From: an uncultured Opitutaceae bacterium
Lineage (GTDB): Bacteria; Verrucomicrobiota; Verrucomicrobiia; Opitutales; Opitutaceae
DNA length: 53,010 nt
Direction: 5' to 3'
NCBI GenBank assembly: GCA_903862935.1
Contig: CAIOZY010000033.1
Location: 1 to 53,010 of the forward strand
A program made the position numbers and the translations under genes. The notes below the pieces were generated by a model, which saw nothing but the letters and a program-made list of their open reading frames with translations, made no database searches and was not told the DNA's origin. Shown one piece after another: positions 1 to 53,010 of the stretch (its first letter is position 1; each line of letters begins with the position of its first letter).

Positions 1-161
1 ATAACAATCTGGAAGCAGGCACCCCGGAATCCTTCAACGTCCTCATCAAGGAAATGCAATCCCTCGGCCTCGACGTCCGGCCCGGCCGCAAGGGCTCCAC
101 TCACGGCTCCGGCATGACCGGCGGCCTGGATGATTATTCCCTCGATGATCTCACACTCTGA
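1..161 (+). CDS. rpoB: RNA polymerase beta subunit, C-terminal end (partial)
   Basis: Reading from base 3, the codons give a typical RpoB C-terminus: a [18 protein letters not shown]-type stretch, a Gly/Ser-rich segment, and an acidic tail ending at a TGA at 159-161. RpoB forms the other half of the polymerase active-site cleft with RpoC, which starts 47 bases later, the usual rpoB-rpoC order. Only about 52 residues are in the window. The three glutamate codons here are all GAA, unlike most of the window but like the first third of rpoC. Confidence 0.93.
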
Positions 162-208
162 CACTTGCCCCGCGAACCCTTAACCTGACCCCAACCTTTC
201 TAACAAAA

Positions 209-4333
<4,125 letters not shown>

Positions 4334-4362
4334 CGGACCCTGTCCTAGACCCGATTCACGAC

Positions 4363-4398
4363 AGCCCCGGCCCGATTTTCGGCGCCGGGGCTTTTTTT
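4363..4398 (+). terminator. Intrinsic terminator of rpoBC
   Basis: A perfect 9-bp GC-rich stem (AGCCCCGGC at 4363-4371 with GCCGGGGCT at 4384-4392) is followed directly by T residues up to 4398. The loop can form a small inner helix (CCGA/TCGG). It lies 29 bases after the rpoC stop and should end the rpoB-rpoC transcript. Confidence 0.9.
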
Positions 4399-4427
4399 GC
4401 CCCGGATCGCTCCTCCTATGAATAGGC

Positions 4428-4455
4428 TTGCAAAAAGGGCACTTCACTTCACGAT
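4428..4455 (+). promoter_or_regulatory. Candidate promoter upstream of the cyclodeaminase gene
   Basis: TTGCAA (4428-4433) and CACGAT (4450-4455) are separated by 16 bases. This closely matches the architecture of the candidate rpsL promoter (TTGCCG, 16 bases, TACGAT). A start near 4462 would give RNA that runs straight into the terminator hairpin at 4509. No experiment supports it; the call rests on this internal similarity. Confidence 0.4.
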
Positions 4456-4508
4456 CATTCTTCCTCCCGCCATAAAACTCCATGTCGAGCCTAGCTCCGT
4501 GGGGTTTC

Positions 4509-4540
4509 ACACCCGGCCCTCAAGGCCGGGTGTTTTTTTT
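4509..4540 (+). terminator. Second intrinsic terminator, possibly an attenuator
   Basis: A perfect 10-bp stem (4509-4518 with 4524-4533, ACACCCGGCC/GGCCGGGTGT) with a 5-base loop leads into a T-run to 4540. It lies 111 bases after the rpoBC terminator and 80 bases before the cyclodeaminase start. It is either a back-up terminator for rpoBC, the end of a short RNA begun near 4462, or an attenuator in the leader of the next gene. Apart from this and the candidate promoter, the 4334-4619 gap shows nothing recognisable. Confidence 0.8.
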
Positions 4541-4619
4541 CTCACAAGCAGTTTTTGGTTTTTTCTTACGGGCATTTTCTCCTCGCAAGGGGGTAGGGTA
4601 CAAAGAGCATGCTGTGCCA

Positions 4620-5594
4620 ATGGAACTGCTGTATCTTAGCCGCAGGGACGTGGAGGCCGCAGGGGTAGACATGTCCGAGGTTCTTCCGGCCGTCGACGAG
4701 GGGTTTCGCCTCAAGGGCCTCGGCAAGACCGAGATGCCCGCCAAGATCGGGATACACACGAGCCCCGATGCGTTCATCCATGCGATGCCGGCCTACGTGA
4801 GGGGCGTCGAGGCCGCCGGGATGAAGTGGGTCTCCGGCTACCCCTCCAACCCCTCCCGGGGCCTGCCTTACATAACCGGGCTCCTCATCCTAAACGACGC
4901 CCAGACGGGGCTACCTCTAGCAGTCATGGACTGCTCCTGGATCACAGCTATGCGGACGGGCGCCAGCGCCGGGGTTTCGGCCAAGTACTTGGCCGACCCG
5001 AAGAGCCGGATCGTCGGCATCCTCGGTTGCGGGGTCCAGAACCGGGCGGCGCTGCAAGCCCTAGTGAGGGTTCTGCCGGGCCTGGCGGAGGTTCGCTGCC
5101 GGGACATCGTGCCGTCCGCGTCCGAACGCTACATCGCCGAGATGAGCCAGCTCTTCCCCAAGCTTTGCTTCCGGACAGTCGGCACCGATCGCGAGATGAT
5201 CGACGAGGCCGATGTCGTTGTGACTGCGGTCCCCATAGTGCGCAGCCCGCAACCGGCCCTGGACGACGGAATGCTAAAACCCGGCGGCCTTGCGATCGCG
5301 CTCGACTACGACTCGGCATGGACCCCGGGGGCGATGCGGCAGTGCCGGTTCTTCTCGGACGATGTGGAGCAACTGCTCGAGACGCGCAAGCACGGGGCCT
5401 ATTTCGCGGGAATCCCGGACCGGGTCGACGGCGACTTGGGGGAACTCGCGGCCGGCTTAAAGCCCGGGCGGAGTGGATCGGGCGAACGGTACTTCTCCAT
5501 GAACATGGGAATAGCCGTGGACGACATGGTGACGGCCCCCCTGGTCTACCGGGCGGCCATTGCCAAGGGTATTGGCGTCCGTTTGCCCCTGTAG
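4620..5594 (+). CDS. Ornithine cyclodeaminase / mu-crystallin family protein
   Basis: The 324-residue product has the family layout: an N-terminal substrate region, MRTGASAGVSAKYLA, then a Rossmann dinucleotide motif (GILGCGVQNR), and a GIAVDDMV-type C-terminal segment. Family members are NAD(P)-dependent and act on ornithine, alanine, imino acids or related substrates, so the exact reaction cannot be assigned. The frame is open upstream to an ATG at 4482, but that region spans the terminator hairpin, so the start at 4620 is preferred. The gene sits alone between rpoBC and the ribosomal operon, an unusual place for this family. Its codon use matches the downstream genes. Confidence 0.85.
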   Translation: MELLYLSRRDVEAAGVDMSEVLPAVDEGFRLKGLGKTEMPAKIGIHTSPDAFIHAMPAYVRGVEAAGMKWVSGYPSNPSRGLPYITGLLILNDAQTGLPLAVMDCSWITAMRTGASAGVSAKYLADPKSRIVGILGCGVQNRAALQALVRVLPGLAEVRCRDIVPSASERYIAEMSQLFPKLCFRTVGTDREMIDEADVVVTAVPIVRSPQPALDDGMLKPGGLAIALDYDSAWTPGAMRQCRFFSDDVEQLLETRKHGAYFAGIPDRVDGDLGELAAGLKPGRSGSGERYFSMNMGIAVDDMVTAPLVYRAAIAKGIGVRLPL

Positions 5595-5832
5595 GGTTCG
5601 GCCTCGGCTCTCCTAATTGGGCGAGAGACAAGCCACTTGGGCCGAAGCGGACTCTCGGGAATTCCGGTTTTCCAAGGCCGCGGCCCACGGATTTCTCCTT
5701 TGGCGGCAAGGCGATCGGGCTCCGGGCTGGAAGTGAGATAAGGCACCGCTGGGACGGTTCTTGCCTATTTTGCTTGCGCCTAGTGGGGCGGTTGCGATTT
5801 GCTCAACCTTTCCCTCTCTTTTTTCGCACGTG

Positions 5833-5849
5833 TCCGACTTCAAGTCGGA
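5833..5849. repeat. 17-bp palindrome upstream of the S10-region promoter
   Basis: TCCGACTT and AAGTCGGA flank a single C, giving an 8-bp perfect inverted repeat. It lies about 75 bases upstream of the -35 element of the candidate rpsL promoter. It could be an operator or a small hairpin; there is no strong T-run after it, so a terminator is less likely. Confidence 0.4.
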
Positions 5850-5922
5850 TGACGTTTTCCCTTCGCGGGACGGGTGAAAACCCCGAATTTCGCGATACCA
5901 GACACTTTTCGCCAAAAAGTTC

Positions 5923-5950
5923 TTGCCGGGCTTTTGACGGAAGGTACGAT
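5923..5950 (+). promoter_or_regulatory. Promoter of the ribosomal protein operon
   Basis: A TTGCCG -35 (5923-5928) and a TACGAT -10 (5945-5950) are spaced by 16 bases. Transcription would start near 5957, leaving a leader of about 35 bases before rpsL. No other promoter of similar quality was seen before the operon, which then runs with short gaps to 24636. Confidence 0.55.
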
Positions 5951-5991
5951 TCACCTCTTTTCCCAAATTCTCACTCTCTAATTTCATCCGC

Positions 5992-6381
5992 ATGCCAACC
6001 ATCAGCCAACTCGTTCGCAAAGGCCGTCGCCAGGTGCGCGCCAAGTCGAAGTCACCGGCTTTGACGGGCAGCCCGTTCCGGAGGGGTGTTTGCGTGCAGG
6101 TGATGACCCGAACCCCCAAGAAGCCCAATTCGGCTATCCGCAAGGTCGCCAAGGTCCGCCTGACCAATGGCAATGAGGTGATTTCCTACATTCCCGACGA
6201 GGGCCACAACCTGCAGGAGCACTCGATCGTCCTGGTCCGGGGCGGCCGCGTCAAGGACCTGCCCGGCGTGCGCTACCACATCGTCCGGGGGACCCTGGAT
6301 GCGACCGGCGTCGAGAAGCGCCGCCGCAGCCGCTCGAAGTACGGCGTCAAGCGCCCGAAAGAGGTCAAGAAGACAGCCTGA
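5992..6381 (+). CDS. rpsL: 30S ribosomal protein S12
   Basis: S12 sits at the decoding centre and affects accuracy. The 129 residues carry the two conserved decoding loops, TPKKPNSA and [13 protein letters not shown]; the aspartate of the second loop is methylthiolated in many bacteria. The end is a basic KYGVKRPKE tail. There is no clear Shine-Dalgarno before the ATG. It is the first gene of the operon, followed by rpsG after 23 bases. Confidence 0.97.
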
Positions 6382-6404
6382 CCCTGCGAAAAGGAACCTG
6401 ACCC

Positions 6405-6878
6405 ATGTCTCGTCGTCATAGAGCCGTAAAGCGCGAATCAATCCCCGACATCCGCTACCAGAGCCCTCTGGTCGCCCATTTGGTCAATGTCGTGATGAAG
6501 CAGGGCAAGAAGAACCTCTCCCAGCGGATCGTCTACGGAGCGTTCGCCAAGGTCTCCGAGAAACTCGAGAAGGGCGATCCGGTGGATCTGCTGCTTGGAG
6601 CGCTCGAAAACGCCCGTCCGCGCCTTGAGGTCAAGAGCCGCCGCGTCGGTGGCGCCACCTACCAGGTGCCGGTCGAGATTTCATTTGAGCGCCAGGAGAG
6701 CCTAGCCCTGAGATGGATCGTGGCCGCAGCCAGCGCCCGCAAGGGCGTGCCGCTGAAGGACGCCCTCGCCGCCGAGATCGTCGACGCTTACAATAACACG
6801 GGGACGGTGGTCAAAAAGAAGGAAGACACCCACAAGATGGCCCAGGCGAACCGCGCCTTCGCCCATTTTCGCTGGTAA
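6405..6878 (+). CDS. rpsG: 30S ribosomal protein S7
   Basis: S7 organises the 3' domain of 16S rRNA near the E site. The 157-residue length is standard, and the family motifs [29 protein letters not shown] and [10 protein letters not shown] are present in shortened form as expected. An AAGGA stands 9-10 bases before the ATG. It lies between rpsL and fusA, the classic str-operon order. Confidence 0.97.
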
Positions 6879-6890
6879 GGATCCGCCCGC

Positions 6891-9089
6891 ATGTCCGTCG
6901 CCTCCGACAGTCCCCAGCTTACCGTCGTCACCGACAAGGCCAAGATTGCCTCGGTTAATTCGCCGAACCGTCCGTTCCCGCTTGAGTGGACGCGAAACAT
7001 CGGGATTGCGGCCCACATCGACGCCGGCAAGACGACCACGACTGAGCGCATCCTGTTCTACTCTGGCGCGGTCCATAAGATGGGTGAGGTCCACGATGGA
7101 AACACCGTGACCGACTGGATGGAGCAGGAGCGCGAGCGCGGCATCACGATCACGGCCGCCGCCATCTCCTGCGCCTGGAACGCCTCCTGCGGCCCCTGGA
7201 AGGGGATCAAGCAGAGGATCAACATCATCGACACCCCCGGGCACGTCGACTTCACCGCCGAGGTCGAGCGCTCCCTGCGGGTCCTCGATGGAGCTATCGC
7301 CGTTTTTGACGCCGTCGCCGGCGTCCAGCCCCAGTCTGAGACCGTCTGGCGTCAGGCCAACAAGTACCGGGTGCCGCGGATTGCCTTCATCAACAAGATG
7401 GACCGCGTCGGGGCCGACTTTCACCGGGCCGTCGACGACATCCGCACGAAGCTCAAGGGCAACGCCCATCCGCTGTTTCTGCCGATCGGAGCTGAGGAGC
7501 ACTTCACGGGTCTGATCGACCTGGTCCAGATGGTCGCCTACATCTTCCCGCCGGAGAAGGACGATCCTCTCGGCCTGAATCCGGTGTCGACGCCGATTCC
7601 GGATGCCATGCTGTCCGAGGCTAAGGAGTACCGCGAGAAGCTGATCGAGGCGGTGGCGGACTTCGACGATGGGGTCGCCCATAAGTTCCTGAGCGGGGAG
7701 GAGATCACGCAGGAGGAGTTCATCCTGGCGATCCGCAAGGCGACCATCTCACTCAACTTCTGCGGCGTCGTCCCCGGCTCTGCCTTCAAGAAGAAGGGCG
7801 TCCAGCGGCTTCTCGACTGCGTCGTCAACTACCTGCCCAGCCCGATCGACGTTCCCCCCATGAAGGGCCAGGACAGCGACGGCAAGGAGGTCATGGCGGT
7901 GGTCGACGACAAGAAAAAGCTGGCGGGGCTGGCGTTCAAGCTCTGGAGCGACCCCTTTGTCGGCAAGATCGTGTTTTTCCGCGTCTATACCGGCGTGGTC
8001 AAACGGGGCATGTCGATGTACAACCCGCGGACGCGCCGCAGCGAGCGCGTATCGCGCCTTGTGCTGATGCGCGCGATCGAGCGCGAGGAAATCGACGTCG
8101 CCTACGCCGGGGACATCTGCGCCCTGGTCGGGGTCAAGGACGTGATCACCGGCGACACGCTTTGCGACGAGGATTTTGACATCCGCCTAGAGCCGCCGTC
8201 CTTCCCGGAGCCCGTGATCTCGATGTCGATCGAGCCGAACTCCAAGGCCGACCAAGAGAAGATGGGAACGGCCCTCCAGCGCTTGGTTGCGGAGGATCCC
8301 ACGCTGAAGGTCTCCACCGACCCGGACAGCGGGCAGACGATCCTCTCCGGGATGGGGGAACTCCACCTGGACATCATCCGCGACCGGATGAAGCGCGAAT
8401 TTAAGGTTGAGGCAACAGCCGGCAAGCCCCAGATCGCCTACCGAGAGACCGTCACGAAGTTGGCCGAGGGCGAGGGCAAGTTCATCCGCCAGTCGGGCGG
8501 CAAGGGTCAGTACGGGCACGTCTGTATCACGCTGGAACCCAACGAAAAGGGCAAGGGAGTCGAGGTCCTAGACGAGATCGTCGGCGGCACCATCCCGAAG
8601 GAATTCATCAAGCCGTCAATCGCCGGTATCATGGAGGGCTGCAACAACGGCACGATCGCGGGGCACCCGGTTGTCGACGTGAAGGTCAAGATCGTCGATG
8701 GCTCCTACCACGAGGTCGATTCCTCAGAGCTCGCATTCAAGATGGCTGGGATCTTCGCCCTCAAAGAGGCGATGAAGAAGGCTGGCCCTATCCTGCTTGA
8801 GCCGATCATGGCGGTTGAGGTCACCACGCCCGAGGAGTATCAGGGCGACCTCATCGGCGACATCAACCGCCGCCGGGGCAGCGTCCACGGCATGGAAAAC
8901 AAGGCCGGAGCGTGCATCATCACTTCTGCGGTGCCGCTCGAGACCCTGTTCGGCTATGTCACCGACATTCGCTCCCTTTCCAAGGGTCGCGCCAGTGCCG
9001 CGATCACGCCCTCCCATTTTGAACAAGTGCCCGCATCGCTCCTGACCAAGATCGTCGAGAACACCACCAGGGCTCCGGCCCGCAGCTAA
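6891..9089 (+). CDS. fusA: Elongation factor G
   Basis: EF-G is the GTPase that drives translocation. The 732 residues are longer than the usual ~700, mainly because of about 33 extra residues before the G domain. Motifs seen: [11 protein letters not shown] (from residue 41), [18 protein letters not shown] and NKMD. Domain IV carries [11 protein letters not shown]. There is a small insertion (CGPWKGIKQ) before the G3 motif. It follows rpsG by 12 bases and precedes rpsJ by 19. No tuf gene is present between fusA and rpsJ, where many bacteria have one. Confidence 0.96.
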
Positions 9090-9108
9090 CCCCCGTTCTT
9101 TTTCGCTC

Positions 9109-9417
9109 ATGAAAGGCCAACGCATCCGCATCAAGCTCCAGGGTTTTGACTACCGAGTCATCGATCAGTCGGCCCAGGACATCGTCGAAACCGCCAAGCG
9201 TTCCGGCGCCCGCGTTTCCGGCCCCATCCCGCTTCCGACTCACATCGACAAGCTCTCCGTCAACCGTTCGCCCCACGTGGACAAGAAGTCGATGGAGCAG
9301 TTTGAGACGCGTACCCACAAGCGGCTCATCGATATCATCGAGCCCACGGCCCAAACCGTGGATGAACTCAAGAAACTCAACCTCCCCTCCGGCGTCGACA
9401 TCACCATTAACGTCTAA
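9109..9417 (+). CDS. rpsJ: 30S ribosomal protein S10
   Basis: S10 is a head protein of the 30S subunit and, with NusB, part of antitermination complexes (family knowledge). The 102 residues include the usual [14 protein letters not shown] start and the [21 protein letters not shown] segment. It is followed by a 113-base structured gap rather than immediately by rplC. Confidence 0.96.
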
Positions 9418-9440
9418 AGTCCAAAATTAGCAGATGCCCA

Positions 9441-9521
9441 CCCGCATCCGCCCCCTCCGGGGCCGAAGCGGGCCCCCGGGCCTTCTAATGTAGGTCTCAA
9501 AACGGAAAACTTTCCACCTAC
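9441..9521 (+). promoter_or_regulatory. Structured RNA leader between rpsJ and rplC
   Basis: Two hairpins can be drawn in the 113-base gap. The first is CCCGC (9441-9445) with GCGGG (9468-9472), containing CCCC/GGGG. The second is GTAGGT (9490-9495) with ACCTAC (9516-9521), enclosing GGAAA (9504-9508) and TTTCC (9511-9515). The second ends 9 bases before the rplC ATG, so it could control translation. Other gaps inside this operon are mostly under 30 bases. A ribosomal-protein autoregulation site is a plausible role, but the binding protein is unknown. Confidence 0.5.
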
Positions 9522-9530
9522 CGCTTAGCC

Positions 9531-10181
9531 ATGATCTCCTCCCTACTCGGCAAAAAAATCGGCATGACCCAGGTCTATGACGCGCAAAACGTCCTAGTCC
9601 CGGTCACCGTGGTCGAAGCCGGGCCCTGCGCTGTAGTCCAGGTGAAGACCGAGCAAAACGACGGCTACAACGCCGTCCAGCTCGGCTTCTCCTCAAAAAA
9701 GGCTAAGAACGCGAGCAAGGCCGAACAGAGCCACGCGAAGAAAGCCGGTCTTGAGCAGGCCCCCCGGGTCCTCAGCGAGGTTCGCCTCCCCGGGGCCCCT
9801 GAACTGAAGGTGGGCGATGTCGTCACCGTCGCGGCCTTCGCAGAGGGCCAGCTCGTGGACGTCATCGGAATCACCAAGGGCAAGGGCTTCCAAGGGGTCG
9901 TCAAGCGCTTCAGGGTCGCCGGCGGCCCGGCCGCCCACGGCTCCATGTTCCACCGCCGCATCGGTTCGATCGGCATGCGCCAGACTCCCGGCCGCTCCTG
10001 GAAGAACCAGTCGATGCCCGGGCACATGGGCAGCGAACGCCGCACGATGCAGAATCTGCGGGTCGTCAAGGTGATCGCGGACAAGAATCTCCTCCTGGTA
10101 AAGGGCGCTATTCCCGGCGCGAACGGGGGCGACGTGATCGTCCGAAGCGCCATCAAGGGCCAGCCTAAGCCGACCGCCTAA
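9531..10181 (+). CDS. rplC: 50S ribosomal protein L3
   Basis: L3 reaches into the peptidyl transferase centre. The 216 residues show the family signature: [13 protein letters not shown] at the start, [14 protein letters not shown] in the middle, and FHRRIGSIG...[14 protein letters not shown] in the long loop. The start is preceded by the structured leader and no Shine-Dalgarno. rplD follows after 23 bases. Confidence 0.97.
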
Positions 10182-10204
10182 CCCGAAGAGGATCCACAGC
10201 CGCT

Positions 10205-10840
10205 ATGAAACTCAAGATTTTCAACGCCGATGGCACGCAGAGCCGCGAAGAGGAATTCGCGGGCCTCCCGACCTTTGAAGGCGGGAAGGGTCTGCAGGCC
10301 GTCAAGGAAGTGATCGTCGCGATCCGGGCCAACATGCGCCAGGGAACGCATTCCACAAAGACCCGCGGAGAAGTCCGCGGCGGCGGCAGGAAGCCGTGGC
10401 GCCAGAAGGGTACCGGTCGCGCCCGCGCCGGCTCAAGCCGCTCGCCCCTCTGGGGCGGTGGTGGCGTCGTCTTCGGCCCGAAGCCCAGGGACTATTCGAA
10501 GAAGATCAACGACAAGGTTAAGGCCCTCGCGTTCAGCCGAGCGCTCTTCGACCGCGCCGTTGCCGGCGAGATCGCGGTGATCGAGGCCTTCAAGGCCAGC
10601 CCCGCCAAGACCAAAGCCGTGAACCTGGTCGTCGGCCGGATCGCCCCCAAGGGCAAGGTCCTGTTGGTCGATGCCCCCTTCGGGGTCGAGACCCGCCGGG
10701 CCGCCCGCAACATCGAGCGGGTGATGCTTCAGGAGGCTTCCAAGCTCAACACCCTCGATCTGGCGCAGTACCAGCACATCATCGTCAGCTCGAAGGCACT
10801 CGAGACGATCCTTTCCCGGGTCAACGGAGGAACCAACTGA
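10205..10840 (+). CDS. rplD: 50S ribosomal protein L4
   Basis: L4 lines the exit tunnel with L22. The 211 residues carry the tunnel-loop signature [32 protein letters not shown] followed by [18 protein letters not shown]. Both are quoted in part from the visible translation. A GAGGA precedes the start. The stop codon TGA shares one base with the ATG of rplW, so translation is probably coupled. In E. coli L4 represses this operon; whether it does here is unknown. Confidence 0.97.
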
Positions 10841-11121
10841 TGCATCCCGACCACGTCCTCAAGTCAGTCCGATTGACGGAGAAGGCCAACAAGCTCTCCT
10901 CGGAGCTTGGCCAGTACACGTTCGAGGTTTTCTCCGGCGTGACTAAGCACGCCATCGCGCAGGCGGTGGAGGAGGCCTTCAAGGTCACCGTGCGCCGGGT
11001 CAACGTGATGAACTACCCGGGCAAGAACAAGCGCGGCCGCAACGGACGCCCGAGCACGACCTCCGAATACAAGAAGGCGGTCGTGACCCTGAAGGCCGGC
11101 GACAAGATCGAGCTCATGTGA
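10840..11121 (+). CDS. rplW: 50S ribosomal protein L23
   Basis: L23 sits at the tunnel exit and docks trigger factor and SRP (family knowledge). The 93 residues include LTEKANKLSSELGQYTFEV and VNVMNYPGKNKRGRNGRPST. GGAGGA lies about 9 bases before the ATG, inside the end of rplD, and the two genes overlap by one base. Confidence 0.95.
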   Translation: MHPDHVLKSVRLTEKANKLSSELGQYTFEVFSGVTKHAIAQAVEEAFKVTVRRVNVMNYPGKNKRGRNGRPSTTSEYKKAVVTLKAGDKIELM

Positions 11122-11146
11122 TCGGCCCGTCCCGGAAAACACTACC

Positions 11147-12013
11147 ATGGCCATTAAAATCTTTCGTCCCCTAACGCCCGCCGGGCGCTTCACCGAGCTG
11201 AACCACCGCGAGGGACTCAGCCGCAAGCGGCCTGAGCGCGCTCTTCTCGAGTCGTATGGAAAGAGCGGCGGCCGCAACGTCTACGGCCGCGTGACCTCCC
11301 GCCACCGCGGCGGCGGCCACAAGCGTCTGTACCGGATTATCGACTTCAAGCGCGACCTGCTCGACCAGACGGCCCGCGTCCAGGCGATCGAATACGATCC
11401 GAACCGCACCGCGAACCTAGCCCTGGTGGCCTACACCGGCGGCGAGAAGCGCTATATCCTGGCGCCCGAGGGCCTGAAGGTCGGCTCGACGATCATCGCC
11501 TCCGATAAGGCGACGACCAACGACTTCCTGGTCGGCAACAACTTCCCGCTGGAGATCATCCCGCCGTCGACCCGAGTCCACGCGGTTGAGCTGGTCCCGG
11601 GCCGTGGCGCCCAGATTGCGCGCTGTGCCGGGGCCTCCCTTGAACTGATCGCGGTCGAAAACGGCCAGGCCCAGCTCAAGATGCCCTCTGGCGAGCTGCG
11701 GCTCGTCCACGCGAAGTGCCGTGCCACGATCGGCATCGTCGGCAACGCCGACCACAACAAGCAGTCTCTGGGCAAGGCGGGCCGCAAGCGCTGGCTCGGC
11801 AAGCGCCCGCACGTTCGCGGCATGGCGATGAATCCGGTCGACCACCCCAACGGCGGCGGCCAGGGCAAGTCAAAGGGCGGCGGCGGCCGGCAGCAGCTCG
11901 TCTCGCCCTGGGGTCAGCTCGCCAAGGGCTTCCCGACCCGGCGCCGGTCGAAGCTGTCGAACCGGTCCATCATCCTCCACCACAACGGTCGCAAGCCGCG
12001 CGGCCAGAAGTAA
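11147..12013 (+). CDS. rplB: 50S ribosomal protein L2
   Basis: L2 is essential for subunit joining and peptidyl transfer. The 288 residues are a little longer than usual. They show the RNA-binding motifs SGGRNVYGRVTSRHRGGGHK and the C-terminal VRGMAMNPVDHPNGGG loop that contains the conserved histidine. rpsS follows after 9 bases. Confidence 0.97.
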   Translation: MAIKIFRPLTPAGRFTELNHREGLSRKRPERALLESYGKSGGRNVYGRVTSRHRGGGHKRLYRIIDFKRDLLDQTARVQAIEYDPNRTANLALVAYTGGEKRYILAPEGLKVGSTIIASDKATTNDFLVGNNFPLEIIPPSTRVHAVELVPGRGAQIARCAGASLELIAVENGQAQLKMPSGELRLVHAKCRATIGIVGNADHNKQSLGKAGRKRWLGKRPHVRGMAMNPVDHPNGGGQGKSKGGGGRQQLVSPWGQLAKGFPTRRRSKLSNRSIILHHNGRKPRGQK

Positions 12014-12022
12014 CCACTCCCC

Positions 12023-12298
12023 ATGGCACGTTCCATCAAGAAGGGCTTCTTCGTCGACTACCACCTTTCCGAGAAGATCGAGAAGGCGGCGAAAGCCGGC
12101 ACGAAGAAACCGATACAAACCTGGTCCCGCCGCTCGACCATCACGCCCGACTTCGTCGGCCACACGTTCAATGTGCACAACGGCAAGGCCTTCGTCGCCG
12201 TTTACGTCACCGAGAACATGGTCGGTCACAAGCTCGGGGAGTTCGCCCCGACCCGAATCTTCAAGGCGCACGGCGGTATGACCCGCAAGGAAATCTAA
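12023..12298 (+). CDS. rpsS: 30S ribosomal protein S19
   Basis: S19 contacts the A-site finger side of the 30S head together with S13. The 91 residues include [35 protein letters not shown] and [16 protein letters not shown]. The length is normal. rplV follows after 18 bases. Confidence 0.96.
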
Positions 12299-12316
12299 AC
12301 CCGGCCGCACGATCCC

Positions 12317-12658
12317 ATGGAAATCCAAGCACTCACCCGCTACGCGCGCATGTCGCCAAAGAAGATGCGCGAGGTCGCCCGCACGATCCAGGGGCGCAAG
12401 GCTCCCGCTGCCGTCGAGTACCTCATGCTCGTGCCGCGCAAGTCCGCCCGGCTCATCGCAAAGACAGTTAAGAGCGCGATCGCCAATGCCGAGAACAACG
12501 CCAACTTGTCCGCCGACTCCCTCACGGTGAAAAGCGCCGTAATCGAGAACGGACCGGTCATCAAACGCTTCAAGGCCGGTGCCCGCGGCACGGCGAAGCC
12601 TCGCGTCAAGAAGATGTCCCACATCCGCATCGTCCTGTCGGACGGAGCCGCCAACTAA
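12317..12658 (+). CDS. rplV: 50S ribosomal protein L22
   Basis: L22 places its long beta-hairpin in the exit tunnel. The 113 residues match the family: [20 protein letters not shown] at the start and the hairpin region [21 protein letters not shown] near the end. A longer frame of rpsC overlaps its tail but is not needed. Confidence 0.95.
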
Positions 12659-12668
12659 TCCGAACACC

Positions 12669-13301
12669 ATGGGCCAAAAGACCAATCCGATCGGTTTCCG
12701 CCTCGCCGTCCGCAGAGACTGGCAGTCGCGCTGGTTCGCCAGCAAGAAGGACTTCCCTAAGCTCCTGAAGGAGGACCAGGTCATCCGCACGATGCTGATG
12801 GAGAAGCTGAAGCAGGCCTCCGTGCCCCGCATCTTCATCGAGCGGGCGTCCAACCGGGTCCGCGTTAAGATCTACACCGCCCGGCCGGGCATCGTCATCG
12901 GCCGCAAGGGCCAGGAGGTGGAGAACATCAAGGCTGCGCTGGCGAAACTGACCGACCGCGAGGTGCTCCTGGACATCCAGGAGGTCAAGAAGCCCGAGAT
13001 CGAGGCCCAACTCGTGGCCGAGAACGTCGCCCTGCAGCTGGAGCGTCGCATCGCGTTCCGCCGTGCCATGAAGAAGGCCGTCGAGATGGCCATGGCCCTT
13101 GGTGCCGATGGGATCAGGATCCAGTGCTCGGGCCGCCTCGGCGGTGCCGACATCGCACGCCGGGAGTGGCAGCGCAAGGGGCGTGTACCCCTGCACACGC
13201 TGCGGGAGAACATTGACTACGGATTTTCCGAGGCCCGTACCCTGTACGGCAAGATCGGTGTCAAGTGCTGGATTTGTAAGAAGGAAGCCGACGCCGCCTA
13301 A
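12669..13301 (+). CDS. rpsC: 30S ribosomal protein S3
   Basis: S3 forms part of the mRNA entry site. The chosen start gives [12 protein letters not shown], the standard S3 N-terminus, 10 bases after rplV; the open frame extends upstream to 12579 but only into rplV. The KH-domain signature [16 protein letters not shown] and the C-terminal [25 protein letters not shown] are visible. At 210 residues it is shorter than E. coli S3 (233), lacking much of the C-terminal tail. Confidence 0.96.
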
Positions 13302-13316
13302 ACGAGGTAATTCACC

Positions 13317-13739
13317 ATGGCTCTCGCCCCCGCATTCACCAAATACCGCAAGTCGCAGAAGGGCTCCCGCGCAGGCAACGCCAAGCGGGGCAACACGCTC
13401 GCCTTCGGCGAATACGGCCTGCAGTCGCTCAGCCGCGGCCCGATGACGGGCCAGCAGATTGAGGCCGCCCGCGTGACGATCTCCCGGCACCTTAAGCGTA
13501 AGGGCAAGCTGTGGATTCGCATCTTCCCGCACAAGCCGATCACCAAGAAGCCGGCCGAGGTCCGCATGGGCCAGGGCAAGGGCCCCGTCGAGTACTATGT
13601 CGCCGTCATCAAGCCCGGCGCGGTCCTCTTTGAGCTCGGCGGCATCCCTGTCGCCATCGCGAAGGAGGCGTTCCGCCTAGCCGACGCTAAGCTTCCGTTC
13701 CGGTGCCGCTTCATAGTGCGCGAGGGAGCCGAACAGTAG
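13317..13739 (+). CDS. rplP: 50S ribosomal protein L16
   Basis: L16 helps position the A-site tRNA. The 140 residues carry [23 protein letters not shown] and the loop [24 protein letters not shown], which holds the arginine hydroxylated in some bacteria. rpmC starts 26 bases later. Confidence 0.96.
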
Positions 13740-13765
13740 ACCGTAACATCGACCGCCAACCCGCC

Positions 13766-13969
13766 ATGACTGCAAAAGAAATCCGCGAACTTTCCGCCGA
13801 GGAGATCGTCACGAGACTGCGTACCTGCCGGGAGCAGCTCGTCCAACTCCACCTGCGCAAGCAGACGGGCCAGGTCGAAAAGACCCACGAACTGCGTGAT
13901 CTCCGCAAGGACATCGCCCGGCTCGAGACCGTCCGCAAACAGAAACAAAGCCCGGCCGCCGCCGCCTAA
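13766..13969 (+). CDS. rpmC: 50S ribosomal protein L29
   Basis: L29 lies near the tunnel exit beside L23. The start at 13766 gives [14 protein letters not shown], the usual L29 beginning, and 67 residues; a longer frame from 13703 only reads through the end of rplP. The second helix [15 protein letters not shown] is typical. Confidence 0.93.
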
Positions 13970-13981
13970 ACGCCCGCCACC

Positions 13982-14365
13982 ATGTCTTCCGCAACACCCA
14001 CGCCCTCGCGCAACCCGCGCAAAAAGCTCCTCGGCTTCGTCACCAGCCGGTCGGGCGACAAGTCCGTCAAGGTCACTATCCCTTTCAAGAGGCCGCACCC
14101 GCAGTACCACAAGGTCATCAATCGCAAGACCGTCGTTCACGTGCATGACGAGAAGAACGAGGCCAAGATTGGAGACCGCGTGGAGATCATGGAAACCCGC
14201 CCCCTGAGCCGCCTAAAGCGCTGGCGCATCCTGAGCATCGTTGAACGCGCCGTCCGCGCCTCAGGCGAGGCCATCTCCGAAACCGATGTCGCCGCCCAGG
14301 TACCCACCAAGACCGCGAAGCCTTCCGCCGAACAGCCGGCCTCACAGCCCGCTTCCAACCCCTAA
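13982..14365 (+). CDS. rpsQ: 30S ribosomal protein S17 with C-terminal tail
   Basis: S17 is an OB-fold primary binder of 16S rRNA. The core (roughly residues 14-92) has KKLLGFVTSRSGDKSVKVTI, KRPHPQYHKVI and GDRVEIMETRPLSRLKRWRI. At 127 residues it is about 40 longer than E. coli S17. The excess is a C-terminal tail rich in Ala, Pro, Ser, Glu and Lys that looks disordered. Confidence 0.95.
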   Translation: MSSATPTPSRNPRKKLLGFVTSRSGDKSVKVTIPFKRPHPQYHKVINRKTVVHVHDEKNEAKIGDRVEIMETRPLSRLKRWRILSIVERAVRASGEAISETDVAAQVPTKTAKPSAEQPASQPASNP

Positions 14366-14377
14366 CCCTCCTCCGCG

Positions 14378-14743
14378 ATGATCCAACTGCGTTCCATTCT
14401 CGAGGTCGCCGACAACACCGGCGCCCGCCGGGCGGCCATGATCAGCCGCAAGGGCCAGAATACCGATGTCGCGCATGTCGGCGACATCGTCACGGTCCAC
14501 ATCAAGGAGAGCACGACCGACGCCACCGTTAAGAAGGGCGAGGTCGCCAAGGCCGTGGTCGTCCGGAGCAAGGCGGCCGTGCGCCGCAACGACGGGAGCT
14601 ACCTGCGCTTCGACAGCAACGCCATCGTCATCATCGACGCGGACGGAAACCCGAAGGGGACCCGCATCTTCGGGCCTGTGGCCCGCGAGCTGCGCGCCAA
14701 GAACTTCATGAAGATCATTTCGCTCGCACCGGAGGTTCTCTGA
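14378..14743 (+). CDS. rplN: 50S ribosomal protein L14
   Basis: L14 forms an intersubunit bridge and is a docking site for silencing factor RsfS (family knowledge). The 121 residues start [18 protein letters not shown] and end [14 protein letters not shown], both diagnostic. The stop is two bases before the rplX start. Confidence 0.97.
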
Positions 14744-14745
14744 CC

Positions 14746-15021
14746 ATGCCAAACTTCCACGTTAAGAGGGGCGACGTCGTCGTCGTCATCGCCGGCTCCC
14801 ACAAGGGCAAAGAGGGGAAGATCCTCGAGGTTCTGGCCGGCAGCGGCCGTGCCCGGGTTGAGGGCGTCGCGATGGTCAAGCGCCACCTGAAGAAGTCCCA
14901 GGAGCACCCGCAGGGCACGATCGCCGAGCGGGAGGGTTCTGTGCACCTTTCCAATCTGATGCTCAAGACCAACCACGAGAAGCGCGCTGCCAAGAGAGCT
15001 CCGGCGCCCGCTAAGGTCTGA
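14746..15021 (+). CDS. rplX: 50S ribosomal protein L24
   Basis: L24 is an early assembly protein with a KOW motif. The 91 residues show VKRGDVVVVIAGSHKGKEGKILEV (KOW), then VEGVAMVKRHLKKSQEHPQG. The C-terminus ends in a short Ala/Lys/Pro run. It follows rplN by two bases; the gap to rplE is 67 bases. Confidence 0.96.
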   Translation: MPNFHVKRGDVVVVIAGSHKGKEGKILEVLAGSGRARVEGVAMVKRHLKKSQEHPQGTIAEREGSVHLSNLMLKTNHEKRAAKRAPAPAKV

Positions 15022-15088
15022 GCACCCGAGAATCCATCGCCGAAATACCGGTAACCCTTAATCGCTTGCGCCAGAAAATCCGCCGTCC

Positions 15089-15667
15089 ATGAGCACCACG
15101 CCAACACTGAGAAAACTGTACATCGAGCAGGTCGTGCCTGAGCTCGTGCGCACCCGCGGGTACAAGAACAAGCACGAGGTGCCGAAGCTGACGAAGATCG
15201 TGCTTAACAGCGGGATCGATGCGGACGCCGACAAGAACCAGATCGCCGACATCCAGCGCGACCTGGGACTGGTTGCCGGCCAGAAGCCCGTGATCGCCAA
15301 GGCGAAGAAGGCCATCTCCAACTTCAAGCTCAAGCAGGGCCAGGTCGTGGGCTGCCACGTCACCCTGCGCGGGCCCTCGATGTGGGAGTTCCTCTACCGC
15401 CTGATCGCTGTCGCTTTGCCGACCATCCGCGACTTCCGCGGAGTCTCGCCCAAGCTCGACGGCCAGGGAAACTACACGATCGGAATCACCGACCTGACCA
15501 TCTTCCCCGAGATCACGATGGAGCATGCCAAGAAGGCCGCGGGATTGGATATCTCGATCGTCACCTCCGCGGAGACCGACGACGAGGGCCGAGAGCTGCT
15601 CCGTCTCCTCGGAATGCCCTTCCGCCGCAGCGACGCCACAGCAGCCCCGAAACCCCACGCCGCCTAG
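15089..15667 (+). CDS. rplE: 50S ribosomal protein L5
   Basis: L5 binds 5S rRNA and contacts the P-site tRNA. The 192 residues include KIVLNSGI, KKAISNFKLKQGQVVGCHVTLRG and the GQGNYTIGITDLTIFPEI segment. The C-terminus has about 10 extra residues rich in Ala and Pro. It lies at the start of the classical spc block. Confidence 0.96.
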   Translation: MSTTPTLRKLYIEQVVPELVRTRGYKNKHEVPKLTKIVLNSGIDADADKNQIADIQRDLGLVAGQKPVIAKAKKAISNFKLKQGQVVGCHVTLRGPSMWEFLYRLIAVALPTIRDFRGVSPKLDGQGNYTIGITDLTIFPEITMEHAKKAAGLDISIVTSAETDDEGRELLRLLGMPFRRSDATAAPKPHAA

Positions 15668-15691
15668 CTACGAGCCCATCCACCACCTAAC

Positions 15692-15997
15692 ATGCCGAAA
15701 ACCTCCGCCATAGAACGCAACAAGAAGCGCATCCGGCTGGTCGCGAAATTCGCGAAGCAGCGGGCCGAGCTGAAGGCCATTCTCAAGAACCCGGCCACGA
15801 CCGACGAGGCGTTTTTCGCCGCGCAGAAGAAGCTGCAGAAACTGCCCAAGAACGCCCTGCCGGTCCGAATCCGCAACCGGTGCTCGATGAGCGGCCGGCC
15901 GCGCGGCTACCGCCGCAAGTTCGGCGTCTCCCGCATCCAGTTCCGCGAACTCGCGCTAGCCGGAAAGATTCCGGGCGTGATCAAATCCTCCTGGTAA
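15692..15997 (+). CDS. rpsN: 30S ribosomal protein S14, zinc-free type
   Basis: S14 is a late-assembling head protein. At 101 residues with a single cysteine in [21 protein letters not shown], it is the long C-minus form that lacks the four-cysteine zinc site of short S14 proteins. The C-terminus is the standard GVIKSSW-type ending. Confidence 0.96.
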
Positions 15998-16006
15998 GGC
16001 CAAGCT

Positions 16007-16399
16007 ATGACTGATCCGATCAGCGACTTTCTAACCCGTCTGCGCAATGCCAGCAAGGCGTCGCGTGACGACTGCACGTCCCCTCATTCCCGGCTCAAGG
16101 AGAGCATTGCCGCCATCCTCAAGGCCGAGGGCTACATCGCCGACTACTCCAATGGGGTCGACGCCGATGGCCACAAGACTCTCATCGTGAAGATGAAGTA
16201 CCTCGCCGGGACGCCCGCCATCACGGGTCTGGACCGCGTCTCGACGCCGGGCCGGCGCCTTTACTTCCGATACACCGAGATCCCCCGGGTTCTCAACGGG
16301 CTCGGCATCGCGATCGTCTCGACGCCCCGCGGCCTGATGAAGGACACCGACTGCCGCCGCGAGAAGGCGGGGGGCGAACTGATCTGCAACGTCTGGTAA
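16007..16399 (+). CDS. rpsH: 30S ribosomal protein S8
   Basis: S8 is a primary 16S rRNA binder and the spc-operon repressor in E. coli. The 130 residues carry DPISDFLTRLRNASKA at the start and a GIAIVSTPRGLMKDTDCRREKAGGE block near the end. Sequence quotes are visible in the translation. rplF follows after 13 bases. Confidence 0.95.
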   Translation: MTDPISDFLTRLRNASKASRDDCTSPHSRLKESIAAILKAEGYIADYSNGVDADGHKTLIVKMKYLAGTPAITGLDRVSTPGRRLYFRYTEIPRVLNGLGIAIVSTPRGLMKDTDCRREKAGGELICNVW

Positions 16400-16412
16400 G
16401 GAGCCCCGCACC

Positions 16413-16949
16413 ATGAGCCGCATCGGCAAACAACCCGTTCTCATCCCCGACAAGGTCAAGGTCGACATCAAGCAGACGACCGTCCGCGTCGAGGGCCCCA
16501 AGGGCAAGGTCGAGAAGACCTTCGCCCCCGTCGTCTCGATCGAGGTCGTCGACAAGAAGGTGATCGTCAAGCCCATCGAGACCACCCGCTTTGCGAACGC
16601 CATGTACGGCACCGCCCGCTCGATTATCGCCGGGATGGTCAAGGGAGTCACGGCCGGCTACGCCAAGGATCTCGAGATCCAGGGGGTCGGCTTCAAGGCC
16701 AACCTCAAGGGCAAGCAACTCGACCTGGCGCTCGGTTACTCTCACCCGATCCTGATGGACGTCCCGGACGGCATCAAGATCACCGTGACTGACGGGACCA
16801 AGCTCAAGGTCGAGGGCTGCGACAAGCAGCTCGTCGGCGCTGTCACCGCCGAGATCCGCGGCTACTATCCCCCCGAGCCCTACAAGGGCAAGGGTGTGCG
16901 CATCGTTGGGGAGCGCGTCCGCCGCAAGGAAGGCAAGACCGTGGCATAA
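16413..16949 (+). CDS. rplF: 50S ribosomal protein L6
   Basis: L6 supports the GTPase centre near the sarcin-ricin loop. The 178 residues start MSRIGKQPVLIPDKV and contain LEIQGVGFKANLKGKQLDLALGYSHP and the C-terminal PPEPYKGKGVRIVGERVRRKEGK signature. AAGGAG sits 9 bases before the ATG, one of the better ribosome binding sites in the operon. Confidence 0.97.
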   Translation: MSRIGKQPVLIPDKVKVDIKQTTVRVEGPKGKVEKTFAPVVSIEVVDKKVIVKPIETTRFANAMYGTARSIIAGMVKGVTAGYAKDLEIQGVGFKANLKGKQLDLALGYSHPILMDVPDGIKITVTDGTKLKVEGCDKQLVGAVTAEIRGYYPPEPYKGKGVRIVGERVRRKEGKTVA

Positions 16950-16966
16950 ACCGCCGGGGAAAACAT

Positions 16967-17329
16967 ATGAACACTGTCCACAAGGCCAAGCTGCTGCAAA
17001 AGCGCCGTTGGCGAATCCGCAAGAAGGTCAAAGGCACCGCCGCCCGCCCGCGCTTGAGCGTCAAGTTCAGCTCGAAGCACATCTACGCCCAGGCGGTCAA
17101 CGACGACACCGCGACGACCGTGCTGTTCCTGTCCAGCCTCGATCCCGAGCTGCGCCAGAAGAAGCTCCACGCCAATCTGGCCGGAGCAAAGATCCTAGCC
17201 GGGGCATTTGCCGCCAAGGCGAAGGCCGCAGGCGTCGTCTCTGTGGTCTTTGACCGCAGCGGCGCGCGCTACCATGGCAAGGTGAAGGCCTTCGCCGACG
17301 CCGCCCGCGAGGGTGGGCTAAAATTTTGA
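16967..17329 (+). CDS. rplR: 50S ribosomal protein L18
   Basis: L18 binds 5S rRNA with L5. The 120 residues match: RRWRIRKKVKGTAARPRLSV, then KHIYAQAVNDD, and the end VVFDRSGARYHGKVKAFADAAREGGLKF. It is followed by rpsE after 6 bases. Confidence 0.96.
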   Translation: MNTVHKAKLLQKRRWRIRKKVKGTAARPRLSVKFSSKHIYAQAVNDDTATTVLFLSSLDPELRQKKLHANLAGAKILAGAFAAKAKAAGVVSVVFDRSGARYHGKVKAFADAAREGGLKF

Positions 17330-17335
17330 CCGCAC

Positions 17336-17965
17336 ATGAGTACTGATACAACCGCCCCCGAGCCCGCTGCCGCGCCTGCCACTCCTCCTCCCGAGACGAC
17401 ACGCCCGGCCGAGACGACACGCCCGGCCTCACGACCCTATTCGCCCGGACGGAGGGAGCCCCGCCGCGATTTTCGCCGCGACGACCGCAATGCGTCCCAA
17501 TCGGACGGTCCTTCGATGGTCGAGAAGGTCGTCTTCGTGAACCGCGTCGCCAAGGTCGTCAAGGGCGGCCGCCGCTTCAGCTTCGCCGCGCTTGTCGTCG
17601 TCGGAGACCAGAAGGGCAACATCGGCGTCGGCTACGGCAAGGCCAATGAGGTTCCCGACGCCATCAAGAAGAGCACCGAGCACGCCAAGAAGCATCTGGT
17701 CCACGTGAAGCTCAAGGGCGACACGATCCCCCACGACGTCTTCGGTCAGTACGACGGTGGCAAGGTGCTTCTCAAACCCGCCTCTCCCGGTACCGGACTG
17801 ATCGCCGGCGGCGGCGTCCGCGCCGTTCTCGAGGCGGCCGGAATCAAGAATGTCCTTACCAAGTCGATGGGCTCCAACAACCACATCGCGGTTGTGAACG
17901 CCACCTTGGATGCCTTGCTCCAGCTGCGGCTCGCCGCGGACATCACCAAGCTGCGCCAATCCTGA
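17336..17965 (+). CDS. rpsE: 30S ribosomal protein S5 with N-terminal extension
   Basis: S5 helps form the mRNA entry channel and affects fidelity. The conserved core starts near residue 59 ([21 protein letters not shown]) and includes [16 protein letters not shown] and the C-terminal [16 protein letters not shown]. The first ~58 residues are Thr/Pro/Arg-rich and low-complexity, making 209 residues against 167 in E. coli. A perfect 18-bp tandem repeat (17393-17428) encodes ETTRPA twice in this extension. rplO follows after one base; no rpmD lies between. Confidence 0.95.
17393..17428 (+). repeat. Two-copy 18-bp tandem repeat inside rpsE
   Basis: The 18-base unit GAGACGACACGCCCGGCC occurs twice back to back, in frame, encoding [12 protein letters not shown] in the disordered N-terminal tail of S5. 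Copy number could vary between strains without breaking the frame. Confidence 0.85.
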
Positions 17966-17966
17966 C

Positions 17967-18413
17967 ATGAAACTCCACGAACTCACAAACGTTCCCGGTG
18001 CCGTGCACCGCCACAAGCGCGTAGGCTGCGGCGAGGGCGGCGGACACGGCAAGACGTCCGGCCGCGGAGGCAAGGGCCAGACCGCCCGCTCGGGCGGAAG
18101 CATCCGCCCCGGCTTCGAGGGTGGCCAGATGCCGCTCTACCGGAAACTCCCCCACCGCGGCTTCAACCAGGCTTCCTTCCGGGTTGAGATTGCTGTTGTC
18201 AACGTTGGGGACCTTTCCTCGCTCGACGCCGGCTTGACCGAGGTCGACGCGAAAGCGCTCGTCACGGCCGGGCTAATCCGCCCCGGCGAGCTCAAGGTCA
18301 AGGTTCTGGGCGACGGCGAAATCAGCCGCCCGCTCAAGGTTACCGCCGCCAAGTTCTCCGAGTCCGCAAAAAAGAAAATCGAGAAAGCCGGAGGCCAGGC
18401 GATCGTCGCCTGA
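17967..18413 (+). CDS. rplO: 50S ribosomal protein L15
   Basis: L15 is a late 50S assembly protein. Starting at 17967 gives [20 protein letters not shown], followed by the Gly-rich [17 protein letters not shown] segment and [18 protein letters not shown], all diagnostic; a longer frame from 17910 only reads rpsE sequence. The length is 148 residues. Only one base separates it from the rpsE stop. Confidence 0.96.
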
Positions 18414-18437
18414 TTCCGTTCCTTTTTCCCCCCTCCC

Positions 18438-19946
18438 TTGTTCTCCGCCTTCGCCAACTCCCTGAAGATCCCGGAACTGCGTTCGCGGATCTTCTACACC
18501 CTGGCGCTCTTGTTCGTTGCCCGCGTCGGCGCCCACATCCCGCTGCCTGGCATCGACTCGCACCCGCTTCAGGAATTCGCGCGTCAGCAGGGTAGCGGCG
18601 CCGGCGGAGCACTGCTCGGCCTGTACAACATGTTTACCGGCGGCGCGCTGACCCGCGGCGCCGTGTGCGCCTTGGGGATTATGCCCTACATCAGCGCGCA
18701 GATCATCTTCCAGCTGATGACGGCGGTTGTCCCCTCCCTGAGCCGCCTCCAGCAGGAAGGCGACGTCGGACGCCAGAAGCTCACCCAGTACACCCGCTAC
18801 GCAACGCTGCTGATCTGCGTTGTCCAGGGCGGCCTGCTGATCCTGGCGCTGGAAACCCATCCCGGAACGCTGATTCCCGGCTACGACGCTAACACCTTCG
18901 GCTCAATCGTGGTAGTCAGCAAGGCCAGCTTTCTTGTGACGGGTGTGATCTTCATGACCGCCGGCACCATGTTGCTCATGTGGCTCGGCGAGCAGATCAC
19001 CCAGCGCGGAATTGGAAACGGCGTGTCCCTGCTGATCACGGTCGGCATCCTCGCCCAGATCCCCGGTACGATCGCGGCCGTCTACCGTATGTTTGTTAAG
19101 CCCATCGGCACCGGTCCCAGCCTCGGGCTGCCCATGGCGATGATGATGATAATCCTGTTCGTCGCCGTGACCATGGGGATCATTCTGGTGGTCCAGGGAC
19201 AAAGGAAGATCCCGGTCCAATATGCCAAGCGGATCGTCGGCAACAAGGTCATGGGCGGCCAGAGTTCGTTCCTGCCGCTGAAGGTCAACTACTCCGGGGT
19301 TATGCCGGTCATCTTTGCCGCGGCCATTCTCCTTTTCCCGGCGCAGATCTTCTCCCAGATTGGCGCTGCCTTCAACCTGAAGTTCCTGACCGAATTCTCC
19401 CAGAACCTGATGAGGGGCCACTGGGTTTACTACACGGGCTACTCCCTGCTGATCCTGTTCTTCAGCTACTTCTGGGTGTCGGTCATGTTCAAGCCGATCC
19501 AGATCGCCGACGACCTGAAGAAGTACGGCGGCTATGTCCCCGGCGTCCGGCCGGGCGAGCCCACAGCCCAGTTCCTGGACTTCATCATGACCCGCCTCAC
19601 CCTGGCGGGGGCGATCTTCCTGACGATCATCGCCATTATCCCCGACGTCCTTTACTGGCAGCTCAACGTCGACTACCGGATCGCCTACTTCTTCGGAGGC
19701 ACGGGGATGTTGATCACCGTGGGCGTCATCCTGGACACCATGCGCCAGATCGAAACTTTTCTCCTGCAACGCCATTATGACGGTTTCCTCCGCAAGGGAA
19801 GGCTCCGGGCCCGCAGCGCCAACCCGCAGCAGGCCATGGTGGGCGACGCCCTTGCGACAGAGGCCGTGATGAGGATCGTATGGCCGGTCTTGGGGATGTT
19901 CTCCCTGGGGCTCGCCGTATGGCTTTACCGCCTGCTGGGCAAATAG
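18438..19946 (+). CDS. secY: Preprotein translocase subunit SecY
   Basis: SecY is the protein-conducting channel of the inner membrane and works with the SecA encoded later in this window. It has ten or more hydrophobic segments. Hallmarks include the plug/TM2 stretch GLYNMFTGGALTRGAVCALGIMPYISAQI and the cytosolic loop QGQRKIPVQYAKRIVG. The start is a TTG codon, since no ATG lies near the conserved N-terminus. At 502 residues it is longer than E. coli SecY (443); part of the excess is a C-terminal extension with an extra hydrophobic helix. Confidence 0.95.
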   Translation: MFSAFANSLKIPELRSRIFYTLALLFVARVGAHIPLPGIDSHPLQEFARQQGSGAGGALLGLYNMFTGGALTRGAVCALGIMPYISAQIIFQLMTAVVPSLSRLQQEGDVGRQKLTQYTRYATLLICVVQGGLLILALETHPGTLIPGYDANTFGSIVVVSKASFLVTGVIFMTAGTMLLMWLGEQITQRGIGNGVSLLITVGILAQIPGTIAAVYRMFVKPIGTGPSLGLPMAMMMIILFVAVTMGIILVVQGQRKIPVQYAKRIVGNKVMGGQSSFLPLKVNYSGVMPVIFAAAILLFPAQIFSQIGAAFNLKFLTEFSQNLMRGHWVYYTGYSLLILFFSYFWVSVMFKPIQIADDLKKYGGYVPGVRPGEPTAQFLDFIMTRLTLAGAIFLTIIAIIPDVLYWQLNVDYRIAYFFGGTGMLITVGVILDTMRQIETFLLQRHYDGFLRKGRLRARSANPQQAMVGDALATEAVMRIVWPVLGMFSLGLAVWLYRLLGK

Positions 19947-19958
19947 TTCTTTACTCCG

Positions 19959-20396
19959 GTGGCGCTTTTTGCCATCAATCGACCCTTTTCCCCCTTGGGC
20001 GAGAGCTCCAAGGCGAAACTCCTACTGCTCGGTTCCTCTGATCCGCACTCGGATCTCATGAACCGGGCGCGTTCTTTGCACATTGAGCACGTCTCTCCGG
20101 CCCGACTTAAGGACCGCGAGATTTCGCGCCCCGCCCCATTGGCAGGCTCATCGCCTGCCGACGAGGCGACCACGCTAGCGCTGATGCGCCGGTGGTATTT
20201 CGCGCGCAAACCCGATGCGGGATTTATCCTTACGGACTTCCCGGCTACGCTGCTCCAAGCCAAGGTGTTCGACGAATGGATTGAGGCCAGGGACGAGGCT
20301 ATTGACGCTGTCGTTGCCGGTCCCGGCGCCCCGGATCCCGTTGTTGGACACTACCGCCTGCTAGGCCTGATGGCCTCGGGGGCGCCCGCCCGATGA
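19959..20396 (+). CDS. Adenylate-kinase-like protein without a P-loop
   Basis: The 145-residue product occupies the place where adk normally stands between secY and map. It aligns by eye with adenylate kinase: KLLLLGSSDPHSDL (20-33) sits where the P-loop GPPGAGKGT should be, HIEHVSPARLKDREIS resembles the HISTGDLLR region, and GFILTDFPATLLQAKVFDE (88-106) matches GFLLDGFPRT-IPQA. The P-loop lysine, the arginine of GFPR (here A96) and the whole LID/C-terminal part are missing, so AMP phosphorylation is not expected. The frame is intact from a GTG start, and its last four bases overlap the map start (ATGA), suggesting it is still translated. Confidence 0.7.
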   Translation: MALFAINRPFSPLGESSKAKLLLLGSSDPHSDLMNRARSLHIEHVSPARLKDREISRPAPLAGSSPADEATTLALMRRWYFARKPDAGFILTDFPATLLQAKVFDEWIEARDEAIDAVVAGPGAPDPVVGHYRLLGLMASGAPAR

Positions 20397-21169
20397 TCCC
20401 CATCAAGAGTCAAGAGGGGATCGCCCGTATGCGCAAATCGTGCGCTATTGCGGCGGCGGTCTTGGCGAAGCTGAAAGAGCACGTTCGCCCGGGGATTACC
20501 ACCTACGACTTGGACCAGATCGGTCGCGAGCTGATCGCCAAACTTGGTGCACGCAGCGCCGACTATGGATACCAGCACAACTCGCGACGCTTTCCCGCCT
20601 ACACCTGTGTGTCGGTCAACGAGGAAGTCGTCCACGGCATAGGTTCGGTCAAGCGGGTCCTGCGAGACGGAGACATCGTCTCGCTCGACGTCACGGTCGA
20701 GTACAAGGGCTACATCGGCGACAACGCGATCACTGTCCCGGTTGGGCAGATTGCACCGAGCCTCGAGAAGTTGCTCCGGGTGACCGAACAGGCCCTCCAG
20801 ATCGGCATCCGCAAGGCTCAGGTCGGCGGGCGAATCGGCGACATCTCCTCGGCAATCCAAACGTACGTCGAGGGGCACGGCTTCAGCGTCGTGCGAGACT
20901 TGGTCGGGCACGGCGTCGGCGTTTCGATGCACGAGCCCCCCGAGATCCCGAACTTCGGAAGACCGGGGACCGGGGATCGGATCAAGCCGGGAATGACGCT
21001 TGCCATCGAGCCGATGGTCAACCTCGGCGGTTACCAGACCCGGACACTTGCGGACGGCTGGACGGTCGTCACCATCGACGGCCTGCCCTCGGCCCACTTT
21101 GAACACACCGTGCTCACGACCCAGAAAGGTCCAGAAATTCTCACTTTGACCCAATCCACCTCACTTTAA
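20393..21169 (+). CDS. map: Methionine aminopeptidase, type I
   Basis: This enzyme removes the initiator methionine from nascent proteins. The 258 residues show the pita-bread metal ligands in context: LDVTVEYKGYIGDN (Asp pair), GHGVGVSMHEPP (His), AIEPMV (Glu) and HFEHTVL (Glu), plus VVHGIGS with the substrate-site histidine. There is no N-terminal zinc-finger extension. It overlaps the adk-like gene by four bases. infA and rpmJ, which often follow map, are absent; rpsM begins 26 bases on. Confidence 0.96.
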   Translation: MIPIKSQEGIARMRKSCAIAAAVLAKLKEHVRPGITTYDLDQIGRELIAKLGARSADYGYQHNSRRFPAYTCVSVNEEVVHGIGSVKRVLRDGDIVSLDVTVEYKGYIGDNAITVPVGQIAPSLEKLLRVTEQALQIGIRKAQVGGRIGDISSAIQTYVEGHGFSVVRDLVGHGVGVSMHEPPEIPNFGRPGTGDRIKPGMTLAIEPMVNLGGYQTRTLADGWTVVTIDGLPSAHFEHTVLTTQKGPEILTLTQSTSL

Positions 21170-21195
21170 CCTAACAACTCTCCCACTCAATCCAC

Positions 21196-21576
21196 ATGCC
21201 ACGCCTCCTTGGTGTAGAAATCCCAGCAAAAAAGAAAGTCGCCTACTCCCTGTGCTACATCTACGGGATCGGGCCCACCCGCGCCGACGTCGTCGTGAAA
21301 GAGGCCGGTCTCAACCCCGACATGCGCGCCCAGGACCTGTCGGAGGAACAGCTCAATAAGATCCTCCACGTCATCACTGAGCACAAGTGGGTCGTCGAGG
21401 GCGACCTCCGCCGCGAGATCGCCGGAAACCTGAAGCGTCTCCAGGCGATCAACTGCTACCGCGGGGTTCGCCACCGCCGGGGACTCCCCGTCCGCGGCCA
21501 GCGTACCAGCACAAACGCACGTACCCGCAAGGGACCGCGCAAGACCGTCGGCGTCACCAAAGCAAAAGAAGTCTAA
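21196..21576 (+). CDS. rpsM: 30S ribosomal protein S13
   Basis: S13 forms bridges to the 50S subunit with S19. The 126 residues include [23 protein letters not shown] and the C-terminal [30 protein letters not shown] tail that lies near the P site. There is no Shine-Dalgarno before the ATG. Confidence 0.97.
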
Positions 21577-21585
21577 TTTACGAAC

Positions 21586-22284
21586 ATGGCCGAAGAAACT
21601 AACGCGCCCAAGCACGACAAACCCGCCTCCTCGGAGAAAAAGCCCGGCAAAACCGCGGTTGCCGCGAAGGACCAGGCGGCCCCCGAGGCCCCCCAGCGCG
21701 CTCCCAAGGAAGGCAAGCCCGGCAAGGGGCCCAAGACTGAGGGAGCTCCTGCGGCCGCCAAGGGTGCGCCCGCCGAGGCAGGTCATAAAGAGGCCAAGGC
21801 TCCGGTCGCCGGTGAGGCAGCTGCTCCTGCGAAGCCTGTCGAACTGATCGGCGGCGTCGCCAAGCAGCCCACCGCAGAGGACCTCCTCAAGGAAGAGCTG
21901 GGCACCATCAAGGTCCGCAAGGCGAAGGGATCGAAGAATGTCGTATCCGGCGTCGCAAACGTCCTGGCGTCCTTCAACAACACCATCGTCTCAATCACCG
22001 ACCTCAAAGGCCAGGTGATCGCCTGGTCGAGCGCTGGAAAGTGCAACTTCCGCGGCTCCCGCAAGTCCACGGCCTATGCGGCCACGATCATCGCCCAGGA
22101 CGCGGCCCGCAACGCCATGTCCCACGGTTTGAAGGACATCGTCATCCGGGTCTCCGGACCTGGCCTCGGGCGTGACAGCGCGATCCGCGCTCTGCAGGCG
22201 ATCGGCCTAGAGGTCACCTCGATCGTCGACGTAACGCCGATCCCCCATAACGGCTGCCGCCCCCGGAAGCGTCGCCGCGTCTGA
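21586..22284 (+). CDS. rpsK: 30S ribosomal protein S11 with ~100-residue N-terminal extension
   Basis: S11 lies at the platform beside the mRNA exit. The standard core begins near residue 108 and runs to the end, with [31 protein letters not shown] and the invariant [17 protein letters not shown] ending. Before it lie about 105 residues dominated by Ala, Lys, Pro, Glu and Gly with no predicted fold, making 232 residues against 129 in E. coli. The extension is in frame from an ATG 9 bases after rpsM, with codon use like its surroundings, so it is likely translated rather than a start-site error. A start just before the core is not obvious. Confidence 0.93.
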
Positions 22285-22331
22285 ACCGAGCTCCTCCTCA
22301 CCACTTCCTTCACCCGTCACCTTTCACACTC

Positions 22332-22943
22332 ATGGCTCGTTATCTTGGTCCTAAAACCCGCGTCAGCCGCCGCTTTGGCCATTACATCCTCGGCTCCGGC
22401 AAGGCGCTCGAACGCCGCAACTTCCCGCCCGGCCAGCACGGCCCGAAGAGCCGCCGCAAGTTCACCGAGTACGCCGTCGGCCTGAACGAGAAACAGAAGC
22501 TCCGGTACATCTACGGTCTCCTGGAGAGGCAGTTCCGGCGCGTCTTTGAAATTGCCAAGGCCGAGCGCGGCGTCACCGGCGAGCGCTTCCTTCAGCTGCT
22601 CGAGACCCGGCTGGACAGCGTGATCTACCTGCTGGGCATGGCCAAGACCCGGGCCTCGGCCCGCCAGTTCGTCAACCACGGCCATGTCCGGGTTAACGGG
22701 CACAAGGTCGACATCGCCAGCTACAACGTCCAGCCCGGCGACGAGATTGAGGTGAAGAACACCCCGGCCTCCCGCCAGATGGCCACACGCAACCTCGAGG
22801 AGAACCGCATCCGCAACGTTCCGGGCTGGCTGGCTCTCGACGCGGAGCAATTTAAGGCCAAGGCCGTCCGCCTCCCCACCCGCGAGGAGATGGACCAGAA
22901 CGTCAACGAGCAGATCATCGTCGAATTCTACAGCCGGTTCTAA
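22332..22943 (+). CDS. rpsD: 30S ribosomal protein S4, zinc-free type
   Basis: S4 starts 30S assembly and, in some bacteria, represses the alpha operon. The 203 residues show ARYLGPKTRVSRRFGHYIL, the PPGQHG motif, and the S4 RNA-binding domain RLDSVIYLLGMAKTRASARQFVNHGHVRVNG. The N-terminus lacks the CxxC pair of zinc-binding S4 proteins. Confidence 0.96.
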   Translation: MARYLGPKTRVSRRFGHYILGSGKALERRNFPPGQHGPKSRRKFTEYAVGLNEKQKLRYIYGLLERQFRRVFEIAKAERGVTGERFLQLLETRLDSVIYLLGMAKTRASARQFVNHGHVRVNGHKVDIASYNVQPGDEIEVKNTPASRQMATRNLEENRIRNVPGWLALDAEQFKAKAVRLPTREEMDQNVNEQIIVEFYSRF

Positions 22944-22996
22944 CGGACCGCTTTCCTTCCCACACTCACTCAACTGTTACGTCCGCTCTCACTGCC

Positions 22997-23998
22997 ATGC
23001 CCAAACGCCTCGGAAAGTTCGAACTTCCCAATAAGCTCACTAAGGTCGAGGAAGGTGCAACGCCGACCTACGCCAAGTTCATCGCTGAGCCCTTTGAAGC
23101 CGGCTACGGTCACACCGTTGGCAATTCCCTGCGGCGTGTCCTCCTCAGCTCGATCGAGGGCGCGGCCATTTCCTCGATCAAGATCGACGGGGTGAACCAC
23201 GAATTCCAGAGCATCGACGGCGTCGTCGAGGATGTCACCGACATCGTGCTCAATCTGAAGAAGGTCCTGATCGTCTCGAAGAAGCGCGATCCGATCTCCT
23301 TGCTGATCAAGGCCAACAAGGCGGGCCCGGTGACGGCCGCCGACATCCAGGCGGATCCGAACATCGAGATCATCAACCCCGACCAGGTCATTTGCACCCT
23401 CGACTCCAAGCGCTCATTCGAGGCGGAGGTCGAGATCAAGACCGGCCGCGGCTACTATCCCGGCGAGCAAAACAAGAAGGAAGAGCAGGCGATCGGGGTG
23501 ATCCCGATTGACACCCTCTTCTCCCCCGTGCGCCTGGTGAAGTATGCGGTGGAAAATACCCGCGTGGGTCAGATCACTGACTACGACAAGCTGATCTTGG
23601 AGGTCTGGACGGACGGTCGCATCACGCCCGACGACGCCCTCAAACAGGCTTCCTCCATCCTCAAGCACCACCTCGACGTGTTCGACCGCGTGAGCGCCGA
23701 GCAGTTCGAGTTCGAGAGCCAGCAGAGCGAGGTCAGCGAAGAGCAGAACAAGCTCCGGAAGCTCCTCAACATGTCGGTAAACGAGATCGAGCTGTCGGTC
23801 CGCGCTGCCAACTGCCTGAACAACGCCAACATCACGACCGTGGGCGAGCTGGCGATGAAGACTGAGCAGGAGATGCTCAAGTACCGCAACTTCGGCAAGA
23901 AGTCGCTCAACGAGATCAAGGAAAAGCTTGAGGCCCTCGGGCTGTCTCTCGGTATGAAGTTTGACGAGCGTCTCCTCGACGCGAAGAAGGAAGCTTAA
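22997..23998 (+). CDS. rpoA: RNA polymerase alpha subunit
   Basis: Alpha assembles the polymerase core and contacts promoter DNA. The 333 residues have the N-terminal assembly domain (AGYGHTVGNSLRRVLLSSIEGAA) and the C-terminal domain with SVRAANCLNNANITTVGEL and the helix LKYRNFGKKSLNEIKEKL, which bears the UP-element-binding residues. It lies in the usual rpsD-rpoA-rplQ order. A 92-base gap with no clear element separates it from rplQ. Confidence 0.97.
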   Translation: MPKRLGKFELPNKLTKVEEGATPTYAKFIAEPFEAGYGHTVGNSLRRVLLSSIEGAAISSIKIDGVNHEFQSIDGVVEDVTDIVLNLKKVLIVSKKRDPISLLIKANKAGPVTAADIQADPNIEIINPDQVICTLDSKRSFEAEVEIKTGRGYYPGEQNKKEEQAIGVIPIDTLFSPVRLVKYAVENTRVGQITDYDKLILEVWTDGRITPDDALKQASSILKHHLDVFDRVSAEQFEFESQQSEVSEEQNKLRKLLNMSVNEIELSVRAANCLNNANITTVGELAMKTEQEMLKYRNFGKKSLNEIKEKLEALGLSLGMKFDERLLDAKKEA

Positions 23999-24090
23999 GA
24001 CCAGATTTTAATCCCGGCCCTCGCGCCGTCCGCTGCCGCCCAACGCTGCGACCGGATTGCCGATCGGGGACCGACTAAACACAACCCTCA

Positions 24091-24636
24091 ATGCGTCACA
24101 ATAAACATCATGCCTCCCTGGGCGTGACCCGCGAGCATCGCGCTGCGATGCTCTCCAACCTTGCCGCTTCGCTGATCACGCGCGGCCGCATCCAGACGAC
24201 CCTGTCGAAGGCTCGGGCCCTGCGCCCCTTCATCGAGAAGGTCATCACCAAGGCCAAGCACGCCGCCGCCAAGACAAACAAGGCCGATGCCCTCCATCTG
24301 AGACGCCTCGCCCTGAGCGACGTGCGGGACGAGGACGCGGTCACGCTGCTGTTCAACGAAAAGTACAAGGATTTCGCGAACCGCAACGGCGGCTACACCC
24401 GCATCTACAAGCTCGCCCCGCGCCGCATCAGCGACGCGGCCGAGATGGCCCTGATCGAATTCGTCAAGGCCGAGGACGTGGGCTACAAGAAGGGCAAGGG
24501 ACGCAAGGCCCTCAAGGCCAAGAAGGCTCCCGCGGCCCCTGCTTCCGCCAGCCCAGCTCCTGAGGCCCCCAAGGCTGCCGAGGAGAAGGCCCCTGCCGCT
24601 CCCGAGGCCCCGGCGGCCCCCGAAGCCAAGCCCTGA
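24091..24636 (+). CDS. rplQ: 50S ribosomal protein L17 with C-terminal tail
   Basis: L17 lies near the tunnel exit. The core has MRHNKHHASLGVTREHRAAML and LAASLITRGRIQTTLSKARALRPFIEKVITKAK, quoted in shortened form, and ends with AEMALIEFVKAEDVGYKKG. The 181 residues include an Ala/Pro/Lys/Glu-rich tail of about 40 residues that looks disordered. It is the last gene of the operon, with a terminator 38 bases later. Confidence 0.95.
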   Translation: MRHNKHHASLGVTREHRAAMLSNLAASLITRGRIQTTLSKARALRPFIEKVITKAKHAAAKTNKADALHLRRLALSDVRDEDAVTLLFNEKYKDFANRNGGYTRIYKLAPRRISDAAEMALIEFVKAEDVGYKKGKGRKALKAKKAPAAPASASPAPEAPKAAEEKAPAAPEAPAAPEAKP

Positions 24637-24673
24637 TGGCCCTTCCCGGGACCTCGCTCGGCTGAGAGTGAAC

Positions 24674-24703
24674 ACGCGTCGAAGCAACCCTTCGGCGCGT
24701 TTT
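24674..24703 (+). terminator. Intrinsic terminator of the ribosomal operon
   Basis: An 11-bp stem (ACGCGTCGAAG at 24674-24684 with CTTCGGCGCGT at 24690-24700, one T-G wobble) with a CAACC loop is followed by TTTT and a further T-rich stretch. It falls between rplQ and the next gene and closes the block begun at 5992. Confidence 0.88.
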
Positions 24704-24729
24704 GCTTTCGGTGCCCGCAGTGACCGAAC

Positions 24730-24957
24730 ATGTTCCCGCTCCCCATCGCCGCCGCTGTCTACTGCGCCCTGGTGGGGATCATTGTGCTTGCGCTGTGGCT
24801 GTACTACGACCGGCGCGACCACGAGAGGTTTGAGCGGGAAAGGCGAAAGACGACCTTCCACTGCATCCGCTGCGACAGGCTTTACACGGCCTCCGTCGGC
24901 ACCGAGCTTTGCCGGTGCCCGCGCTGCAACCACGAAAATTCCCGACTGCGCTTTTGA
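24730..24957 (+). CDS. Small membrane protein with a zinc ribbon
   Basis: I do not recognise a named family. The 75 residues have one N-terminal transmembrane helix (about 5-25), a charged linker, and a C-terminal ribbon with C45xxC48 and C63xxC66 (plus C61) that could bind one zinc. The cysteine-bearing part should be cytoplasmic if the positive-inside rule holds (the basic stretch follows the helix). The stop is two bases before the guaA start, so the two are probably cotranscribed, and the frame ends naturally. A role cannot be assigned. Confidence 0.75.
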
Positions 24958-24959
24958 CT

Positions 24960-26498
24960 ATGCCTGAAACGATCGCCGTCCTCGACTTTGGCTCTCAGTA
25001 CACCCAGGTGATCGCCCGGCGCGTTCGGGAGTGCCGAGTTTACTCTAAGATCTACCACTACTCAACGCCGGCCTCGGTGCTGCGCAGCGAGAATGTGATT
25101 GGCATCATTCTCTCGGGGGGGCCGAGTTCGGTCTTCGCCCGCAAGGCACCCATGCCCGACCGGGGCATCTTCGAACTCGGGGTCCCTGTGCTTGGGATCT
25201 GCTACGGCCTCCAGCTGATGGGCCGCCTGCTCGGCGGCACGGTAGCGCGCAGCAGCCACCGCGAGTACGGCCACGGCGTCCTCAAGATCCGAAGGGCGGG
25301 GCGGCTCTTTGCGGGGCTTCCCCGCAAGCTGCGCGTCTGGAATTCTCACGGCGACAAAGTGATCCGGCTGCCCAAGGGATTCTCCGCAATCGGCGCGACC
25401 GAGAACTCGCCCTACGCGGTCTTCGAGGATCGGACCCGGCACTTTTACGCTATCCAGTTCCATCCCGAAGTGTTCCACACCGAGCGCGGCACGGAAGTGT
25501 TGCGCAACTTCCTGGTGGGCATCTGCGACGCCCGGCAGGACTGGAGCATGAAGGACTTCATCGCCCAAGCCACACAGAACATCCGCTCCACGGTGGGAGA
25601 TTCGAGGGTCATCCTCGGCCTGTCGGGCGGGGTCGACTCCTCGGTCGCGGCTGCCCTCATCCACCGGGCAATCGGGCGGCAGCTCACCTGCGTATTCGTC
25701 GACAACGGCCTCCTGCGGCAGGACGAGCGAAAGACCGTCGAGGAACTCTACCGGCGCCATTTCCACATCGACCTGCGGGTTGTCGACGCGTCCCGCATTT
25801 TCTTATCCCGTCTGCGCGGGGTCGCTGACCCGGAGCGCAAGCGCAAGATCATCGGGCGCACCTTCATCGAGGTCTTCGAGAAGTCGCTCCGGTCCATAGG
25901 GCACGCCGACTTTTTGGCTCAGGGGACCCTTTATCCGGATGTCATCGAGAGCGTGGCGATCGGAGACAATCCGGCTGCCCTGATCAAGTCGCACCACAAT
26001 GTCGGGGGCCTTCCCGCCCGCATGAAGCTAAAGCTTTTGGAACCCCTGAGGGAACTGTTCAAAGACGAGGTCCGGCGGGTCGGCCTCGCCCTGGGGCTGC
26101 CCAAGGAGGTCGTCTGGCGCCAGCCGTTTCCCGGCCCCGGCTTGGGGGTAAGGGTCCTGGGCGAAGTGTCCCAAGATAAGCTTGAGATTCTGAAGCGCGC
26201 CGACGCGATCCTGCAGGAGGAGATGCTTGCAAGCGGATGGTACTGGCGAGTTTGGCAGTCGTTCTGCGTCTTCCTTCCGGTCAAGTCGGTCGGAGTCGTT
26301 GGGGATGAGCGCAACTACTCGTACGTCATAGCCTTACGAATCGTCGAGAGCATCGATGCGATGACCGCCGACTGGACCCGTCTTCCCTACGCCCTGCTCC
26401 AGAAGATCTCCAGCCGCATTACCAACGAGGTGCGTGGCGTGTCCCGCATCGTCGTGGATGTGAGTTCCAAGCCGCCGGCTACGATCGAGTGGGAGTAA
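24960..26498 (+). CDS. guaA: GMP synthase (glutamine-hydrolysing)
   Basis: This enzyme converts XMP to GMP. The chosen start gives [23 protein letters not shown], the typical N-terminus, and 512 residues. The class I amidotransferase part has C81 in [10 protein letters not shown] and the FHPEVFHT His-Glu pair. The ATP-pyrophosphatase part has the PP-loop [11 protein letters not shown] (from residue 221). The dimerisation domain ends in the standard KPPATIEWE. It follows the zinc-ribbon gene by two bases. Confidence 0.97.
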
Positions 26499-26554
26499 TA
26501 AGCTCTTGGAACCTCGTATCGATCGGACTTGACTCATCCTTCTCTCGCGTAGCC

Positions 26555-27364
26555 ATGAAATTTCGACTCATCGCCCTCCTAGCCTCCGCCTTAGTGCCTG
26601 CCCTTTGTGCCGAGGAGCCAGAGATCGTCGTCAAGGCCCGCTCCTACCTGGGAACGGAGGACGCCCTGAATTCGGTGAGAACGATCCACCTGGTCGGCAC
26701 CGTCATGAAGACGGTCTCGGGCAACTCAAAGACCGATGTTACGGCGAACGTGGACATCTTCTTCGAGGAGCCCTTCCGGGAAAGCGTCGTGCTTCTGGCC
26801 GCGGACCGCATCAGCCACACCGCGCTGGACAACTTTGAGGCCTGGCAGCAGGTCCAGACTCCCCGCGCCCCGGGCCAGGCTGCTATTGATCCCTCGCGCG
26901 CTTCCCAACTGACCCTGCTTGGCAGCGACCAGACCTGGGCTTTGCGGGCCGACACCTTGGAGAACCTGGGCTTCTACCGCGGAGTGCTCCGGACGGGTGG
27001 AGCGATCAAGGACCTAGGGCAGGAGTTGGTGGACGGGATTTCCTGCGAGAAGGTGTTCTTCACGTACTCGCCGTCGATCAACTACGTGCGTTACTTTGAC
27101 CTGCGGACTGGGCGCCTTGTCATGTCCGAGACTCTCGGGGGGGCCCACATCCGCGAGAGCGGCGAAATCCTCGCCGGGGGGGTCCGTTTTCCCAAGATGA
27201 TCGCCACAGTCGAAACCGACCCCGCCTCGAAGGGTTCAACCACCACCTACACGTTCGAGAAGATTACGATCAATGAGCGCGCTCCGGATGGGCTGTTCAC
27301 CGTGCCTATGCTCCAGCCGGTGCCCCAGATACCGGGAACCGCCGCCCCGGCGCCGACCAAATAG
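26555..27364 (+). CDS. LolA-like periplasmic protein, function unknown
   Basis: The start at 26555 creates a clean signal peptide (MKFRLIALLASALVPALCAEE, cut after CA). The mature part of about 250 residues has a pattern like outer-membrane lipoprotein-sorting proteins: YLGTEDALNSVRTIHLVGTV, a beta-rich middle, and ISCEKVFFTYSPSINYVRYFDLRTGRLV. That suggests a half-barrel that may bind lipid or lipoprotein. The exact family is uncertain. It stands 57 bases after guaA and 9 bases before hisD. Confidence 0.6.
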   Translation: MKFRLIALLASALVPALCAEEPEIVVKARSYLGTEDALNSVRTIHLVGTVMKTVSGNSKTDVTANVDIFFEEPFRESVVLLAADRISHTALDNFEAWQQVQTPRAPGQAAIDPSRASQLTLLGSDQTWALRADTLENLGFYRGVLRTGGAIKDLGQELVDGISCEKVFFTYSPSINYVRYFDLRTGRLVMSETLGGAHIRESGEILAGGVRFPKMIATVETDPASKGSTTTYTFEKITINERAPDGLFTVPMLQPVPQIPGTAAPAPTK

Positions 27365-27373
27365 GGACCGGCA

Positions 27374-28681
27374 ATGCTCAGACTGAGGTCCAGCCAGAGG
27401 GGCTTCTCCAAGAGGCTCGCTGCCCTATGCCGCGGCGCGCAGGTTCCGGAACGGATCTCCAGGGTAGTCGCGTCAGTGCTGGATGGGGTTCGTGCGGGCG
27501 GCGACGCCGCCGTCGCCCGCTACGCGGCCCGGTTTGACGGGGTCCGGCTTTCCCCGCACCAGTTCCGGATATCGCCCGGGCGGATCGCCGCCGCGGCGCG
27601 GAGCCTTGCGGCCTCCGACATGCGGGCCCTGCGGGAGGCCCGGGCCAACGTTGCCGCCTTCAACCGAAGGGGTCTGCCCTCGGACTGGAAGGCGCGCAAC
27701 CGGCACGGGGGAACGGTGGGCGAGAAGTTTGACCCCATCCGGCGGGTGGGCCTTTACGTTCCGGGCGGCGAGGTTCCTCTGGTCTCTACGGTCCTGATGA
27801 CCGCCACGCTGGCCAAGGTTGCCGGGTGCCCAGAAATAGCGGTGTTCACGCCGGCAAAGGGCAGGCCCGGCTCCGCAGGCGACGTCGCTCCGGCGCTCCT
27901 GGCCGCCCTGCACCTTGTCGGGGTCGACGAGGTGTACCGCATAGGGGGAGCCCAGGCGGTCGCTGCCATGGCCTACGGCACCCAGACAATCCGGCCCGTG
28001 GACAAGATCTTCGGTCCCGGAAACGCCTACGTGTGCGAGGCCAAGCGCCAGGTCTTCGGCACCGTCGGGGTGGACTCGCTGCCGGGCCCAAGCGAATTGA
28101 TGGTGATCGCCGATGGCACCGCCCGGGCGGACTTCGCGGCGGCCGACCTTCTCGCGCAAGCCGAGCACGGCTCGGGCCGTGAGAGGATCTACCTGGTGGC
28201 GCTTTCGGCCCGCGTGGCTGACGCGATCCTTGCCCAGGTCCGGGCCCAGGTGGGCTCTCTGCCGCGCTCCGACAAGGTGAGCCGGGTGATCGACGAGGGG
28301 TTTGTGGTCGTCGAGGCCGCGGGCCTCGAGGCCGCTGCGCAGATTGCCAATGCCATCGCTCCCGAGCACCTCGAGTTGCTCGTGGGGCGCCGTTCCACGG
28401 GGCTTCTCCTGCGCGGTATCACGACAGCCGGTGCGATCATGGTCGGCAACGATACGCCGACCGCCTTGGGGGACTTCTCCGCCGGCCCGAGCCACGTGCT
28501 CCCGACGGGAACCACCGGCCGGTTTTCGAGCGGACTGAGGGTCAGCGACTTTATCCGCAGGACAAGCCTGGTTTCCTATGGCCGCGCGAGCCTGCGCCGG
28601 GCCGAGCCGGGGATCTCGGCCTTTGCGGCCATGGAGCGGCTCGAGGCTCACGGGCGTTCCGCGAGGATCCGGGTGGCTTGA
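27374..28681 (+). CDS. hisD: Histidinol dehydrogenase
   Basis: HisD performs the last two oxidations of histidine synthesis with NAD and zinc. The 435 residues show RRVGLYVPGG, KIFGPGNAYV, DSLPGPSELMV, the zinc/catalytic region LLAQAEHGSG, and PEHLEL with the catalytic Glu-His. It opens a hisD-hisC-hisB-hisH cluster; hisC begins within or just after its stop. Confidence 0.97.
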   Translation: MLRLRSSQRGFSKRLAALCRGAQVPERISRVVASVLDGVRAGGDAAVARYAARFDGVRLSPHQFRISPGRIAAAARSLAASDMRALREARANVAAFNRRGLPSDWKARNRHGGTVGEKFDPIRRVGLYVPGGEVPLVSTVLMTATLAKVAGCPEIAVFTPAKGRPGSAGDVAPALLAALHLVGVDEVYRIGGAQAVAAMAYGTQTIRPVDKIFGPGNAYVCEAKRQVFGTVGVDSLPGPSELMVIADGTARADFAAADLLAQAEHGSGRERIYLVALSARVADAILAQVRAQVGSLPRSDKVSRVIDEGFVVVEAAGLEAAAQIANAIAPEHLELLVGRRSTGLLLRGITTAGAIMVGNDTPTALGDFSAGPSHVLPTGTTGRFSSGLRVSDFIRRTSLVSYGRASLRRAEPGISAFAAMERLEAHGRSARIRVA

Positions 28682-28704
28682 TTTGGCCAGCCGGGTCGCG
28701 CAGC

Positions 28705-29826
28705 ATGCCCCCGGCTCTTGAATTGATGCGTCCGCTCGCCCACATCTCCCGCCTCAGTCCCTACACGCCGGGCATCCAGCCCTCCGGCCCTGGGTGGGTG
28801 AAGCTCAACACAAACGAGCTTCCCTATCCGCCGAGCCCCCGAGTCGCAGAGGCGCTGAAACGGGAGGTCGGAGCCGACGGCGCGTCGCTGCGTCTGTACC
28901 CCAACCCGACGAGCGCCCCGCTGAGGACCGCCCTCGCGGCCCACCATGGGGTGAGGGAGGAGAACGTCTGCGTGGGCAACGGATCCGACGACATCTTAAA
29001 CCTGCTCGTCCGCTGCCTGTCGGGAAAATCCGCTGCGGCGGGCTTCACCTGGCCGAGTTACTCGCTGTACCCGGTTTTGGTTGCGATAGAGGATGGGGTG
29101 GCCGAGACGGTCGAGTTCGACCGCTCAATGCAACTGCAGGTGGAGCGCATCGCGGGCTCCCGTGCGAGCGGTTTTTTCCTGACTTCCCCAAACGCCCCGA
29201 CGGGCGTCGGATTCGGCAGGGCTGAGATCGAGGCGATCCTGGAGCGGTTCGAAGGGGTGCTGGTGGTTGACGAGGCCTACGCCGCCTTTGCTTGCGAGGA
29301 CGCCGTTCCGCTCCTGTCACGGCACCGCAATCTCGTGGTAGTCCGCACCTTCTCCAAGGCCTACGGTCTCGCCGGGATGCGCATCGGGTACGCGCTGGCC
29401 GATCCCGAGGTGATCGGTTGGCTCGACCGCGTCCGCGACAGTTACAACGTCAACCGGCTCTCCCAGGCGGCCGCCCTGGCGGCCCTGTCCGACCAGGCCT
29501 ACTACGCCCCGGTGATCGCCCGGGTGAAGTCGACACGCGACCGCCTGGTCTCTGACTGCACCGGGCGGCGCGGCTGGTTCACGTACCCCTCCCAGGCCAA
29601 CTTTGTCTTCACCGAGCCGAAAAACGGGGCCGGGCAGGCCGGGAGCGCGGTTGCGAAATCCCTCTATGAGTTTCTCTTCTCCCGCAAGATCCTCGTGCGC
29701 TACTTTCCGAGCCACGCCTTGACCGCGCCGTTTCTGCGCGTCAGCGTCGGCACGGACGACGAGATGCGCGTCCTCAACGAATCCCTCGACGCATGGCAAA
29801 AGCTAAAGCCAATCCCCAACGCGTAG
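28705..29826 (+). CDS. hisC: Histidinol-phosphate aminotransferase
   Basis: HisC is a PLP enzyme that converts imidazole-acetol phosphate to histidinol phosphate. Key parts are [30 protein letters not shown] and [17 protein letters not shown], with the PLP lysine at about K218. I placed the start at the ATG at 28705; alternatives are a TTG at 28678 overlapping the hisD stop and an ATG at 28726 just before the conserved [12 protein letters not shown]. The gene overlaps hisB by 34 bases. Confidence 0.93.
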
Positions 29827-30404
29827 CGAAGGTCTCCCGCAAGACGGCCGAGACCGACATCGTGCTTACCCTGGCCCTTGACGGCCGGGGTCAGGCCGCG
29901 ATCGACACCGGAGTGCCGTTCTTCGACCACATGCTGACGCTCTTCGCCAAGCACGGGCTCTTCGACCTTTCCATTAAGGCCAAGGGCGACGTCGACGTCG
30001 ATTACCACCACACCGTGGAGGACGTCGGACTGGTCTTGGGCACCGCCTTCAAGCAGGCCCTCGGCGACAAGACGGGGATCCGCCGCTACGGGTTCTTCAT
30101 CCTGCCGATGGACGAGTCGCTGGCGCGCGTTGTCGTCGATCTGGGCGGCCGGCCCCACCTGGTCTACCGGGTCGAGGCCCCCTCCATGTTCGTGAGGGAC
30201 TTCAACCTGGTGCTCGTCAAAGAATTCTGCAGGGCGCTCTCAAACTCGCTCGGGGCCAACCTCCACGTCCAGCTGGTGTACGGAGAGGAGCCGCACCATG
30301 TGGCCGAGGCGATCTTCAAGGGCCTGGCCCGCGCCCTGGATGTCGCTACCCAGATCGAGCCGCGCGCGGCTGACCAATTGCCGAGCACGAAGGGGGAGCT
30401 TTGA
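29793..30404 (+). CDS. hisB: Imidazoleglycerol-phosphate dehydratase
   Basis: This Mn-dependent enzyme makes imidazole-acetol phosphate. The 203 residues have the metal-binding repeats [23 protein letters not shown] and [14 protein letters not shown]. It is the single-function form, without the histidinol phosphatase domain of E. coli HisB. The start overlaps hisC by 34 bases, and the stop overlaps the TTG start of hisH (TTGA). Confidence 0.96.
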
Positions 30405-31039
30405 CGCCTGCGGTCGCCGTAATCGACAACGGGATCTGCAACCTGCGCAGCGTCACCAAGGCCCTTGAGGCTGCGGGCGCGTCGCCGATCGTGGTGCGGA
30501 ACCCCTCCGAACTCGCCTCCAGCGGGGCCCGGGGCCTTGTGTTTCCCGGCGTGGGAGCGCTCAGGGACTGTGTGGCCGCCCTGAGAGCGTCCCGCCTGGA
30601 CGACTCGGTCCGGGAGTGGATCCGGAGCGACCGGCCGTTTCTGGGGGTCTGCCTGGGGATGCAGGCGCTGTTCGAGGGTTCGGAGGAGGGTGGGGTCGAG
30701 GGACTTGGGGTGTTCCCGGGCCGGGTCGTCCGGTTTCGCCGGCCCCCGCAGTTCAAGATCCCCCACATGGGCTGGAACACCATCCGGTTTCTCCACAGCG
30801 AATCCCCCTTGGCGGCTGGCCTAGCCCAGGGTGAGGCGTTCTATTTTGTGCACAGCTACTACTGCGAGCCCTCCGATCCCGCCCTGGTGCTGGCCCAATG
30901 CAACTACGGGGGCCCCTTTGCCGCCGCGATAGGCCGCGGGCGGGTGTTCGGCACCCAGTTCCACCCTGAAAAGAGCCAGTCCAAGGGGCTTCAGGTATAC
31001 CGGAACTTCTCACGCCTGGCTGCGGAGTTCCCCGCCTGA
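30401..31039 (+). CDS. hisH: Imidazole glycerol phosphate synthase, glutaminase subunit
   Basis: HisH supplies ammonia to HisF. The 212 residues are a class I amidotransferase: [16 protein letters not shown] at the start, [11 protein letters not shown] with C84, and TQFHPEKSQ with the catalytic His-Glu. The start is a TTG overlapping the hisB stop by three bases; coupled translation is likely. hisF and hisA are not in the window. Confidence 0.95.
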
Positions 31040-31120
31040 GGCGGCTGAAATCGGCCAGCGCAGATTTCTGACACTCTTTTCTTTGCAACAGGCACGGAAT
31101 CCGTTTCGCTAGCGCTCCAT

Positions 31121-32419
31121 ATGGCCCACGCAGCTTCGCTTCGACTTGACGACAAAGATTATCCCCTTCCAGTCATGGTCGGGACCGAAGGTGAAAAGGC
31201 CGTGGACATACGCAGGTTGCGTGTCGATACCGGCTACGTCGCCTACGACCAAGGCTACGGGGATACCGCCTCCTGCGAAAGCGCGATCACCTATTTGGAC
31301 GGCGACAACGGGATCCTGCGCTGCCGCGGATATCCGATCGAACAGCTCGCGCAGCACAGCAACTTCATCGAGACGGCCTACCTGGTCATTTACGGCGAGC
31401 TTCCGAACGCGGCCCGCCGTAAGGACTTCGGGATGCTTCTCCGCCAGAACGCCGCTATCGAGACCCAGATGCAGCGCATCTTCGAGGGCTTCCCTAAGGA
31501 CGCCCCGCCGATGGCAATGCTCTCCTCGATCTTCGCCTCGCTCGCCGCCTACTATCCCCACCTCGCGACGAACGACTTTGCGAAGGATCTGGCGAGCTTC
31601 GACATGGCCGCGGCGATGGCGATCTCCAAGGTCAGGACGATCGGGGCTATGCTCTACCGCTACCAGAGCGGCCTGCCCTACGTTTTCCCCAAGCAGGACC
31701 TGCCCTTCTGCGAGAATTTCCTGCACATGATGTTCTCCGAGCCCTACAAGGAGTACGTCGCCGTGCCGGAGGTCTCGCGGGCGCTGAATCTGCTCCTGCT
31801 GCTCCACGCCGACCACGAGCAGAACTGCTCTACGTCGACGGTGCGCATGGTCGGCTCGAGCGCGGCGAACCTTTTCACCAGCATCTCGGCGGGCATCTGC
31901 GCCCTGTCCGGCCCGCTCCACGGCGGGGCGAACAGCGCGGTCGTGCAGATGCTCCAGGCGATCCACGACGACGGCGACGACGGCTCCCGCTTCATCCAGG
32001 CCGCGAAGTCCGGCAACAAGAGCAACCGGCTGATGGGCTTCGGCCACGCCGTCTACAAGAACTTTGACCCCAGGGCTAAGATCATCGGGAAGGCCTGCGA
32101 CGACCTGCTGAAGAAGCTCGGCGTCAACGACCCGCTCCTCGACATCGCCAAGCGGCTCGACGAAACCGCCCTGAAGGACGATTACTTCATCTCGCGCAAG
32201 CTCTACCCCAACGTGGATTTCTACAGCGGGATCATCATGCGGGCCCTGGGCATTCCGGTGAGCCTGTTCACCGTGGTCTTTGCCATTGGCCGCACGCCGG
32301 GATGGATCGCCAACTGGCACGAGGTCGCCTCGACCCCCAAGGGGCGCATCTACCGGCCCCGCCAGATCTACATCGGCCCGAAGAGGCGCGAGTACGTCCA
32401 GATGGCCGAGAGGCCCTGA
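31121..32419 (+). CDS. gltA: Citrate synthase
   Basis: This is the entry enzyme of the TCA cycle. The 432 residues resemble the hexameric type II enzymes. Catalytic segments are [22 protein letters not shown] (His), [12 protein letters not shown] (His), [17 protein letters not shown] and the C-terminal [13 protein letters not shown]. It stands alone after an 81-base gap downstream of hisH with no Shine-Dalgarno; no confident promoter was found in that gap. Confidence 0.96.
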
Positions 32420-32430
32420 AGGCCCGCCCG

Positions 32431-33180
32431 ATGATCTCCCGCGTTCTGGTGACCGGTGCAGCCGGTTTTCTCGGGCGCGCGATCTCGGTGCGCCTCGCCG
32501 GGGAGTACCGGGTGAGGCTGTTCGATGTGGAGCCGGGCCCGTGCCCGGCCGGGGCGGAATGGTTTGCGGGCGACGTGAGCAGCCCGGAGGCGGTGCGCCG
32601 GGCCTGCGCCGGAGTCGACGCGGTGGTGATTGCGCACATGGCGCCGAACCGCCCGGGCGTCTACGATAGCCCCCCGGTCCCGTTCTCGGTCAATGTGACG
32701 GGCACTGCGCTGGTCTTTGCCGAGGCGGCCGCCGCCGGCGCGAAGCGCGTGGTCCTCATATCGACCGCTGGCGTGGTCCATGCCGCCCTAAAGGCCGGCA
32801 CATTCCTGACACCCGAACTGCCCCCTTCGCCGCTCATCCTGTACGGGCTGACCAAGGCCCTGCAGGAGCAGGTCGCCTCCTATTACTCCCGCACGGCGGG
32901 CCTGCCGGTGGCCGTTCTCAGGCCCTCGGCGATCATCGACGAGGAGACCCTCACCGACAAGTACGGCAAGCGCTGGCCCGCGGCCAACTGGCAGATGATC
33001 GACCCGCGAGACATCGCCACGGCCGCTTCCGCCGCCCTCAGACTGCCGGATCTCGGGTTCGAGGTCTTTCACCTCTTCGGCCACCCCTCCGCCGATTCCC
33101 ACGCCGACGCGGCCCGCGCCCGAGAGCGCCTCGGCTGGAAGCCGCGCCACGACTTCTCCCGCTGGCCCCAGGAGCCCTAG
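32431..33180 (+). CDS. NAD-dependent epimerase/dehydratase family protein
   Basis: The 249 residues form an extended short-chain dehydrogenase: VLVTGAAGFLGRAISVRL (Rossmann GxxGxxG), a serine-bearing VLISTAGVV strand and YGLTKALQEQ with the Tyr-Lys pair. The substrate is unknown, presumably a sugar nucleotide or related compound. The start at 32431 fits the Rossmann fold; the longer frame from 32302 only overlaps gltA. It is 11 bases after gltA and may share its transcript. Confidence 0.85.
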   Translation: MISRVLVTGAAGFLGRAISVRLAGEYRVRLFDVEPGPCPAGAEWFAGDVSSPEAVRRACAGVDAVVIAHMAPNRPGVYDSPPVPFSVNVTGTALVFAEAAAAGAKRVVLISTAGVVHAALKAGTFLTPELPPSPLILYGLTKALQEQVASYYSRTAGLPVAVLRPSAIIDEETLTDKYGKRWPAANWQMIDPRDIATAASAALRLPDLGFEVFHLFGHPSADSHADAARARERLGWKPRHDFSRWPQEP

Positions 33181-33240
33181 CCGGCCCCACTTGCCACTTG
33201 TCTCCGGAGCCCGGGCGCTATTGGTTAACCACCCCGAACT

Positions 33241-33981
33241 ATGATCCTTCTGGGCGTAAACATCGACCACTGCGCCACGCTGCGCCAGGCCCGGTACCGC
33301 CAAGCCGAGGAAACGGCCGGCGGCCCGGTCGAGCCCGATCCGGTCCCGCTGGCCCTTGCCGCCGAGCGGGCGGGCGCCGACGGGATCACGGTGCACCTGC
33401 GGGAGGACAGGCGACACATCCAGGAGCGGGATGTGTGGCGGCTGCGCGAGGCGATCGGCACCCGCCTGAACCTCGAGATGGCCTGCACGCCGGCGATGGT
33501 TGAGTTCGCCCTGAAGCTCAGGCCGGATTCCGTGTGCCTGGTCCCCGAGAACCGCCAGGAGGTCACAACCGAGGGCGGCCTCGATGTGGCGGGCCGCCGC
33601 GATGCGGTCCAGGCCTGCTCCGACACCATGGCCTCGGCCGGGATCAAGGTGAGCCTGTTCATCGACCCGGATGACGCCGCGATCGAGCTTGCCGCCCGGA
33701 TCCGCGCCCCCTGGGTCGAACTCCACACCGGCGCCTACGCCAACGCCTTCCACGGGCCGCGCCGCGCGGCGGAGTTCCAGAGGCTGCGCCTGGGGGCCGT
33801 CCGGGCGCACGAGCTCGGCCTCACGGTGAACGCCGGCCACGGCATCAACTACGTCAACATAGCCGAGGTGCGGACGATCCCGCACCTGCACGAGTTGAAC
33901 ATAGGCCACACGATCATCAGCCGGGCGGTCTTCACGGGCATAGACGAGGCGGTCCGCGAGATGAGGCGGCGCATGGGCTGA
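33241..33981 (+). CDS. pdxJ: Pyridoxine 5'-phosphate synthase
   Basis: PdxJ closes the pyridoxine ring in the DXP-dependent vitamin B6 pathway. The 246-residue TIM barrel has [45 protein letters not shown] and the phosphate-site region [10 protein letters not shown], then [12 protein letters not shown]. acpS follows after 22 bases, a common pairing in bacteria. Confidence 0.97.
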
Positions 33982-34003
33982 CCCGACAGGGCGCTTCCCC
34001 TCC

Positions 34004-34411
34004 ATGAACCTCGACCTTCCCCCGGGCGGCACCGTCCTCGGCCTGGGCTGCGACGTGATCGAGGTCGCCCGGATTGGGCGCGTTCTCGAGCGCCAGGGCG
34101 AGCGCTTCCTCGACCGGGTTTTCACCGCGGAGGAACGGGCCTACTGCCTCGCCAAGCCCCACCCCGAAAAGCACCTGGCGGCGCGCTTCGCGGCCAAGGA
34201 GGCGGTTTCCAAGTGCTTTACGACCGGGATCGGGGCGCACCTGGGCTGGAAGTCGGCGTCCATCTACCACGGCGAGCGCCAGCAGCCTCTGGTCAGGCTG
34301 GACGAGAAGGGTCTGGAGCTTTTGCGCAGCACGGGGGCCACCCACGTGATCGTGTCGCTTTCGCACACCGAGACGGTCGCCATGGCCGTCGCGGCCCTGG
34401 TCCGCAGCTAG
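34004..34411 (+). CDS. acpS: Holo-[acyl-carrier-protein] synthase
   Basis: AcpS attaches phosphopantetheine to acyl carrier protein. The 135 residues have LGLGCDVIEVARI (Mg-binding Asp), the RVFTAEERAYC segment, ARFAAKEAVSKCF with the catalytic Glu, and HVIVSLSHTETVAMA at the end. The neighbours pdxJ and nnrD/E are frequent partners. Confidence 0.95.
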   Translation: MNLDLPPGGTVLGLGCDVIEVARIGRVLERQGERFLDRVFTAEERAYCLAKPHPEKHLAARFAAKEAVSKCFTTGIGAHLGWKSASIYHGERQQPLVRLDEKGLELLRSTGATHVIVSLSHTETVAMAVAALVRS

Positions 34412-34443
34412 CCCGCCAGGGGGGCGCGGACCCCACACGGGCT

Positions 34444-34474
34444 TTGCCTTTCGGCCGGTTTTTCGATTTTATAT
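34444..34474 (+). promoter_or_regulatory. Candidate promoter, near-leaderless
   Basis: TTGCCT (34444-34449) and a TTTTATAT stretch (34467-34474) form a -35/-10 pair with 17-19 bases between. A start near 34481 would leave only about three bases before the ATG at 34484. The -35 resembles those proposed for rpsL and secA. Confidence 0.45.
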
Positions 34475-34483
34475 GGGCCACAC

Positions 34484-34987
34484 ATGGACGAGGAACCTGC
34501 CGCGCCGCCGCCGTCCGCGAAACCCTCGAAGATCCCTTCTTGGGCGATGCTCGGCTTTGTCCTCGGGGTGCTCTTCGTCCTGGCGCTGCCGAGCCGGCAT
34601 CCGGAGCCGCCCCCGGCTCCGGCGGCCCCTCCCGTCAGGGCGCCGGTCCCGGCCGCGCCACCGAGGTTGACGACCGTCGAGGCCGTCTTTGTGGAATGGG
34701 CCCGCTACGCGGTCTGGGAGAACGACCGAACCGAGGTGGCCCTCTGGAACGCCCAGACCCAGGACTATTCCGACTGCTTCGAGGTCCTCCGCTCCGGGGC
34801 CGGGTACTACTTCCGCTCCATCTCCCGGCTGACCCGGCCGGTTCTGACCCACGGAGTGAGGTCGGACTCCCCGATGCGCTTCACCGAGACCGAAGATCAG
34901 CGCCAGGAGTGGCTGGGCCAGAAAAGGCAGGAGGACTGGCAGGCCCTCGGGGAGGCCATGCGGCCCGACTCCAAGCCGAAAAACTGA
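34484..34987 (+). CDS. Membrane-anchored protein of unknown function
   Basis: I do not recognise the family. The 167 residues have a Pro/Ala-rich N-terminus, one transmembrane helix (about 18-37), a Pro/Ala linker, and a globular part (about 60-167) with VEAVFVEWARYAVWENDRTEVALW and YYFRSISRLTRPVLTHG. The globular part would be outside the cytoplasm if the N-terminus is inside. It lies between acpS and nnrD/E, seven bases before the latter. Confidence 0.7.
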   Translation: MDEEPAAPPPSAKPSKIPSWAMLGFVLGVLFVLALPSRHPEPPPAPAAPPVRAPVPAAPPRLTTVEAVFVEWARYAVWENDRTEVALWNAQTQDYSDCFEVLRSGAGYYFRSISRLTRPVLTHGVRSDSPMRFTETEDQRQEWLGQKRQEDWQALGEAMRPDSKPKN

Positions 34988-34993
34988 ACGACC

Positions 34994-36517
34994 ATGGCCA
35001 CGGTCTCCGATCCCATTCTATCCTGCGCCGATGCGGCCGACTTTGAGCGCCGGCTTTTTGGCGAGGATGAGGAGGCCGCCTGGGCCGCCATGCGGCGGGC
35101 CGGCCTTGGAGTAGCTGCGGCTGTCCTGTGCGACATCGAGGAGATCGGCGGCCTTCCGGGCCGGGCGCGGGTTCTCGTCCTTGCGGGGAAGGGACACAAC
35201 TGCGGCGACGCGCTGATTGCCGCAGGTTCCATTCTCGAAGGCTTTCCCGGGGCGGCTGCCGACGTGGTCTTCGCGTTCGGTGAACGGGCGCTGCGCCCGC
35301 TCGCCAAACGCGCCTGGCGCGAATTTGCGGACGCTTTCGGAGACCGGGTCCGCGTGGTCCCGAGGGAGCAAGCCGGCGGGGAGGCCTCGGCGGGTCCCAC
35401 CGCCTACGACCTGAGCCTGGACGGAGTCTTCGGCTACCAGTTCAGGCCGCCGGTTGATCCGCAGGCGGGCGCGGTCCTCGGCTGGGCGAACCGGATCCCG
35501 GTCCGGCTCCGGGCGGCGGTCGACCTGCCCAGCGGCCCAGGGGACCCCAGCGGGTTCCTGGCGGATTTCACCTACGCGACCGGGATCGTGAAGGCGCCGC
35601 TTCTGGCCTGCGGGAACGCGGGCCGCCTGCGGTACGTCGACCTCGGATTTTTCGCGAAGGCCGTGCCGGAGCTTGGAGCGGCGGAGGAGCGGGTGCTCAA
35701 GCCCTCGGTCATGGGTCCGCTGTGCGTCCTGCGCCAGCCGCGTACTGATAAGCGGGACTACGGGCACCTTCTGGTTGTCGGCGGATCCCGCGGGTATCCG
35801 GGCGCGGTCCTGATGAGCGTCCTTGCGGCGCTTCGCAGCGGAGTGGGGCTGGTGACGGCCCTCGTCCCCGAGTCGCTCGCCGCGGCCTACGCCGCGCGAG
35901 CCCCCGAGGCCATGTGGGTTGCTTGGCCCGAGACCCCGGGCGGAGGGCTGGCGCTTGAGGGCCTGTCCCAGTTTCGGTCCCGCCTCGGCAGGGCTACCGC
36001 TGTGGTCATGGGCCCGGGTCTGGGAACCGATCCGGAGACCCTCGCCCTGGCCGTGGAGATCGCGGGGCTTTGCCCAGTTCCGGTCGTCCTGGACGCGGAC
36101 GCCCTCCAGGAAAAGGTCCTCGGGGCGGTAAAGGCCCCGCGGATCCTGACCCCGCATGCCGGCGAGTTTGCCCGGATATCCCGAGGGGCCGACTTGCGCG
36201 GGTTCTGCGGCAAGACTGGAGCAACCGTCATCCTCAAGGGACCGGTGACCCGGATCGCCTCCGGATCCGGCCCCGTGCACCACAGCTTTTTCGGGGGCCC
36301 GGTCCTCGCCCGGGGGGGCAGCGGCGACCTCTTGGCGGGCCTGGCGGGGGGCCTGCTGGCGCAGTCGCCCTCGGAGCCTATGCTCGCCGCGTGCCGGGCC
36401 GCAGTGTGGCACGGGCTTTCGGCAGACCTGCTCGCCCGGGCCCGCGGTCAGACCGCCGTGTCCGTCACGCAGCTGCTCGACTTCCTTCCACAGGCGCTTC
36501 GCCAGGGAGCGGAGTAG
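34994..36517 (+). CDS. nnrD: Bifunctional NAD(P)H-hydrate epimerase / dehydratase
   Basis: This protein repairs hydrated NADH and NADPH. The N-terminal epimerase half (to about 225) has LAGKGHNCGDALIAAG, a variant of the GNGNNGGDG motif, and AVDLPSG. The C-terminal ADP-dependent dehydratase half has LLVVGGSRGYPGAVLMS, VVMGPGLGTDPE, VLDADALQ, LTPHAGEFARI and ARGGSGDLLAGL with the catalytic Asp. The 507 residues match the fused family (Nnr). Neighbouring acpS is a common association. Confidence 0.92.
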   Translation: MATVSDPILSCADAADFERRLFGEDEEAAWAAMRRAGLGVAAAVLCDIEEIGGLPGRARVLVLAGKGHNCGDALIAAGSILEGFPGAAADVVFAFGERALRPLAKRAWREFADAFGDRVRVVPREQAGGEASAGPTAYDLSLDGVFGYQFRPPVDPQAGAVLGWANRIPVRLRAAVDLPSGPGDPSGFLADFTYATGIVKAPLLACGNAGRLRYVDLGFFAKAVPELGAAEERVLKPSVMGPLCVLRQPRTDKRDYGHLLVVGGSRGYPGAVLMSVLAALRSGVGLVTALVPESLAAAYAARAPEAMWVAWPETPGGGLALEGLSQFRSRLGRATAVVMGPGLGTDPETLALAVEIAGLCPVPVVLDADALQEKVLGAVKAPRILTPHAGEFARISRGADLRGFCGKTGATVILKGPVTRIASGSGPVHHSFFGGPVLARGGSGDLLAGLAGGLLAQSPSEPMLAACRAAVWHGLSADLLARARGQTAVSVTQLLDFLPQALRQGAE

Positions 36518-36542
36518 GGGCTCTTCCGTCCGCGCGGACGCC

Positions 36543-36884
36543 TCAGCCGGGGGGCCACCCCATCTGGCGCTGGGCCAGCAGGTGCACGTGCAGGTGCGGG
36601 ACGCTCTCGCTGGCGTCGGGCCCGTTGTTGATGACCAGCCGGTAGCCTCCGGTCAGTTTCAATTTCTTGGCGACCGTTGCGGCCGTGAGCAGCAGGTGCC
36701 CGAGGAGCGCGGCGTCGCCGGGCTCCGCCCCGTCGACTCGTGCGACGAGCTTCTTCGGGACGATCAGCAGGTGCACAGGCGCCTGGGGCTGGATGTCGTG
36801 GATGACGATGCAGCGCTCGTCCTCGTGCTCGATCCGAGCCGGGATTTCCCGGTCGATGATGCGCTGGAAAATGGTCTTTGCCAT
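36543..36884 (-). CDS. HIT family nucleotide-binding hydrolase
   Basis: The 113 residues are a histidine-triad protein of the HinT type: FQRIIDREIPARI at the start, HLLIVPKK in the middle, and PHLHVHLLA with the catalytic histidines followed by a GWPPG ending. Such proteins hydrolyse AMP-linked substrates. It is transcribed away from the next PLP gene, with 83 bases between the two starts. Confidence 0.93.
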   Translation of the reverse strand: MAKTIFQRIIDREIPARIEHEDERCIVIHDIQPQAPVHLLIVPKKLVARVDGAEPGDAALLGHLLLTAATVAKKLKLTGGYRLVINNGPDASESVPHLHVHLLAQRQMGWPPG

Positions 36885-36967
36885 GGGGCAGCGATGAAAG
36901 GCGATCCCGCAGCGGTTGGCAAACCGCTTGCGGTCGGTACCCGCCGTCTGCTATCCAGCGTGCCTCC

Positions 36968-38095
36968 ATGAAACCCGCCACAGCGGCCGCCCAGGCGGGT
37001 GGCTCCTCCGACCCGACAACCGGGGCGATCATTCCGCCCATCCAACCCGCCACAACCTACGAGCGGGACGAGAAAAACCGCGTCCTGGGCGGTCGCGTGT
37101 ACTCCCGGGCGGACAACCCGGGATACGACGCGGTGGAGAGCGTGCTCGCGCAGCTCGAACACGGATCCTGTGCGGCGGTCTTCGGTTCCGGCATGGCTGC
37201 AGCTACGGCGGTTTTCCAGGCCTTGAAGCCCGGGGACCACGTTCTGGTCCCCCATATTACCTATTGGGGGCTGCGGTCCTGGCTTCTGGGGTGGGCCAGC
37301 GACTGGGGCCTTAAAGTCGAGACGGTAGACATGACAGATCCGGCCCGCGTCGCTGCGTCGGTCTGCCCCGGGAAGACGAAGCTGCTCTGGGTCGAGACCC
37401 CGGACAACCCGATGATGGGAATTAGCGACATCGCGGCCCTGGTCGAGGTGGCCCACAGGGCCGGCGCGAGGCTCGCGGTCGACTCCACCTTCGCCACCCC
37501 GGTCCTGACCCAGCCGCTTTCCTTGGGGGCCGACATAGTGATGCACTCGGCCACCAAGTACCTCAACGGGCATTCCGACGTCGTGGCCGGGGCCCTTGTG
37601 GCCCGGCAGGCCGACGAGTTCTGGGAGGGGATCAAGCGGGTGCGCGTGCAGATGGGGGCCGTTCTCGGGCCGTTCGAGGCGTGGCTGCTGCTGCGGGGAA
37701 TGCGGACCCTATTCGTGAGGGTGCCGGCCCAGTGCCGGAGCGCCCAGAAGATCGCCGAGCACTTCTTGGCCCACCCGGCAATCGGCGCTGTCCTCTATCC
37801 GGGGCTCCCGGGATTTCCGGGCCATGCGATCGCAGTCCGCCAGATGCGCGGCGGCTTCGGGGGCATGCTCTCCGTGCGGGTCAAAGGGGGCGGAACCGCT
37901 GCCCTGGCGGTCGCGGGCCGCCTGCGGCTCTGGAAGCGGGCGACCTCCCTGGGAGGGGTCGAGAGCCTGGTCGAACACCGGGCCAGCGCCGAGGGTCCCC
38001 AAACGACCACGCCCGCGGACCTGCTAAGGCTTTCGGTGGGGCTTGAGGACTGCGATGAACTGATCGCCGACCTGGAAGCCGCGCTGGCCGGCTAG
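36968..38095 (+). CDS. Cystathionine gamma-synthase/lyase-type PLP enzyme
   Basis: The 375 residues belong to the Cys/Met metabolism PLP family: TGAIIPPIQPATTYERD, YSRADNPGYDAVE, GSGMAAATAVF, VETPDNP, the PLP lysine K197 in HSATKYLNGHSD, and SLGGVESLVEH. Which reaction it performs (gamma-synthase, beta- or gamma-lyase) cannot be told from sequence alone; the methionine synthase genes later in the window fit a methionine role. The start at 36968 is preferred over a longer frame from 36878. Its stop and that of the convergent gene share the tetranucleotide CTAG. Confidence 0.9.
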   Translation: MKPATAAAQAGGSSDPTTGAIIPPIQPATTYERDEKNRVLGGRVYSRADNPGYDAVESVLAQLEHGSCAAVFGSGMAAATAVFQALKPGDHVLVPHITYWGLRSWLLGWASDWGLKVETVDMTDPARVAASVCPGKTKLLWVETPDNPMMGISDIAALVEVAHRAGARLAVDSTFATPVLTQPLSLGADIVMHSATKYLNGHSDVVAGALVARQADEFWEGIKRVRVQMGAVLGPFEAWLLLRGMRTLFVRVPAQCRSAQKIAEHFLAHPAIGAVLYPGLPGFPGHAIAVRQMRGGFGGMLSVRVKGGGTAALAVAGRLRLWKRATSLGGVESLVEHRASAEGPQTTTPADLLRLSVGLEDCDELIADLEAALAG

Positions 38096-38595
38096 AGGAA
38101 AAGGATCTGCATCCGCGCGTGCCGGGTGGTTCTCGCTGCGGCGAGTTCGCGCACGAAGGCGAGGATTTCGTCGTATTCACGCTGGCGGCGCGGCGTGGCG
38201 CGGCGGTCTGGGGGCAGGAGGGCCGGCCTGAGGTTCGTGACCAGTAGGGTGGACTCTCGGAAGGGAGCGAGCTGCTTCAAGCCGGCCATGAGCTCGGCCC
38301 GCGCGAACAGCGGGGTTGCGGAGTGGAGCGTGCGCGCGGCGTCCCAGTGGAAGAAGCCGTGCGGGGGCCCCTGGGAATAGAAACGCTCCAGCAGCCGGGC
38401 CGCCGCCGCGGTGAACGCTGCGTCGAAGCGGGCCGCGGCCTCGGGGTTGCCGGCCGCCTGCTGCTCCAGTTCGGCCAGGCTGAAGGCGATCGCCGCCTTG
38501 ATCTGGTGGGCCAGGTACAGGTCGTGCCCCGTCACGTGCGCGAACAGGGTGTTGATGAAATGGAGCCGGCGGAGGTCGTCGGGGGAGGGGGGCAC
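38092..38595 (-). CDS. Hypothetical protein downstream of trpG/pabA
   Basis: I do not recognise the family. The 167 residues look mostly helical and soluble, rich in Ala, Leu and Arg, with a central QGPPHGFFHWDAARTLHSATP stretch and no signal peptide or membrane helix. It follows the trpG/pabA gene by 42 bases on the same strand, so the two may be cotranscribed. Its stop overlaps the stop of the convergent PLP gene within CTAG. Confidence 0.6.
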   Translation of the reverse strand: MPPSPDDLRRLHFINTLFAHVTGHDLYLAHQIKAAIAFSLAELEQQAAGNPEAAARFDAAFTAAAARLLERFYSQGPPHGFFHWDAARTLHSATPLFARAELMAGLKQLAPFRESTLLVTNLRPALLPPDRRATPRRQREYDEILAFVRELAAARTTRHARMQILFL

Positions 38596-38637
38596 GGAGG
38601 TTACCGTTGCTTGCCCGGCATGCAGCGCATGAGCCGG

Positions 38638-39204
38638 TCAGTTGAGCTCGAGGAAGTTCGTGAGGATCCGGATCCCGCCCTCGGTCGCGATCGACTCGGG
38701 ATGAAATTGGACCCCCCAGATCGGGAGGCTGCGGTGGCGCAGGCCCATGACCTCGCCTTCGGCCGTCTCCGCGGTGATCTCCAGGACCTCGGGGAAGCTC
38801 GAGCGCTCCACGAGCAGGGAGTGGTATCGGGTGGCCGGAAATCCGTTGGGGAGTCCCTGGAACAGGTCGGTGCCCCGGTGCAGGATCGGCGAGACCTTGC
38901 CGTGCATGAGCCGGCCGGCCCTGACCACCCGGCCCCCGTAAAAGTGCCCGATCGCCTGGTGCCCCAGGCAGACGCCGAGAATGGGCTTGCGGCCCGCAAA
39001 AGCCCCGATGATGCCGAGGCTCACCCCCGCCTCCCGGGGCGAGCAGGGGCCCGGCGAGATCATCACCCGGTCCGGGTTCAGGGCCAGAGCCTGCTCGGGG
39101 GTTATCTGGTCATTCCGAAATACCCGCTGTTCCACCCCCAGCTGCCCGAAGTACTGGACGAGGTTGTAGGTGAACGAGTCGTAGTTGTCTATGACGAGGA
39201 GCAC
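38638..39204 (-). CDS. trpG: Anthranilate / aminodeoxychorismate synthase glutaminase
   Basis: This class I amidotransferase gives ammonia to anthranilate synthase (TrpE) or aminodeoxychorismate synthase (PabB); many bacteria use one subunit for both, so pabA is equally possible. The start is a GTG at 39204, giving [18 protein letters not shown] and 188 residues; the longer frame only adds upstream non-coding sequence. Hallmarks: [20 protein letters not shown] with C79, and [11 protein letters not shown]. The partner synthase is not in the window. Confidence 0.9.
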
Positions 39205-39286
39205 GGGCTGGAAAAGGCGGAAGGTTAAGCGGGGCAACTTAATGCGTTGCCGGATGCGATGACAAGGCTTTGTCTGGCTTGAATCC

Positions 39287-40411
39287 ATGTTCGAGCTGCT
39301 AAAGACCGACTCCGAGACCGCGGCGCGCCGCGGACGGCTGCGCACCCGGCACGGGCTCGTCGAGACTCCGATCTTCATGCCGGTCGGCACCCAGGGCACG
39401 GTCAAGGCGCTGACGCCTGCCCACTTGCGCGAGATCGGGGCCCAGATCATCCTCGGCAACACCTACCACCTGAGCCTCAGGCCCGGAAGCGAGGTGGTCC
39501 GGCAGCTGGGCGGGCTGCACCAGTTCATGGGCTGGGACGGCCCGATCCTCACCGATAGCGGCGGCTTCCAGGTCTTCAGCCTGGCGAAGCTGCGCGAGAT
39601 CCGCGACGACGGGGTGGCCTTTTCCTCCCACCTGGACGGCTCCAAGCTCTTTCTCGGTCCCCGGGAGGTGATGGCGATCCAGGAGAACCTTGGCTCGGAC
39701 ATAGCCATGGTGCTCGACGAGTGCCCGCCCTGGCCGTGCGCCCGAGAGGACTGTGCCCGGGCGGTCGGGCGCAGCCGGCGGTGGGCCGAGGAGTGCCTGC
39801 GAATCGCCTCGGGAAGCGGGTTTCTCGCCTCGGGCAGCCTCGTTTTTGCGATCGCCCAGGGTTCGACCTTTGACGACCTGCGCCGGGAGGCGGCCGAGTC
39901 CCTCGGGGCCCTGGACTTCAGCGGGTACGCGGTGGGGGGCGTGAGCGTCGGGGAGCCCGAGCCGGAGATGCTCAAGCAGGTGGCTGCGACGACCCCGTTT
40001 CTGCCCGCCGGAAAGCCTCGGTACACCATGGGGCTGGGCACTCCGCCCCAGCTCCTGAAGATGGTCGCCCTGGGTGTCGACATGTTCGACTGCGTGATGC
40101 CGACGCGGGTTGCGCGAAACGGCCTCGCCTTCACGCCCGAGGGTACCATCAACCTGCGCAACGAGCGGTTCCGCACCGACCCGAGGCCGCTCGTCGAGGG
40201 CCTGGACAACTACACGTGCCGGAACTTCTCCCGGGCCTATCTGCGCCACCTGGCGCTCGCCGGGGAGATGCTCAGCGGGACCCTCCTGACGATCCACAAC
40301 CTGCACTTCTTCCTGGACCTCATGGGCCAGGCCCGAGCCCACATCGAGGCCGGCGACTACGGCCGGTGGCACCGGGACTGGATAGATCGGTACGAGGCGG
40401 GCGGCGCCTAA
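39287..40411 (+). CDS. tgt: tRNA-guanine transglycosylase with incomplete zinc site
   Basis: Tgt exchanges guanine for preQ1 in tRNA anticodons. The 374 residues include [24 protein letters not shown] and [14 protein letters not shown], which hold the catalytic aspartates. The zinc site is unusual: in the normal CxCxxC...H pattern the first two cysteines are L306 and N308 here, while C311 and H337 remain at the right spacing. The rest of the protein looks intact, so it may fold without zinc or with other ligands. It starts 82 bases from the divergent trpG. Confidence 0.93.
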
Positions 40412-40459
40412 CAACCCAGACTCGCCAACGCGGCCGGATTCGCTTTTGCTCTGCCGATC

Positions 40460-41386
40460 ATGCGCATTCTCGTAACCGGAGGGGCCGGATTCCTCGGCTC
40501 GCACCTGTGCGACCGTCTGCTCAAGGACGGACACGAGGTCGTCTGCCTCGACAACCTCTTCACCGGCCGCAAGCAGAACATCGCGCACCTGCTGTCCAAC
40601 ACCCAGTTCGAGTTCGTCCGGCACGATGTGATCGACCCGTTCAAGGTGGAGGTCGACCAGATCTACAACCTGGCCTGCCCGGCCTCGCCCCCGCACTACC
40701 AGTACAACCCGATCAAGACGGTGAAGACGTCGGTCATGGGCGCCATCAACTGCCTGGGTCTGGCAAAGCGGCTTAGGGCCCGGGTGCTGCAGGCGAGCAC
40801 GAGCGAGGTTTACGGCGACCCCCAGGTCAACCCCCAGCCCGAGAGCTACTGGGGCAACGTGAACCCGGTGGGGAAGCGCTCCTGCTACGACGAGGGCAAG
40901 CGGTGCGCGGAGACCCTCTTCTTCGATTACCACCGGGAGAATAAGGTCGATATCCGGGTCGTGCGCATCTTCAACACGTACGGGCCCCGTATGCACGAGG
41001 CCGACGGCAGGGTCGTTTCTAACTTCGTCGTCCAGGCGCTCAAGGGGGAGGACCTGACGGTCTACGGCGACGGCCAGCAGACGCGGTCCTTCTGCTACGT
41101 GGACGACCTGATCGAGGGGTTCGTGCGGTTCATGGGGCAGACCCACTCCGTTGGTCCGCTCAACTTGGGCAACCCGGGCGAGTTCACAATGATGGAGCTA
41201 GCAGAACTCACGCTCAAACTGACCGGTGGCAAGTCGAAGATCGTCCACAAGCCCCTTCCCTCCGACGACCCCAAGCAGCGCCAGCCCGACATTGCCTTGG
41301 CCCGGCGGCTGCTGAAATGGGAGCCGGCGGTGCCGCTTGAGGAGGGGCTCAAGCGCACGATTGCGTACTTCCGGGGCAAGATCTGA
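40460..41386 (+). CDS. UDP-glucuronate decarboxylase
   Basis: The enzyme converts UDP-glucuronate to UDP-xylose for polysaccharides (EC 4.1.1.35). The 308 residues have the [19 protein letters not shown] Rossmann start, [27 protein letters not shown], and [13 protein letters not shown] with the catalytic Tyr-Lys, all characteristic of the UXS group rather than other epimerases. The gene follows tgt by 48 bases. Confidence 0.92.
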
Positions 41387-41439
41387 GGGCGGGCTCCGGG
41401 GCCGCCCCGCCCGGTCCGCGGCCTGCCTCCTTCTTTGAT

Positions 41440-41468
41440 TTGCCAAGGCAGACCCCCCGGTCTATTCT
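41440..41468 (+). promoter_or_regulatory. Candidate secA promoter, near-leaderless
   Basis: TTGCCA (41440-41445) and TATTCT (41463-41468) are 17 bases apart, a good match to a sigma-70-type promoter. The predicted start near 41475 leaves only about five bases before the secA ATG at 41480, with no room for a Shine-Dalgarno. Confidence 0.55.
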
Positions 41469-41479
41469 CTTGACCTTTA

Positions 41480-44479
41480 ATGCTGTCGATTTTCTTCAAA
41501 CGCTTCGCGGGCAGGCACTACCGAAAGTACCTGGAGTCGTGCCGTCCTATCGTAGCCCGCATCAATGAGATCGAACTGTCCTATCAGGCGCTGACGGACG
41601 AGCAGTTGCGCGCCAAGACAGACGAGTTCCGAGCACGCTTTAAGGCGGGGGAGATCCTCGAACAGCTGCTTCCGGAGGCCTTCGCGGCGGTCAAGAACGC
41701 CGCCCGGAGGCTCGTCGGAAAGACGATCCTGGTCTGCGAGCACGAGCTGACCTGGGACATGGTGCACTTCGACGTGCAGCTGATCGGCGGAATGGCCCTT
41801 CACAGCGGCAAGATTGCGGAAATGGCCACCGGCGAGGGCAAGACCCTGGTCGCCACCCTCCCGCTCTACCTGAACTCGCTGACCGGCCGCAATGCGCAGC
41901 TGGTGACCGTCAACGACTACTTGGCCCGCCGCGACTCTGAGTGGATGGGCTTCCTGTACGGGTTTCTCGGTGTCAGCGTGGGATGCATCCAGCAGCAGAT
42001 GGCCCCGGCCCTGCGGCGCGAAATGTACGGCCGCGACATCACCTACGGAACCGCGAGCGAATTCGGGTTCGACTACCTCCGGGACAACGGCATGGCCACC
42101 CGCCGCGAGGACCAGGTCCAGCGGGACTACTGGTACTGCATCGTGGACGAGGTGGACTCGATCCTGATCGACGAGGCCCGTACGCCCCTGATCATCTCCG
42201 GACCGGCGCCGATCGAGCGCGAGCAGCCCTTCATGCGCCTGAAGCCGGGGGTCGACCAGCTGGTCGGCGAGCAGATCCGGCTGTGCAACCGCAAGGCGGC
42301 CGAGGCCCGCGACATGCTGGAGAAGCCCGGGATCGAGGCCGAGGACAAGAACCGGGCGATGCGGCTGCTCCTTCAGGTCAAGATGGGGCATCCCAAGAAC
42401 AAGCAGCTCATGCGGCTGATGGAGACCGCGGAGTGGCGCAAGCTCCTGGACAAGGTCGAGACGGAGATGAACTCCGATCTGAACAAGGACGAGCTGTACC
42501 ACCTGAAGGAGGAGCTGTTCTTCGTGATCGACGAGCGCCAGCACCAGGCCGACCTGACCGAGATCGGCCGGACCAAGCTGCGGCCCGAGAATCCCGACGC
42601 GTTCATGCTGCCGGACCTGGCGACCGAGTTCTCGGACCTGGACAAGGACGCGGCCTTCTCCCCCGAGCAGCGGGAGTCCAAGAAGCTCGCCGCGCAGCAG
42701 CGCTTCGCCGAGGTGTCCGAGGACATCCATGCGATTTCACAGTTGCTGCGCGCGTACACCCTCTACGATCGCGACGTCGAGTACGTCGTCACGCCCGCCC
42801 CGGAGAGCAAGGTTCTGATCGTCGACGAGAACACGGGCCGCGTCATGCCGGGCCGCCGCTGGTCGGACGGCCTGCACCAGGCCGTTGAGGCCAAGGAGGG
42901 GGTCGCTATCGAGCGCGAGACCCGCACCTACGCCACGATCACGATCCAGAACTATTTCCGCATGTACCAAAAACTTGCGGGAATGACCGGAACGGCCGAG
43001 ACGGAGGCAATCGAGTTCAACGAGATCTACCGGCTCGCCGTGCAGGTGATCCCGACGAACCAGCCGTGCATCCGGGTCGACCGCAACGATTCGATCTTCA
43101 AGACGCGGCGGGACAAGTACAACGCGGTCGTCAGGGAGATCGAGGGGGCGAACAAGCGCGGGCAGCCGGTCCTCGTCGGAACGACGAGCGTCGAGTCCTC
43201 CGAGGTCCTCTCCCGGATGCTCAGGCGGGCGAACATCATCCACACTGTCCTCAACGCGAAGTTCCACCAACAGGAGGCGGAGATCGTCTCCCGCGCGGGC
43301 CTGCGCGGGGCGGTGACGATCGCCACGAACATGGCCGGCCGCGGCACCGACATTAAGCTCGGCGAGGGGGTGCGCGATCTCGGGGGGCTCTTTGTCATCG
43401 GCACCGAACGGCACGAATCCCGCCGGATCGATCGCCAGCTGCGCGGGCGGTGCTCGCGTCAGGGCGACCCCGGCCTGACGAAGTTCTTCCTCTCGCTCGA
43501 GGACGACCTGATGCGCCGGTTCCTGCAGGGCAACCTCGCCTCTCGGCTCATGGAGGGCTCGATGCAAGAGGGCGAGGAGCTCGAGCACCCGTGGCTGAAC
43601 CGCTCCATCGAGTCGGCCCAGAAGAAGGTCGAGCAGCAAAACTTCTCCATCCGAAAGAGGCTTCTGCAGTACGACGATGTCCTGAACCAGCAGCGGGAGG
43701 TTATCTACGGGGTCCGCAACGGTGCGATCCTGGGCGAGCGGCCCAAGGAGATCATTTTCGACCAGGTGCAGGAGGAGGTGCTGATCCGCCTTGAGATCGC
43801 CGGCTTTGGCCAGAAGGGCGACCCCAACCCGTCGGCGGTCGAAAGCCTGGTCGGCTGGGTGAACACCCATTTCCCAATCACCCTGAAGCTGGACGAGCTC
43901 CAGGGGAACGACCCCGAGGTCCTCGCCAAGACGATCATCGAGCGGATCCGCCAGGCCTATGCGGTCAAGGAATCGGTCGAGGTGCCCGAGGCCCTCGCGG
44001 CGGTCGAGCGATACGTCGTCATCAACGCGATCGACCACCACTGGCAAGAGCATCTCACCGAGATGGAGGAGCTCCGGCGAGCCATCGGACTTCGCAGCTA
44101 CGGCCAGAAGGACCCGCTGGTTGAGTACAAGGGGGAGGCCTACCACTATTTCGAGGAGCTGATGAACAACGTCAGGCTCCAGATCTGCACGGGGCTGTTC
44201 CGGAGCGCCTCGAATCTCGAGTCGTTTGAGAACATGCTCTCGATCCTGGCCCGCAGCGTGCGCACCCAGGGACCCGAGGACGCCCCGGCCGAGGCCCCCG
44301 TCCCGGCAGCGGTCGCAGCCGGCGGCGGCGACGGCCCCGGAGGCGCCGATATGGCCGGTCCCGGTCCCGAGCTCCAGCTGCCGAAGGTCACCGTGAGGCG
44401 CACCGTGCCCAAGGTCGGGCGCAACGACCCCTGTCCCTGCGGGAGCGGCAAGAAGTACAAGCACTGCCACGGGGCCTGA
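41480..44479 (+). CDS. secA: Protein translocase ATPase SecA
   Basis: SecA drives preproteins through SecYEG; its partner SecY is encoded earlier in the window. Walker A is [11 protein letters not shown] with K121; Walker B is [36 protein letters not shown] and [11 protein letters not shown] follow. The C-terminal zinc tail has C985, C987, C996 and H997. At 999 residues it is about 100 longer than E. coli SecA. The excess is mostly an inserted segment at about residues 245-420, between TPLIISG and the YDRDVEYVV strand. Confidence 0.96.
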
Positions 44480-44501
44480 GGCGCCCGCTCGACGCTCTCC
44501 C

Positions 44502-46133
44502 ATGACGTCCTCCCCGGACCCGTACGACACCCCGCCGTCCTTCTGGTCGCGCCATCCCGACGAGCTCCTGGCCGCCGGCGTCTTTGTGCTGACGGCCGCC
44601 CTGACGGTGCTGTCCTTCCCGCCGTTCGACACCCCGGAGTTTGCCTACGCCTTTGCGGCGCCGGCGATCTATTGGGCCTACCGCCGGCCGTCCCTGAGGC
44701 TGTACGCGGGCACGCTCTTCGCCGCGCAGGCGGTGGCCTGGACCGTCCTGCTGAGTTGGCTGCACCCGGTGACTTGGGTGGGGCTGTTTCTTTTGGGGCC
44801 GTTCGTGGGCGCCTGGGTCGGCGTCTGGTATCTGGCCGTGTGGTGGGCCATGCCACGGATTGTCGGTCGGCCCGTGTCGGTGCGGCTGGCCTCCCAGCTC
44901 GGGCTTGCCGGGCTGTGGGTCGTCATCGAATGGTCTCGAACCTGGCTATTGGGGGGATTTCCCTGGCTTCCGCTGGCCGCGAGCCAGTGGCAGCGCACGA
45001 GCGTCCTGCAGATCGCAGCCTACACCGGAGCCGGCGGAGTGTCCTTTGTCCTGATTGCCGTCAACATCGGCTTTGCCGCTTACGCCCACCGCCTGATGCA
45101 CGAGGGCCGCATCGGGTTTGCCAAGCGCAGCCAGGAGTTCCTGCTCGCGCTCTTCCTTCTGCTGGTCTGCCTGAGCGTCCTCGTTCAGGAGACCATCAAC
45201 CGCCGCTTCTACAGCCAGCCGCTCGGGCGGATCGCCTTCGTCCAGCCGGACATCCCGCAGGCAGTCAAGTGGGACCCGGCCAAGGGCCCCGGCATCGTTG
45301 CGGTCCTGCAGAAGCTGACCCTGAGGGCCTCCGTTTCCCGCCCCGACCTTATCCTGTGGCCGGAGGCGGTCACCCCATGGGCGGTCAAAGGCGACCCCGG
45401 GACACGTTCTTTCGTCGAGGAGCTCTCCGCCCGAGCCCAGGCTCCGCTTCTTCTCGGCTCGATCGCGATTGAGGGGGAAGCGGCCCGGCAGAACTGGTTT
45501 AACGCTGCGTTTGTTGCCACGCCCGACCTCGGGGTCCAGACCGCCTACTATGCCAAGCGCCACCTGGTGCCCTTTGGCGAGTACGTGCCGCTCAGGCCGG
45601 TCCTGGGGTGGTTGTCGAAGTTCGTGCCGATCGGGGACGACTTCACGCCCGGGACCGACTCGACCCCGCTCATCGTGAGTATGGGGGGCGGGCCGAGGGA
45701 CTTCGGCATCCTCATCTGCTATGAGGACATCTTCCCGCAGCTGGCCCGGCAGAATGTCCTCGCCGGGGCGGACGCCCTGGCGGTCCTGACGAACAACGCC
45801 TGGTACGGCCAAGGTGCGGCCGCCTACCAGCATGCGGCCCACTCGGTTCTGCGGGCGGTCGAGACCCGCCGGCCGGTCCTGCGCTGCGGCAACGCAGGTT
45901 GGAGCGGCTGGATCGACGAGTTCGGGGCCATCCGATGCGTCCTGTCCAACGACCAGGGAAGCGTCTACTTTAGGGGCTGCCAGACGGCGGACGTGACGCG
46001 CGATTCGCGCTGGGTCGGCAAGAACAGCTTCTATGTCGAGCATGGCGACTGGTTCGCGGTCGTCTGCGCCCTCCTGGCGGTCTTTGGCTGGGCCGCGATA
46101 GCGAGCGGCAAGGTCCGCCTCGCCGAGGCCTGA
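44502..46133 (+). CDS. lnt: Apolipoprotein N-acyltransferase
   Basis: Lnt adds the third acyl chain to lipoproteins in the inner membrane. The 543 residues have about six to seven N-terminal transmembrane helices and a nitrilase-like periplasmic domain with the catalytic Glu in LWPEAVTPW, Lys in AKRHLVPFGEYVP and Cys in ILICYEDIFPQLAR. A final transmembrane helix lies near the C-terminus. It follows secA by 22 bases. Confidence 0.93.
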   Translation: MTSSPDPYDTPPSFWSRHPDELLAAGVFVLTAALTVLSFPPFDTPEFAYAFAAPAIYWAYRRPSLRLYAGTLFAAQAVAWTVLLSWLHPVTWVGLFLLGPFVGAWVGVWYLAVWWAMPRIVGRPVSVRLASQLGLAGLWVVIEWSRTWLLGGFPWLPLAASQWQRTSVLQIAAYTGAGGVSFVLIAVNIGFAAYAHRLMHEGRIGFAKRSQEFLLALFLLLVCLSVLVQETINRRFYSQPLGRIAFVQPDIPQAVKWDPAKGPGIVAVLQKLTLRASVSRPDLILWPEAVTPWAVKGDPGTRSFVEELSARAQAPLLLGSIAIEGEAARQNWFNAAFVATPDLGVQTAYYAKRHLVPFGEYVPLRPVLGWLSKFVPIGDDFTPGTDSTPLIVSMGGGPRDFGILICYEDIFPQLARQNVLAGADALAVLTNNAWYGQGAAAYQHAAHSVLRAVETRRPVLRCGNAGWSGWIDEFGAIRCVLSNDQGSVYFRGCQTADVTRDSRWVGKNSFYVEHGDWFAVVCALLAVFGWAAIASGKVRLAEA

Positions 46134-46145
46134 GCGCCGTCCGGG

Positions 46146-46160
46146 GCGGGCTCGGCCCGC
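46146..46160. terminator. Possible bidirectional hairpin between convergent genes
   Basis: GCGGGC (46146-46151) and GCCCGC (46155-46160) flank a three-base loop in the 32-base space between the lnt stop and the stop of the reverse-strand gene. No T-run follows on either strand, so termination activity is uncertain. Confidence 0.35.
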
Positions 46161-46165
46161 ACCGC

Positions 46166-47950
46166 TCAGCGCCGTTCTGCTTCCGGACCCGGGAGGCCGG
46201 CAATAAGGCGTTCCACCGTTTTGAGCTCGTTTGCAGACCCAGCGATCATCGAAGGGAATAGGACCGCCGCCGCTGCAACGACCTGCGCGTCGGCCGTCTT
46301 CCGGCCGTACTGCAGAGCGTACCTGAGGACCCCGGGGGGCACCCGAGGCGCGCGGGATAATTGACCGAGTGCGCTCAAGATGCGGGGGCGATCGCCGGCC
46401 GCGGAAAGGACCGCGATCCAGGCCGTCGCGGAGGCCCCGAGGACGGGCTGCGTTAGGTCCGCGCCCGCGTAGAAGACCGGATTTGGCGCTATCGCGACCG
46501 AAGCCAGCTGTGAGTCGACGAAGAACGCCCGGTAGGAATCGGCGTAAGCAAGGCGCCAGCCGTGGTCGCGGAGAAGGGAGGCGACCAAGGCAGGGCTCTC
46601 AACGACCTTAACGAGTACGGCGTCGAAGGGCTGGCGGGCGCGCAGCGCCCGAAGCTTCTCCGGGTCCCGCAGCGCCCCGAAGTAGGTGGCAACCGGACCT
46701 GCATCGACAAAGCGCGTGTCGGCGTAGAGGCGGAGGCCTGGCGTGTGAAACTCGAGGTACCCTCCATCCCCCGGGTTGTTGAAGATGGACCCATGGAAGC
46801 CCGAGGCCGCGAGATACCGCGAGAAGTCGACCGGGCATCCGAAGGGGGAGGGCCCCAGGCCGAAGCCCGGCATCCCGCCGAGCGAGCGGTAGAATCCGTT
46901 GGAGGCGACCCAGATGGCAAGGCCGGCCGCCAGGGCGGCCGGTGCCCCATACCAGACCCCGCTCCCGGCGCGCCCGCGGCCGGCCAGGGCGGAGCCCACA
47001 AGCGGTCCGGAGAGGAGGACCAGAAGGGGGATGTTCCGGTAGGACACCGCGCTTCCGACGAGGCCGGCGGCGGCAAGAAGGATCGCGAACGCCCGCTCGC
47101 GCGGACGGGTGGCCGCAGCATGAAACGCGGCCGTGAGCAGCCCGGCCCAGCAGGCCTCAAACAGGGTGATCGTCCACAGGTGCCCCGGGACCCGGGTCGG
47201 CGGGAGCAACTCCTGGACCGAATAGTGCATGTGCCGCAGAAAGTTCGCCTGGACCAGAAACTCCCGCCAGCTGCCCGCCCCGAAGGGTGTCGCGAACGTG
47301 GCCGCAAGCGCCGTGCCCAGCAGCAACCACCATCCGCGCCACCGGCCCCCCCGTTCAGGCGCCCCCCGCGGGCGGACGAGAAAGCTCGCCAGGCGTAGGG
47401 CGATCAGGGCCGGGCCCAGCGCGAAGTAACCGTGGCAGTTTGCCCAGGCGGCCTGCATCAGGCCGAAGCCGAGCAGGGCCGACGGGGACGGGGAGTCGGC
47501 GAAATCCCGGCCTGCCAGCCAGCAGGCAAAGACTGCGGCGAACGCAAAGGAGAAGACCTCGGGCCGCTCCTCGAACCGGGTCTGGCACAACAGCAGCGCC
47601 GCGAGGGCGATCCCGGCTCCGAGGGCGCCCGCCCGCCCCGCGCCCGAGGTCCGCACCCAGCAGCCGAGCGCGACCGCCCACGCAGCCCCAAACAGGACGT
47701 CGACGGCGGGGATCCCGCCTGCTGCGTAGCAGCCCCTCACCGCCAGCTGGAACAGCCAGTACAGGTTTACGAAGCCGGGCTGCTGCAATATGAGTCCGTC
47801 GGAAGGCTGGGCGGCATGGGTCTCGACGATCCGCTGGCCCAGGTACAGGTGGTACCAGATGTCGGGACTGGACCACTGGTGGCACAGGAGCAGCACGGCC
47901 AGCGCGGTGATCGCAGCCCAAGCGAGCACCTTGAGGGGGTGCCGGTCCAT
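46166..47950 (-). CDS. Multi-pass membrane protein, GT-C glycosyltransferase-like
   Basis: The 594 residues have about ten hydrophobic segments. An early SPDIWYHLYLGQRIV motif resembles the D-x-WWHL loop of GT-C-fold glycosyltransferase-like proteins, and later GSIFNNPGDGGYLEF and LRLYADTRFVD match the soluble part of the same group. The donor and acceptor are unknown; a catalytic role is inferred from the fold resemblance only. I chose the ATG at 47950 over a GTG at 47983. It is convergent with lnt and divergent from the TonB-like gene. Confidence 0.65.
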   Translation of the reverse strand: MDRHPLKVLAWAAITALAVLLLCHQWSSPDIWYHLYLGQRIVETHAAQPSDGLILQQPGFVNLYWLFQLAVRGCYAAGGIPAVDVLFGAAWAVALGCWVRTSGAGRAGALGAGIALAALLLCQTRFEERPEVFSFAFAAVFACWLAGRDFADSPSPSALLGFGLMQAAWANCHGYFALGPALIALRLASFLVRPRGAPERGGRWRGWWLLLGTALAATFATPFGAGSWREFLVQANFLRHMHYSVQELLPPTRVPGHLWTITLFEACWAGLLTAAFHAAATRPRERAFAILLAAAGLVGSAVSYRNIPLLVLLSGPLVGSALAGRGRAGSGVWYGAPAALAAGLAIWVASNGFYRSLGGMPGFGLGPSPFGCPVDFSRYLAASGFHGSIFNNPGDGGYLEFHTPGLRLYADTRFVDAGPVATYFGALRDPEKLRALRARQPFDAVLVKVVESPALVASLLRDHGWRLAYADSYRAFFVDSQLASVAIAPNPVFYAGADLTQPVLGASATAWIAVLSAAGDRPRILSALGQLSRAPRVPPGVLRYALQYGRKTADAQVVAAAAVLFPSMIAGSANELKTVERLIAGLPGPEAERR

Positions 47951-48059
47951 GGGCCGGATTATTCCCGACTCCCCCGGGCGCACAAGAGCAACGTGGTGCG
48001 GGGCCGATTAGAAGGGACTTTGGGCCCCGACGGTGCTAGGAACGGCCCTTCGAACTACC

Positions 48060-48824
48060 ATGAAGGCTTGCGCGCTTATTCGCCTTCTCGCCCCGGTCTT
48101 GGGGCTCGTCTGCCCGCCGGCTCCCGCTGAGCCACCCGCCCAGGCTGCGGAAAATTCCGACTGCAAGGTGATCCAAACCGCCGCGGCCGTATTTCCCGAA
48201 CGGCTCCAGAACGCTGGGGTCACTCACGGGGAGGCCCGGGTGATGCTGCAGGTCGACACGGCCGGCCGCCTGACCGACACCCTTGTCATCGCTTACACCC
48301 ACGAGGCCTTTGCCCGCGAGGCTGAGAGGGTCCTGCGGCTGTGGAGGTTCGAGCCGGGGCGGGTCGGCGGGGAGCCTGTGGGCAGCGTCTTCGAGATGGC
48401 GTTCTATTTCCGGATCGACGGCATGTCGGTCCGAGTCAGGCACGGGGGCGGCCAGGCCGAGCAGGATCTGCCGGCCGGGCAGTATGCCTTCCAAGCCAGC
48501 CTGCTTGGGCAACTCGACCGGGCCCCGATGCCGATCAGTGCGAGCGCCCCCAGGTATCCCGGGGCTTGGGCCCATCGGGGCGTCCGGGGCCGTGTCACGG
48601 TGGAGTTCTACATCGACCAGGAGGGCAGGGTGCGGATGCCCGCTGTGGTCGCCGGCGGCAGCCGGCTCCTCGGGGGGGACGCGGTCGCCACCGTCGAGAA
48701 GTGGCGTTTTTCACCCCCGACCCGGGCCGGCGTTCCGACGCTGGTGCTCGCGCAGCAGGAATTCGTGTTTGGCTCCGAACGGGCCCTTCCCCCGGTCAGA
48801 CCCCAGGCTCCCGGCAGGCCCTGA
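48060..48824 (+). CDS. Secreted protein with two TonB C-terminal-like domains
   Basis: The start at 48060 gives a signal peptide (MKACALIRLLAPVLGLVCPPAPAE). Two repeats of the TonB C-terminal pattern follow: about residues 45-118 (VMLQVDTAGRLTDTLVIAYT...RLWRFEPG) and 165-240 (VTVEFYIDQEGRVRMPAVVAGG...EKWRFSPP). A typical TonB has one such domain, a membrane anchor and a long Pro-rich linker; here the anchor and linker are missing. It could be a periplasmic TonB-like or peptidoglycan-binding protein. Confidence 0.7.
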   Translation: MKACALIRLLAPVLGLVCPPAPAEPPAQAAENSDCKVIQTAAAVFPERLQNAGVTHGEARVMLQVDTAGRLTDTLVIAYTHEAFAREAERVLRLWRFEPGRVGGEPVGSVFEMAFYFRIDGMSVRVRHGGGQAEQDLPAGQYAFQASLLGQLDRAPMPISASAPRYPGAWAHRGVRGRVTVEFYIDQEGRVRMPAVVAGGSRLLGGDAVATVEKWRFSPPTRAGVPTLVLAQQEFVFGSERALPPVRPQAPGRP

Positions 48825-48853
48825 AGGGGCCGGGACCGTTCCGGTCAGGCCTC

Positions 48854-51534
<2,681 letters not shown>

Positions 51535-51538
<4 letters not shown>

Positions 51539-52623
51539 GCGAGAACCAGCGCCTCCAGGCCGCTCAGGCGCATGACGGGCGGAATGCTCGGGACAGGCCG
51601 CGGAAGAAACCCGCGCACGGCCGCCGCGATCGCGGCGATATGCTCGGGCGTCGAGCCGCAGCAGCCTCCGACCATGTTGACCCAGCCGCTTTCCGCAAAG
51701 TGCCGAAGGACGGCGGCCATGTCGGCCGGGGTCTCGTCATATCCACCGAAGGCGTTGGGAAGGCCCGCGTTAGGATAGCAGGTCGTGTAGGTGCCGGCGA
51801 TCCCTGACAGCTCCTCGACGTAGGGGCGCATCGCCCGGCCACCGAGGGCGCAGTTGATCCCCACGCTGAAGGGCCGCGCGTGGGCGATACTCGCGTAGAA
51901 GGCCTCGACGGTCTGGCCCGACAGGGTGCGCCCTGAGGCGTCCGTTATCGTGACCGAGATCATGATCGGGAGCTGGATGCCGAGTTCCTCGAAGACCCCC
52001 GAGATCGCGAACAGGGCGGCCTTTGCGTTCAAGGTGTCGAAGATTGTCTCGATCAGCAGAGCGTCCACGCCCGCAGCGATCAGGGTCCTGGCCTGTTCGG
52101 CGTAGGCCGTGACAACTTGATCCCAGGTAACCGCCCGGTATTCGGGCCGGTTAACGTCCGGGGATAATGAAAGCGTCCGGTTGAGCGGGCCGATCGCCCC
52201 GGCAACAAAGCAGCGGCGCCCTGGCGAGACGGACTCCGCCTTCCGCGCCGCCCGCAGGGCGAGCGCCGCCGCCGCCGCGTTGATCTCGGAGGCGAGCGCT
52301 TCGGTGCCGTAGTCGGCCTGCGAGATCGACGTAGAGTTGAAGGTGTTCGTCTCCACCATGTCCGCCCCTGCGGAGAAATAAGCGCTGTGGATCCCCTCGA
52401 TCACGTCGGGCCGTGTGAGGCCGAGCAGGTCGTTGTTTCCCTTCAGGTCGCGGGGGTGCCCGCGGAAGCGATCGCCCCGAAAATCAGCCTCCGTGAGCCC
52501 GAAAGTCTGAATCATAGAGCCCATGGCTCCGTCCAGAATGGCGATCCGGGCGCCGAACAGGGCGCGCAGCGGGCCGAAGGAGGGGGCTTCCGGCGGTTTG
52601 GGATTCACGGGTGCGGCTTGCAT
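51535..52623 (-). CDS. metH: Cobalamin-dependent methionine synthase, homocysteine module
   Basis: The 362 residues form the zinc-dependent homocysteine-binding barrel of Met[14 protein letters not shown] at the start, GINCALGG with one zinc Cys, and [12 protein letters not shown] with the other two. It ends SGLEALVLA at the point where full-length MetH passes into the pterin domain. The ATG at 52623 is preferred to a GTG at 52656. It could also serve with other methyl donors, but its coupling to the folate/B12 subunit favours a split methionine synthase. Confidence 0.93.
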
Positions 52624-52677
52624 GATGGGAGGGCTTGCGAACCCCTGTTGCAACACGATCGACTGGTCTTGGCAAGC

Positions 52678-52711
52678 AACATATCTATAAATCGTGATTT
52701 GATGATATGTT
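52678..52711. promoter_or_regulatory. 34-bp near-palindromic operator candidate
   Basis: AACATATC (52678-52685) and GATATGTT (52704-52711) are perfect inverted repeats, and AAATC (52689-52693) with GATTT (52696-52700) share the same centre at 52694/52695. Of 34 bases, 26 are palindromic. The element is very AT-rich in a GC-rich genome and lies 55 bases before the metH start. A dimeric repressor, for example an ArsR-type regulator of the methionine cycle, is a plausible binder, but this is inference. Confidence 0.6.
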
Positions 52712-52730
52712 TAATTTCTTTGGCGCCCGG

Positions 52731-52917
52731 CTCCGCGAGACCGAACTGGCCGCGCACGGGGTTCGTTCCAATTTCGGGAATCAGGGAAGGGGGTGAGAAT
52801 CGGCCACAGTTGTGCTGCTGTAACGCATCACCGCTCCCTACCGGGTAACCAACCTAAGAGATGGCCTACTTTCAGACCTCCGGACATAGGCGGGGTCGTT
52901 TTTCGTGATTCTCGGAG
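52731..52917 (+). ncRNA. Cobalamin riboswitch
   Basis: The + strand shows the conserved cobalamin-riboswitch core in order: AGGGAA (52783-52788), GGTGAGAATC (52792-52801), and a CTGCTGTAAC segment (52815-52824), with the right spacing. A weaker B12-box-like TTTCAGACCTCC follows near 52870-52881. CTCCGCGAGA (52731-52740) and TCTCGGAG (52910-52917) could form the closing P1 stem with a bulge. The ends are approximate. It points away from metH and towards the window edge, so it should control the next + strand gene. Confidence 0.8.
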
Positions 52918-52949
52918 GGCGGAGCCCATTTGAGCGAGGGACAAGGGGT

Positions 52950-52974
52950 GCGGACCAAACCTGTCCGCTTTTTT
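52950..52974 (+). terminator. Terminator after the cobalamin riboswitch
   Basis: GCGGAC (52950-52955) and GTCCGC (52963-52968) form a perfect 6-bp stem with a seven-base loop, followed by six T residues (52969-52974). It lies between the riboswitch core and the next ATG, which fits B12-dependent premature termination. Confidence 0.8.
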
Positions 52975-53000
52975 GATCGGACGACGGTATACGGGGATCC

Positions 53001-53010
53001 ATGCCGGACC
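53001..53010 (+). CDS. Possible start of a riboswitch-controlled gene (partial)
   Basis: ATG at 53001 opens a frame (ATG CCG GAC) 26 bases after the terminator and runs off the window. With only ten bases it cannot be identified. Genes behind cobalamin riboswitches are often B12 uptake, cobalamin synthesis or B12-independent isozymes. Confidence 0.3.

Follow-up and report, generated by a model that had tools for sequence, protein, structure and literature searches.

Cobalamin riboswitches of the RF00174 family placed upstream of btuB-type receptors are the closest described systems to the locus analyzed here. The likeness lies in the core sequence and in the position, and some of the copies that we have found in relatives reach RF00174 and precede TonB-dependent receptors. 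The copy studied here differs in being cut after about half of the aptamer and mutated, with its target reduced to a stump on another contig. In the relatives, the receptor would be made when B12 is scarce and the riboswitch stays on, and would be shut down when B12 is plentiful, while the operator would govern metH, and perhaps both genes, according to methionine status.

Palindromes near metH have been described in Proteobacteria, where they are bound by SahR and SamR and the predicted MetJ regulons include btuB (PMC4239095). The operator-like site of our locus resembles these operators in being a palindrome beside metH, in what is probably a different phylum. The third component is a transposon of the Transposase_29 (PF21804) type, likened to this group by its terminal inverted repeats and by a transposase homologous to that of an element in a relative (genome G006); of the copy studied here only 141 bases, with three codons of the probable transposase gene, are visible. 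Judged by titles, the literature on B12 riboswitches with an insertion, Verrucomicrobia, btuB and metH holds none on this arrangement, and the portion of PMC8546581 available to us describes no mobile element inside its riboswitch and offers no precedent. The locus is made of parts of known kinds, mostly ordinary, that have been broken by a mobile element and a probable deletion. It is a natural case in which a riboswitch and its receptor were lost and the metH side was retained. It also corrects an apparent B12 logic circuit, in which both the supposed terminator and the gene after it belong to the mobile element, and cautions that an expression platform can be mimicked where a contig breaks off in a repeat.

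The gap between metH and a BtuB-like receptor, with a riboswitch in it, is an ancestral arrangement conserved in the family. We examined 31 loci and dropped three without a core (L004, L029 and L041, at most 20/34), all of them lacking a metH match and, on the strand searched, a match to the receptor as well. This leaves 28 riboswitch places, 27 in relatives and one on contig C28 of the bacterium's own genome. The query that yielded most of the places took in sequence close to metH and so favours metH-linked ones, and metH is divergent from the riboswitch in 21 of the 28, its match starting 138–394 nt from the core. In every one of these 21 a TonB-dependent receptor match lies downstream on the riboswitch strand. 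Five further places (L001, L007, L012, L013 and L024) have the receptor and no metH within 1.5 kb, and neither gene was found at L019 (a contig end) or L027, the receptor thus following the riboswitch in 26/28 overall. In genome G027 the receptor's top two NCBIfam models are B12-receptor models, both of them below their cut-offs (250 against 599.7 bits and 204 against 836 bits), and for this reason we call it BtuB-like. The gene after the receptor codes for a DUF885 protein in G027 and G004, not in G010. The same layout appears in Verrucomicrobiia bacterium VER2 (L066, WYBX01000018.1), its core lying 169 nt away from the metH match and on the other strand, and this is the only one of the 80 MetH loci listed that has a core score above 0.

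The window, i.e., the whole stretch of 53,010 nucleotides analyzed, is contig C33 (CAIOZY010000033.1) of an uncultured Opitutaceae bacterium (GCA_903862935.1) and ends at 53010. Its relevant features are the following.

48854..51538, minus strand: metH part 2, which carries the domains for pterin binding, B12 binding and activation and shares 4 nt with part 1
51535..52656, minus strand: metH part 1, homocysteine-binding domain (PF02574); an alternative ATG start lies near 52623
52669..52711, no strand: operator-like palindrome in the gap that separates metH from the riboswitch; 36/36 fixed positions in the window and in L003
52742..52869, plus strand: truncated cobalamin riboswitch, 5' half of the aptamer; RF00174 model position 1 to about 95
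52781..52830, plus strand: conserved core block of the riboswitch; 63.9 bits with the weight matrix
52870..53010, plus strand: left end of a transposon (Transposase_29 type), within which the contig ends; contig C26 ends in the same 141 bases
52871..52890, plus strand: terminal inverted repeat, shared by the own-genome copies and the G006 element
52950..52975, plus strand: hairpin and T-run, transposon sequence formerly read as a riboswitch terminator
53001..53010, plus strand: probable transposase gene, first codons M-P-D, assigned from its position

The original prediction placed a cobalamin riboswitch divergent from metH at the end of the window. Its core is indeed on the plus strand, and both metH ORFs are on the minus strand, but the element is incomplete, being cut at 52870. 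The weight matrix was built on 27 other copies (the own C28 copy and 26 from relatives), L004, L014, L029 and L041 being excluded for having fewer than 24/34 core matches. With it the block at 52781-52830 scores 63.9 bits and so carries the conserved core sequence of the RF00174 5' half, and the next best place in the window, on both strands, scores -22. The leave-one-out scores of the 27 copies go from 64.2 to 87.7 bits, which makes the window the lowest of 28, in a set collected by similarity to the window and therefore biased to conserved copies. Using 52680-53010 as query, blastn gave matches in 28 of 57 genomes, own included, a count in which G020 matches by 32 bases outside the core only and one row of G006 (L004) is a transposon. 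The best match to relatives' riboswitches outside the own genome had an E value of 9.2e-17. This homology spans the operator and the aptamer and ends at 52870, and the alignment with L003 and L005 supports 52742..52869 as the riboswitch half.

The covariance model was far less responsive. Rfam at the gathering threshold gave no match over the whole window, nor was there any at E<=10 on 52600-53010 (411 bases). Searched alone, the 236 bases 52635-52870 gave RF00174 at 52742-52870 with 7.6 bits (E 8.4) and the 3' end cut, short of the cut-off of 31.5 bits, whereas relatives truncated to equal length reach 26.9 (L003) and 20.6 bits (L034). The covariance-model search, named at the outset as the check on the riboswitch, thus came close to a negative, and it is the homology to relatives' riboswitches that says otherwise. 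As a separate observation, RF00174 appears to under-detect the cobalamin riboswitches of this family, with 7/57 genomes over the cut-off under strict filters against 28/57 with blastn, G020 among the latter matching only outside the core. The same strict-filter search gave a count of 13/57 genomes, a low estimate that missed the own C28 copy too, and Rfam at the gathering threshold found nothing in the MetH loci L066, L068, L069 and L090, although a core is present in L066.

The half-aptamer has also changed. At 39 core positions conservation among the 27 copies reaches 90% or more, and the window differs at four of these, one conserved in 26/27 and three in 27/27. The changes are two adjacent C-to-G changes in the 5' arm of one stem, which we take to be P4, one C-to-T and one G-to-T, and by the RF00174 alignment the adjacent ones leave two unpaired positions in that stem. 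Among the 27 copies such changes number none in 20, one in three, two in two (L027 and L046), three in L024 and four in L025. Since L025 has four and still a receptor downstream, core changes alone are no proof of lost function, though its changed sites are less conserved than those of the window. The fold of the 280-nt region is no better than that of shuffles (z 0.68). The 3' strands that would close the aptamer are absent, the model match being cut at 52870, where the transposon starts. The 3' halves of 27 aptamers gave no real match on the flanks of contigs C20, C23 and C43 (best E 0.031), and in the control all 27 matched L003, with a best E of 1e-6 among the matches listed.

We assign the sequence from 52870/52871 onwards to a transposon because of its homology to the G006 element, the inverted repeats, the PF21804 match and the copies on several contigs. 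The left end in the window is 76% identical to that of the G006 element, which has 21-nt inverted repeats, 95% complementary and 3909 nt apart, and encodes Transposase_29. Among 150 sampled genomes of the family this left end is present in two, G006 and the own genome. The terminal repeat occurs in the latter at five sites on five contigs (with up to 3 mismatches), i.e., there are several copies, and left and right ends agree at 19/22. The single PF21804 match of the own genome is on C43, inside a right end, and covers positions 178-560 of 562; the NCBIfam search of the transposon gave no match. The middle of the transposon is absent from the bin and no contig spans the entire element. C33 and C26 end in the same 141 bases and match no further, and C20 and C23 have exactly 141 bases in common at the opposite type of element end. 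An assembly graph built with a word of 141, as appears to have been the setting, would leave sharing of just this length at a repeat. A Mutator-type element lies in turn within the G006 transposon (L056 3583-7533) and splits the transposase there.

The presence of the mobile element changes the reading of what follows the aptamer. Between 52500 and 53010 there are 2 terminator-like sites against 0.6 expected in shuffles, and the hairpin (52950-52968) with its T-run, taken originally for the riboswitch's own terminator, sits within the transposon at a depth of 80-105 nt. In its 3' arm is TGTCCGCTTT, which is found again in the G006 element, at offset 94 as against 93 here, and also close to the right end. 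The ATG at 53001 is at nearly the same offset as the first ATG (M-E-D-P...) of the HTH ORF of the G006 element, and 53001..53010 probably opens the transposase gene. An intact riboswitch, the terminator of which at 52950-52975 switches off the gene starting at 53001, would account for the family-like core and for a hairpin with T-run and an ATG that do exist. However, there is no Rfam gathering match, the 3' half of the aptamer is missing, and both hairpin and ATG belong to a sequence that recurs where another contig ends and has homology to a transposon. We consider this reading very improbable and abandon both the terminator and the gene at about 53001 to be shut off by B12. Even less credible, to the point of being nearly dismissed, is a diverged but working subtype that takes its 3' half from the transposon and now controls the transposase. 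The G to T change in CGG restores the CUG of the Rfam consensus, but two adjacent mismatches fall in one stem, there are no 3' strands before 52870, and the identical transposon end is found at another place, on C26.

The far side of the locus appears to be on contig C43. A right end of the transposon lies there at 87131, and from synteny with relatives we infer that C33 and C43 are linked through a single copy of the transposon. Adjoining this end are 1273 nt (1.27 kb, L152) that precede a receptor remnant and have no match among the loci compared, nor a Pfam match in their two longest ORFs. The remnant, nucleotides 1274-1378 from the right end, codes for 35 C-terminal residues of the receptor, 60% identical to the G027 receptor at its residues 656-690 of 691 (E 1e-10). 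Beyond it the order and strands of G010 are kept, with genes for DUF190 (79%), CrcB (66%), an ORF of the 590-aa type (55%), ClpP (73%) and adenine deaminase (74%), while the 686-aa ORF of G010 has no counterpart match on C43. The receptor of this locus thus consists of its last 35 codons only, and the B12-related target of the riboswitch is not present. The B12 transporter envisaged downstream of the riboswitch has its equivalent in the BtuB-like receptor of all the metH-divergent places, and here it is reduced to this stump. Searching the own genome with the first 415 residues of the receptor gave the C28 receptor as the only strong match, this N-terminal query having missed the C43 stump. 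DUF885 was not found in the own genome, and at E<=1e-3 the flanks on C20 and C23 match neither the receptor nor DUF885. The flanks on C33 and C43 show by eye no direct repeat of the kind that a target-site duplication would leave, their pairing being deduced and a deletion likely. In the simplest picture, the order would be metH, operator, half-aptamer, transposon, filler, receptor stump and DUF190.

The damage seen on C43 also bears on whether the junction could be an artefact of assembly or binning, either a wrong join of riboswitch and transposon or an insertion in only part of the population. The draft is in 62 contigs, the contig ends at a repeat and the transposon is not spanned, as would be expected in that case. 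Against it, the junction is internal to the contig and coincides with an inverted-repeat boundary common to other copies, the half-aptamer has changes of its own, and the receptor stump with its syntenic neighbours is damage to the locus independent of the junction. We give an artefact very little credit. With high confidence, we read the locus instead as a metH-linked cobalamin riboswitch that ancestrally controlled a BtuB-like receptor, was broken by a transposon and has mostly lost that receptor.

The ancestor had a cobalamin riboswitch reading away from a split metH and controlling a BtuB-like, TonB-dependent B12 receptor, with the operator in the gap. A transposon with terminal inverted repeats of about 20 nt now begins after the first half of the aptamer. 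A deletion following the insertion, perhaps between two transposon copies, may then have removed the 3' half of the aptamer and most of the receptor gene; the absent direct repeat fits a deletion and is no proof of one. A half-aptamer should be unable to close and would no longer sense B12, and it has no target left. The four changes at near-invariant positions fit drift without selection. metH and its operator are untouched.

Such a loss has to be seen against the B12 supply of the rest of the genome. Contig C28 (L049 4583-11169) carries a riboswitch of the same core family as the window copy, complete and above the Rfam cut-off, with no metH within 1.5 kb. It precedes a B12 uptake and corrinoid operon with genes for a BtuB-like receptor, a substrate-binding protein (Peripla_BP_2), a permease (FecCD), an ABC ATPase, cobO and cobQ, and this operon probably carries B12 uptake. 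The MetE-type domain (Meth_synt_2, PF01717) is absent from the own genome, a draft assembly in 62 contigs estimated to be 95.55% complete, and was found in 10 of 14 control genomes; the cell presumably needs B12 for methionine. A B12-independent methionine synthase, another candidate for the gene under the riboswitch, finds no place here, with a receptor in that position in 21 places and no Meth_synt_2 in the own genome. The loss of the metH-linked riboswitch and receptor may be tolerable because the C28 operon can supply B12.

The other half of the gap is in good condition. The operator-like site reaches 23-36 of 36 positions wherever metH is linked (21/21 places), against 16-19 in the remaining seven, with a consensus drawn from the window, L003 and L005 and hence not independent for those three. 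A site of 27/36 also precedes metH in L069, a locus of 12.9 kb that has no riboswitch core. In the own genome the site occurs only at 52669-52711, either with up to 3 mismatches or with a looser pattern. Of the circuit first proposed, made up of one operator and one riboswitch, the metH-linked operator-like site is real, and the riboswitch side is broken here. One gap carrying both an operator and a B12 riboswitch might couple the control of B12 use with that of its uptake, and the window might then represent a natural knockout of the riboswitch-receptor half with the methionine side intact, an interpretation that we offer tentatively and with slightly more doubt than conviction.

The domains of MetH are complete, PF02574 on one ORF and PF00809, PF02607, PF02310 and PF02965 on the next. 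The best matches to MetH, among at least 80 loci, include VER2 (69%), an Opitutae bin (L069, 68%) and a bin labelled Myxococcaceae (67%), so that by this one protein the window probably belongs to the Verrucomicrobiota. The two MetH parts are on separate ORFs in L003 and L005/L058 too. Further along the window, a 605-residue ORF on the minus strand (46166-47983) has no Pfam match at E<=0.001, and between it and metH, convergent with the latter, 48033-48824 codes for a protein with two TonB_C stretches.
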